A program made the position numbers and the translations under genes. From NCBI GenBank assembly GCA_902792005.1, contig CADAXW010000009.1:1-42468 (forward strand): a stretch of 42,468 nucleotides of DNA, in the 5' to 3' direction. The DNA comes from an uncultured Lachnospiraceae bacterium (GTDB lineage: Bacteria; Bacillota; Clostridia; Lachnospirales; Lachnospiraceae). Positions 1-42,468 of the stretch are shown in pieces. Below the pieces are notes generated by a model. It searched no databases, was not told the DNA's origin, and saw only the letters and a list, made by a program, of their open reading frames with translations. The number at the start of each line of letters is the position of its first letter. Position 1 is the first letter of the stretch.

Positions 1-624
1 AAGACAAGTACTGTAAGTGGTATTCAGGGAACAGGCCTTGGTATGGCCATCGCAAAGAATACCGTCGAAATGATGGGCGGTGTGATCTCGGTAAACTCCA
101 CAGAGGGCAAGGGAAGTGAGTTCATCGTTGAGCTCCCCTGTAAGATCAGCAGTACATCTACGAGGCTTGAACCGGTGCCGGAGCAGCAGGACCTGCGTCA
201 GCTGGCAGCGGATGATGATAAGGAAGAGGTAACGCCGGATTTCTCAGGGAAACGTGTTCTGCTGGTGGAAGATAATCAGATGAACCAGATACTTGCAGAG
301 AATATTTTAACAGGTGTCGGACTTGCTGTTGATATTGCTTCTGACGGAACAGAAGCAGTGGAAAAGATGAAATCTGCTACCAATGGATATTACGATATTA
401 TCCTGATGGATATTCAAATGCCTGAGATGGATGGCTATGAGGCTACAAGACAGATCCGTGCACTGGATGATAAAGAAAAGTCCAACATACCGATTGTAGC
501 AGTTACTGCGAATGCCTTTGATGAGGATCGGAAGATTTCCAGGGAAGTTGGAATGAACGGACATTTGGCAAAACCCTATGATATTCCGGAGATCATGAAA
601 ACACTGAACAAATTACTGAACTGA
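1..624 (+). CDS. Hybrid sensor histidine kinase, C-terminal part (5' end outside window)
   Basis: The frame is open from base 1 and encodes the last 207 residues of a two-component hybrid kinase. The fragment begins inside the HATPase_c domain: the G2 ATP-lid motif GTGLGMAI is at fragment residues 10-17 and is followed by the GKGSEF strand typical of the domain end. After a charged linker (about 35-82) comes a complete receiver domain with acidic residues at E90-D91, the phospho-acceptor Asp in LMDIQMP (D137), the switch Thr (T169) and the conserved Lys in AKPYD (K191). No HPt or output domain follows, so it resembles hybrid kinases that phosphorelay to a separate partner. The sensor region and signal cannot be seen. 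The domain calls are secure; the role is unknown. Confidence 0.93.
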   Translation, partial: KTSTVSGIQGTGLGMAIAKNTVEMMGGVISVNSTEGKGSEFIVELPCKISSTSTRLEPVPEQQDLRQLAADDDKEEVTPDFSGKRVLLVEDNQMNQILAENILTGVGLAVDIASDGTEAVEKMKSATNGYYDIILMDIQMPEMDGYEATRQIRALDDKEKSNIPIVAVTANAFDEDRKISREVGMNGHLAKPYDIPEIMKTLNKLLN

Positions 625-676
625 TACGAAAGGCGGCATACAAGCCTGAGAGTTCCTGTTTTGGAGAAAACGTACT

Positions 677-1288
677 ATGAAGATTTACGTGGATTATGAT
701 GATTGTCTGTGTGAGACGGCGAAGGCCTTTTCCGTTCTTGCGGAAAGACTCTTCGGGAAAAATGTGCCCTATGAGGAGGTTCGTTTTTTTAATCTGCAGG
801 CTTCCTTCGGGCTGTCGGATGAGGAGTATGAGCATCTGATGCTGGAGGGCCATCGGCCGGAGGAGATCCTTTCCTATGAGGCCACACCGGGGGCCGCGGA
901 GGTGGTGAATGAGTGGATCGATCAGGGACATGAAGTGACCATCATCACCGGACGTCCATTCAGCTCCTACGAGCCTTCCCGCAAATGGCTGGATATGAAC
1001 GGATTTGACCGTGTGAAAATGTACTGCCTCAATAAATACGGAAGGGATACATTTATCAAAAACAGCGATTTTAACATGGAGCTGGAAGACTATTACAAGA
1101 TGAAGTTTGATTTTGCGGTGGAGGATTCTCCCATGGCCTTCCGCTTCTTTGAGCATCTGCCGGAGCTTCGGGTTCTGGTGTATGACCGCCCGTGGAATCA
1201 GGAAGAGGCTTTTCCGAACGCCAATTATTCCCGGGTCCGGAGCTGGGAGCAGATCCGGTATGCGGTGTATACACGCCGTATGGTATAA
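677..1288 (+). CDS. HAD-superfamily 5'-nucleotidase-like phosphatase
   Basis: A 203-residue protein opening with MKIYVDYDDCLCE, a HAD motif I of the form DxDD, where the first Asp would be the nucleophile and the second the acid/base. Motif II is in the TIITGRP segment (about residues 92-98), and a late acidic motif lies in FAVEDSP (about 151-157). Size and motif spacing resemble the NT5C-type (deoxy)nucleotidase-like HAD group with a helical cap after motif I. It should hydrolyse a phosphomonoester, perhaps a nucleotide; the substrate cannot be read. A weak Shine-Dalgarno (GGAG at 664-667) precedes the ATG. The next gene, a P-loop protein, starts 34 bases downstream, so the two may act together on a phosphorylated small molecule (inference). 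Confidence 0.82.
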   Translation: MKIYVDYDDCLCETAKAFSVLAERLFGKNVPYEEVRFFNLQASFGLSDEEYEHLMLEGHRPEEILSYEATPGAAEVVNEWIDQGHEVTIITGRPFSSYEPSRKWLDMNGFDRVKMYCLNKYGRDTFIKNSDFNMELEDYYKMKFDFAVEDSPMAFRFFEHLPELRVLVYDRPWNQEEAFPNANYSRVRSWEQIRYAVYTRRMV

Positions 1289-1289
1289 T
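1281..1289 (+). promoter_or_regulatory. Possible extended -10 promoter for the P-loop gene
   Basis: TGG followed by TATAAT (1284-1289) overlaps the stop of the HAD gene. No good -35 lies 17 bases upstream. The extended TGn motif could compensate. It would give the P-loop gene its own start about 27 bases before its ATG. Confidence 0.35.
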
Positions 1290-1322
1290 ATACATATCTT
1301 TTTGAATGGAGGAGGAGAAGCT

Positions 1323-2408
1323 ATGGAACTTTATACAGATTTGGAGCAGGCGGTGCAGGATCCATCACTGGTTATCATCACTGAGAACATTTCAACTGAG
1401 AAGGAGCTATACCGCACATTTGCCAGATACAGAGTGCTGCCGAAAAAGCAGAAGCGTTTCTCCGACTATTATTCAAACGAATTCCTGGGCCATACGGTGC
1501 CGGAAATGTTCGTTCTGCTTAAGGAAAAACTGAAGAATGACAGCTATACATTTGACGAAAACCAGCTGCCGAACGAGAAGTATATGCTTTCTGAGCCGGA
1601 TCTTTATTATAAGCAGGAAGCATTCAATTCCGGGGATACCAATATATGCTTTATCCTCGGTCATTCGGGAAGCGGAAAGTCCATGATGGCGAGAACCCTG
1701 GAAGGGGAGGACATCGATCACATCGAGCTGGATGACCTGCTTCTCGCGAAGGATCATTTTACCATGGATGAGCTGAAGGAATATTCGGATATGTTCTACA
1801 GCTTTTTCGACGGGGAGGGCGCGAAGTACTATATTGGCGTGGAAGAGAGAGACAGCATCCCCAAGGAAGAGTATGAGGACCGGGTGTTCATAGACTTCGT
1901 TCAGTTTGCGATGGAATATGCAAAGCAGCATAAGGACAAGAAGTATATCATCGACGGGATCTGGATCTATCTTTATTTTGATGATCCCTCTGCGTTCGAG
2001 GATTTTGCAGTATTTATCAAAGGGACATCCTTCCTTAAGTCAAAGATCCGTACGGTGAAGCGGGAGATGCAGAGGGATAAGGAAACCCTGAGGGACAGAA
2101 AGCAGATGTTCGGACGGGAGGTCAGAAACTATCTTTTGGATGAGGATAAGATCAACAAATACCGGGTATTCTTCGGGGATAAGCCGGACACGGTCCTGCG
2201 GGCCGAGACCAGGGACTCTGCAAAAAAGGATGAAGCCGTGGTTCGTGAGCTGAACCGGATCAACAGCTTCTTTGTAAATGAAGACGCAGACGCGATCAGT
2301 GAGATCATGAAAAAGACGGAGGCAGATACTGAATTATCCAACTGGAATAAGATGAGGATCATCAACGAATGCGGATCCGCCCTGTTTGACCTGCGCAGAA
2401 AAGCGTGA
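1323..2408 (+). CDS. P-loop NTPase of unknown function
   Basis: A 361-residue soluble protein with a clear Walker A motif, GHSGSGKS, at residues 113-120 after a hydrophobic strand (ICFIL). A likely Walker B-like strand is YIIDGIWIYL. A Lys/Arg-rich segment (KSKIRTVKREMQRDKETLRDRK) could serve as a kinase-type lid. The N-terminal 105 residues match no domain I recognise. The fold suggests a small-molecule or nucleotide kinase-like protein, but no substrate can be named. The start is at 1323, not further upstream, because GGAGGAGG (1308-1315) sits correctly before it. Upstream is the HAD phosphatase gene; downstream is a REP-like palindrome that separates it from a convergent small gene. Annotate as a P-loop protein only. 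Confidence 0.8.
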   Translation: MELYTDLEQAVQDPSLVIITENISTEKELYRTFARYRVLPKKQKRFSDYYSNEFLGHTVPEMFVLLKEKLKNDSYTFDENQLPNEKYMLSEPDLYYKQEAFNSGDTNICFILGHSGSGKSMMARTLEGEDIDHIELDDLLLAKDHFTMDELKEYSDMFYSFFDGEGAKYYIGVEERDSIPKEEYEDRVFIDFVQFAMEYAKQHKDKKYIIDGIWIYLYFDDPSAFEDFAVFIKGTSFLKSKIRTVKREMQRDKETLRDRKQMFGREVRNYLLDEDKINKYRVFFGDKPDTVLRAETRDSAKKDEAVVRELNRINSFFVNEDADAISEIMKKTEADTELSNWNKMRIINECGSALFDLRRKA

Positions 2409-2433
2409 GAAAGGGCAGCGTGACGACGCGCCA

Positions 2434-2511
2434 GCGTGACTAAGGGGACAGTCCCCGCTGTCACGTTTTCTCGCGAAAACGTGACATGGGGGACTGTCCC
2501 CGTCGTCACGC
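2434..2511. repeat. REP-like palindromic element, copy 1 (78 bp)
   Basis: A 78-bp inverted repeat with 37-base arms around TCGC. The arms differ at four positions. Each arm contains the core GGGGACAGTCCCC flanked by GTGAC/GTCAC, so each arm can also fold on itself. Two further copies of the same length lie at 10302-10379 and 35340-35417. A partial extra end (GCGTGACGACG) lies just outside at about 2418-2428. The element sits between convergent genes, where it could act as a bidirectional terminator, and its edge supplies the stop codon of the minus-strand small gene. Assignment to RAYT-mobilised REP elements is inference; no transposase is present here. Confidence 0.85.
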
Positions 2512-2631
2512 TTCCTTATCCTCTTTATGCCAGTGCCAGAAGTAAAATCCGAGAAGGAATACGTAGATCGCTACGGAGTAGAAGAAAGTAAATGCCAGCA
2601 GCGGGATGGATACGTCATGGTTCTTTTTCAT
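2506..2631 (-). CDS. Small membrane protein, 41 residues
   Basis: A short gene on the minus strand with an ATG at 2631, a strong GGAGG eight to nine bases upstream, and a good promoter (-35 TTGCCT, -10 TAGAAT, 17-bp spacer) above it. The product begins MKKNHDVSIP and is followed by one strongly hydrophobic, aromatic-rich stretch (about residues 9-33) rich in Phe and Tyr, then a charged tail (HWHKEDKEA). It is predicted to be a single-span membrane peptide with Lys at the N-terminus. Its TGA stop comes from the outer edge of REP copy 1, so the REP element may have truncated a longer ancestor. I recognise no family. The combination of promoter, ribosome-binding site and coherent hydrophobic peptide argues that it is real. 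Confidence 0.65.
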   Translation of the reverse strand: MKKNHDVSIPLLAFTFFYSVAIYVFLLGFYFWHWHKEDKEA

Positions 2632-2679
2632 GGTTTGTTTCCTCCTTTGGTATACATTGATAGTTTTTTGCTCTTTTTT

Positions 2680-2708
2680 ATTCTATCTGTTTTTTTACAT
2701 TCAGGCAA
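2680..2708 (-). promoter_or_regulatory. Promoter for the small membrane protein gene
   Basis: Read on the minus strand: -35 TTGCCT (2703-2708), 17-base spacer, -10 TAGAAT (2680-2685), followed by an A-rich leader and GGAGG before the ATG at 2631. Confidence 0.65.
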
Positions 2709-2719
2709 GATGAAGATAT

Positions 2720-2752
2720 GATCGGATTCGGGATCGAATCGGGATCGGATCA
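2720..2752. repeat. Three 11-bp direct repeats between divergent promoters
   Basis: Three tandem 11-base units, GATCGGATTCG, GGATCGAATCG and GGATCGGATCA, lie between the minus-strand promoter of the small gene and the plus-strand promoter of the DUF3592 gene. An 11-bp period is about one helical turn, as seen in direct-repeat operators of OmpR-type regulators. The operator role is inference. Confidence 0.5.
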
Positions 2753-2777
2753 AATGACATTTGTGTGACATTTCCTG

Positions 2778-2786
2778 TGATAGAAT
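2778..2786 (+). promoter_or_regulatory. Extended -10 promoter for the DUF3592 gene
   Basis: TGA followed by TAGAAT (2781-2786). No convincing -35 is present at the ideal distance, so an activator at the 11-bp repeats upstream is conceivable. The ATG at 2819 follows with GGAGG at 2806-2810. Confidence 0.45.
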
Positions 2787-2818
2787 GATCACATCCTATT
2801 CCAAAGGAGGGCACTGTG

Positions 2819-3298
2819 ATGAATAAACTTGCATCTTTTATGCGTGCGACCTATATAGGAAGAGCACTGATTCCCCTCGGGCTGATCCTGATGATCGTCA
2901 GCATTTTCGTTTTTCGGAGTGCGGATCATACACAGGGGTTCAAGAAAACGGAGTCAGTGGTATCCCGGCTGGAACCGGCAGAGGATGAATATACGGAAAG
3001 CGATGGAACCCTTCATGAAGCCACGGATACCGTATTCATAAAATATACGGTGGACGGGAAGGAATATGAAACGGAATTCGGAGTTTTCCCCGGATACAAG
3101 ATTGGAGATAAGATAAAAATCGTCTACAATCCGGAGGATCCGAAGGAGATATCATCACCTGTGGGTATCGTTTTACCCATCGTGATTCTGGCAGGTGGTG
3201 CGGCGCTCCTGATCGGCGGGATCATCAGTCTGATCCGGGCGGCGAAGAAACAGAAGGCACTTAGAAAACAAGAGGAGGGCTGGGCATATGGAAAATAA
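2819..3298 (+). CDS. DUF3592-family membrane protein
   Basis: A 159-residue protein with an N-terminal transmembrane helix (about residues 14-33), an extracytoplasmic beta-rich region (about 38-110) and a second helix (about 117-140) followed by a basic tail. The middle carries the hallmarks of DUF3592: a segment like FIKYTVDGKEYE, then GYKIGDKIKIVYNPEDP, the GDxhxVxYxPxxP signature. The function of this family is unknown. The start is put at ATG 2819, not the preceding GTG, because GGAGG (2806-2810) is eight bases away. It overlaps the next gene by 11 bases, so the two are translationally coupled and probably work together. Confidence 0.8.
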   Translation: MNKLASFMRATYIGRALIPLGLILMIVSIFVFRSADHTQGFKKTESVVSRLEPAEDEYTESDGTLHEATDTVFIKYTVDGKEYETEFGVFPGYKIGDKIKIVYNPEDPKEISSPVGIVLPIVILAGGAALLIGGIISLIRAAKKQKALRKQEEGWAYGK

Positions 3299-3833
3299 GC
3301 GTTATTTCTTTCATCCGACTGGAAAAATGAATCAGGATTACAGCATGGACGACGAGAACAAGACTCCGGTATATGAGGCAAAGGTGCTGAAGAAGGGGAT
3401 CTTCTCAGCCTGGCAGTTTGAATTCACGGATCATCAGACAAATAAGTCTGAGGTGCATAAGGTCGGACATACGGTGACCACCGAGCAGCATAGCGGTGCC
3501 ATGGATCTCCTGGGCGGAGTCACTGCGGCAGTGGCGGATATGCTTTCTGTCCGGTCCTGGTTTAAGTATGACGGTGTTAAGATCTGGGATTATCTGCATG
3601 AGCAGGGGATCCGGATCGACAGCGGTCTGGCACATGGAAAGATTGGAATGAGTTACCATGTAACCCTGAAGGGACAGGAGCTGGCAACCATGACCATGTC
3701 CACCGCAAAGGGCGGGAAATCCATTTTCGGGACCCGTTTCTGGTATGATATCGATATGGCGGGCGAAAATGTAGCGCTGGCGTTTCTGACGGCGTTTGCC
3801 CTTGCAAAAACGGAACAGACGTTTTATGATTGA
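3288..3833 (+). CDS. LURP-one/tubby-like protein, hypothetical
   Basis: A 181-residue protein with no signal peptide. It has alternating beta-strand patterns and short turns (YEAKVLKKGIFSAWQFEFTD, ISYHVT-like strands, GTRFWYDID) ending in a hydrophobic helix AGENVALAFLTAFALAKTEQTF. This strands-plus-C-terminal-helix layout is what I associate with the LURP-one/tubby C-terminal fold, where the final helix fills a barrel. The resemblance is by reading and is moderate. The gene starts inside the DUF3592 gene (11-base overlap), consistent with one transcript. Tubby-like folds can bind membrane lipids, which would fit a partner for the membrane protein, but that is speculation. Confidence 0.65.
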   Translation: MENKRYFFHPTGKMNQDYSMDDENKTPVYEAKVLKKGIFSAWQFEFTDHQTNKSEVHKVGHTVTTEQHSGAMDLLGGVTAAVADMLSVRSWFKYDGVKIWDYLHEQGIRIDSGLAHGKIGMSYHVTLKGQELATMTMSTAKGGKSIFGTRFWYDIDMAGENVALAFLTAFALAKTEQTFYD

Positions 3834-3865
3834 TGAAACATAATATGAAACAACAGGAGGGAAAA

Positions 3866-4585
3866 ATGAGAAAGAACTTTAGGACAAAGCTTCTGGTATG
3901 TGCACTTGCAGCTGCGACCAGTGTAATGCTGGTGGGCTGTGGCAAGGAAGATACGGCAACCACGGCAGCTCCGACAGAGGCTGCTTCCACACAGGTGACC
4001 GAGCAGGCGAAGGCGGCCTATGATTACATGGTGCTGGTGAACAAGGCCCACAAGCTTCCGGATGACTGGGAGAGCAAAGTGGTTTTGAAGGAAGCAACCA
4101 ACCGTTATGGTGAGACATATAAGGTTGAGGAGAAGGCGCTGGAGCAGTTTGAGAAGCTGCAGAAGGAATGTGCAGATGAGGGAATCTACATCGAGCTGGA
4201 CAGCACCACAAGAAGCGTTGCAGAGCAGCAGAAGCTTTGGGACGACTGGACCGTAGAGAAGGGCGAGGACTACGTAAAGAAATACGTAGCAGTTCCCGGT
4301 TACTCCGAGCACCACACAGGTCTGGCCATCGATGTCTGCCTGGATAAGGATGGAAAGCGGATCGACGACAATGATGATATGATCGCTGAGAAGGAGATCT
4401 TTGCCAAGGTACATGCAAAGCTCGCCAAGTACGGCTTCATCCTTCGTTATCTGGAGGGTAAGGACGCAGAGACAGGATACAGCTATGAGCCCTGGCATTT
4501 CCGTTACATCAACGATCCCACCATCGCAAAGGAGATCATGGATAAGGGAATTACCCTTGAGGCTTATCTGGGAGAACTCAAATAA
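3866..4585 (+). CDS. Lipoprotein D-alanyl-D-alanine carboxypeptidase (VanY/M15B)
   Basis: A 239-residue secreted zinc peptidase. The N-terminus MRKNFRTKLLVCALAAATSVMLVGC is a lipoprotein signal with lipobox LVGC, followed by a Thr/Ala-rich linker. The M15B catalytic domain (about residues 75-225) shows TTRSVAEQQ, the zinc motif GYSEHHTGLAIDV (SxHxxGxAxD), and YEPWHFRY (ExWH), which carries the catalytic Glu and third zinc ligand. It should remove the terminal D-Ala of peptidoglycan stem peptides at the cell surface. The start at 3866 is chosen over an earlier in-frame ATG because CAGGAGG (3854-3860) lies just before it. A terminator follows directly. There are no vancomycin-resistance genes nearby, so it is a housekeeping enzyme. 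Confidence 0.9.
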   Translation: MRKNFRTKLLVCALAAATSVMLVGCGKEDTATTAAPTEAASTQVTEQAKAAYDYMVLVNKAHKLPDDWESKVVLKEATNRYGETYKVEEKALEQFEKLQKECADEGIYIELDSTTRSVAEQQKLWDDWTVEKGEDYVKKYVAVPGYSEHHTGLAIDVCLDKDGKRIDDNDDMIAEKEIFAKVHAKLAKYGFILRYLEGKDAETGYSYEPWHFRYINDPTIAKEIMDKGITLEAYLGELK

Positions 4586-4608
4586 GGTGTCGATATAACG
4601 ATATAAAC

Positions 4609-4656
4609 AAAGGAACAGCCCTCGCCGCGGGATGCGGTGAGGGCTGTTCCTTTTGT
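4609..4656 (+). terminator. Intrinsic terminator after the carboxypeptidase gene
   Basis: A long GC-rich stem (AAGGAACAGCCCTC paired with GAGGGCTGTTCCTT, with further CCGC/GCGG pairing inside) followed by TTTTGTTT. Confidence 0.88.
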
Positions 4657-4722
4657 TTCGCCGCCAGGTCAGCGGCCCGATGGATCACAGATACGGCAGG
4701 GGGTAAAGTGAGAGGACGGGAC

Positions 4723-4751
4723 TTGTGCCTGTTTCGAATGAAGTTTATAAT
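4723..4751 (+). promoter_or_regulatory. Promoter of nudC-macro operon
   Basis: -35 TTGTGC (4723-4728), 17-base spacer, perfect -10 TATAAT (4746-4751), then GGGAGGTG before the ATG at 4773. Confidence 0.75.
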
Positions 4752-4772
4752 GATTTCGGGAGGTGAAAACCG

Positions 4773-5594
4773 ATGATACAGGATATAGCACCGAGCAAAC
4801 TGAATAATTCATATTCTGCCCGCCGGATGCAGGAGGGAGATCTGCTTCTTCACTTTGATCCGGAGGGACGGGTTCTGGTCCGGGAGAAGGAGGGGAAGAT
4901 CAGCTTCCTTAAGGCCGAAGCGGCGGACTGCGAGGGCGAAAACGTCTATCTCTTCTCCATCGATGAGACTTATCTTTATCTTTCCCCGGACCCCGCACTC
5001 CGGGAGAAGGAGGGCTTCGGCTACAGGCCTCTCCGGGAGCTGAGGCGGACCTGCGTCGGTAAGGAGGTCTTCGCCGCGTATACCGCCTATCATCTTTGGA
5101 AATGGTATACGGATCACCGATTCTGTGGAAAATGTGCTGCCCCGCTGGTCCACAGTGATAAGGAGCGGGCGCTGGTCTGCCCTACGTGCGGCGGTACATT
5201 TTATCCGAGGATCAATCCGGCGGTGATCGTGGGTGTCCGAAAGGGAGAGCATCTTCTGATCACCCGTTACCGCACCGGTTATCAGCATAATGCGCTGGTT
5301 GCGGGCTTCACGGAGATCGGTGAGACCCTGGAGGAGACCGTGGCCCGGGAGGTTATGGAGGAGACCGGGGTTAAGGTTCGGAATATTTGTTATTATAAGT
5401 CTCAGCCATGGGGGATCGCTCAGGACATCCTGGTGGGCTTCTACTGCGATGCCGAGGAGGGCAGCGAGATCCGTATGGATGAAAATGAACTGAAGTACGC
5501 CGAGTGGGTGAAACGGGAGGACATCGTTTTACAGCCGGATGATATCAGTCTGACCAATGAGATGATGCGCAGGTTTAAGGAAGGGGGGGACTGA
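4773..5594 (+). CDS. nudC: NAD+ diphosphatase (Nudix hydrolase NudC)
   Basis: A 273-residue Nudix enzyme expected to cleave NAD(H) to NMN(H) and AMP; the family also removes NAD caps from RNA. The order is an N-terminal substrate-binding region (1-110), a zinc ribbon with C118-x2-C121 and C136-x2-C139, then the Nudix domain with the full box GFTEIGETLEETVAREVMEETGV (about 178-200). The NudC marker SQPW follows, but it reads SQPWGIAQD where the usual form is SQPWPFPxS, so substrate preference could differ. The start is supported by GGGAGGTG. The macro-domain gene begins one base after this stop, pointing to a shared role in NAD/ADP-ribose metabolism. Confidence 0.93.
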   Translation: MIQDIAPSKLNNSYSARRMQEGDLLLHFDPEGRVLVREKEGKISFLKAEAADCEGENVYLFSIDETYLYLSPDPALREKEGFGYRPLRELRRTCVGKEVFAAYTAYHLWKWYTDHRFCGKCAAPLVHSDKERALVCPTCGGTFYPRINPAVIVGVRKGEHLLITRYRTGYQHNALVAGFTEIGETLEETVAREVMEETGVKVRNICYYKSQPWGIAQDILVGFYCDAEEGSEIRMDENELKYAEWVKREDIVLQPDDISLTNEMMRRFKEGGD

Positions 5595-5595
5595 C

Positions 5596-6750
5596 TTGTT
5601 CAGGATCGTCAGAAATGACATAACAAGGATGACCACGGAGGCCGTTGTAAATACCGCGAATCAGCATGTGGCGGTGGGTGAGGGCTGTGACAGCGCCGTG
5701 TATGAAGCGGCGGGCTGCGAGGAGCTGCTGGCCTACAGAAGAGATAAGATCGGTGAGGTTCCGGAGGGAGAGGTATTTCTCACTCCGGGCTTTCGTCTGC
5801 CTGCGAAGTACATCATCCATGCAGTGAGTCCGAAGTATGTGGACGGGGAGCATGGCGAGGAGAAGCTGCTTCGCTCCTGCTACCGGAAGAGTCTTGCGCT
5901 GGCAAAGGAGAAGGGCATTCGTTCCATCGCGATCCCGCTGATCGCCACGGGAAGCTTCGGCTATCCGAAGGAAGAAGGAATGCGGATCGCCGTGGATGAG
6001 ATTAGCGGGTTCCTTTCGGAAAACCGGATGGAGATCCTCCTGGTGGTTTTCGATGACGACTCCACCCGCCTGGGAGAAAAGATCTATCCGGATCTGGAGG
6101 AGTATATCCGGCAGAATTATGTGGAGGAGAAGAAACGTCATTTCCCATTCCCTGGTATGCCCCATGCCGGACGGCGGGAGGACAGGGATACAGGCGCCGG
6201 AAATGTGTGCTACAGCCAGGCGGCCATGATGGGAGAATCTGCTGCACCGGGGCGCCCCATGCAAAAGAAGAAGGCGGCATCCCGGCCTGCAGAGGTGGAG
6301 GAGGACGAGGCAGCTCTGCCGGAGATTGTGGTGAATATGGAAGTCCCGCCGGAGGAATATGGGTTTGAGGAGTTTCATGAGAGCAGGCTGGATGAGAGGA
6401 TGCGGCATCTGTCCGACACCTTCTCCGAATATCTTCTGTATCTGATCCGGGATAAGCATATGGAGAATGCAGAGGTTTATAAGCGTGCCATTGTGGATAA
6501 GAAGACTTTCTCGAAGATCAAGAATCATGCGGACTATCACCCGCAGAAGCTGACGGCCCTCTGCCTCTGCGTGGGTGCAAAGCTGAATCTGGATGAGTCA
6601 AAGGACCTTCTGGCCAGGGCGGGGTACGCGCTTTCGCCCTGTGATAAGACGGATATCATCTTCTCGTATTTTATAGAGAATGAGATCTACGATATGATCG
6701 AGCTGGATATCCAGCTGGAGGAGCACGGGCTGCCGTGTATCATAACTTAG
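5596..6750 (+). CDS. Macro-domain protein with C-terminal HTH-like module
   Basis: A 384-residue protein. Residues 1-170 form a macro domain (MFRIVRNDITRMTTEAVVNTAN start; GCDSAVYEAAG; the conserved loop IPLIATGSFGYP), which binds and often hydrolyses ADP-ribose or O-acetyl-ADP-ribose. A low-complexity linker follows (about 178-265). The last ~115 residues form a helical module whose KKTFSKIKNHADYHPQKLTALCLCVGAKLNLDESKDLLARAGY segment resembles the helix pattern of XRE-type HTH domains, although DNA binding is unproven. The start is TTG at 5596, with a purine-rich GGGGGGGA just upstream and only one base after the nudC stop, so expression is coupled and probably lower. Possible roles are ADP-ribose sensing or removal. 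Confidence 0.88.
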   Translation: MFRIVRNDITRMTTEAVVNTANQHVAVGEGCDSAVYEAAGCEELLAYRRDKIGEVPEGEVFLTPGFRLPAKYIIHAVSPKYVDGEHGEEKLLRSCYRKSLALAKEKGIRSIAIPLIATGSFGYPKEEGMRIAVDEISGFLSENRMEILLVVFDDDSTRLGEKIYPDLEEYIRQNYVEEKKRHFPFPGMPHAGRREDRDTGAGNVCYSQAAMMGESAAPGRPMQKKKAASRPAEVEEDEAALPEIVVNMEVPPEEYGFEEFHESRLDERMRHLSDTFSEYLLYLIRDKHMENAEVYKRAIVDKKTFSKIKNHADYHPQKLTALCLCVGAKLNLDESKDLLARAGYALSPCDKTDIIFSYFIENEIYDMIELDIQLEEHGLPCIIT

Positions 6751-6768
6751 CAAGGCGTAGCGTGCCCT

Positions 6769-6803
6769 GGCATGGCAAGGCACAGCACGGCGCGGCATTG
6801 CAT
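6769..6803. repeat. Degenerate pentanucleotide array (GGCAN)
   Basis: Seven consecutive 5-base units close to GGCAN: GGCAT, GGCAA, GGCAC, AGCAC, GGCGC, GGCAT, TGCAT, directly after the macro gene. The role is unknown; it may be a decayed simple repeat. Confidence 0.5.
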
Positions 6804-6836
6804 GCCCAGAAGAATGTCCCGACACCCCCGGTCGTC

Positions 6837-6865
6837 TTGTGCTTTCCGGCGGTCTGTGGTACTAT
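6837..6865 (+). promoter_or_regulatory. Promoter of ktrBA
   Basis: -35 TTGTGC (6837-6842), 17-base spacer ending in TGG (extended -10), -10 TACTAT (6860-6865). It lies 62 bases before the ktrB start. The -35 is identical to that of nudC. Confidence 0.65.
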
Positions 6866-6927
6866 GACTTGGGCGAAGTCCCGGATTTCCTTTGTTACGA
6901 GAAACAGATAGGAACAGAAGATAAACA

Positions 6928-8301
6928 ATGAAGACTACGAAGAAAAGAAAACTGACATCTGCACAGTGGATCCCCATCAGCTTCCTGGCAGCCATCATCA
7001 TCGGAACGCTCCTGCTGATGCTCCCGGCCGCAAAGGTGGGAGAAGGGGGCGCAGATATCACCACTGCATTTTTCACATCCACAACATCGATCTGTGTGAC
7101 GGGACTGGTGGTGGTGGATACATTTGCGTACTGGACACTGTTTGGGAAGATCGTGATCCTGATCCTGATCCAGCTGGGCGGACTGGGGATCATCACCGTT
7201 ACCTCCGTGGTGATGGTGGCGCTGCACAGGCGCTTCTCGCTGTCCCAGTCACTCCTGGTCCATGACGCCTTTAACCTGGATACCATGAACGGAGTCATAC
7301 GATTCCTGATCGCAGTATTTAAAGGCACACTGGTGGTGGAGGGCCTCGGAGCGCTGGTCTATATGATCACATTTGTTCCGAAATTCGGCTTTCTGCGGGG
7401 CGTGTGGTATTCCGTGTTCACCTCCATTTCCGCCTTTTGTAACGCGGGGATCGACATCCTGGGACCGGACAGTCTGATCAGTTATCAGGACAACCCTCTG
7501 GTCCTCTGCAACACCATGATGCTGATCATCATGGGAGGACTTGGTTACGTGGTTTGGATCGATGTGTTCCGAAATCTTCGGACCGGGATCCGGCGAAATT
7601 ATTCTCCCATCACCATCATCAAGCATTTCAATGAGCATACCAAGCTGGTGCTGGCGCTTACACTGGGGCTGATCCTGACCGGCGCGGTGCTGGTATTCGC
7701 GCTGGAGTATAACAATCCGGATACCATCGGAGAGATGGGGATCGGCGGGAAGACCATAAACAGCGTCTTTCAGTCCGTCACCTTCCGAACGGCGGGCTTT
7801 GCGTCGGTGCCGCAGGATGCGCTGCGGGAAAGCACCGGGGTCCTGGGCTGTTTCTTCATGTTCATCGGAGGATCTCCGGTGGGTACCGCCGGCGGTGTGA
7901 AGACCGTCACCATGTTTGTGGTATTCCTGAATGTGATCTCCTTTATCCGGAATCGTAAGGAAAATGTGGCCTTCGGCCGTAAGGTGACCTCGGGCATGAT
8001 CCATAAGGCCTCCGCCATTGTGATGGTGAGCTTTTCAGTGACCATCGTGTTTATGATCACGCTGATGATCACGGACAACCTGCCGCTGATCGACAGTATG
8101 TATGAAACCTTCAGCGCCACTGCGACGGTGGGGCTCTCCAGGGCGGTGACGCCGACGCTCAGTATCATCGGGCGATGGGTGATCATCCTGGCCATGTATC
8201 TCGGGCGTATCGGACCGATCTCCATGGCGCTGTTCTTCCGATACGACACGAAGGACAGGAATCAGATCAGTTACGCAGAGGGAAAATTTTTTATCGGATA
8301 A
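6928..8301 (+). CDS. ktrB: Potassium uptake channel subunit KtrB (TrkH family)
   Basis: A 457-residue integral membrane protein of the Trk/Ktr/HKT superfamily. Its size fits KtrB rather than the longer TrkH. Four selectivity-filter loops can be read: STTSICVTGL (about residues 50-60), TSISAFCNAGI (about 168-178), SVTFRTAGF (about 283-291) and SATATVGLS (about 395-403), each with the central Gly. Basic loops such as FRNLRTGIRRNYSP face the cytoplasm. It forms the K+-conducting dimer that assembles with the KtrA ring encoded just downstream (18-base gap). The N-terminus is short and basic (MKTTKKRK). The ribosome-binding site is weak, so the start is likely but not certain. Confidence 0.92.
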   Translation: MKTTKKRKLTSAQWIPISFLAAIIIGTLLLMLPAAKVGEGGADITTAFFTSTTSICVTGLVVVDTFAYWTLFGKIVILILIQLGGLGIITVTSVVMVALHRRFSLSQSLLVHDAFNLDTMNGVIRFLIAVFKGTLVVEGLGALVYMITFVPKFGFLRGVWYSVFTSISAFCNAGIDILGPDSLISYQDNPLVLCNTMMLIIMGGLGYVVWIDVFRNLRTGIRRNYSPITIIKHFNEHTKLVLALTLGLILTGAVLVFALEYNNPDTIGEMGIGGKTINSVFQSVTFRTAGFASVPQDALRESTGVLGCFFMFIGGSPVGTAGGVKTVTMFVVFLNVISFIRNRKENVAFGRKVTSGMIHKASAIVMVSFSVTIVFMITLMITDNLPLIDSMYETFSATATVGLSRAVTPTLSIIGRWVIILAMYLGRIGPISMALFFRYDTKDRNQISYAEGKFFIG

Positions 8302-8319
8302 TCATAAAGGGGAAACACT

Positions 8320-8964
8320 ATGGCAAAATCAATTGCAGTCATCGGACTGGGACGTTTTGGAAAGAAGCTGGCCTGCACCATGTATGACATGGGAGCGGAT
8401 GTAATGGCAGTCGATAAGGTGGAAGAGATCGTGGCATCGGTTTCCGGAAATGTGACCTTCGCCGTTATGGCGGATGTTTCCAATCCGGATGCGGTGAAGG
8501 GCCTTGGATTAAAGGAGATGGACGTGGTTGTTGTGGCCATGGGATCGGACCTTACCTCCAGCCTTATGGCAGTCATGGTGGCCAAGGAGGAGGGAGTTCC
8601 CTACGTCATGGCCAAGGCATCGGATCACCGTATGGGACAGATCCTGGAACGGGTCGGTGCAGACAAGATCATCTATCCGGAAGAGGAGACCGGTGTCCGT
8701 ACCGCAAGGATCCTGCTGTCGGACTCCTTCCTGGAGTTCTTTGATATTGATAAGAACCTGTGCCTGCTGGAGATCAAGCCGAAGCCGGAGTGGATCGGAA
8801 AGAACCTGATCGAGCTGAATCTTCGTGAGAATTACAGGGTAAATGTAGTGGCTGTAAAGGATCACAGTGAGATGCGTTCCTTCATCGATCCCAAGCGGCC
8901 GCTGGAAAAGGATACAGAGCTGCTGGTCATCCTTGAAAAGGCAGATCTGAAGTATCTGAAATAG
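8320..8964 (+). CDS. ktrA: Potassium uptake regulatory subunit KtrA (RCK domains)
   Basis: A 214-residue cytoplasmic regulator of KtrB. The N-terminal RCK_N Rossmann domain opens with IAVIGLGRFGKKLA (GxGxxG nucleotide motif) and an acidic residue ending the second strand (VDK). It binds ATP/ADP or NAD(H). Residues from about 140 form the RCK_C domain (LLEIKPKPEWIGKNLIELNLRENYRVNVVAVK), which in related proteins binds the second messenger c-di-AMP. The single RCK_N/RCK_C unit fits KtrA rather than the duplicated TrkA. The preceding AAAGGGGAAAC is a good ribosome-binding site. It is co-transcribed with ktrB and with the histidine kinase that follows. Confidence 0.93.
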   Translation: MAKSIAVIGLGRFGKKLACTMYDMGADVMAVDKVEEIVASVSGNVTFAVMADVSNPDAVKGLGLKEMDVVVVAMGSDLTSSLMAVMVAKEEGVPYVMAKASDHRMGQILERVGADKIIYPEEETGVRTARILLSDSFLEFFDIDKNLCLLEIKPKPEWIGKNLIELNLRENYRVNVVAVKDHSEMRSFIDPKRPLEKDTELLVILEKADLKYLK

Positions 8965-8991
8965 ATGTTTTGAGTTATGTAAACTACATTT

Positions 8992-10275
8992 GTGGGGACG
9001 AAACGGAAAATGGATTTAAGCCGCAGAAGAAAACGACAGATCAACCGATTGATGGCAGTATTGTTCGCGATCATACTGGCTGTTGTTCTGCTGTACGGAA
9101 ATATCCTTCTGGTCTCTCGGCAGAAGCGGCAGGAACGTCAGATGATCACTGCGATGGTGGGAATGCTCAGGAAAGAAATGCCGTCGCTTTCGGACAAAGA
9201 GCTGATGGATCTGATCAAGGACCCGGATGAAATAGAGCATCGGCTGGAAACAGGTGAACTCCTTCTTCAGAAATACGGCTATGATGACTGGTTCTTCGCC
9301 AAGCAGGAACGGGAGAATATGTGGCAGCTGATCCTGTTCAATTCCAGCGTCATCTTCATTACGGCGCTGACCTGTATCCTGATGTATGCGCTGCACAGAA
9401 GAAGAGTGCACCGGGAGGTGCGCAGGCTGCAGCGATACTTTGATGATCTGAATCACGGAAGCTATGATCTGGAGCCCGGGCAGGCAGTGGAAGGCGATCT
9501 GTCCATGCTTCAGAGCGACATTTTCAAGGTGACACAGCTTCTCAGAACCTCGGCAGAACGGGAGAAGGCCAAGAGTGAGGACCTGTCCCGCTGGCTGGCG
9601 GATATATCTCATCAGCTGAAGACGCCCATTGCTTCGATCCGTATCAATCTGGACAACCTGCTGGATGATCCGGATATGCCTCCGGATCTGCAGCATGATT
9701 TTCTGAAGGAATGCAGCATGCAGCTGGAGTGGATCTCATCTTTGGTCATGACACTTCTGAAGCTGGCCCGTATCGACGCGGGAACCGTGGAGCTGAAGAA
9801 AGAGGAAATGGACTTAATGGCAGTGGCGAGAGAAGCAGAGCAGAAGCTGGGTATTCTGTCGGAGATCGCTCAGGTAGAGGTGGTCTGGGAATCAGAGCCC
9901 AGAGGAGAGTTGATCGATCCGGCCGACATCGGAGAGGTGCCCATGATCGGCGATCCTGCATGGCAGCTGGAGGCGGTCAGTAACATTTTGAAGAACTGCA
10001 TCGAGCATTCACCAGCAGGCTCGAAGGTATATCTCTCCATGCGAAATACCGCAGTGTTTAAGGAGCTGACCATCCGGGATACGGGAGAAGGGATCAGCGA
10101 AGAGGACCTGCCCCATATCTTCGAGCGGTTTTACCGGGCCCAAAACGCCACACGGGAGTCCGTCGGGATCGGCCTGTCCCTGGCAAACAGCGTGGTAGAA
10201 GCCGGAGGCGGAAAGATCATGGTCACCTCGGAAAAAGGAGAAGGGACGACGTTTATTATTCGGTATTTGATGTAG
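8992..10275 (+). CDS. Membrane sensor histidine kinase without adjacent response regulator
   Basis: A protein of up to 427 residues with a transmembrane helix at about 21-41, an extracytoplasmic region of some 75 residues, a second helix at about 117-137, and a HAMP-like linker. The phospho-acceptor motif DISHQLKTPIASI follows (His207 counting from the GTG). The ATPase domain has an N box (NILKNCIEHS), a G1 box (DTGEGI), an F box (FERFY) and a G2 box (GIGLSLA). GTG 8992 gives the longest frame, but ATG 9010 is also possible; neither has a strong ribosome-binding site. It follows ktrA by 27 bases. No response regulator lies within the window on either side, which is unusual for this architecture. 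A role in potassium or osmotic sensing is inferred only from position. Confidence 0.9.
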   Translation: MGTKRKMDLSRRRKRQINRLMAVLFAIILAVVLLYGNILLVSRQKRQERQMITAMVGMLRKEMPSLSDKELMDLIKDPDEIEHRLETGELLLQKYGYDDWFFAKQERENMWQLILFNSSVIFITALTCILMYALHRRRVHREVRRLQRYFDDLNHGSYDLEPGQAVEGDLSMLQSDIFKVTQLLRTSAEREKAKSEDLSRWLADISHQLKTPIASIRINLDNLLDDPDMPPDLQHDFLKECSMQLEWISSLVMTLLKLARIDAGTVELKKEEMDLMAVAREAEQKLGILSEIAQVEVVWESEPRGELIDPADIGEVPMIGDPAWQLEAVSNILKNCIEHSPAGSKVYLSMRNTAVFKELTIRDTGEGISEEDLPHIFERFYRAQNATRESVGIGLSLANSVVEAGGGKIMVTSEKGEGTTFIIRYLM

Positions 10276-10300
10276 GACAGGTGAGCCACTGGGTGGCAAC

Positions 10301-10380
10301 GGTGTGACAACGGGGACAGTCCCCCTTGTCACGTTTTCCCGGGAAAACGTGACAGAGGGGACTGTCCCCGTTGTCACACC
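10301..10380. repeat. REP-like palindromic element, copy 2
   Basis: An almost perfect palindrome with 40-base arms and no loop, centred on CCCGGG (10340/10341). There is one mismatch and one G-T pair. It contains two copies of the GGGGAC(A/T)GTCCCC core in mirror image. Positions 10302-10379 correspond to the 78-bp unit of the other two copies. It lies 25 bases after the histidine kinase stop, where the transcript would fold into a very stable hairpin and could end transcription, although no T-run follows. Confidence 0.9.
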
Positions 10381-10392
10381 CCCACGGAGGCG

Positions 10393-10476
10393 GTTAGCAC
10401 ACTTGGCGGTTGTTGTCAACTGCGTTGTCACCAATAAGTGACGATGTGGTTGACAATGGCCGCCAAGTGTGCTAAC
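10393..10476 (+). repeat. 39-bp inverted repeat with 6-base loop
   Basis: Left arm 10393-10431, loop CAATAA 10432-10437, right arm 10438-10476. In the plus-strand RNA every one of 39 positions pairs: 32 Watson-Crick and seven G-U, with no mismatch or bulge. In the minus-strand RNA the same seven positions would be A-C mismatches. The right arm also carries a promoter for the symporter gene. It differs in sequence from the REP element 12 bases upstream except for GTTGTCAC/GTGAC at the loop end. Confidence 0.85.
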
Positions 10477-10478
10477 AT
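10450..10478 (+). promoter_or_regulatory. Promoter of the symporter gene, inside the inverted repeat
   Basis: Perfect -35 TTGACA (10450-10455), 17-base spacer ending in TGC, then -10 TAACAT (10473-10478) with an extended TGn. The right arm of the 39-bp repeat spans nearly all of it. The left arm carries a mirrored TTGACA facing the other way but a poorer -10. Confidence 0.6.
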
Positions 10479-10523
10479 CTTCCCCGGCACATGGCTTCAG
10501 CCGGTGCCAAAGGAGGACTTGCT

Positions 10524-11900
10524 GTGAAACTTGCTTTGCTGATCGTTATGGGGATCTACATGGCTGCCATGGTGGTGATGGGGATCCTGGATTACAGAAA
10601 AACAAAAGGCTTTACGGAGTATGCCGTTGCGGGCAAAAGACAGGGCACGCTGACGGTTTCCATGACATTACTGGCTACCGTGCTCGGGGCGTCTGCGACC
10701 ATCGGTATCACGGATACGGTGTATACCATTGGCTTCCCCGGGATCTGGTGGCTTTTATTCGGCGCACTGGGTCTGATCCTTCAGGCCTTTCTTCTTTCGG
10801 AGCGGGTGCGCAGCGTTAATGCAGACACCCTGCCCCATCTTGCGGAGATCCTCGTTGGTAAGGCGGCTTCCAAGCTGCTGGCAGGCCTCATCGTGATCTC
10901 CTGGATCGGCGTGATCGCAGGCCAGCTTGTGGCGATCCACAGCCTTGTGGCCTTTGCCACCGGGAACAGCAGCAAGGTCCTGATGATCATCATCTCTCTG
11001 ATCGTTATCTTTTATACCGCGCTGGGCGGGCAGATGTCTGTGGTAAAAACGGACCGTTTGCAGCTTGTGCTGATCCTGCTGGGTCTTGTGGCCTGCTGCA
11101 TCTATTTGTATGTCTCAACAGACGGTGCCACGGCGGCGGCAGCGGACCAGGTGGAGCTTCTGAACAGCTCCTATGGGGGTATGGATCTCTTCACGAATTT
11201 CTTTATCATCGGCGGAGTATATTTTCTGGGGCCGGACATCCTGTCCCGCAACTTCCTTTCCCGGGATAAGAAAACGGCGAAGCGAGGCGCACTCTGCGGC
11301 GGCCTCGCGCTGGCACTCGTTGCTCTGGTCATCGCGCTGATCGGGATCTGGGCCAGAAGCTTCCTTACCACCGCCGACATCGGAGATCAGAAGGTGCTTA
11401 TGGCTGTGATAAATGTACTGCCGAAGGCGCTGGGACTCCTGCTCTGTATCGGACTTCTCTCCGCGATCCTTTCCTCCACGGATACCTGTATCGTAAATGC
11501 GGCGACCATTCTCAGCCGGGACATCCTGGGAAGGAAGAGGGTGGCTGTCGTCCGGGCCGCAGTGATCGGACTCGGCGTGGTTTCCCTTCTTGTTGCGGTT
11601 CTCGGCAGCGGAAATATTATCAGTATCCTGACCGGAGCCTATTCCATTTACACACCGGGCGTCATTTTCCCGCTCCTGATCGCGATCCTTGCGTATAGAA
11701 AACGCCCGATCCGAAAGGGCGTGTGGCTTGCTGCGGTGATCACCGGCGGCTGCTTCGGCCTGGCCGGGACCTTCCTTGGCGACTGGCTGGCGGATATCGG
11801 TCTGCCGGCCGGCGTGGTGTCACATTTGTCCCTGATCGGAATGGGCGTATCTCTGATCATGTCGTTATTCTCTGTTAAGTGGCGCGATTCGGAAGCATAG
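10524..11900 (+). CDS. Sodium:solute symporter family protein
   Basis: A 458-residue membrane protein of the SSS family with about 12-13 hydrophobic segments. Recognisable elements are the first helix with YRKTKGFTEYAVAGKRQG after it (the typical xxxFxxAGR-like loop), the TVLGASATIGITDTVYTIGFPGIWW region, YTALGGQMSVVKTDRLQ (the YxxxGGxxAVxxTDxxQ signature) and ILSSTDTCIVNAATILSRDI (the LSSxDSxLxxxSxxxxxD motif). It should import a solute with Na+; the substrate cannot be read. The start is GTG 10524, not the upstream ATG, because AGGAGG (10511-10516) lies seven bases before it. It is convergent with galactokinase, with a one-base gap and no terminator between them. The neighbour invites a sugar guess, but nothing in the sequence fixes the substrate. 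Confidence 0.88.
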   Translation: MKLALLIVMGIYMAAMVVMGILDYRKTKGFTEYAVAGKRQGTLTVSMTLLATVLGASATIGITDTVYTIGFPGIWWLLFGALGLILQAFLLSERVRSVNADTLPHLAEILVGKAASKLLAGLIVISWIGVIAGQLVAIHSLVAFATGNSSKVLMIIISLIVIFYTALGGQMSVVKTDRLQLVLILLGLVACCIYLYVSTDGATAAAADQVELLNSSYGGMDLFTNFFIIGGVYFLGPDILSRNFLSRDKKTAKRGALCGGLALALVALVIALIGIWARSFLTTADIGDQKVLMAVINVLPKALGLLLCIGLLSAILSSTDTCIVNAATILSRDILGRKRVAVVRAAVIGLGVVSLLVAVLGSGNIISILTGAYSIYTPGVIFPLLIAILAYRKRPIRKGVWLAAVITGGCFGLAGTFLGDWLADIGLPAGVVSHLSLIGMGVSLIMSLFSVKWRDSEA

Positions 11901-11901
11901 G

Positions 11902-13221
11902 CTACAGCACCTTCATCCCACCATACTTTCGGATCTTCAGCACCATGCAGGCGCCTTCGCCGAAGAGTGCATCCATGGCGGCGCGATAGACTTCGGTTTT
12001 CGCCACAGGCACGAAGGCCTGAATGGTCCCGGCAAATCCGCCGCCGTGCACCCGGACCACACCGGTCTCCATCAGGCTGATGTCGCCGGAGGAGAGCCCC
12101 AGCACGGATTCGCTGACGGCCAGAGCCACGGACATGTTCTGGTGGCTGATGTCATGGACAGTATAAACATTTTGCAGGAACTTAAAGGATGAGTCTCCGG
12201 ATGCCCGGACCGCTCGCAGGAAGGAACGTACGTCTCCGGTCTGCAGCGCCGTGGTCTCCGCGTGGACTCGTTTGTTTTCTTTGTAAAAATGCAGGGCCCG
12301 GAGCACCGGCCGGTCCCCCAGCTTCTCCCGGAGCAGCGGAATGGCAGCTGTCATCTCGGCCTCCGGCACCTCCCGGAGCACCTCCTTATGAAAATGCGCC
12401 GCCACGGCTTTCATTTCCTGAGGAACCGCCGCATAATCGTCCGTCAGATCGGCATGGGATCCCTTGGTGTCGGTGATGCACAGATCATAGCCGGCCTCGG
12501 TGAGATCGAAATCGATCCGCTCAATGGCAGGATCCTCGGGGTCCTTGAAATCCATATGGCAGAGACTGCCCACGGAGCAGGCCATCTGGTCCATTAAGCC
12601 ACAGGGCTTTCCGAAGTAGACATTTTCCGCATACTGTCCGATCTTTGCGATGGTGACTGCGTCGCAGCCCATGTCATTATACAGGCCGGACAGGATGGTC
12701 CCGATGACGGTTTCAAAGGCAGCAGAGGAGGAGAGGCCGGAACCTCCCAGCACCTCACTTGTGATGTAGGCGTCGAAGCCGCCGATCTTATATCCCCGGG
12801 CAGCAAGTCCTGCAGCAACACCGCGGATCAGACCCTGTGTGGTCCCCTTTTCTTCCGGCAGAGGAGAAAGCTCCTCCGGATCCTCCGGCAGGGGCAGGGT
12901 GATCATGGGATATCCCGCGGACTGAACCCGGATGACTGTGTCCCCTCTTGGAGCGGCAACTGCGATGGCGTCATCATTGATGGATGCCGCCAGAACCTCA
13001 CCGTGCTGGTGATCCGTATGATTGCCGCCGATCTCCGTCCGTCCCGGAGCGCTGTAGATCTCTACGGCCTTATCCCCAAAGAGGGAGCGGAAGGTGTCCA
13101 GGGCGTCTTCATACCGCGCCTCCTCCAGAGGCACACGGCTCTCGTCCTGATATATATCAAATAATCTTTCCCGGAATTCCGGAGTCCGGATGATGGACTT
13201 CAGTTCGTCGATCTGTTTCAT
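11902..13221 (-). CDS. galK: Galactokinase (GHMP kinase)
   Basis: A 439-residue cytosolic kinase phosphorylating galactose at C1 in the Leloir pathway. It has the galactokinase signature GRTEIGGNHTDHQHG (about residues 60-74), the GHMP ATP-binding motif LGGSGLSSSAAFE (about 168-180), the catalytic Asp region CGLMDQMACSVG, and the C-terminal motif VRVHGGGFAGTIQAFVP. The length is longer than the E. coli enzyme by about 55 residues, mostly N-terminal. The start is supported by GGAGGT six bases upstream on the minus strand. No galT or galE is adjacent, so the pathway is dispersed. It meets the symporter tail to tail. Another sugar 1-kinase of the same family cannot be fully excluded. Confidence 0.9.
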   Translation of the reverse strand: MKQIDELKSIIRTPEFRERLFDIYQDESRVPLEEARYEDALDTFRSLFGDKAVEIYSAPGRTEIGGNHTDHQHGEVLAASINDDAIAVAAPRGDTVIRVQSAGYPMITLPLPEDPEELSPLPEEKGTTQGLIRGVAAGLAARGYKIGGFDAYITSEVLGGSGLSSSAAFETVIGTILSGLYNDMGCDAVTIAKIGQYAENVYFGKPCGLMDQMACSVGSLCHMDFKDPEDPAIERIDFDLTEAGYDLCITDTKGSHADLTDDYAAVPQEMKAVAAHFHKEVLREVPEAEMTAAIPLLREKLGDRPVLRALHFYKENKRVHAETTALQTGDVRSFLRAVRASGDSSFKFLQNVYTVHDISHQNMSVALAVSESVLGLSSGDISLMETGVVRVHGGGFAGTIQAFVPVAKTEVYRAAMDALFGEGACMVLKIRKYGGMKVL

Positions 13222-13254
13222 GAATGGACCTCCTTTTCAAGCTGTCGTACCCTC

Positions 13255-13263
13255 AGTATAGCA
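13255..13263 (-). promoter_or_regulatory. Extended -10 promoter of galK
   Basis: On the minus strand, TGC followed by TATACT (13255-13260), 34 bases before the galK ATG. The -35 region is T-rich and poor in consensus, so the extended -10 carries the call. Confidence 0.55.
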
Positions 13264-13397
13264 TAGAGAAAAAAAGCAAGTAAATAGCGGTCTTCCGGAA
13301 GGTGGGAAACTGTGGAAAGTGTTGAAAAACGGACTACATTTTCGTTGTTTTGCCATGCCCAAAACTTAAAAAGATTGAAGTAATATTGCACAAAATG

Positions 13398-13406
13398 TGT
13401 TATAAT
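13398..13406 (+). promoter_or_regulatory. Extended -10 promoter of the EAL gene
   Basis: TGT followed by perfect TATAAT (13401-13406) in an A+T-rich stretch. There is no clear -35 at 17 bases. It leaves a leader of about 75 bases before the ATG at 13487. Confidence 0.55.
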
Positions 13407-13486
13407 ATATTCACAAAATTCGATGCGTGTTTTTAGTGACGCCAAAAGTTGCATAAGGTTCAGAAATGTCGAAAGGAGGAGGTCAT

Positions 13487-15382
13487 ATGAATATACAGTT
13501 TCAAGCCTGTGGTCTGATTCTGGACGTTATACTGATCTATTTTTTCCTTCGGCATGAAACCGTTGGCCTTTTCAGCGAACGTATTTTCCGCATGTCACTT
13601 GTAGTCAATACCATCTGTGTCATACTGGATATCGCATCCATCATCACCATCGTATCCGCGGTATATCTTCCGGCGATCGTGGTGACCATCGTTTCCAAGC
13701 TTTACCTGGTTTCACTGGTAGGGGTCGCGTATCTGGGGTTCCTCTATACCAGCAATGACGTACGGCATCTCAGAGAGGATGAAACCTTAAACCGGATCCT
13801 GAAGATCGTACTGGGGGTTGAGGTATTCTTCGTCCTCGCTCTGCCCATCGATTTCCATCATGAAGGAAATATAATCTATACCTATGGCTTTTCCACCGCC
13901 GTTGCCTACATATTCATGGCGGTCTTCGTACTCGGGGCAGTCCTGCTTACCTTTACCCATAGCAAGTATATGAATGCAAGCCGCAGAAACGCGATCCGCG
14001 CCTGGATGGCTCTCGAGGTCCTGGCAGCGGTTCTGCAGAATATCTTCCCGCAGTTCCAGCTCATTGGCTTCGGCTCTGCCGTTGGTCTCTTTGTTCTTTA
14101 CTGTGAGCTGGAGAGTCCGGAATCATATTTGGACCGCGTAACGGGAACCTTCTCCTACGAAACACTGGTGCTCTATCTGAAGCAGCTGTTTGCAGAGGAT
14201 AGAAAGTTTGCAGGCATCGTGGTATGTACAGAGGACAGCTGGAAGATGGATTCCGAACAGGAAAACCGGATCCTGGTGGAGATCAGCGAGTATCTTCATT
14301 CCTTCTCCGGTGCAAAGCTGTTCCGGACCTTCGGAAATGACTTTATTCTGATCTATGACGGAAAAGAAGCTGAAAAAGGTCTGATCGAAAGCGCCATCAA
14401 TCTTGATCTGATCAAAGCCCGTTTCCAGGAGCCCTTCGATAAAGGCTCCATGAACGTCCCTGCAAAGTTCCTTTATCTTCCGGATCCCCACATCGCTACG
14501 GATTGTGATGAGTATCTGGAAATCTGCAGGATCAACAAGGATGAGATGACCAGGGATGAAATGGGCCGCCTCCTGGATGAGGCTGCAGGAAGCCGTATCC
14601 GCGAGCAGAGGCGTGTAAGGAGTGAGATCGTGAAAGCCCTGGAGGAGGACCGGGTGGAGGTACATTTCCAGCCCATCTATTCCATCGAGGAGCAGAGGTT
14701 CGTATCCGCGGAGGCCCTGGCCCGGATCATCGGGTCTGACGGGAAGCTCATCATGCCGGGACTCTTTATCCCTGTGGCAGAGGAGTACGGACTGATCGAT
14801 CAGATCGGTGAACGCGTTTTTGAGATCACCTGTCGTACCTTCCGGGAGCAGAATCTCCGGGAGAAAGGCATCAAGTATGTTGAGGTAAATCTGTCCGTGG
14901 CTCAGTGCGAAAATGCGCGTCTGTCCGACATTTATAACAAGATCATGGAACGGGAGCAGGTGGAGCCCACATCCATCAATCTTGAGATCACGGAGTCCTC
15001 AACACTGCATTACAAGAACATCCTTCTGGAGAATATGAACGCGCTTGGAAGACTGGGCTGCAGCTTCTCTCTGGATGACTTCGGGACAGGAGAGAGCAAC
15101 CTGAACTATATCGTGGATATGCCGGTGCAGATCGTTAAGTTTGACCGCACCATGGTTCAGGATTATTTCGTAAATGACAGGGCCAAAACGGTCATGCGGG
15201 CTACGGTTGCCATGATCAAGGAGATTGGTCTTAAGATCGTTGCAGAAGGAGTGGAAACAAAGGAACAACTTGACGCGATGGAGGCTTTGGGTGTAGATTA
15301 TATCCAAGGTTATTACTTCTCCAAGCCCTTACAGGAGAAGGATTTCCTGAAATTTATCGCAGCCAGAAATATGGCAGCGTAA
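13487..15382 (+). CDS. Membrane c-di-GMP phosphodiesterase with degenerate GGDEF and EAL domains
   Basis: A 631-residue protein. The first ~210 residues form six to seven hydrophobic segments, a membrane sensor module. A degenerate GGDEF-like domain follows (about 215-370): its active-site loop reads FGNDFIL, so it is not expected to make c-di-GMP. The EAL domain (about 385-625) has the full catalytic set: E409-A-L, an Asn in VEVNLSV, a Glu in LEITES, D530-D531 in DDFGTG, a Lys in IVKFDR, a Glu in AEGVET and the final QGYYFSKPL. It should hydrolyse c-di-GMP to pGpG at the membrane. The start is at 13487, where AAAGGAGGAGG precedes the ATG. It is monocistronic or reads into the MoxR operon 38 bases downstream. 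Confidence 0.93.
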   Translation: MNIQFQACGLILDVILIYFFLRHETVGLFSERIFRMSLVVNTICVILDIASIITIVSAVYLPAIVVTIVSKLYLVSLVGVAYLGFLYTSNDVRHLREDETLNRILKIVLGVEVFFVLALPIDFHHEGNIIYTYGFSTAVAYIFMAVFVLGAVLLTFTHSKYMNASRRNAIRAWMALEVLAAVLQNIFPQFQLIGFGSAVGLFVLYCELESPESYLDRVTGTFSYETLVLYLKQLFAEDRKFAGIVVCTEDSWKMDSEQENRILVEISEYLHSFSGAKLFRTFGNDFILIYDGKEAEKGLIESAINLDLIKARFQEPFDKGSMNVPAKFLYLPDPHIATDCDEYLEICRINKDEMTRDEMGRLLDEAAGSRIREQRRVRSEIVKALEEDRVEVHFQPIYSIEEQRFVSAEALARIIGSDGKLIMPGLFIPVAEEYGLIDQIGERVFEITCRTFREQNLREKGIKYVEVNLSVAQCENARLSDIYNKIMEREQVEPTSINLEITESSTLHYKNILLENMNALGRLGCSFSLDDFGTGESNLNYIVDMPVQIVKFDRTMVQDYFVNDRAKTVMRATVAMIKEIGLKIVAEGVETKEQLDAMEALGVDYIQGYYFSKPLQEKDFLKFIAARNMAA

Positions 15383-15388
15383 AAGATA

Positions 15389-15420
15389 GGAGTAAGTAAG
15401 GAGTAAGTAAGGAGTAAGTC
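15389..15420 (+). repeat. Three 11-bp tandem repeats carrying Shine-Dalgarno sequences
   Basis: Unit GGAGTAAGTAA at 15389-15399 and 15400-15410, and a third copy GGAGTAAGTC at 15411-15420, ending against the GTG of the MoxR gene. Each copy contains GGAG; only the last is spaced correctly (six bases). Confidence 0.8.
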
Positions 15421-16413
15421 GTGGAACAGGAAAACAAGATTTTACAGGAAGAGTTCGACGTGTCCCAGGAGATCATCGGTAAGCTTTCCGGCTACTATGA
15501 CTCCAAGGTCGTTGGACAGAAAATAATGAAATTTGCTTTAGTGGCAGCTGTTATGGCAGACGGACACATTTTGGTTGAGTCCGTGCCGGGTCTCGCGAAG
15601 ACAACAGCTGCCAAGGCCATTTCCGACGCAGTAGATGGAAAGTTCTCCCGGATTCAGTGTACTCCGGACCTGCTGCCCAGTGATATCATCGGTACCCAGA
15701 TCTATAACCAGTCCTCCGGACGGTTTGAAACGATCCTGGGTCCGGTATTTGCAAACTTTGTTCTTCTGGACGAGATCAACCGCTCCAGCGCAAAGACACA
15801 GAGTGCCATGCTGGAGGCCATGCAGGAGCGCCATGTCACCATCGGCGGCGTGACCTACCAGATGCCGGAGGATGTGTTCATCGTTATCGCAACCCAGAAC
15901 CCCATCGAGCAGGAGGGTACCTACCTGCTGTCCGAGGCGCAGACAGACCGTTTCCTCATTAAGGAGAAGATCACCTATCCGTCTCCGGAGGAGGAGGCAG
16001 AGATCCTGAACCGGATCGAGAGCGGTGCCATGGAGAAGACTCCGGCCGTGCTTTCCATTCAGGATATCGACCGGCTGCAGGCCATCACGGAGAAGGTTTA
16101 TGTGGATCCGTCCATCAAAAAGTATATCTCTTATATCGTAGACGCGACACGGCATGCCGATACGGTACTGCCGGAGGAGCTGGCAAGATATGTCAGAATG
16201 GGTGCCAGCCCCCGTGCTTCCATCGCATTCCTTAAGATCGCCAAGGCGGTGGCACTGCTCTATGGCAGAACCTATGTAACACCGGATGACGTTAAGGCAC
16301 TCCGGTATCAGGTGCTGCGCCACAGAGTGGAGCTGAACTATGCGGCTATCGCAGATGATGTTTCCGTTGAGACCATTATAGATAAGATCTTCGGCAGTAT
16401 CCGTACGCCGTAA
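15421..16413 (+). CDS. MoxR-family AAA+ ATPase, copy 1
   Basis: A 330-residue AAA+ protein of the MoxR group, thought to act as a chaperone-like ATPase for vWA-domain partners. Walker A is the MoxR variant VPGLAKTT (about residues 59-66), Walker B is FVLLDEINR (about 117-125), sensor 1 is in VIATQNP (about 156-162), and arginine fingers lie around TDRFLI. The C-terminal lid contains the GASPRA motif of the family. The start is GTG, placed by the third GGAG repeat. It heads a six-gene Bat-like operon with DUF58, two vWA proteins and a TPR protein. A second MoxR gene lies at 22700. Confidence 0.93.
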   Translation: MEQENKILQEEFDVSQEIIGKLSGYYDSKVVGQKIMKFALVAAVMADGHILVESVPGLAKTTAAKAISDAVDGKFSRIQCTPDLLPSDIIGTQIYNQSSGRFETILGPVFANFVLLDEINRSSAKTQSAMLEAMQERHVTIGGVTYQMPEDVFIVIATQNPIEQEGTYLLSEAQTDRFLIKEKITYPSPEEEAEILNRIESGAMEKTPAVLSIQDIDRLQAITEKVYVDPSIKKYISYIVDATRHADTVLPEELARYVRMGASPRASIAFLKIAKAVALLYGRTYVTPDDVKALRYQVLRHRVELNYAAIADDVSVETIIDKIFGSIRTP

Positions 16414-16426
16414 CAGGGATGTTATT

Positions 16427-17293
16427 ATGGATTACGATTATTTATCCAAGATCAGGGCCAATCTGACCCTGTATTCCAAAAAGAAAACTTCAAATCTTTT
16501 GGATGGAGGCTTCCGCTCGATCTTTCGCGGGCGGAGTCTTGATTTTGATGATCTTCGGGAGTATACCTACGGGGATAATGTCCGGGACATCGACTGGAAA
16601 TCCTCTTCAAAAACCGGAAAGACCCTGGTGCGCCGCTATATCGCGGAACGGAAGCACAACATCCTTCTGGTGGGTGATTCCGGCCTGAAAATGATCGCGG
16701 ATACGGAGGCGGGAGAGCCGAAGGAACGGCTGGCGGTGATGACGCTGGGTTCCCTTGGATATCTCGCAAATCGTCATGGGGATGATTTTGCCCTGCTGAT
16801 GAACCGTGGCGCAGGAATGGACTTCAGCTTCTTTAAGTCCGGAGAGGTACATTTTGAGCGGATCGTCCGTCGGTATGAAACCTCTATCGGCAAGGAGCCC
16901 AGAAAGAATCTGGGAGATCTTCTGGATTATGTGGCTGATAACTTCCGGAGAAGGATGCTGATCTTCATCATCACGGATATGGAGGGCGTATCCCATGTGG
17001 ACGACCGTCTGCTGAAGAAACTGACGGTACAGAGTGATGTTCTGTTCCTTACCATCGGGGATGCCTATCTGACAGGCGCTCCCTCCTTTGATGTGGAAGG
17101 GAACGGTTATGAACCCGATTTCCTCCAGACCTCGAAACGGCTGGCCCGGCTGGAGCGGAAAGAGCGGAAGGCACGTCATGAGATGTTTCTGACCCTTTGC
17201 AAGCGATATGATGTGGGCTTCACCGAGATCCAGAGAGAGGACGAGGTGGTGGACCGTATCGCAGAGCTGATGGAGGAGCACAGCCGGACCTGA
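16427..17293 (+). CDS. DUF58 domain protein, copy 1
   Basis: A 288-residue soluble protein matching DUF58 (YeaD-like, a divergent vWA-like fold). The signature segment is RGRSLDFDDLREYTYGDNVRDIDWKSS, followed by SKTGKTLVRRYIAERKHNILLVGDSG, where the last part is a degenerate metal-site strand (DSG). The central ITDMEGV region continues the fold. There is no membrane anchor, unlike the second DUF58 protein at 23657. It sits 13 bases after MoxR, its usual partner, and before the vWA genes. Biochemical activity of the family is unknown. The preceding ribosome-binding site (AGGGATG) is modest. Confidence 0.88.
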   Translation: MDYDYLSKIRANLTLYSKKKTSNLLDGGFRSIFRGRSLDFDDLREYTYGDNVRDIDWKSSSKTGKTLVRRYIAERKHNILLVGDSGLKMIADTEAGEPKERLAVMTLGSLGYLANRHGDDFALLMNRGAGMDFSFFKSGEVHFERIVRRYETSIGKEPRKNLGDLLDYVADNFRRRMLIFIITDMEGVSHVDDRLLKKLTVQSDVLFLTIGDAYLTGAPSFDVEGNGYEPDFLQTSKRLARLERKERKARHEMFLTLCKRYDVGFTEIQREDEVVDRIAELMEEHSRT

Positions 17294-17378
17294 CGGAACA
17301 GGATTCAGCGTGTAAATGTGCCGCCGAAGTGTAAGTTTATAAAGATACATATAAAAGTTACATATTGCTTACACGGAC

Positions 17379-17407
17379 GTCACAAAGAAATCACATAAAA
17401 GTATACT
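17379..17407 (+). promoter_or_regulatory. Possible internal promoter before the vWA genes
   Basis: -35 GTCACA (17379-17384), 17-base spacer, -10 TATACT (17402-17407). An overlapping TATAAT follows at 17407-17412. It lies in the only sizeable gap of the operon (17294-17464), which also has GTGTAAG/CTTACAC arms (around 17325-17374) enclosing an A+T-rich stretch. Confidence 0.5.
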
Positions 17408-17420
17408 ATAATTACGTATA

Positions 17421-17460
17421 AGTAAGTAAGGGTAAGTAAAAGTAAGAAAAAGGAAGTATC
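17421..17460 (+). repeat. Four degenerate 10-bp tandem repeats before a start codon
   Basis: Units AGTAAGTAAG, GGTAAGTAAA, AGTAAGAAAA and AGGAAGTATC; the last provides the Shine-Dalgarno for the ATG at 17465. It resembles the 11-bp array at 15389. Confidence 0.7.
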
Positions 17461-17464
17461 AGAT

Positions 17465-17950
17465 ATGGTTACCTCTGTAGAATTACAGGAGCCAATGTCA
17501 TATTATCTGTTCTGGTTGATTCTGGCGATCGTCGCCGTGGCAGCTGTTTTTTTCATTCAGATCTTTTTCCGTGTGATCCTGCGCGAGCAGCTGAAACGAC
17601 ACAGGGAGAAGAAACAGCCGAAGGTAAAGCCTCCGAAGAAGAAGCCCCTTCCGGTGCTGAAATGGGAGTACATGCAGCGCCTGGCATATCTGGAGCGGGG
17701 CATCCTCGGCGGGGCGTACTCCAAGCGTGCCGCATATCAGGAGCTGTCCATGCTCATCCGATCCTTCGTGAATGACGCCACCGGGATCAAGGTACAGAAT
17801 TTCTCCCTGCAGGAGATCCGAAGAGTGGGTATCCCCGGTCTTACGGCTCTGGTGCAGGAGTATTATGAGCCGGAATTCGCCGTGAGCTCCATGGCGGACA
17901 TCCGAGCATCCCTTTTCCGTACAAGAAAGGCAATCGAGTTATGGAACTGA
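17465..17950 (+). CDS. Small membrane protein of the Bat-like operon
   Basis: A 161-residue protein with one N-terminal transmembrane helix (about residues 13-38: YYLFWLILAIVAVAAVFFIQIFF), a very basic Lys/Pro stretch (KKQPKVKPPKKKPLP) and a helical cytoplasmic domain. Position and architecture resemble the DUF4381-type proteins that sit between DUF58 and BatA in Bat operons, but the sequence match is only suggestive. The helical domain (AYQELSMLIRSFVNDATGIKVQNFSLQEIRRVGIPGL) resembles the short helical partners in such loci. It overlaps the vWA gene by 10 bases, implying translational coupling. Function unknown. Confidence 0.78.
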   Translation: MVTSVELQEPMSYYLFWLILAIVAVAAVFFIQIFFRVILREQLKRHREKKQPKVKPPKKKPLPVLKWEYMQRLAYLERGILGGAYSKRAAYQELSMLIRSFVNDATGIKVQNFSLQEIRRVGIPGLTALVQEYYEPEFAVSSMADIRASLFRTRKAIELWN

Positions 17951-19011
17951 AATATCCCATAATTTTATATATCGGAATTCCCGTGCTGATCGTAGGACTC
18001 GTTTTGCTGCACATTTTCGGAAGAAAACAGAAGTATCATGGGGGGAAGAAGGTGGCAAACACCAAATTCTTCCGGGGACTTCAGGAGTATGAGAGTCAGA
18101 AGCAGCTGCGCCGCGTGCTTGCGGTGGTTCTGGAGGTCTGCATCATCGGAGCTCTGCTCATGTCCATGCTGCTGGCTGCACGTCCTTTTAAGACGGAGAC
18201 CACCAGCAACGGCGTGAAGAAGCGGGATATCTTCCTGTGTCTGGACGTATCCTACTCCATCTGTTACCTGAACTATGATCTGGTGGACAGTCTGGAGAAG
18301 GTGGTGGCAGGTCTGAAGGGAGACCGTTTCGGGATCCTGATCTTCAATACCTCATCCGTTCTCTATGTTCCCATGACGGATGATTATGAATTCATCCAGC
18401 AGAAACTGGATCAGCTGAAGGAGTACTTCCGTCTGCAGCAGATCTATCAGGATCAGCAGTTCAACATTGATCAGGATTATTCCAAGATGATGGAAACCCT
18501 GGATTATTTTGACGCAGGAACCCTGGTAAACAACTATGCCAGAGGAAGCTCTCTCATCGGTGAGGGTCTTGCCAGCTGCGTCTACAGCTTCCCGCGTCTG
18601 GCCAGTGAGGACCGGACCCGTCTCATCATCATGGCAACTGACAATGCGGAAATGGCACTTTCCGACCCGCTGATCGAGCTGGACGGAGCCATTGATCTTG
18701 TGATCAAAAATCATATAAAAATGTTCGGCCTTTACCCGGATCAGGAAACCTACGATAAGGGAAACTATCGGGATTATACGTCTGACATGAAGGATTTCAA
18801 ATCCGGCGTGGAACGGACGGGAGGCAAGTTCTATCAGCAGTCCAAGACGCTGACCGTGGAGGATATCGTAGCGGATATCCAGAAGCAGGAGGCCCTTGAG
18901 GTGGATGAGCTGATCATAACCAAGGAGATCGACCAGCCGGAGGCATTTGCGGTCGCATTGATCGTATTTCTGACGCTGGGCTTCGGAGCAGGAGTGGTAT
19001 TAAAATCATGA
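17941..19011 (+). CDS. vWA-domain membrane protein (BatA-like)
   Basis: A 356-residue protein with N-terminal hydrophobic helices at about 7-24 and 58-78, a vWA domain (about 95-315) and a C-terminal helix (about 333-352). The MIDAS metal site is visible as DVSYS (D102). A later acidic strand, LIIMATDNAEM, fits the third MIDAS loop (normally TDG). The domain between the membrane helices faces the cytoplasm or cell surface depending on orientation, which cannot be decided here. It is a predicted target of the upstream MoxR ATPase, as in Bat operons. It overlaps the preceding gene by 10 bases and the next by 4 (ATGA), typical of a tightly coupled complex. Confidence 0.88.
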   Translation: MELKYPIILYIGIPVLIVGLVLLHIFGRKQKYHGGKKVANTKFFRGLQEYESQKQLRRVLAVVLEVCIIGALLMSMLLAARPFKTETTSNGVKKRDIFLCLDVSYSICYLNYDLVDSLEKVVAGLKGDRFGILIFNTSSVLYVPMTDDYEFIQQKLDQLKEYFRLQQIYQDQQFNIDQDYSKMMETLDYFDAGTLVNNYARGSSLIGEGLASCVYSFPRLASEDRTRLIIMATDNAEMALSDPLIELDGAIDLVIKNHIKMFGLYPDQETYDKGNYRDYTSDMKDFKSGVERTGGKFYQQSKTLTVEDIVADIQKQEALEVDELIITKEIDQPEAFAVALIVFLTLGFGAGVVLKS

Positions 19012-19973
19012 CAACACATCCGATTATATCCAATTACATCGTGATCCCTGTGTTGGCTGTGGTTCTGGCCGGTGTGCTGTACATGGTTCTCAGGAGACGG
19101 GAGGGGGTATGGTCCAAGATCATATCCATCCTTCGTGTGTCCCTGATCCTGGTACTGGCATTCCTGATCAACCTTCGTCCCGCCATGAAGCGCTACAATG
19201 CGGAGATTGAGCTGAAGAACATCGACGTGCTCTTTGTTGTGGATACCACCATCAGTATGTGGGCAGAGGATTATTCCGGGGATAAGACACGTATGGACGG
19301 AGTACAGGCGGCCTGCGATTATATCATGACAGAGCTGGCAGGAAGTAATTTCGCGCTGATCCGATACGATAACCGGGCACAGATCCTGGCACCCTTTACC
19401 CAGGACGGCAGGAGCGTGTCAGATGCATTTTCCACCATTAGACAGCCGGATACCTACTACGCAAAGGGAAGCAATCTGAATGTACCCTATGATGACATGA
19501 AGGATCTTCTCATCTCATCCTCCAAGAAGGAGGAGAGGAAGACCATCGTGATCTTCATCAGTGACGGTGAGAATACGGACCAGACGCCGCTTCGCAGCTA
19601 TGCGGATCTGGAGCAGTATGTGGACGGCGGCGCCGTGCTTGGCTTTGGAACCACCCAGGGCGGTAAGATGCAGGCGGACAACGGTTATTCCCGGAAGTAC
19701 ATCCAGGATCCGGAGAAGGGCGGAGACGCACTCTCTATTTTGAATGAGGAGAACCTGAAGAAGATTGCTGAGGATCTGCAGGTCGAGTATATCAATGTGA
19801 AGGCCCCGGAGGAACTGGGGGCTCTCACGGAGTCCATTAAAACAGGAAGCAGCGTCCGGATGGAGGAGACTGAAATGATCACCTATGAGGACATCACCTA
19901 TTATCTGGGTATGGCCCTTGCGGTGGTACTGATCTGGGAGATCATCACCCTCCTTCTGCAGAGAAAGCTATGA
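19008..19973 (+). CDS. vWA-domain membrane protein (BatB-like)
   Basis: A 321-residue protein with helices at about 9-28 and 39-56, a vWA domain (about 72-280) and a C-terminal helix (about 298-316). The MIDAS strand is FVVDTTISMW (D79-x-T-x-S), a Thr-containing variant of DxSxS. The third loop is VIFISDGEN, the classic SDG. This is a more canonical metal site than in the preceding vWA protein. The start overlaps the previous stop (ATGA). Together the two vWA proteins probably form a membrane complex controlled by MoxR and completed by the TPR protein that follows. Confidence 0.88.
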   Translation: MTTHPIISNYIVIPVLAVVLAGVLYMVLRRREGVWSKIISILRVSLILVLAFLINLRPAMKRYNAEIELKNIDVLFVVDTTISMWAEDYSGDKTRMDGVQAACDYIMTELAGSNFALIRYDNRAQILAPFTQDGRSVSDAFSTIRQPDTYYAKGSNLNVPYDDMKDLLISSSKKEERKTIVIFISDGENTDQTPLRSYADLEQYVDGGAVLGFGTTQGGKMQADNGYSRKYIQDPEKGGDALSILNEENLKKIAEDLQVEYINVKAPEELGALTESIKTGSSVRMEETEMITYEDITYYLGMALAVVLIWEIITLLLQRKL

Positions 19974-19982
19974 GGTACGCGT

Positions 19983-20891
19983 ATGGGCAAAAAAAAGAAG
20001 GAACTGCCGGACATCATCGCCGGGCAGGATGAAAAAAAGGAAATCAGTAAGGATACAAAGAACGGCAAGAACGGCAAGAACGGGAAGAACAAGAAGAAAT
20101 TCCGTCCCAAGAATCCCAGACTCTTCATGTTCTGGATGGATATTGCGGCAGTGCTTCTCTTGGCCTTCGGCCTCTACATGGGCATCCGTTATATGATGAA
20201 CAGCAGCTTCATCTCTGCGTATGAAGCCGGGAATTATGAAACGGAGCAGGAAGAGTCCCTGAAGAAGGTGAACCTGATCGAGAGCTATCTGCCCTATTAT
20301 AATCTCGGAAATGTAGCGTATCAGAACGAGGACTGGAATCTGGCCATTTCCTACTACAAGCAGGCACTGGAAAAGAATCCGCCCACCTACAAGGAGTGTC
20401 CTATCCGGATCAATCTGGCACTGGCAATGATCAAGAAGATCAATTTCAATGATCTCTCCACGGAGAAGAAGCTCCAGAGTGCCATCACACAGCTGCGCGC
20501 AGCCCGGGTGGTGCTTACTTCCCATGGATGTGCAGGGCCCGTGGAGGATGACGGACACAGTCCGGAGGCAGAGCAGCTGAAGAAGGACATCGATAAGATG
20601 CTGGAGCAGCTGGAGAATCCGGATCAGAATCAGGACCAGGATCAGAACCAGGATCAGGATCAGGACCAAAACCAGGATCAGAACCAGGACCAGGATCAGA
20701 ATCAGGATCAGGACGACAAGGAAACCGATGAGGAGAAGAAGCTGCGTGAGAAGCTGGAGGAGCAGCAGAGAGAGGCGCTTCAGGAGCGTTCCGACAAGCA
20801 GCAGCAACAGGATCAGCAGAATGAGAACTCCGGCGGCGGAGAGTCCGGCGGCGGACAGAACGAGCAGAACAACAGTGGAAAAACATGGTAA
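19983..20891 (+). CDS. TPR membrane protein with Asp-Gln/Asn-Gln repeat (BatC-like)
   Basis: A 302-residue protein. The N-terminus is highly basic with three near-identical NGKNGKNGKN-type repeats (about 26-36), followed by one transmembrane helix (about 49-70). Then comes at least one TPR motif (YNLGNVAYQNEDWNLAISYYKQALEKNPP, split across two helices). From about residue 214 a 31-residue stretch is almost only Asp, Gln and Asn, then a charged coiled-coil-like region and a Gly/Ser/Asn/Gln tail. This is the BatC-like end of the operon. The simple Asp-Gln repeat is flexible and acidic and probably varies between strains. A terminator follows at once. Confidence 0.82.
   Translation: MGKKKKELPDIIAGQDEKKEISKDTKNGKNGKNGKNKKKFRPKNPRLFMFWMDIAAVLLLAFGLYMGIRYMMNSSFISAYEAGNYETEQEESLKKVNLIESYLPYYNLGNVAYQNEDWNLAISYYKQALEKNPPTYKECPIRINLALAMIKKINFNDLSTEKKLQSAITQLRAARVVLTSHGCAGPVEDDGHSPEAEQLKKDIDKMLEQLENPDQNQDQDQNQDQDQDQNQDQNQDQDQNQDQDDKETDEEKKLREKLEEQQREALQERSDKQQQQDQQNENSGGGESGGGQNEQNNSGKTW
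20622..20714 (+). repeat. GATCAG/AATCAG/GACCAG simple repeat (Asp-Gln-Asn-Gln)
   Basis: Thirty-one codons restricted to GAT/GAC, CAG and AAT/AAC in alternating order inside the TPR gene. Unit length is mainly 6 with 12-base super-units, so slippage would keep the frame. Confidence 0.85.
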
Positions 20892-20893
20892 AC

Positions 20894-20922
20894 ATCGAGG
20901 AGGCGGAACCCGCCTCCTCGAT
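20894..20922. terminator. Hairpin between convergent TPR and pyk genes
   Basis: A perfect 13-bp stem (ATCGAGGAGGCGG paired with CCGCCTCCTCGAT) with loop AAC. The T-tract on the plus side is short (TTGTGTT). It probably serves both strands. Confidence 0.75.
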
Positions 20923-20927
20923 TTGTG

Positions 20928-22346
20928 TTATGCCTCAATACACTCAACCTTAATGATATTTGTATTTCCGCTGCGGCCGTCCATCAGTCCGCCGGTCAGA
21001 ACTACATTGTCTCCGGGCTTCAGGCCCAGCACCCGGGTGGCTTCCCGGATGGAATTGGAGAACATGGATTCCATGGAATCGTAGATCCCGCAAAGCATGG
21101 GGGTTACGCCCCAGGAGAGGTTCAGCTTGCGCCATACCTTTTCCGAGGTGGTCATGCCGATGATGTCCACCGGGCAGCGGAAGCGGCTGACCATGCGGGC
21201 GGTCCTTCCGGAAAGAGAATTCACAATGATACATTTTGCATTTACATCGATGGCCATGGAGCAGGTGGAGTGGGATACGGCATCCAGATTGTTGCGGATC
21301 TCCACATCCATTGCCTTGAATCGCTTTTTGTAATGGATGGTCTCCTCGGTTGCCTCGATGGTCCGGATCATGGCCTGCAGAGCCTCCAGAGGATACTTTC
21401 CGGAAGCGGTCTCGCCGGACAGCATGACAGCAGAGGTTCCGTCATAAACCGCATTCGCTACGTCGGAAACCTCAGCCCGGGTGGGACGGGGCTTCTCGAT
21501 CATGGACTCCAGCATCTCCGTTGCAGTGATCACGCGAGTGCCCAGCATGCGGCATTTTGTGATGAGACGCTTCTGGATGGCAGGAACCTCGTAGGCAGGG
21601 ATCTCCACACCCAGGTCGCCGCGGGCGATCATGATGCCGTCTGCGATCTCGCAGATCTCATCAATGTGATCTACGCCGGAGCGATTCTCGATCTTGGCAA
21701 TGATGTCCACGTCCTTTCCGCCGTTCTCGTCCAGGAAGGTCCGAAGGGACTGCACATCCTGCTTGTTGGAAACAAAGGATGCGGCCACATACTCGATCCC
21801 CTGCTGGATGCCGAACAGAAGGTCCGACTTGTCCTGCTCACTGAGGAAGACCTGGTTTAATACCTTGTTGGGGAAGTTCATGCTCTTCCGGTCGGAGAGA
21901 ACGCCGCCGGAGATACATTTGCAGATGGCATCATTACCCTTCAGGTCGGTAACCTCAAAGATGACCAGACCGTTGTTCACCAGGATCCTGTCCCCTACGT
22001 TCAGATCCTGAACCAGATGGTCGTAGCTGACGGAAACCCGCTCGTTGGTTCCCTCCACGTCCTCGGTGGTAAAGATGAAGGTGTCGCCTTCGCCGATGGT
22101 CACCTTGTGATCTGCAAAGGTCTTGATCCGGTACTCGGGACCCTTGGTATCCAGCATGATGGCTACGGGAGCGCAGAGCTTGGTGCGCACCTTCTTGATA
22201 AGATCGAATTTCTTTTTATGCTCCTCATGGGTTCCATGGGAGAAGTTCAGACGGGCCACATTCAGGCCGGCGCGGACAAGGGCTGTGAGCATCTCCTCGT
22301 TCTCGCTGGCGGGTCCGATGGTTGCTATGACTTTCGTTTTGCGCAT
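20928..22346 (-). CDS. pyk: Pyruvate kinase
   Basis: A 472-residue glycolytic enzyme converting phosphoenolpyruvate and ADP to pyruvate and ATP. It starts MRKTKVIATIGPAS, the typical N-terminus, then LNFSHG, MLDTKGPEYR, the signature IIAKIENRSGVDHIDEI (catalytic Lys), MIARGDLGVEIP, and TRAEVSDVANAVYDGTSAVMLSGETA. The C-terminal allosteric domain is present; the extra PEP-utilising-like domain found in some Firmicutes enzymes is absent. GGAGGA precedes the ATG at the right distance and a consensus-like promoter lies 36-64 bases upstream. It is inserted, on the opposite strand, between the two MoxR operons. The gene reads in full without defects. Confidence 0.97.
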   Translation of the reverse strand: MRKTKVIATIGPASENEEMLTALVRAGLNVARLNFSHGTHEEHKKKFDLIKKVRTKLCAPVAIMLDTKGPEYRIKTFADHKVTIGEGDTFIFTTEDVEGTNERVSVSYDHLVQDLNVGDRILVNNGLVIFEVTDLKGNDAICKCISGGVLSDRKSMNFPNKVLNQVFLSEQDKSDLLFGIQQGIEYVAASFVSNKQDVQSLRTFLDENGGKDVDIIAKIENRSGVDHIDEICEIADGIMIARGDLGVEIPAYEVPAIQKRLITKCRMLGTRVITATEMLESMIEKPRPTRAEVSDVANAVYDGTSAVMLSGETASGKYPLEALQAMIRTIEATEETIHYKKRFKAMDVEIRNNLDAVSHSTCSMAIDVNAKCIIVNSLSGRTARMVSRFRCPVDIIGMTTSEKVWRKLNLSWGVTPMLCGIYDSMESMFSNSIREATRVLGLKPGDNVVLTGGLMDGRSGNTNIIKVECIEA

Positions 22347-22381
22347 GGGATTCCTCCTGATTCTATCTTCACTTTGATTTT

Positions 22382-22410
22382 CATTCTACCATGCACAGGT
22401 CGGTTTTTCA
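22382..22410 (-). promoter_or_regulatory. Promoter of pyk
   Basis: Minus strand: -35 TTGAAA (22405-22410), 17-base spacer, -10 TAGAAT (22382-22387). Confidence 0.75.
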
Positions 22411-22463
22411 ATTATCTTAGCCTTTAGTTTGGCAGTTTGTCATTTCACAAAAATACGGTTTTT

Positions 22464-22484
22464 GATATTCGATATTGGAATATC
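22464..22484. promoter_or_regulatory. Inverted repeat, possible operator
   Basis: GATATTC and GAATATC separated by seven bases (GATATTG), between the divergent pyk and MoxR-2 promoters, about 20 bases upstream of the MoxR-2 -35. Further GATAT/TATATG motifs surround it. The operator role is a guess from position. Confidence 0.4.
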
Positions 22485-22504
22485 ACGATATGCGTATATG
22501 TCAT

Positions 22505-22533
22505 TTGTCACGGTCCGCAGTTTTCGGTATAAT
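22505..22533 (+). promoter_or_regulatory. Promoter of the second MoxR operon
   Basis: -35 TTGTCA (22505-22510), 17-base spacer, perfect -10 TATAAT (22528-22533). It leaves a leader of about 160 bases containing a short imperfect hairpin (GTAAGTGAG with CTCATTTAC, 22551-22575). The rest of the 353-base gap between pyk and MoxR-2 shows nothing else I can support. Confidence 0.75.
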
Positions 22534-22699
22534 GATGATAGAATGAAAGGTAAGTGAGGGGTCGCTCATTTACGTGACAGTTGATAACATCAAAAATAAT
22601 TATAATGCGACGGCGCGAAATAAATGGTAGAATAAACAACACAGGCAAGCCGGTTTCCGCCGGGTCGGAACGGGCAGAGCAAAGGAAATGAGGAGAATT

Positions 22700-23632
22700 A
22701 TGGCAGACGTTCAGAAGATCAAATTAGTTCAGGACAATGTGAATAAGGTCATAAAGGGAAAGGAGCACGTGGTCCGCAAGGTGCTTGCTGCGGTGATCGC
22801 AGGAGGACATATCCTGATGGAGGATATCCCCGGAGTAGGAAAAACCACGCTGGCTACCGCATTTGCGAGAGCCCTTTCTCTGGATTATAAGCGTGTGCAG
22901 TTTACGCCGGACGTTCTTCCCAGTGATATCCTGGGTTTCTCCATGTATAACAGCGCCACAAAGGAATTCGAGTATCGCGCAGGTTCGGTTTTCTGTAATC
23001 TCTTCCTTGCGGACGAGATCAACCGTACCTCCCCGAAGACCCAGTCCGCGCTGCTGGAGGTCATGGAGGAGGGGACGGCTACCGTGGACGGCGTGACCCG
23101 GAGACTTCCGGATCCCTTCGTGGTGATCGCCACCGAGAACCCCTACGGTTCCTCGGGTACCCAGCTTCTGCCGGAGTCCCAGCTGGACCGTTTTATGGTA
23201 TGTCTTTCCATGGGCTATCCCATGCATGAGGATGCGGTAAAGATCCTGAAGGGAAATGCGCTGAACCCCATCTCCACTGTGGAAGCAGTGCTGGGTGTGG
23301 AGGAGTTGATCGGACTTCGCCAGGAGGCGAATAATCTTTACGTCCATGACGTGATCTATGAATACATCGTAAATCTGGTGGAAGCAACCAGAGCAAATGA
23401 GCTCTTCTCCATGGGGGCCAGCCCCCGGGGAACCATTGCCATGCTGAAGATGGCGAAGGCAATGGCGGTCATTGAGGGAAGAAACTATGTGACTGTAGAG
23501 GATGTGCAGTCCGTCACAAGGGATACCCTGGGACACAGAGTCAAGCTGGGACAGAGAACCCGGGCACAGGGCATCGATATGGACGGTGCGCTCCGCATGC
23601 TGCTGCAGATGGTACCGGCACCGAGAAGCTGA
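22700..23632 (+). CDS. MoxR-family AAA+ ATPase, copy 2
   Basis: A 310-residue AAA+ protein with a canonical Walker A, GVGKTT (in MEDIPGVGKTTLA, about residues 34-46), Walker B LFLADEINR (about 97-105), sensor 1 in VIATENPYGSSGTQLLPESQLDRF (about 138-161), and GASPRG in the C-terminal lid. It differs from the MoxR at 15421, whose P-loop is GLAKTT, so the two are paralogues rather than a recent duplication. The start at 22700 is preferred to ATG 22688 because AGGAG precedes it, though spacing is short. It heads a four-gene operon with DUF58, transglutaminase and DUF4230 genes, a common grouping. Confidence 0.93.
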   Translation: MADVQKIKLVQDNVNKVIKGKEHVVRKVLAAVIAGGHILMEDIPGVGKTTLATAFARALSLDYKRVQFTPDVLPSDILGFSMYNSATKEFEYRAGSVFCNLFLADEINRTSPKTQSALLEVMEEGTATVDGVTRRLPDPFVVIATENPYGSSGTQLLPESQLDRFMVCLSMGYPMHEDAVKILKGNALNPISTVEAVLGVEELIGLRQEANNLYVHDVIYEYIVNLVEATRANELFSMGASPRGTIAMLKMAKAMAVIEGRNYVTVEDVQSVTRDTLGHRVKLGQRTRAQGIDMDGALRMLLQMVPAPRS

Positions 23633-23656
23633 GGAAAAGAGGAAACGAGGAAACGA

Positions 23657-24697
23657 TTGAAGACCAGGGTTCACGCGTCGAGAATAATTGCATATTTGGT
23701 ACAATACGGCCTGGTCGTTTTCATGTACTGGTTTTTACGGGCACATTTCTTTTTGATGTTTTTGGCGATCATGAGTATTGTACCTTTTTTGTCGATCCTG
23801 TCGGTCTTTGTTCTCAGGCGGAAGCTGGAGGTTAAACTCGAGGCTCCGGAACGGGAGCAGAGCAGGGATGATCTGGGCTTTCTTCATCTTCGGATCAAGA
23901 ATCCTACATGGATCGTATCGCTGGATGCGAATATCCTGCTTCGCACGGAGAGCTGCTTCTATGAGGATGTGGCGGATACGAAGCTGTCCGTTCCCATCCA
24001 GATGCATTCCACCTATGAGCAGATGATCCCTCTCAGATACACGAGAAACGGTATGTACCGCTATCAGATGGCAGGGTTCACCGTGCGTGATTTTCTGGGA
24101 CTGGTTTCTCTTGCCAAGGATGTGGATTCCAGTACAGAGGTGGTGGTCCTCCCGCCCACGGAGGGACGTGCGGTAGGAGACCTTTCGGATATGAGCCGGG
24201 GAATGACGGAGAGTGAAGAGACCATGAAGCGTGGCCATGATTTCTCCGATGTCTCGGACGTAAGAGAGTATATCCCGGGAGACAAGCTGATGTCCATTCA
24301 CTGGAAGCTTTCCGCCAAGCGGGATATCCTCATGGTGAAGGACCGGGTATCCATGTCGGATCAGCAGATGGTGATCCTGGCAGAGCTGTCCGGAGACCAT
24401 GCCATGGTGGATGAGATCCTGACCCTGACCTACGGTGTGTGCATGTCCTTTGTCCGGGAGCAGGTCTATATCCGGCTTCTGTGGTGGAGTGAGGGAAGGT
24501 TCTCTTTTGAGGAAAGACAGATCATGAATAAGGAATCTCTGAAGGAGGCCTTTTCGGATCTTTATTATGACAAGATCTATGAGGATACGGACAAGACCCG
24601 GGAGCTGATGCAGAGCATCCATCCGGAGTTAAAAGCCTACGTGCATATCTGTAACAGAAATGGAGAGGCCGATGCCGAAGTTGTTGAACAGGACTAA
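23657..24697 (+). CDS. DUF58 domain membrane protein, copy 2
   Basis: A 346-residue protein. Two N-terminal hydrophobic helices (about 12-27 and 32-54) anchor it. A beta-rich region follows (about 60-160), then the DUF58 signature GHDFSDVSDVREYIPGDKLMSIHWKLSAKRDILMVKDR (about 194-231). The start is TTG 23657, with GAGG seven bases upstream; no better start exists. It is distinct from the anchorless DUF58 protein at 16427. It overlaps the transglutaminase gene by 26 bases. As in related loci, it probably forms a membrane complex with the transglutaminase-like protein and is remodelled by MoxR; this is inference. Confidence 0.88.
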   Translation: MKTRVHASRIIAYLVQYGLVVFMYWFLRAHFFLMFLAIMSIVPFLSILSVFVLRRKLEVKLEAPEREQSRDDLGFLHLRIKNPTWIVSLDANILLRTESCFYEDVADTKLSVPIQMHSTYEQMIPLRYTRNGMYRYQMAGFTVRDFLGLVSLAKDVDSSTEVVVLPPTEGRAVGDLSDMSRGMTESEETMKRGHDFSDVSDVREYIPGDKLMSIHWKLSAKRDILMVKDRVSMSDQQMVILAELSGDHAMVDEILTLTYGVCMSFVREQVYIRLLWWSEGRFSFEERQIMNKESLKEAFSDLYYDKIYEDTDKTRELMQSIHPELKAYVHICNRNGEADAEVVEQD

Positions 24698-27155
24698 ACA
24701 ACTGAATAAGGCAGAACCGAAGCTGACGAAGGAAGAGAAACGAAGGATCCGTCGTTCCGCCTGGCGGGATGAGGATCTGAGAGAGGTTCCTCTTGCGGAG
24801 GGCGTGATCATTGATCAGTCGGTGTATCAGATCGCGGAGAATCGCTTCTGGACCCTGATCATTAAGGGCTTCGTGGTATATCTCATCACGGCAGGAGCCA
24901 TTGGCTGCTACCTGTCAGCCATGGAGATCCTGTTCTCAGAGATCATCTTCCACCTGGTGATCCTGTCCACGGCCATTCTCTGCGCCTGTCTGTATCACAG
25001 CTGGAAGTCCGAGAACCTGGGTTATCTGATCTTTTTTGCGCTCTATGCGCTGACGCTCTTTGCGTTCCGGGATTATATCAACAGCGGCTTCTACGCCATC
25101 GTCAATGATACGAATGAGTATGCGGCCATGTTCTTTGATACCGAAGGTCTGCAGCATTACAACGAGCGGATCAGCAACCGGTATGCAGCCGTGACGGTAG
25201 CCATCTGTCTCATTGGCATCGCGGTGAACATCCTGCTGAACAACTATATCCTGCGCCGCGCCAGATATATGATCGCGGCCTTTTTGGGCGTGACCGTCAA
25301 CCTTATCCCGCTCTACATGGAGAAGGAGCCGGAGCTTCTTTACTCTCTGATGCTGATCGCGGGACTGTCCATGACATATATCCTGAAATGTGGACGACAT
25401 TTCCACTTAAGCAGGAATGACCATATCTTCAAGAGGCGAAAGCAGGGCCTGTCCTACGGCCTGGATTTCAAGTCTCTCCGACATGGGATGCTGCTGACGC
25501 TTCTGCTTGTTCTTGTGGTGGCCACAACCGTGAATCTTGTGCGCCCCAGAAGTCAGTATGAATACTACCGGACCAGGAACAAGTATAAGCAGGCCACGAA
25601 AGAGGTGATCCAGAATGTGATCATGCTGGGCTTTGCCGGTCTGTGGAACTGGTATCCCAACGACGGCGGTCTTGCCAGCGGTAGTCTTGGAGGGGTATCC
25701 TCCATCCGGCTGGACTATCAACCGGATCTGAATATCACATTTACGCCATATTCTTATGATACACTGTACGTGAAGAATCTCATCGGACAGACCTACGTCC
25801 CCGTGGAGAACTACTGGAACCAGCCGGAGAATTACATGGATTCTGCCGAGCAGAATCTCTATGAGGCGGAGGCCCTGAAGAAGGCCTACGAGTCCGGGAA
25901 GGATCAGACGGCCAAGGGCAAGATGATCATTAAAAATGTAGCGGCGCCCCAGAAGAATTACATGCCGTATTATACCGGGGACATCCCGGGGGAGATCCTT
26001 GTAAAGAATTCCAAGGAAGTGGTATACTATCCTCTGTTTTCCCAGGAGAATCTGGAAGAGGAGGAAGTGAAGGCGGCACAGAATTATCTGGATGTGCCTG
26101 AGGTCAACCGGGAGGAGATCCGGAAGCTTGTTCGGAGTGCAGGGATCACAGAAGAAGATGATCCCATGCTTGCAGTTCAGAAGCTGAGTGAGTATTATGA
26201 AAGAGAGATCCCATATACCATCCGGCCCGGGGCAACTCCCTGGCGAAAGGACTTTATCAACTATTTCCTTTCGGATAACCGGAAGGGTTACTGTGCACAT
26301 TTCGCCAGTGCAGCGGTTCTGGCCTTCCGTTCTGTGGGGATCCCGGCAAGATACTGTGAAGGGTATGCGATCTCCTATTCCCAGATCCTCAGTCGGGGCG
26401 AACTGGTAAACGGAGAGAAGTACAGCGATTATTATGACGGATATAACGCCCTGGGTGAGACGGCGGTGATCTCGATCAATGCAACGGATGCCAATGCCCA
26501 TGCCTGGGTGGAGATCTACGTCAAAGGAAAGGGATGGGTCGTGGCCGAGACCACACCGTCCTCCACTCTGGATGCCGATGATGGTACAGCATCCTTCTGG
26601 GAGCAGTTTAACAGCATTTTCGGAGACGGAGATGAGGATAATGCCGAGCGTGAGGGCGGAGGCGGAGGCTTCCGGATTGCCTTCGGTGAAGGAACCATGC
26701 GGATCGTAGCCTACGTGCTGCTGGGCGCCATCGTTCTGGCTCTGCTGATCTTCCTGTTCCTCAGGCTGCTGCCGGTGATCCGTTATCACAGAGCTTACCG
26801 ACGGGGTGACTGGTCGGAGAAGCTGGTGCTCTACTATGGAAGAGCCATGCGGCGGAGACGAAGAGATAAGGGACTTAGGGACTGTGTCAACTACCGGGAG
26901 TCCATGGAATATCTGTATGATAAACGAAGAGGTGCGGCGGTGCCGGATACCGACTGGATGATCTATCGGGAGCCGGTGAAGGTAGATGGCCGAAGGGTGA
27001 ATGCGGAGCCTCTGGAGGAGCTGATCCGTATGCTGGAGCAGGCCGGTTTCTCAAATGTGCCGCTGACAGAAGAGGAGTTCCGACTGGCAATGAAGAGAAT
27101 GGATGAACTGCTGACCGGAGTTCATCAGAATAGTGAGGTGAAGGATGAGAAGTGA
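24672..27155 (+). CDS. Transglutaminase-like membrane protein
   Basis: An 827-residue protein. The N-terminal third has about six to seven transmembrane helices. A large extracytoplasmic region holds a transglutaminase-like core whose triad can be read as Cys541 in KGYCAHFASAAV, His610 in NAHAWVEIY, and an acidic residue at E626 in VVAETTPSS, where Asp is usual. A Gly-rich linker (GGGGG) leads to a final transmembrane helix (about 675-697) and a basic cytoplasmic tail. These proteins act as surface peptidases, acyltransferases or crosslinkers. ATG 24672 is chosen because GGAGAGG precedes it; ATG 24660 is an alternative. It overlaps DUF58 upstream by 26 bases and DUF4230 downstream by 11. Confidence 0.88.
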   Translation: MPKLLNRTKQLNKAEPKLTKEEKRRIRRSAWRDEDLREVPLAEGVIIDQSVYQIAENRFWTLIIKGFVVYLITAGAIGCYLSAMEILFSEIIFHLVILSTAILCACLYHSWKSENLGYLIFFALYALTLFAFRDYINSGFYAIVNDTNEYAAMFFDTEGLQHYNERISNRYAAVTVAICLIGIAVNILLNNYILRRARYMIAAFLGVTVNLIPLYMEKEPELLYSLMLIAGLSMTYILKCGRHFHLSRNDHIFKRRKQGLSYGLDFKSLRHGMLLTLLLVLVVATTVNLVRPRSQYEYYRTRNKYKQATKEVIQNVIMLGFAGLWNWYPNDGGLASGSLGGVSSIRLDYQPDLNITFTPYSYDTLYVKNLIGQTYVPVENYWNQPENYMDSAEQNLYEAEALKKAYESGKDQTAKGKMIIKNVAAPQKNYMPYYTGDIPGEILVKNSKEVVYYPLFSQENLEEEEVKAAQNYLDVPEVNREEIRKLVRSAGITEEDDPMLAVQKLSEYYEREIPYTIRPGATPWRKDFINYFLSDNRKGYCAHFASAAVLAFRSVGIPARYCEGYAISYSQILSRGELVNGEKYSDYYDGYNALGETAVISINATDANAHAWVEIYVKGKGWVVAETTPSSTLDADDGTASFWEQFNSIFGDGDEDNAEREGGGGGFRIAFGEGTMRIVAYVLLGAIVLALLIFLFLRLLPVIRYHRAYRRGDWSEKLVLYYGRAMRRRRRDKGLRDCVNYRESMEYLYDKRRGAAVPDTDWMIYREPVKVDGRRVNAEPLEELIRMLEQAGFSNVPLTEEEFRLAMKRMDELLTGVHQNSEVKDEK

Positions 27156-27783
27156 GCGTAGTGAAAGAGCGGAACGTCGCAGGATCTGGTGGTCCAGCCT
27201 GAATCAGATGACCAGGACCATCATACTGATCGCCATGGCCATTGCCCTGATCATGGGCGGTGTCTGGCTGAAGACCTTCCTGTTCGGGAAGAGTGAACCC
27301 AAGATCACCGCAGATTACATCACCGGGAAGCTGGATGTGGCAAGCGAGCTGACCACGGCGGAGCTGACCTACAACGGTCTGGTCACCTATGAGGACGGAT
27401 CCATTCCCTTCCTGACCAAGAAGGGATTTACCATGAAGTACACCGCTACGGTGAAAGCCGGGATCGACTTTTCCAAGATCGAGGTAAATGTAACGGGTAA
27501 GACCGTGGAGGTGACGCTTCCGGAGGCAGAGGTGCTGTCCTCCCACGTGGATCCGAACACCATTGAATTCTTTGATGAAAGCTTTGCCATCTTCAACTGG
27601 AGAGACAATGAGGATGTAACCCAGGCCATATCCATTGCAGAAGGAGATGTGAAGGCCAACGCCGATATGGACGAGCTGAAGAAGAAATCCGAGGAGCAGG
27701 CGGAGAAACTGATCCGCGGACTGCTGCAGGATGCCATCGGCGAGAGGGAGCTGGTGATCAAGAAGAAGACAGGGGTGGAATGA
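27145..27783 (+). CDS. DUF4230-family membrane-anchored protein
   Basis: A 212-residue protein with a basic N-terminus (MRSERSERAERRR), one transmembrane helix (about 24-43) and an extracytoplasmic domain. The domain pattern matches DUF4230: KLDVASELTTAELTYNGL, YTATVKAGIDFSKIEVNVTGKTVEVTLPEAEVLSSHVDPNTIEFFDE, and a long C-terminal amphipathic helix with DELKKKSEEQAEKLIRGLLQDAIG. The function of the family is unknown. It overlaps the transglutaminase gene by 11 bases and is the last gene of the operon. No clear terminator follows; the next 120 bases are A+T-rich and end in a strong promoter. Confidence 0.82.
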   Translation: MRSERSERAERRRIWWSSLNQMTRTIILIAMAIALIMGGVWLKTFLFGKSEPKITADYITGKLDVASELTTAELTYNGLVTYEDGSIPFLTKKGFTMKYTATVKAGIDFSKIEVNVTGKTVEVTLPEAEVLSSHVDPNTIEFFDESFAIFNWRDNEDVTQAISIAEGDVKANADMDELKKKSEEQAEKLIRGLLQDAIGERELVIKKKTGVE

Positions 27784-27871
27784 TCCGCGCAACATTTTTG
27801 GGAATTGTATATAAAAGTCTGACAACTTAGACAATTATACTTAATTTAATTGAAAATAATCAAGATTTGTA

Positions 27872-27900
27872 TTGACATGTCAAACAATTTGATCTATAAT
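27872..27900 (+). promoter_or_regulatory. Perfect-consensus sigma-A promoter of the large RNA
   Basis: -35 TTGACA (27872-27877), 17-base spacer, -10 TATAAT (27895-27900). Both hexamers are perfect, the only such case in the window. A+T-rich DNA (27836-27871) upstream could act as an UP element. The predicted start is near 27907. Such strength fits a highly expressed stable RNA. Confidence 0.88.
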
Positions 27901-27906
27901 AAGTTT

Positions 27907-28518
27907 ACACTTAACGAGTGAAGATAATCTGCAGCGACACTGCAGAACTACCCCGAATGGTGCGGGGTAAATACGGAGGAAAGGAAGGTAGATAAGGCGG
28001 CCGAAATAGTTTCGGATGCAGTCTCCGGTGGCCGGAGATGGAGCAAGCGGTAAGAGGTCCCGTATTCCGGATAAAAGGATTAATTTTCCTTATGTCAGAT
28101 CTGGATAGATGAATGTTCAGAGTGGTTTTTACCACCACCTGCAGCGGGCAGGCTACCTTTTATTCGAAACAGACTGGATCAGCCAATTCGAAACTTTTTT
28201 TCAGCAAGTCAGAAGAATGATTTATGATGCGACTTAGCATAATTCGTAACTTGTGGATGTGGCAACCTGAATTTACCGATATGCGTCCTGGAAACCGAAA
28301 GGTACAGACGTCGTAAGATGAGATAGGCTGTATAGATATATCATGTAGAAACAGCAAATGGCGGTGATTGGTATCGCAGTAGGTACGGGAACGTAGGTAA
28401 GCGGTTGAACGGTTTTAGATGTGGATCTGCCCGATGGCGTAGGCCTGGTGGGTTCACGACGACAACTTCATAAGAACTTCCGGAGGACATCTACCCGAGA
28501 CAGATGTCCTCCTTTTTT
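27907..28518 (+). ncRNA. Putative large structured non-coding RNA (~610 nt)
   Basis: The stretch after the perfect promoter has no credible reading frame but many self-complementary segments. Local hairpins include CTGCAG/CTGCAG (27929-27945), TACCCCG/CGGGGTA (27949-27969), CCGAAA/TTTCGG (28000-28014), CTCCGG/CCGGAG (28023-28037), GTGGT/ACCAC (28122-28135), CCTGC/GCAGG (28138-28152) and a GAAA tetraloop in ACC-GAAA-GGT (28293-28302). A longer pairing, AATACGG (27969-27975) with CCGTATT (28060-28066), closes a multi-stem domain. It ends in an intrinsic terminator. It lacks the conserved core of RNase P, tmRNA and 6S RNA as I know them, and no group II intron domain V. Size and layout resemble the ornate large classes OLE, ROOL and GOLLD, but I cannot assign it. 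The neighbouring VanZ gene has its own promoter. Confidence 0.72.
28482..28518 (+). terminator. Intrinsic terminator of the large RNA
   Basis: A perfect 11-bp stem (GGAGGACATCT, 28482-28492, with AGATGTCCTCC, 28502-28512), a nine-base loop and six T residues (28513-28518). Confidence 0.93.
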
Positions 28519-28552
28519 GTTCTCTCTTTTTATTCTTTTCCTGAGGGAAGCG

Positions 28553-28561
28553 TGGTATAAT
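28553..28561 (+). promoter_or_regulatory. Extended -10 promoter of the VanZ gene, almost abutting its ATG
   Basis: TGG followed by perfect TATAAT (28556-28561). The ATG starts at 28568, seven bases later, which is where transcription should begin. This predicts a leaderless mRNA. The -35 (TTCTTT at 17 bases) is poor. Confidence 0.6.
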
Positions 28562-28567
28562 ACCCCT

Positions 28568-29083
28568 ATGGAAAAAACGGAAAACAGCAAAAGGGTATAT
28601 ATATTTCGGGGCCTGGTGATCCTGTGGATGGTGGTGATCTTTGTCTTCTCAGCGGCGGACGGAGATGAGTCCTCCAAAACCAGCGGCTGGGTAGGTCGGA
28701 TGATCGGATCCATCCTGCATTCCGACTTTGAGGACTGGACGGAGGAAGAGCAGCAGGCCTATGCAGAGAAGATCGAGTACCCCATAAGAAAAGCAGCCCA
28801 TGCGACGGAGTATGCCGTGCTGGCGCTGCTGTTCTTTGGTGCGCTGACCTTCGAGGGGAAGAAGCGATACATCTTCTCCTGGATATTTACGGTGATCTAT
28901 GCCTGTACGGATGAGTTCCACCAGCTCTTTGTGCCGGGCCGGGCCGGCCGGCTGTTCGATGTGGGTGTGGACAGCCTGGGAGCGCTGGCTGGACTGCTGA
29001 TCCTGGCAGGCTGCCGGGCCCTGTGGCTGAGGCGGAAGAACCGACAGGTTACTCATCCACAATCTCAGAATTCACCTTCGTGA
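28568..29083 (+). CDS. VanZ-like membrane protein
   Basis: A 171-residue protein with four hydrophobic segments (about 12-30, 78-96, 100-120 and 138-158). The VanZ family pattern is visible: FVFSAADGDESS after the first helix, RKAAHATEYAVLALLFFGAL, and CTDEFHQLFVPGRAGRLFDVGVDSLGALAGL, with the conserved EFxQxFxPGRxxxxxDVxxxxxG. VanZ gives low-level teicoplanin resistance in enterococci; most homologues like this one have no known role. No ribosome-binding site lies before the ATG; the -10 TATAAT is immediately upstream, so the message may be leaderless. Its 3' end overlaps the convergent DUF6062-like gene by 35 bases. Confidence 0.85.
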   Translation: MEKTENSKRVYIFRGLVILWMVVIFVFSAADGDESSKTSGWVGRMIGSILHSDFEDWTEEEQQAYAEKIEYPIRKAAHATEYAVLALLFFGALTFEGKKRYIFSWIFTVIYACTDEFHQLFVPGRAGRLFDVGVDSLGALAGLLILAGCRALWLRRKNRQVTHPQSQNSPS

Positions 29084-29768
29084 TGGCCCTCGGCAGAGCA
29101 TCTCTGGAATTGTTCCAGGGCTTATCCGCGTTCCGGTGGTCAAACTTGTCAATGAACCAGGAGGTATCCTGATTGACCCGGTCCAGATTCTCAAAGAATA
29201 CCTGGTTCAGGACCTGGAGCAGTGCATCTGCATCCTTTCCCAGACGTTTTACGCCCTCTTCATAGAGACGTCCGTAATGGGAAAGGCAGAAGCCCTTGCA
29301 GCCTGCAACCTTTGTCTTAAACTCGGGATCCTTTTTCCAGAGATAGAAGAAGGTATCTACATAACGGTCAAACACCGGGGTGATGCGCCCGCATACAAAG
29401 CAGGTGCTTTCCACGGTATGGATCAGCTTTACAACAGGGGCTTCCCCTGTTTTTTTTGAGAGAAAACCGCCCCGTTCTCCCGGCCCCTGGTCGGCGGCGG
29501 CGCGAAGATCCTTCAGCAGCTTATTCATATGGGTGTTCATCATCAGCGCAAGCCCCAGCCGGTTCTTTCTGGCGTAGAGCTGACGGATGTGGACGGAGCA
29601 GAAGCCCAGCCGGTCCGTGACCTCCCGGTTGTCATCCTCCATATAGCTGGGACCGAGAGTGAACTCGATCGCAGAGTTTTCGATATTATGGAACATTTCA
29701 CAGAAGGGACATTCACTGTCACCTTCAAAGGCTTCATTCACGGGGATCGTAAACAGCTGTTCTGCCAT
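29049..29768 (-). CDS. DUF6062-like cysteine-rich protein
   Basis: A 239-residue soluble protein. The N-terminal part has CPFCEMF and GFCSVHIRQLY; the centre has CFVCGRI and CKGFCLSHYGRLYEEG. These repeated CxxC and Cx2-3CxxH elements suggest two metal-binding or disulfide units of similar design, perhaps an internal duplication. I associate this pattern with DUF6062, common in Lachnospiraceae and of unknown function, but have not checked it. The start is ATG 29768, not upstream, because AAAGGAGGAA lies directly before it on the minus strand. Its 3' end overlaps the VanZ gene. It shares a compact divergent promoter region with the ABC transporter. Confidence 0.78.
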   Translation of the reverse strand: MAEQLFTIPVNEAFEGDSECPFCEMFHNIENSAIEFTLGPSYMEDDNREVTDRLGFCSVHIRQLYARKNRLGLALMMNTHMNKLLKDLRAAADQGPGERGGFLSKKTGEAPVVKLIHTVESTCFVCGRITPVFDRYVDTFFYLWKKDPEFKTKVAGCKGFCLSHYGRLYEEGVKRLGKDADALLQVLNQVFFENLDRVNQDTSWFIDKFDHRNADKPWNNSRDALPRAITKVNSEIVDE

Positions 29769-29815
29769 GGGTATTCCTCCTTTGTCCGGATTTGTCCGAG
29801 GGGTGGCGCTTTCTT

Positions 29816-29844
29816 TTGCATTTTCAACACAAATATTATACAAT
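29816..29844 (+). promoter_or_regulatory. Promoter of the amino-acid ABC importer, overlapping a divergent -10
   Basis: -35 TTGCAT (29816-29821), 17-base spacer, -10 TACAAT (29839-29844). On the minus strand a TATAAT occupies 29835-29840, probably the -10 of the DUF6062-like gene, so the two promoters overlap and may exclude each other. Confidence 0.55.
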
Positions 29845-29879
29845 AGAAAAGCAAATCATAGAAGGGGGAGACGGGGAAA

Positions 29880-31391
29880 GTGAGACGAAAAATAAAACTC
29901 ATTTTAATCCTCTGTATCAGTATCCTCGGTATTCTCGGGCTCTCAAGCTGTGGTAAGGAGCAGCCGAAGAATACCGTTTTCAGCGTGGATGATCTTAAGG
30001 GGAAGACCATCGGTGTTCAGATGGGTACCACAGGTGACGTCTATGCATCGGAGTATGAGGAGGACGGGTCCGGGACGAAGGTGGAACGATTCCATAAGGG
30101 TGTGGATGCGGTGACATCTCTGAAGCAGGGCAAGCTGGACTGCGTGATCATCGACGAACAGCCGGCGGAGGCCTTCGTGCGCAATAATGAAGATATCGAG
30201 ATCCTGGAGGAGGACTTCGCGCTGGAGGAGTATGCAGCCGTGATCTCCAAAAAGAATCCGGAGCTTCTGAAGCAGGTCAATGAGGCGCTGATGGCCCTGT
30301 TTAAGGATGGGACCATCAACAAGATCATTCATAATTACATCCCGGATGAAACCACGGGAGAAACCGTTCCCTTCCACTATGAGCAGGCGGTGATGACAGG
30401 AGAACCCCTCCGTATCGCCACCAACGCTACATTTCCGCCCTATGAATATTATGAGGGCGGCGAGATCGTGGGTATTGATATCGACATCGCCAAGGCAGTG
30501 GCTGATAAGCTGGGCCGCGTGGTGGTGGTCAGCGACATCGAGTTCGATGCCATTATAAATGCCGTTTCTTCGGGCAAGGCGGACATGGGTCTGGCGGGTT
30601 TTACCGTCACAGACGAGCGGAAGGAGCGGATCAGTTTTACGGAGCCCTATGCCACCTCAAAGCAGGTGATCATTGTGCGGAACGGAAAGGCCAATGATTT
30701 CTGGGGCAATCTCCAAAAGAAAATGTATGATACGCTGGTGAAGGACGGTCGCTGGAAATTCCTGCTGAAGGGCCTTGGAAACACCATGCTCATTACCATA
30801 TGTGCACTGCTGATCGGCTGCTGTGTCGGGTTCCTCCTGGCAATGGTCCGGGTGGCGCATGATAAGAACGGTTCCTTTAAGGTGCTGGATCTGATCGCAA
30901 AGATTTATATCACCATCATCCGCGGAACGCCTATGATGGTTCAGCTTCTGATCATTTACTATGTGATCTTCGCATCTGTGGACCTGAATAAGGTCGTGGT
31001 GGCGATCATCGCATTTGGGATCAATTCCTCTGCTTATCTGGCGGAGGTCATCCGTTCCGGTGTCATGTCCATTGATCCGGGGCAGTTTGAAGCCGGAAGG
31101 AGTCTGGGGCTTGGGTTTGGAACCATGATGCGTTCCGTCATCCTTCCGCAGGCACTGAAAAATGTGCTGCCTGCCATCGGCAATGAGTTCATCTCTCTTC
31201 TGAAGGAGACCTCCATTGCGGGCTACATCGGTCTGCTGGATCTGACCAAGGGAGGAGATATCATACAGAGTCTGACCTACGAACCGCTGATCCCGCTGCT
31301 TCTGGTGGCGGCGATCTACCTGCTTCTGGTCATCATCTTTACAGCACTTGTAAATAAGCTGGAAAGGAGGCTGAAGCGGAATGAGCGATAA
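29880..31391 (+). CDS. Amino-acid ABC transporter: substrate-binding protein fused to permease
   Basis: A 503-residue lipoprotein-permease fusion of the polar amino acid family (GlnPH-like). The signal has a lipobox LSSC at Cys24. Residues 37-154 ([13 protein letters not shown] to INKIIHNYI) match lobe 2 of the usual binding protein; residues 176-267 ([39 protein letters not shown]) match lobe 1, which normally comes first. The order is therefore reversed, and no second lobe 2 follows. The permease (about 285-500) has five helices and the EAA loop [21 protein letters not shown]. The GTG start has GGGGGAGA upstream. It overlaps the ATPase gene by 11 bases. The amino acid transported cannot be read. 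Confidence 0.9.
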
Positions 31392-32157
31392 GAAAAAGAA
31401 GAAGAGGATCGATCCTGACCGTGAGATCCTGATCTCCGTCCATGATCTGAGAAAGAGCTTTGACGGACAGGAGGTGCTGAAGGGGATTAACTTCGTTGTT
31501 CACAGAGGCGAGGTGGTCTCCATCATCGGGCCCTCCGGCTGCGGAAAGTCAACATTGATCCGGTCCCTTAACCTGCTGGAACAGCCGGACTCCGGCTCCA
31601 TCCGGTTTGAGGATGAGGAGATCGTGGGACTTCATGAAAGAGAGCAGAATAAGGTGCGGGAGAAGATCGGTATGGTCTTCCAGCAGTTTAACCTGTTTAA
31701 GAATAAGACCGTGCTGGACAATATCACGCTGGCTCCTGTAAAGCTGGGGCTCATGAAACCGGACAAGGCAAAGGAGGAAGCCATGCGGCTTCTGGAGCGG
31801 ATCGGTCTTGCAGATAAGGCGGCGAACTATCCTGCCCAGTTGTCCGGCGGACAGCAGCAGCGTGTGGCTATCGCAAGGTCCCTGGCCATGAAGCCGGATG
31901 TAATGCTTTTTGACGAGCCCACCTCCGCACTGGATCCCCAGATGGTAAATGAGGTGCTTACCCTGATGAAGGACCTGGCGGCCACAGGAATGACCATGGT
32001 GGTGGTAACTCATGAGATCGGCTTTGCCAGAGAGGTCTCTGACCGTGTGGTTTTTATCGATGAAGGCGTGATCAAGGAGGACGGAAGTCCGGATGAGGTT
32101 TTGAATAATCCGGAAGACGACAGGCTTCGGGATTTTCTCGGAAATGTTCTGAAATAG
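31381..32157 (+). CDS. glnQ: Amino-acid ABC transporter ATPase (GlnQ-like)
   Basis: A 258-residue ABC ATPase energising the importer encoded upstream. Walker A is GPSGCGKST (about residues 50-58), the Q-loop is MVFQQFNLF, the ABC signature is [15 protein letters not shown], Walker B is [12 protein letters not shown] and the switch His is in VVVTHEIGF. The N-terminal extension [15 protein letters not shown] is basic and longer than usual. The gene starts inside the permease gene (11-base overlap) with AGGAGG upstream, so the two are made together. The gene symbol reflects the family; whether glutamine is the substrate is not known. Confidence 0.92.
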
Positions 32158-32171
32158 AAAAGGGGGTTACA

Positions 32172-32960
32172 ATGAAGGACGTAAAGGAAAACTGGGCAGT
32201 GGTAACCGGTGCCACCAGCGGCATCGGACTGGAATTTGCAAAACAGCTGGCGCTGCAGCGTTATCCGCTGCTTCTGGTAGCAAGAAGAAAGAAAAGGCTT
32301 CACTTCATACAGAGAAAGCTCTGTGAGCGGCTGGGGATCCCGGTGGAGACCATCGCGGCAGACCTTTCCACGGAGGAGGGAAGAGGATTACTTAAGAAAT
32401 GGCTCGAGGCGCATACGGTGGATATCTTTATCAACAACGCGGGCTTCGGACTGGCCGGCGCATTTTCGGAGACAGATCTCCGGCGCGAGCAGGAGATGAT
32501 CGACGTAAATGTATATGCCATGCATACCCTGATGAAGATCGCGCTTACGGAGATGCGCAGGCGTGGAGAGGGAATGATCCTGAATGTGGCTTCCTCTGCG
32601 GGGCTTTTCCCCGGCGGGCCGTACATGGCAGCCTACTATGCCACAAAAGCGTATGTGGCCAGCCTGACCCAGGCGGTTTCCGAGGAGCTGCGTCTGGAGG
32701 GAAGCAGGATCTACGTCGGGGCTCTCTGCCCGGGACCGGTGGATACGGAGTTTAACAAGGTGGCTGAGGTTCAGTTTGCGTTGAAGGGGATCACTGCGAA
32801 GGCCTGCGTGCGGACAGCCCTGAAGGGAATGAAGCGCAGGAAGACCCTGATCGTACCTACGCTCACATTAAAGGGAGCGGTCCTTGCCGGAAGGCTTCTT
32901 CCGAAAAAGCAGGCGGTTAAGCTGGTTGCAAAACAGCAGGTGAAGAAGATACAGGAATAA
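32172..32960 (+). CDS. Short-chain dehydrogenase/reductase
   Basis: A 262-residue NAD(P)-dependent oxidoreductase of the classical SDR family. The cofactor motif TGATSGIG is at about residues 13-20, followed by an Arg-rich second strand end (VARRKKRL) that suggests NADP. NNAG is at about 87-90, and the catalytic Ser-Tyr-Lys lie in VASSAGLF and YYATK. PGPVDTEF is the usual substrate-loop start. The substrate is unknown; it resembles the DltE/YqjQ-type general SDRs. The start has AAAGGGGGTT upstream, 14 bases after the glnQ stop, so it may be read through from the transporter operon. Its last codons are repeated downstream as a short tandem array. Confidence 0.88.
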   Translation: MKDVKENWAVVTGATSGIGLEFAKQLALQRYPLLLVARRKKRLHFIQRKLCERLGIPVETIAADLSTEEGRGLLKKWLEAHTVDIFINNAGFGLAGAFSETDLRREQEMIDVNVYAMHTLMKIALTEMRRRGEGMILNVASSAGLFPGGPYMAAYYATKAYVASLTQAVSEELRLEGSRIYVGALCPGPVDTEFNKVAEVQFALKGITAKACVRTALKGMKRRKTLIVPTLTLKGAVLAGRLLPKKQAVKLVAKQQVKKIQE

Positions 32961-32989
32961 AAGATACAGGATTAATAGATACGGACTGG
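32946..32989 (+). repeat. 15-16 bp tandem repeat spanning the SDR stop codon
   Basis: AAGATACAGGAATAA (32946-32960, containing the stop), AAGATACAGGATTAAT (32961-32976) and a decayed third unit beginning AGATACGGACTGG. It looks like a duplicated gene end. Confidence 0.65.
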
Positions 32990-33008
32990 TAGAGAGGAGA
33001 CGAAAGAA

Positions 33009-34724
33009 ATGAAAAAGAAGATCGGAGTGTCGATCATCCTTTTGGCGGTGATCGCGCTGATCGTTTATACATTCTGTACGGAAGTGGTTGTTGGACCGGA
33101 TTATCAAAGCAAGTTTTATGCGACGTGGGTATCCCTTCTGCCGCCGCTGCTGGCGATCATACTTGCACTGATCACAAAGGAGGTTTATTCCTCCCTGTTT
33201 GTCGGTATCATAGGCGGTGCGCTTCTTTACTCCAACTTCGATCTGGAGCTGGCCTTTAACACATTTCTGTTCGGCAGGGACGCCGATGGGGATGCGGCGG
33301 GAATGATCCCCAAGATCTCCGACAGCTGGAATGCAGGTATCCTTGTATTCCTGGTGCTTCTGGGAATTCTGGTGGCGCTGATGAATCGTGCAGGAGGATC
33401 GGCTGCCTTCGGACGCTGGGCGAGAAAGCATATCAGGACCCGGATCGGTGCGCAGCTTGCCACCATCGTCCTGGGTATCCTGATCTTTGTGGATGATTAT
33501 TTCAACTGTCTCACCGTAGGAAGCGTTATGCGTCCCGTGACGGACGGACATAAGGTATCCCGTGCAAAGCTGGCTTATCTTATCGATGCAACGGCGGCGC
33601 CGGTTTGTATCATTGCCCCCATCAGCTCCTGGGCTGCGGCGGTCACGTCCTCGGTGCCGGAGGATTCGGGGATCAACGGCTTCCAGACATTTATCAATAC
33701 CATCCCTTACAACTACTATGCAATTCTGACGATCGTCATGATGATCTATATCACGGTACGCCGCGTGGATTACGGTCCCATGAAAACCCATGAGATGAAT
33801 GCCATGAAGGGTGTCTTCCTGGGTAAGGCGGAAGAGAACGAAGAGGAAGAAGTGGTAAATGAAAAGGGGATCGTTCTGGACCTGGTGCTTCCGGTCATCG
33901 TGCTCATTGCTTCCTGTGTTATGGGCATGGTCTACACCGGCGGCTTTTTTGAGGGAGAGAGCTTTATAGATGCGTTTGCAAATGCAGATGCATCCATGGG
34001 TCTTGTCTATGGAGCCATCATCACACTGCTCTTTACCTTCTTCTACTACATGTATCGGAATATCATTACATTTTCGGATTTTATGAAATGTATCCCTCAA
34101 GGGTTTATGGCCATGGTTGCTCCGATCCTGATCCTGGTTCTGGCATGGACTCTGTCCGGTATGACCGGGCTGCTGGGAGCGAAGGTTTTTGTTGCGGACG
34201 CGGTTGCGGGTTCCGCGGTGGGTCTGCATATGCTGCTTCCGGCGGTCATCTTCCTTGTGGCGATGGGACTTGCTTTCTCCACGGGAACATCCTGGGGAAC
34301 CTTTGGTATTCTGATCCCCATCGTGCTGGGCGTGTTCCCCAGCGGAAATATGATGCTGATGTCCATCGCGGCCTGCCTTGCAGGTGCGGTCTGCGGTGAC
34401 CACTGCTCGCCGATCTCGGATACCACCATTATGGCGTCGGCCGGTGCAAAGGCGAATCATGTGAGCCACGTGTCTACCCAGCTGCCCTACGCACTGACGG
34501 TGGCGGCTGTGTCGGCAGTATCCTATGTGATCGCAGGGTGGCTGAACAGAAGACCAAGCGCGCCGGAGTTTGCCCGGAGTGCCTGGTTCTCTCTGGCCAT
34601 TGCAGTGTTCCTTATGCTGGTAACCCTGGTGATCATCGAGAAGGTGACGGGACGGGAGCCCTCGGAGAAGACACCAAAGGAGTCTTCCGAAAATGCCGCA
34701 GAGCAGTCTGCCAGGAGTGAGTGA
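33009..34724 (+). CDS. Na+/H+ antiporter, NhaC family
   Basis: A 571-residue membrane protein with about 12-13 transmembrane segments. Family features include FVDDYFNCLTVGSVMRPVTDGHKVSRAKLAYLIDATAAPVCIIAPISSWAA (about 162-212) and the late motif FSTGTSWGTFGILIPI with AGAVCGDHCSPISDTTIMASAG (about 460-485). Conserved acidic residues in these loops fit cation exchange. A cytoplasmic acidic insert (KAEENEEEEVVNEKG) divides the two halves. It should export Na+ in exchange for H+ for pH and salt balance. The start has GAGAGGAGAC upstream. The stop lies in a 10-bp tandem repeat that runs into the ribosome-binding region of tcdA. Confidence 0.9.
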   Translation: MKKKIGVSIILLAVIALIVYTFCTEVVVGPDYQSKFYATWVSLLPPLLAIILALITKEVYSSLFVGIIGGALLYSNFDLELAFNTFLFGRDADGDAAGMIPKISDSWNAGILVFLVLLGILVALMNRAGGSAAFGRWARKHIRTRIGAQLATIVLGILIFVDDYFNCLTVGSVMRPVTDGHKVSRAKLAYLIDATAAPVCIIAPISSWAAAVTSSVPEDSGINGFQTFINTIPYNYYAILTIVMMIYITVRRVDYGPMKTHEMNAMKGVFLGKAEENEEEEVVNEKGIVLDLVLPVIVLIASCVMGMVYTGGFFEGESFIDAFANADASMGLVYGAIITLLFTFFYYMYRNIITFSDFMKCIPQGFMAMVAPILILVLAWTLSGMTGLLGAKVFVADAVAGSAVGLHMLLPAVIFLVAMGLAFSTGTSWGTFGILIPIVLGVFPSGNMMLMSIAACLAGAVCGDHCSPISDTTIMASAGAKANHVSHVSTQLPYALTVAAVSAVSYVIAGWLNRRPSAPEFARSAWFSLAIAVFLMLVTLVIIEKVTGREPSEKTPKESSENAAEQSARSE

Positions 34725-34744
34725 GAGTGAGTGAGAGTGAGTAA
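34715..34744 (+). repeat. Three 10-bp tandem repeats across a stop codon and ribosome-binding region
   Basis: GAGTGAGTGA (34715-34724), GAGTGAGTGA (34725-34734) and GAGTGAGTAA (34735-34744). The antiporter stop TGA ends the first unit; GAG motifs in the third are the only Shine-Dalgarno-like bases before tcdA (ATG 34753). Confidence 0.85.
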
Positions 34745-34752
34745 TAGATAAT

Positions 34753-35517
34753 ATGGATCAAAGATTTCAACGAACGGAAATGTTGCTTGGGAAGGCGGCC
34801 ATGGGCCGCCTTTCCTCAGCGCGGGTAGCGGTGTTTGGCGTCGGCGGTGTCGGCGGTTACGTGGTGGAGGCTCTGGCCCGGTCCGGCATCGGAGCCCTGG
34901 ATCTCTGTGACCATGATACGGTGGACGTGACCAATCTGAACCGTCAGATCATCGCGCTTTCAAGTACCATCGGACGACAGAAGGTGGAGGTGGCTGCAGA
35001 GCGGGTACACGATATCAATCCGGACTGCAGGGTGACCACCTACCCCATATTCTTCCTTCCGGAGACGAAGGATCAGTTTGACTTTACGCAGTATGATTAT
35101 GTGGTGGACGCCATCGATACGGTCACAGGCAAGCTGAGCATCATAGAAGAAGCAAGGCAGGCAGGAGTACCGGTGATCTCCTCCATGGGCGCGGGAAACA
35201 AGCTGGATCCCACCGCCTTCCGGGTAGACGACATTTACAAAACTTCGGTATGCCCCCTGGCAAAGGTGATGCGGCGTGAGTGCCGCCGCCGGGGCATCGA
35301 CCACCTGAAGGTGGTCTACTCCACCGAAGAACGCGAAAAGCGTGACAACGGGGACAGTCCCCATTGTCACGAAAACGCGGAAAAACGTGACAATGGGGAC
35401 TGTCCCCGTTGTCACGCCAAGGTGGCGCCGGGCAGTGTTGCCTTTGTGCCGTCGGTGGCGGGGCTGATCCTGGCGGGTGAGGTGATCCGGGATCTTTCAG
35501 GTAAGATCGATTTGTGA
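34753..35517 (+). CDS. tcdA: tRNA threonylcarbamoyladenosine dehydratase TcdA with REP-encoded insert
   Basis: A 254-residue ThiF/E1-like enzyme that cyclises t6A37 to ct6A in tRNAs reading ANN codons. FERF-like RFQRTEMLLG is at the N-terminus, then VFGVGGVGGYV for ATP (about 28-38), the Arg/Asp motif DHDTVDVTNLNRQ, and VVDAIDTVTGKL. The conserved end SVAFVPSVAGLILAGEVIRDL is intact. Residues 196-222 are not native: they are the translation of a 78-bp REP element and read as KRDNGDSPHCH, a short spacer, then KRDNGDCPRCH. Because 78 is divisible by three, the frame is preserved. The insert lies in the loop after LKVVYSTEE, where homologues vary in length, so activity may survive. The insert brings three Cys and three His residues. 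No strong ribosome-binding site is present. Confidence 0.88.
   Translation: MDQRFQRTEMLLGKAAMGRLSSARVAVFGVGGVGGYVVEALARSGIGALDLCDHDTVDVTNLNRQIIALSSTIGRQKVEVAAERVHDINPDCRVTTYPIFFLPETKDQFDFTQYDYVVDAIDTVTGKLSIIEEARQAGVPVISSMGAGNKLDPTAFRVDDIYKTSVCPLAKVMRRECRRRGIDHLKVVYSTEEREKRDNGDSPHCHENAEKRDNGDCPRCHAKVAPGSVAFVPSVAGLILAGEVIRDLSGKIDL
35340..35417. repeat. REP-like palindromic element, copy 3, inside tcdA
   Basis: Perfect 32-base inverted arms (35340-35371 and 35386-35417) with a 14-base A-rich loop; total 78 bp, the same as the other two copies. Here it is wholly within a coding region and is read without a stop codon (AAG CGT GAC frame), whereas the frame GCG TGA would stop. It is the most perfect of the three copies, suggesting recent arrival. 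Confidence 0.93.
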
Positions 35518-35528
35518 GGTAGATAAAA

Positions 35529-37049
35529 ATGATTCAGTATTTCGCAGGTTTATTGAATGTTATTTTAAAATCTGCAATGAATTACACTGCGGCAAAGTAT
35601 TTTCTTCTTGTTGCAGCTACGGTTCTCGTATATTTCATTTTTCCGAAAAAGCATCGCTGGATGGTGCTTCTTGCAGCCAGTGGTTATTTTTATTATGCGG
35701 TTTCCTCCCGGAAGCTTCAGCTGGTCATCTTTGCAGCGTCGATCCTTTTCAGCTACGGAGCGGCACTTCTGCTGAAAAAGGTGAGAGACGGAAGCGGAGA
35801 GGGTTCGAAGACAAAGATCAAAAGCCGTATCATTCTCTGGACGGGAATCCTCATTTCTGCCGCGCCGCTGATCGCTTCAAAGCTTGGCGACCTTATTGTG
35901 GGATCCGTGTTCCGCGGAAATCTTGTGGAGTGGATCATCCCCATAGGTCTCTCCTTCTATTCCATGCAGATCATTGCGTATCTTGTGGATATATACAGAG
36001 GGAAGATCGAACCTGAGAAAAATGTATTCAAATACGCCCTTTTCATTTCCTTTTTCCCCATCATCATTCAGGGTCCCATATCCCGTTTTTCTCAGCTCAG
36101 AGATCAGCTGATGGAAGGGCATTCCTTTGATGGAAAGCGGCTGATGCGCGGTATTCAGCTGATCCTCTGGGGGTTGTTTTTAAAACTGATGATCGCTGAC
36201 AAGGCATCCATTCTGGTGGATGCGGTGTTTGACCAGTATAAGGATTATGCAGGATTTTTCATCCTGGTGGCAGCTATCTTCTACAGCATACAGCTGTATA
36301 CCGATTTTATGTCATGCGTGACCATTTCCCGCGGCGTGGCCGAACTGTTTGGGATTGAACTGGTCAACAACTTCAAACGTCCTTATTTTTCATGCTCCAT
36401 TAAGGACTTCTGGAGAAGGTGGCATATATCTCTCAGTGAATGGCTCAGAGATTATGTTTATATCTCCCTTGGAGGAAACAGAAAAGGAAAGCTCCATAAA
36501 TGGAAAAACCTTGTGGTCACATTTTTCGTCAGCGGACTCTGGCATGGCGGAAGCTTTAAATATATCGCCTGGGGTCTGATGCATGCCGCATATCAGATCA
36601 TAGGAGAGCTGATGAGTAAACCTAAAAACTATATCATGGAGAAGCTGGCCATGCCCCGGGGATCCAGGATCCGGGTATGGGTCGAAAGACTGGGGACCTT
36701 CCTTTTGGTGATGATCGCATGGATCATATTCAGAGCGGGTTCCCTGGAGGCCGGTCTTCATATGATCGGATCCATGTTCTCTGCATTTAACCCTTGGGTG
36801 TTCTTTGATGATTCTCTCTATGCTCTTGGTATCACCGGGAAAGATATGGCCGTATTCTTCCTTTCCCTTGGCCTGCTGATGGGTGTCAGTACACTGCAGG
36901 AAAAAGGAGTCGGTATACGCGCCTGGTTTAGCAGGCAGAACACTGTGATCCGGTGGGGGATCTATTTCGGACTGATCTGGGGCATGTGGATATTCGGAGC
37001 CTATGGTTACGGATTCAGCGCTGCTGACTTTATCTATGGAGGCTTTTAA
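35529..37049 (+). CDS. MBOAT-family O-acyltransferase (AlgI/DltB-like)
   Basis: A 506-residue polytopic membrane protein with about 11-12 hydrophobic segments. MBOAT hallmarks are GLSFYSMQIIAYLVDIYRGKIEPEKN, FFPIIIQGPISRF, SIKDFWRRWHISLSEWLRDYVYISLGGNRKGK and the catalytic His339 in SGLWHGGSFKYIAWG. These enzymes move acyl groups across the membrane onto surface polymers. The downstream SGNH-like gene overlaps it by one base, the usual AlgI-AlgJ/X or DltB-DltD-like pairing, so they probably act in O-acetylation of a cell-wall or capsular polysaccharide. No polymer synthesis genes are in the window. It starts 11 bases after the tcdA stop, preceded by GAGGTAG. Confidence 0.92.
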   Translation: MIQYFAGLLNVILKSAMNYTAAKYFLLVAATVLVYFIFPKKHRWMVLLAASGYFYYAVSSRKLQLVIFAASILFSYGAALLLKKVRDGSGEGSKTKIKSRIILWTGILISAAPLIASKLGDLIVGSVFRGNLVEWIIPIGLSFYSMQIIAYLVDIYRGKIEPEKNVFKYALFISFFPIIIQGPISRFSQLRDQLMEGHSFDGKRLMRGIQLILWGLFLKLMIADKASILVDAVFDQYKDYAGFFILVAAIFYSIQLYTDFMSCVTISRGVAELFGIELVNNFKRPYFSCSIKDFWRRWHISLSEWLRDYVYISLGGNRKGKLHKWKNLVVTFFVSGLWHGGSFKYIAWGLMHAAYQIIGELMSKPKNYIMEKLAMPRGSRIRVWVERLGTFLLVMIAWIIFRAGSLEAGLHMIGSMFSAFNPWVFFDDSLYALGITGKDMAVFFLSLGLLMGVSTLQEKGVGIRAWFSRQNTVIRWGIYFGLIWGMWIFGAYGYGFSAADFIYGGF

Positions 37050-38524
37050 TGAAGAAGTGTATTATTTCGATACTCCGGGCAGTGATATTTCTCTCGCTGC
37101 TGGTGGTGTCGCTATATTATATCAATAAAATGTTGCTGCCTAAGTATATCTCGTCGAACAGCAACTGGCCGACGACAACTACATATAACCAGTTTTACGA
37201 GATGGAGGAGGATACGGTTGATGTGTTCTTCTTCGGCTCCAGCCTGATGGTGAATGCCTTTTCGCCCCAGACCATTTATAACGAATATGGCATCCGCAGT
37301 TATAATCTGGCCAGCGAACAGCAAAGTACATTCCTTAGCTATTACTGGCTTAAGGAGGCGATGCGGTTTCAGAAGCCAAAGGCGGTGATCATGGATACCA
37401 TGATGCTGTTTGATGTGCGCCCGTGGTACCCGCTGAACCTGAAAGAGCCTTTAGCACGAAAATGTATCGACCCCATGAAATGGTCCGAGGTAAAACGAGA
37501 GGCTGTTTCCAAGATCTGTGAGCTGGATCCGTCCCAGTCGGAGCTTGGGTTTTATCTCACGAATATCCGATTCCATGATCGATGGAAGGAACTGAAGGAA
37601 TATGATATGGATCTGGGAGAGGTTCAGTATGCGGAATTAAAGGGTTATTCCGCGCTGACAAAGAGAGGTGGAGATTCCTTTAAACCATTCCGGCGGTCAG
37701 ACAGGAATGTCCGGGATGAACAGATGAATGCCATCATGAAGGAATACCTGGACAAGATGACTGCCCTGTGCAAGGAAAATGGGATCGCCTTGATCCTTGT
37801 CACATTGCCGGGGACCAAGATGAATGATTCCAGGAACAATGTACTGACGGCCTACGCCAAAGACCACGGGCTTGATTATTATAACGTTTGTGAGGAGGAG
37901 CTGTATAATTCCTTCGATTTTCAGACCCCCGGTGAGAATATCGTAAATCACGGGAATATCTGGGGAGCCATGAAGCTGTCCCGCTACTTTGGGAAGAAGC
38001 TGTCGGAGGAGTACAAGGTTCCGTCAGTGAAGGATGAACAGTATGAAGAAACAAAGGAATTCTATGATTACATTTATGATGTGTGTCAGCTTTCCAGAAT
38101 GACCGATTTTGATGAGTACGTCGATAAGCTCAGGAACGAGAATTTTACAGTGTTCATTTCCGTGAATGATAACGCATCCGGCATAAAAATGAAAGCCACA
38201 TTTTCGAAGCTGAAGGAACTGGGAATAGAAAAGGATTTCAGTAAGGACCCCCGGTGCAGCTATGTGGCAGTGATATCACCGGAAAACGGTGTGTCGGAGA
38301 ATCTGTCGGAAAACGGCGTGGCTCAGCTCTCCGGCAGTATAAGAGGTCATAAAACCATGTATTCGATCCAAAGCGGCGGAAGAAGATCGGATGCCCTCAG
38401 CCAGATCATCATAGACAATGAACAGTACGCGAAGGATGCAAAGGGTATCAACATCGTGGTTTATGATCAGCGCCTGAGGAAGGTGGTCTCAACAAAAAAC
38501 TATAACGGGAAGAAACTGAAATAG
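37049..38524 (+). CDS. SGNH-hydrolase-like membrane-anchored partner of the MBOAT protein
   Basis: A 491-residue protein with one N-terminal transmembrane helix (about 8-25) and a large extracytoplasmic region. The SGNH start is VDVFFFGSSLMVN with candidate Ser65. The C-terminal catalytic block aligns as NHGNIWGAMKLSRYF with His301; the Asp normally three residues before that His (DxxH) is absent (Ile298). The block IALILVTLPGTKMND fits the preceding strand. The last ~150 residues form an extra region that I do not recognise. The start overlaps the MBOAT stop by one base. It is the likely second component of an O-acyl transfer system, either catalytic with altered residues or structural. The T-box region begins shortly after. 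Confidence 0.82.
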   Translation: MKKCIISILRAVIFLSLLVVSLYYINKMLLPKYISSNSNWPTTTTYNQFYEMEEDTVDVFFFGSSLMVNAFSPQTIYNEYGIRSYNLASEQQSTFLSYYWLKEAMRFQKPKAVIMDTMMLFDVRPWYPLNLKEPLARKCIDPMKWSEVKREAVSKICELDPSQSELGFYLTNIRFHDRWKELKEYDMDLGEVQYAELKGYSALTKRGGDSFKPFRRSDRNVRDEQMNAIMKEYLDKMTALCKENGIALILVTLPGTKMNDSRNNVLTAYAKDHGLDYYNVCEEELYNSFDFQTPGENIVNHGNIWGAMKLSRYFGKKLSEEYKVPSVKDEQYEETKEFYDYIYDVCQLSRMTDFDEYVDKLRNENFTVFISVNDNASGIKMKATFSKLKELGIEKDFSKDPRCSYVAVISPENGVSENLSENGVAQLSGSIRGHKTMYSIQSGGRRSDALSQIIIDNEQYAKDAKGINIVVYDQRLRKVVSTKNYNGKKLK

Positions 38525-38565
38525 AAACTGAAATTAAACACGCCACATTTTGCTTTACAATTCAC

Positions 38566-38594
38566 TTTACAATTTGTCAGAGATGACTTATAAT
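38566..38594 (+). promoter_or_regulatory. Promoter of the thrS T-box transcript
   Basis: -35 TTTACA (38566-38571), 17-base spacer, perfect -10 TATAAT (38589-38594). The predicted start is near 38601. Confidence 0.8.
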
Positions 38595-38600
38595 CGTTTA

Positions 38601-38859
38601 GAATGAAATCGTTGATGAGGACATGGCGTTACGGAGTGTCTGGACAGAGAGAAGTGCCCCGGCTGAAAGCACTTTCGGAACCACGTGACCGCTACCACCT
38701 CGGAGAGACCGGAGAACCGGTACGGATGGCCCCGTTACAGGCTTAAATGGAGTGGAAGCATCGGGCAGAGGCCCGTATAGTGAGATGCTTCAATCAGGGT
38801 GGAACCGCGAGTAATCGTCCCTGACCGTACGTTTCGTATGGTCAGGGATTCTTTATTTT
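38601..38859 (+). promoter_or_regulatory. T-box riboswitch leader, probably tRNA-Thr responsive
   Basis: The T-box sequence AGGGTGGAACCGCG is at 38796-38809. Upstream are Stem I features (AGAGAGAAG, GGCTGAAAGC, then a CTACCACCTC region with candidate Thr specifier ACC around 38694-38699). Downstream is the terminator stem TCCCTGACC/GGTCAGGGA (38818-38848) with T-rich tail. Uncharged tRNA would pair with the T-box and favour the antiterminator. The Thr assignment rests mainly on the gene it controls. This leader and promoter account for the 350-base gap between 38525 and 38874. Confidence 0.92.
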
Positions 38860-38874
38860 CAAGGAGGATATAAC

Positions 38875-40655
38875 ATGGACAAGGAAGAAAAGAAAGAGTT
38901 TTATCTCAGCGTATATCGCCACTCGCTGGCGCATATACTGGCAAAGGCAGTCATGGAGATCTTCGGGAAGGATGATGTTCAGATCACCATCGGACCCCAG
39001 ATCGCAGACGGAGCATACTATGATTTTGAGCTCCCCAGAAATGTAACGCAGGAAGATTTTAAGACCATCGAGGATAAGATGCGCGAGATCATCAAGCGCC
39101 GTGAGGACTGGACACGGAAGGAAGTGACCAAGGCCGAGGCACTGGAAATGTTCAAGGATCAGCGCTTCAAGGTTGAGCTGATCAATGATCTTCCGGAGGA
39201 TGAGACCATCACGGTTTATTACACAGGTGAGGACTATGTGGATCTCTGCCGTGGACCTCACGTATCCAACTCCCAGGAGCTGATGAATGCTGCTTTCCAG
39301 GTAAAGTCCGTATCCGGTTCCTACTGGAGAGGAGACGAGAAGAGAGACCAGCTGCAGCGTATCTATATCTATGCATTCCCCAGCAAGGAGGAGCTGAAGG
39401 CTCATCTGGCACTGGTGAAGGAGGCAATGGAACGCGACCACAAGAAGCTGGGCAAGGAGCAGGAGCTCTTTATGTTCGACGAGACAGCTCCGGGTATGCC
39501 TTACTGGCTGCCCCGCGGCTTCAAGCACTACAATGCGCTTCTGACCTTCTGGAGAGAGCTGCATGAGGAGTACGGCTATCAGGAGATCCTGGCGCCGGTG
39601 ATCAACCACAGAACGCTGTGGGAGAGAATATGTTCCTTGTGACCAACGCCTGCACGGACGAGGAGAGCGGTGAGGAGAAGATCGAGACGGACATCAAGTA
39701 CGCCATCAAGCCCATGAACTGCCCCAACGCCATCAACGTATACAAGAATACCATGCACAGCTACAAGGAGCTGCCCCTTCGCTACAGCGAGACCCAGGTC
39801 ATTCACCGCCGTGAAAAGTCCGGCGAGCTGAACGGTCTGTTCCGTGTGCAAATGTTCCATCAGGACGACGATCACACCTTCCTTATGGAGGATCAGATCG
39901 AGCAGGAGATCTCCGATATCATGGATATCGCCGAGAAGATCTACGGAACATTTGGCCTGACCTATGTGGCTGAGCTTTCCACACGTCCCGATGATTTCAT
40001 GGGCGCACCGGAGCTCTGGGATGAGGCTGAGGCTTCCCTGAAGCGTATCCTGGACAAGAAGTACGGGGAAGGTCAGTATGAGATCAATGAAGGCGACGGA
40101 GCCTTCTATGGCCCGAAGATCGACCTGAAGATGAAGGACTGCATCGGCCGTGAGTGGCAGATGGGTACCATTCAGCTTGACTTCCAGCTTCCGCTGAACT
40201 TTGACCTCCGGTACATCGCAGCCGACGGAACTCAGAAGCGTCCGGTTATGATCCATCGTGCCATCTTCGGATCCTTTGAGCGTTTCATCGGAATCCTGAT
40301 CGAGAACTTCAAGGGCGCATTTCCGTTCTGGGCATCTCCGTATCAGGTGGGCATCGTTCCCATTCGTACAGAGCACAACGCGTATGCGAAGGAAGTGGAG
40401 ACTCTGCTCCGCAAGGCCGGTATCCGCGTGGAGGCAGACTACAGCGATGAGAATATGAAGACCAAGATCAAGGGCTTCAAGAAGTATAAGGATCCGTACA
40501 TCCTGGTGCTGGGTGATAAGGAAGCGGAGAATCGCACCGTTTCCGTAAATGTGCGCGGCAACAAGCAGATGAATGGTATCGCGCTGCAGGATTTCATCGA
40601 TCTCTGCGTGAAGATGAATCGGGAGCGTACTCTGGAAGTGATCGACACTCTGTAA
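38875..40655 (+). pseudogene. thrS: Threonyl-tRNA synthetase, disrupted by an internal deletion and frameshift
   Basis: The 5' part (38875-39642) encodes the editing-type N2 domain (HSLAHILAKAV; GPHVSNS) and the beginning of the class II core up to INHRTLWE, then runs out of frame to a stop. The 3' part continues one frame earlier from about 39624 with ENMFLVTNACTDE, motif 2 (VIHRREKSGELNGLFRVQMF), motif 3 (GSFERFIGILIE) and the full anticodon-binding domain to 40655. Between LWE and ENMF the conserved TSGHW segment (about nine residues) is missing; the sum is a deletion of about 28 bases. The N-terminal TGS domain is also absent, as in some short clostridial enzymes. GGAGGA precedes the ATG. 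Either a real pseudogene with another copy elsewhere, or a sequence error. Confidence 0.85.
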
Positions 40656-40717
40656 AAATATTCATAAAAATATTCAGAGAAGCGATCAGGGAAACGTTCG
40701 CAGAATAAAGAATAAAC

Positions 40718-40746
40718 TTGATATTTTATACAGTTTAACATAAAAT
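40718..40746 (+). promoter_or_regulatory. Promoter of the last two genes
   Basis: -35 TTGATA (40718-40723), 17-base spacer, -10 TAAAAT (40741-40746). Just after the thrS stop there is also a 12-base direct repeat AAAAATATTCAT/AAAAATATTCAG (40654-40678). Confidence 0.7.
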
Positions 40747-40782
40747 AGAACCAAGTATGTTTTCCTATCGAAGGAGATCTTT

Positions 40783-41319
40783 ATGCTGAATGAGGAGAAG
40801 ATCCGCCTGATGACGCGGGTCACCATATACGAGAAAAATGAAGAGTTCGGCAGTCTGGTCCTTGCACGCTATTACAGAGAGGACTATGTCCGGCTTGGGT
40901 GCATTCGCACAGTACTGGTAGCAACGGTCACCTATTGGTTGATCGTTGCCTCCTATGTATTCTACCAGTTCGAGAATCTGCTCCGTGAGATCAATAACAT
41001 GGACTACTTCAGTGTGATCGGAAAGCTGATGCTTGGTTATGTCTGCTTTGCAGGCGTCATGTATATGATTGCATTTCTTATCTACCATATCCGATATCAA
41101 TCAGCAAAGAAGGGACTGATCGAGTATAACCGGAATCTGAAACGCCTGATCCAGATGGCAGAGGATGAGGAGTATGAGGATGGACCTACACAGGCGATTG
41201 ATTTTGAGACGGAGATGGATCCGGAGAAGCCGAAGGCGATCCGGGTGAGCCAGAGTATCGGAGGAGATGATCCGGCCCTGGACGAAATGTTGAAGGATGA
41301 GAGGGGAAGCGAAGAATGA
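40783..41319 (+). CDS. Membrane protein of unknown function
   Basis: A 178-residue protein with a short polar N-terminus, two transmembrane helices (about 42-64 and 82-106) and a charged cytoplasmic tail rich in Asp and Glu (QMAEDEEYEDGPTQAIDFETEMDPEKP). I do not recognise the family. A clear GAAGGAGAT precedes the ATG. The stop overlaps the next start (ATGA at 41316-41319), so it is translationally coupled to the next membrane protein, and the two probably form a complex. It is driven by its own promoter after the disrupted thrS. Confidence 0.78.
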   Translation: MLNEEKIRLMTRVTIYEKNEEFGSLVLARYYREDYVRLGCIRTVLVATVTYWLIVASYVFYQFENLLREINNMDYFSVIGKLMLGYVCFAGVMYMIAFLIYHIRYQSAKKGLIEYNRNLKRLIQMAEDEEYEDGPTQAIDFETEMDPEKPKAIRVSQSIGGDDPALDEMLKDERGSEE

Positions 41320-42468
41320 AAGAGTTGTTCAAGATCAAGAATAAGATTCGGGAATTCATTCGAAAGTATGAAGAGATCATCTTCCCCATTCTCAAACTGA
41401 TCTGGTGTTTTCTTGTATTTACAAATGTTCATACCATGTTCCACTATGTGGACCTGTTTGACCGACAGCTGGTGATCTTCCTGCTGGCGGTGCTTTGTGC
41501 TGTTCTGCCGGATGGTTTCCTGGTATTTGCCGCAGGTGCGGTGATCGGTGTGAACTGCTTCGTAGTGAACCTGGAAGTAGGACTTGCATTCTCGGTGGTA
41601 TTCATGGTGATGTACTGCATGTACATCCGTTTCTTCCCCAAGTTTGCCTATGCCATCTTCCTGGTACCCATCTGCTACGCCATTGGTATGCCTTATCTTG
41701 CACCGATCCTGATCATGGTGATCTCCGGTATCGGCGGGGCACTTCCTGCAGCCTTCGGTGTAATGCTGTATCATTTCTCAGGCTGCGTTGCCGAGGTAAA
41801 TACACAGCTCATTTCCGCAGTGGATGATTCCAAGGTTGAGGTACTTGGTTACTTCGTTAAGAATTTCCTGAAGAATAATGAGATGTATATGGTCATGATC
41901 GTTTTTGCACTTGCGGTCGTGCTTGCATTTATCGTGTATCGTTTTTCATTCCCGTTTTCACACTATGCGGCTGTGGCAGCTGCGGCGCTGTTTATCATCA
42001 TCCTCTCCATGATCACGGGATCGATCTTCAAAGAGACGCCGGATATGTCTTCCGTTATGGGAGGAGCTCTCGTCGGAATGCTCATCGGACTTGTGATCGA
42101 GGCCGTCAAGGGTGTTCTGGACTTCAAGCATGTGGAACGAGTCCAGTTTGAAGATGATGACTATTATTACTATGTAAAGGCTGTTCCAAAGCTGGATAAG
42201 CCGGAAGAGAAAAAGAAGAAGAAGCGTCCGGCTCCGAAGACCGGCAGACCGGTACCGGGCGGACCAAATGGAGCTCCAAGAAGACCGGCTGGACCGAACG
42301 GAGCGAACGGACACCAGGGAAGACCGGCTGGACCGAACGGAGCGAATGGACCCCAGGGAAGACCGGCTGGACCGAATGGAGCGAACGGACCCCAGGGAAG
42401 ACCGGCTGGACCGAACGGAGCGAACGGACCCCAGGGAAGACCGGCTGGACCGAACGGAGCGAACGGAC
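41316..42468 (+). CDS. Polytopic membrane protein with Gly/Pro/Asn repeat tail (3' end outside window)
   Basis: The frame is open to the window end, giving 384 residues. The N-terminal part has about eight hydrophobic segments in two blocks (about 22-160 and 190-268), with cytoplasmic basic residues at the start (MKELFKIKNKIREFIRKYE). A tail then begins with YYYYVKAVPKLDKPEEKKKKKRP, very basic, and continues into repeats of 13 residues with the unit RPAGPNGANGPQG. Four full copies and one partial copy are visible. It overlaps the preceding gene by four bases. I recognise no family. The proline/glycine-rich cationic tail could bind a surface or partner protein; function unknown. Confidence 0.82.
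   Translation, partial: MKELFKIKNKIREFIRKYEEIIFPILKLIWCFLVFTNVHTMFHYVDLFDRQLVIFLLAVLCAVLPDGFLVFAAGAVIGVNCFVVNLEVGLAFSVVFMVMYCMYIRFFPKFAYAIFLVPICYAIGMPYLAPILIMVISGIGGALPAAFGVMLYHFSGCVAEVNTQLISAVDDSKVEVLGYFVKNFLKNNEMYMVMIVFALAVVLAFIVYRFSFPFSHYAAVAAAALFIIILSMITGSIFKETPDMSSVMGGALVGMLIGLVIEAVKGVLDFKHVERVQFEDDDYYYYVKAVPKLDKPEEKKKKKRPAPKTGRPVPGGPNGAPRRPAGPNGANGHQGRPAGPNGANGPQGRPAGPNGANGPQGRPAGPNGANGPQGRPAGPNGANG
42282..42468 (+). repeat. 39-bp in-frame tandem repeat
   Basis: Units begin at 42282, 42321, 42360 and 42399, with a partial unit from 42438. Copies are nearly identical (single changes such as ACC/CAC and AAC/AAT). Each encodes RPAGPNGANGPQG. An older, diverged unit precedes it (RPVPGGPNGAPR). 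The array continues past the window. Confidence 0.93.

Follow-up and report, generated by a model that had tools for sequence, protein, structure and literature searches.

The window analysed here, a stretch of 42,468 nucleotides from an uncultured Lachnospiraceae bacterium, carries a row of four protein genes ending with a DUF4230 gene, followed by a promoter, a region of about 610 nt and a VanZ-like gene (Table 1). The region between the two protein genes is very probably, judged from its sequence, the gene for a large folded RNA with a protein-free product. Pfam assigns a family to the ten neighbouring proteins with one exception (20925–21857). In all 13 carrier genomes described below, the DUF4230 gene lies directly upstream of the RNA or its promoter, and the downstream gene encodes VanZ in nine of 11 species, these being the two neighbours whose conservation was compared across species; other genes follow in G269 and in G282, where the downstream gene, read by eye, is a putative threonyl-tRNA synthetase. 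DUF4230 might be functionally tied to the RNA that it adjoins; neither of two papers listed for DUF4230 concerns an RNA. Further along, 29880–32154 encodes an amino-acid-type ABC transporter whose permease is fused to a solute-binding domain (two stretches); an ATPase gene comes next.

Table 1. Features of the RNA locus and its surroundings (positions in the window)
Feature	Position	Strand	Basis or remark
MoxR-type ATPase, DUF58, transglutaminase-core and DUF4230 genes, in a row	22688–27783		Pfam
DUF4230 gene, upstream of the RNA	27145–27783		Pfam
Distal promoter element GTCWGACAA	27817–27825	+	54–55 nt upstream of TTGACA
Promoter TTGACA-17-TATAAT	27872–27900	+	12/12 consensus; –35 box runs into TTGACATGTCnnnCAA, proximal GTCnnnCAA element
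Predicted transcript, ~610 nt	27907–28518	+	Promoter, terminator, homologues, covariation; 5' end inferred from promoter
5' hairpin HP1	27928–27946	+	Joint covariation with HP2
5' hairpin HP2	27949–27969	+	Joint covariation with HP1; not clear in G269, G272
Conserved purine-rich linker GAAAGGAAGGTA	27979–27990	+	Near-invariant in close and distant homologues
Proposed long-range helix GGTAGAT/ATTTACC	27987–27993 with 28271–28277	+	Duplex energy, 3/500 shuffles as low
Peripheral domain of long forms	27998–28269	+	Present in 6/11 complete copies
Long-range helix of the peripheral domain	includes 28009–28017/28186–28194	+	99% paired, six sequences
Core domain, ~112 nt (P1, P1b, P2, P3, P4)	28282–28394	+	12/25 pairs changed on both sides
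Core P1	28284–28290/28386–28393	+	Core covariation
Core P1b	about 28294–28295/28382–28384	+	Core covariation
Core P2	28301–28305/28371–28375	+	Core covariation
Core P3	28308–28312/28360–28365	+	Core covariation
P4 hairpin GCTGTATAGATATATCATGTAGAAACAGC, most conserved element	28327–28355	+	24/29 positions invariant in 11 species
P5 hairpin, nearly invariant inner GGC/GCC region	28421–28457	+	10/16 pairs changed on both sides
Intrinsic terminator	28482–28518	+	11-bp stem 28482–28492/28502–28512, 9-nt loop, TTTTTT
VanZ-like gene, downstream of the RNA	28568–29083		Pfam

The predicted transcript folds at –198.5 kcal/mol as compared with –174.1 ± 5.6 kcal/mol for 20 shuffles (z –4.3), and all 11 complete copies, the source genome included, fold below their own 40 shuffles, with z running from –1.86 to –4.75. 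The copies have no reading frame in common, since their longest open reading frames vary in frame, strand and length. One small-protein candidate, the frame beginning MQSPVAGDG, was rejected: read by eye, its start is common to the six long forms, but it has no common end and no visible ribosome site, and it is missing from the short forms. An earlier note, made from the letters of the window, had described a large structured RNA with a perfect promoter, a clean intrinsic terminator and no convincing reading frame, and each of these points is borne out by the consensus match, the fold, the dissimilar open reading frames and the homologues with covarying stems. Comparison of the copies shows a predicted non-coding RNA gene of 358–632 nt with its own promoter and terminator.

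The whole RNA is found in 11 of 61 genomes of the same genus, the source genome included. Two further genomes, G298 (contig ending within the RNA, start present) and G308 (contig ending within the promoter), enter the counts for promoter and place alone, given where their contigs stop; G308 was kept out of every RNA alignment, and G298 entered the 5' alignment A4 and the first MAFFT run. Extended blastn matches among the 61 genomes are led by G296 (86% identity) and G297 (75%). A DUF4230 protein match occurs in 51 of the 61 genomes, and the 13 best of these matches (at least 62% identity, source included) have the conserved promoter directly behind the gene. Ten sequences went into R1, a covariance model of the core, which picks out 11 of the 61 genomes (E ≤ 2.1e-8; next match 0.05). 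A second model, R2, covers the 3' part and draws on all 11 sequences; it recovers the same genomes at E ≤ 2.8e-14, the next match standing at 3.5e-5. As sequences used for model building match by construction, the independent gain lies in G272, which had been left out of alignment A2 and R1 because it was misaligned and was regained through R1, and in the finding of no further members.

Searches further afield returned weak matches. With R1, the genus gave four more at E 0.05–0.85 (that in G266 read by eye), 396 other genomes of the family gave four at E 0.016–0.053, all protein-coding-looking by eye, and 391 other genomes of an order sample that draws largely on the same family gave six at E 0.015–0.041, two of which were read by eye; nothing credible was found in these family and order genomes. 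A further 14 weak matches to R2 lie in the genus (E 3.5e-5 and above), and the 396 other family genomes add 27, spread over 26 of them; the ten of these 41 that were read (six genus, four family) resemble ordinary terminators or coding sequence, including one in G303 in which CCGAGA occurs within coding-looking sequence that lacks a T-tract. In a 250-genome family sample, blastn matched, besides the source, 12 genomes with single stretches of 20–40 bp (E 2.9e-4 to 0.0093), and in the source genome itself it returned the RNA locus, with all else at E 1.3 and above. The RNA has no match in 50,697 phage records or in 72,556 plasmid records, and a pattern scan of viral contigs gave one match, judged by eye to be chance. 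The same kind of scan of genome contigs found 19 stretches, nine chance-like by eye in unrelated genomes and ten belonging to known homologues, of which nine come from metagenome-assembled or uncultured genomes (several labelled as rumen or ruminant stomach) and one from Lachnospiraceae bacterium AC2029. On comparison, the predicted RNA is found in one group of Lachnospiraceae species, at a single fixed place. In a tree of DUF4230 proteins from 27 of the 51 matching genomes (without G270, G262, G293 and 21 genomes whose matches are weaker), one change suffices for the 13 carriers, with support of 62/92 and in 64% of 200 bootstrap trees, which fits a single origin of the RNA among carriers but does not strongly prove it.

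The core domain and the 3' part are backed by compensatory changes. In the first core alignment (ten sequences), ten of 25 pairs are changed on both sides; the model-fitted alignment of 11 sequences, which leans towards its own model, raises this to the count in Table 1, with 96% of cells paired. In both alignments none of 500 shuffles is as high on four of five measures, and for further pair types, the fifth measure, the figures are 35 of 500 (ten sequences) and 11 of 500 (11 sequences). These shuffles take no account of relatedness among the sequences; chance covariation is nevertheless unlikely because slid controls give 1–2 pairs and because the distant trio G269, G272 and G282 shows changes of the type CGTC/GAACG to GAAGTC/GAACTTC. 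The P4 stem rests on complementarity rather than on covariation, as its five pairs never vary. Towards the 3' end, P5 and the terminator together show changes on both sides in 21 of 27 pairs (0/500 shuffles as high on all five measures); slid controls give 4–10 pairs. The outer pairs of P5 are often broken (79.7% of helix-1 cells paired), and all 11 pairs of the terminator stem are changed on both sides. By comparison of the homologues, the core and the 3' part of the predicted RNA are shown to be under selection for base pairing.

A 3' hairpin with a T-rich stretch is present in each of the 11 complete copies, the T-stretch being short in G255 and G269; a simple terminator scan with a loop limit of 8 did not list the source terminator, whose loop is one nucleotide longer. 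The terminator loop CCCGAGA is kept in ten of 11 species and is ATTGAAA in G274. It looks free because a UCUCGGG-like partner (UYUYGGG, YUYGGG or UYUYGGK) is absent within the RNA in eight of the ten RNAs that bear it, a possible partner being present in G269 and G272. The exact 9-mer complement of the loop, ATCTCGGGT, is absent from the window.

At the 5' end, HP1 and HP2 show changes on both sides in five of 12 pairs (nine sequences; 1/500 shuffles as high), with 61 of 500 shuffles as high on the measure of further pair types; the underlying alignment A4 includes G298, and G274, G269 and G272 were left out by judgement. Two linkers are conserved: GAAAGGA(A/C)GGTA, which varies in G255 and G272, and AAACT(T/G)(C/A)ATA, which shows some variation. 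The helix GGTAGAT/ATTTACC probably forms; mismatches are needed in some species, and the duplex in G283 lies outside GGTA. A second long-range pairing, AATACGG (27970–27976) with CCGTATT (28060–28066), had been put forward in the earlier note as closing a multi-stem domain. Both segments are present, but a conserved functional closing pair is not supported: the duplex reaches –8.8 kcal/mol in the source genome and at best a weak –0.1 to –5.4 kcal/mol in five other long forms, and we rejected the helix as good in the source species only. The GAAA tetraloop of the same note, given there without a position and taken here as CC-GAAA-GG at 28295–28302, likewise exists in the source and is not conserved, GAAA occurring in one of 11 species.

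Length differences among the 11 complete copies follow the presence or absence of the peripheral domain, whose size is roughly 150–250 nt as estimated from the alignment. The domain is present in the source genome (G000), G296, G297, G287, G264 and G274, and its start also in the truncated G298; it is absent from G255, G283 and the distant trio. Its long-range helix has two of 16 pairs changed on both sides (11/500 shuffles as high, six sequences). A competing local hairpin, CCGAAA/TTTCGG, occurs in the six long forms and was rejected on weak evidence, having zero compensatory pairs as compared with two for the long-range helix. In the DUF4230 tree, short-form G283 falls between long-form G274 and G264 (forks 96/89 and 98/99), so that at least one loss of the domain is likely; the contig of G308, placed beside G274, does not give its RNA length. 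The peripheral domain may be regarded as an optional extension.

The promoter region is conserved beyond its two boxes. TTGAC[A/G]TGTCnnnCA is found in 13 of 13 carrier genomes, G308, whose contig stops after the proximal GTCnnnCA, being recognised as a carrier by this motif alone. The distal GTC[A/T]GACAA is exact in 12 of the 13, at –55 from TTGACA in 11 and at –54 in two; the exception is G297, where it reads GACTGACAA, altered to GAC. GTCnnnCAA is common to both promoter elements at a spacing of 61–62 bp, and the pair is kept in 12 of 13 genomes. In six genomes, the exact 16-mer TTGACATGTCnnnCAA occurs seven times, six times at the RNA locus and once in a coding-looking stretch of G269, and with up to one mismatch it occurs 22 times, the reversed control giving 20; those one-mismatch sites that were read, in the source genome and G264, lie in coding-looking sequence. 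The two GTCnnnCAA elements look like putative operators, and a dedicated transcription factor may bind both. Such a regulator would probably be a repressor, because the proximal element and the –35 region of a near-perfect promoter overlap, and the RNA would then be made strongly on a signal.

The earlier note had assigned the RNA to no class and offered a ROOL-like RNA or a new class as its interpretation, having seen no tRNA, prophage, OLE-associated protein gene or RNase P motifs. In Rfam 15, none of 4227 families matches 27700–28650 (951 bases) at E ≤ 10, those for ROOL, OLE, GOLLD and RNase P included, and the whole window has no match at gathering score. The 224 motifs of a 2017 survey are said to be largely in Rfam. 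Nine homologue loci gave ten weak matches at E ≤ 5, all below gathering scores, of which eight lie outside the RNA and two touch its opposite strand (G287, E 2; the terminator of G272, E 1.8). RNase P RNA of the source genome is encoded elsewhere (G000:C4:48926–49263, E 3.5e-105), as it is in five of six genomes (E ≤ 6.8e-102; not found in the 80%-complete G297). Absences that the note had listed are borne out: the window contains no tRNA, the RNA no phage match, and Pfam finds no OLE-associated protein among the ten neighbours. Identity with ROOL, OLE, GOLLD or RNase P is accordingly rejected; the ROOL-like suggestion is unsupported, as the RNA has a core of its own and neither phage nor tRNA context, and the new class is the part of that interpretation that survives. 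Within titles and abstracts, literature searches returned no description of the RNA, the thousands of candidates of a human-microbiome survey (PMC8040213) lying outside the comparison.

Clostridiales-1 (RF01699) occurs in the same genus and has a match near the G272 homologue, at 30 bits against a cut-off of 48. It was rejected as a homologue since this match lies downstream of the RNA terminator and the family is dispersed, multi-copy and unlinked to the RNA; the source RNA has no Clostridiales-1 match in Rfam at E ≤ 10. Filed as an sRNA, Clostridiales-1 behaves as a dispersed repeat (for example in G278, G285 and G304; loci L120–L149), with matches at E ≤ 1 in 51 of 61 genus genomes, above the cut-off in 46, up to 25 at E ≤ 1 in a single genome (G278) and some in tandem (G301:C5). 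It is present in many genomes without this RNA, and under stricter filters the carriers G272 and G296 have no match at E ≤ 1. Directly behind the RNA terminator of G272 (L091, 1844–1922) lies a long inverted repeat tipped by GCGAGCTTGCTCGC; G282 has a similar one behind its RNA. These are perhaps a mobile palindromic element related to Clostridiales-1.

Among known systems, RNAIII of the staphylococcal agr system offers the nearest working analogy. RNAIII is transcribed from a regulated agr promoter; a comparable role of the paired conserved elements upstream of the present RNA is putative. According to PMC2837412, RNAIII is a long, multi-hairpin RNA with a 3' domain that is highly conserved, and its C-rich loops 7 and 13 bind mRNA. 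By contrast, no agr protein is found by Pfam among the ten neighbouring proteins and the present RNA has no conserved peptide frame; the two sequences were compared through the Rfam scan alone. OLE is likewise about 600 nt, structured and from Gram-positive bacteria, and its biochemical function is described in abstracts as unresolved; the differences are the absence of an Rfam match to OLE and of an OLE-associated protein among the neighbours, one of the ten being without a family. ROOL and GOLLD resemble this RNA as large, ornate orphan RNAs, ROOL being rumen-associated by name. They differ in that this RNA has no Rfam match to them and occupies a fixed locus without tRNA or phage match, whereas PMC12286853 places them at phage or prophage sites, often near tRNAs.

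We favour, at a probability of about 40%, a class of structured RNA that is new, restricted to one clade, regulated and trans-acting, and that would present P4 and the terminator loop to partners and work somewhat as RNAIII does. The RNA would act in trans, the almost invariant P4 hairpin may bind a protein or small ligand, and the exposed loop CCCGAGA may pair with a target RNA, as the C-rich loops of RNAIII do on their multi-hairpin scaffold. Counted for this reading are the invariant P4, the conserved loop on a freely varying terminator stem, the covariation of core, P5 and terminator, the separation achieved by R1 and R2, the fixed place, the promoter elements and the lack of a conserved reading frame. 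Counted against it are the changed terminator loop of G274, where the rest of the RNA is kept, the possible loop partners within the RNAs of G269 and G272, and the failure to find the RNA in 48 of 61 genus genomes, because of which it would have no core function in non-carriers. The P4 hairpin is irregular and might just as well serve as a tertiary or catalytic motif. A close second is a structural RNA, either an RNP scaffold or a ribozyme-like machine that is OLE-like in working and not in descent, with P4 and the linkers as its tertiary core; the nested core closed by long-range helix P1, the conserved linkers, the invariant P4 and a peripheral domain that may be present or absent, in the way of modular structural RNAs, all speak for this possibility, but its distribution is narrow and the adjoining genes (MoxR-type ATPase, DUF58, transglutaminase, DUF4230, VanZ) include no obvious partner protein. 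These two readings rank ahead of the others because the downstream gene changes, the copies have their own terminators and RNase P RNA is encoded elsewhere.

The pattern of the terminator hairpin would also suit an RNA-only homo-oligomer held by kissing loops in the manner of ROOL and GOLLD, which we regard as improbable: the conserved loop is not self-complementary, most of the RNAs bearing it lack a UCUCGGG-like partner, and neither tRNA in the window nor phage match accompanies the locus. Position upstream of VanZ in most species could point to a cis-acting leader or attenuator, but this is very unlikely, because the gene downstream differs in G269 and G282 and every complete copy ends in its own hairpin and T-rich stretch. 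Hardly credible is a diverged member of a known family (RNase P, OLE, ROOL, GOLLD, tmRNA or Clostridiales-1); a size like that of OLE and ROOL and the weak Clostridiales-1 match near one homologue are outweighed by the empty Rfam scan, the sub-threshold matches at homologue loci, the separately encoded RNase P RNA and the downstream position of a multi-copy, unlinked repeat. Beyond the favoured trans-acting RNA, a bolder and rather doubtful proposal is a new large RNA class with an activity of its own (a ribozyme, ligand-sensing or RNP core around P4), under a dedicated transcription factor, of one-clade origin in rumen Lachnospiraceae and unrelated to catalogued RNAs.

Bacterial RNAs that combine this size with evolutionary support for the fold are, to our knowledge, few in number, and several of them have no assigned function. 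Lachnospiraceae bacterium AC2029, which we take to be a cultured rumen isolate and on which literature searches found no papers, has a single-contig genome and carries a compact 373-nt form with the same core, about 60% of the length of the source-genome RNA. If it is indeed in culture, work on structure, partners and deletion would be practical, because it carries this compact natural form, and the existence of long and short natural forms allows one to ask what the optional domain adds. The case also illustrates how the distribution of a large structured RNA may be limited to a single clade, so that surveys requiring broad distribution would miss it.
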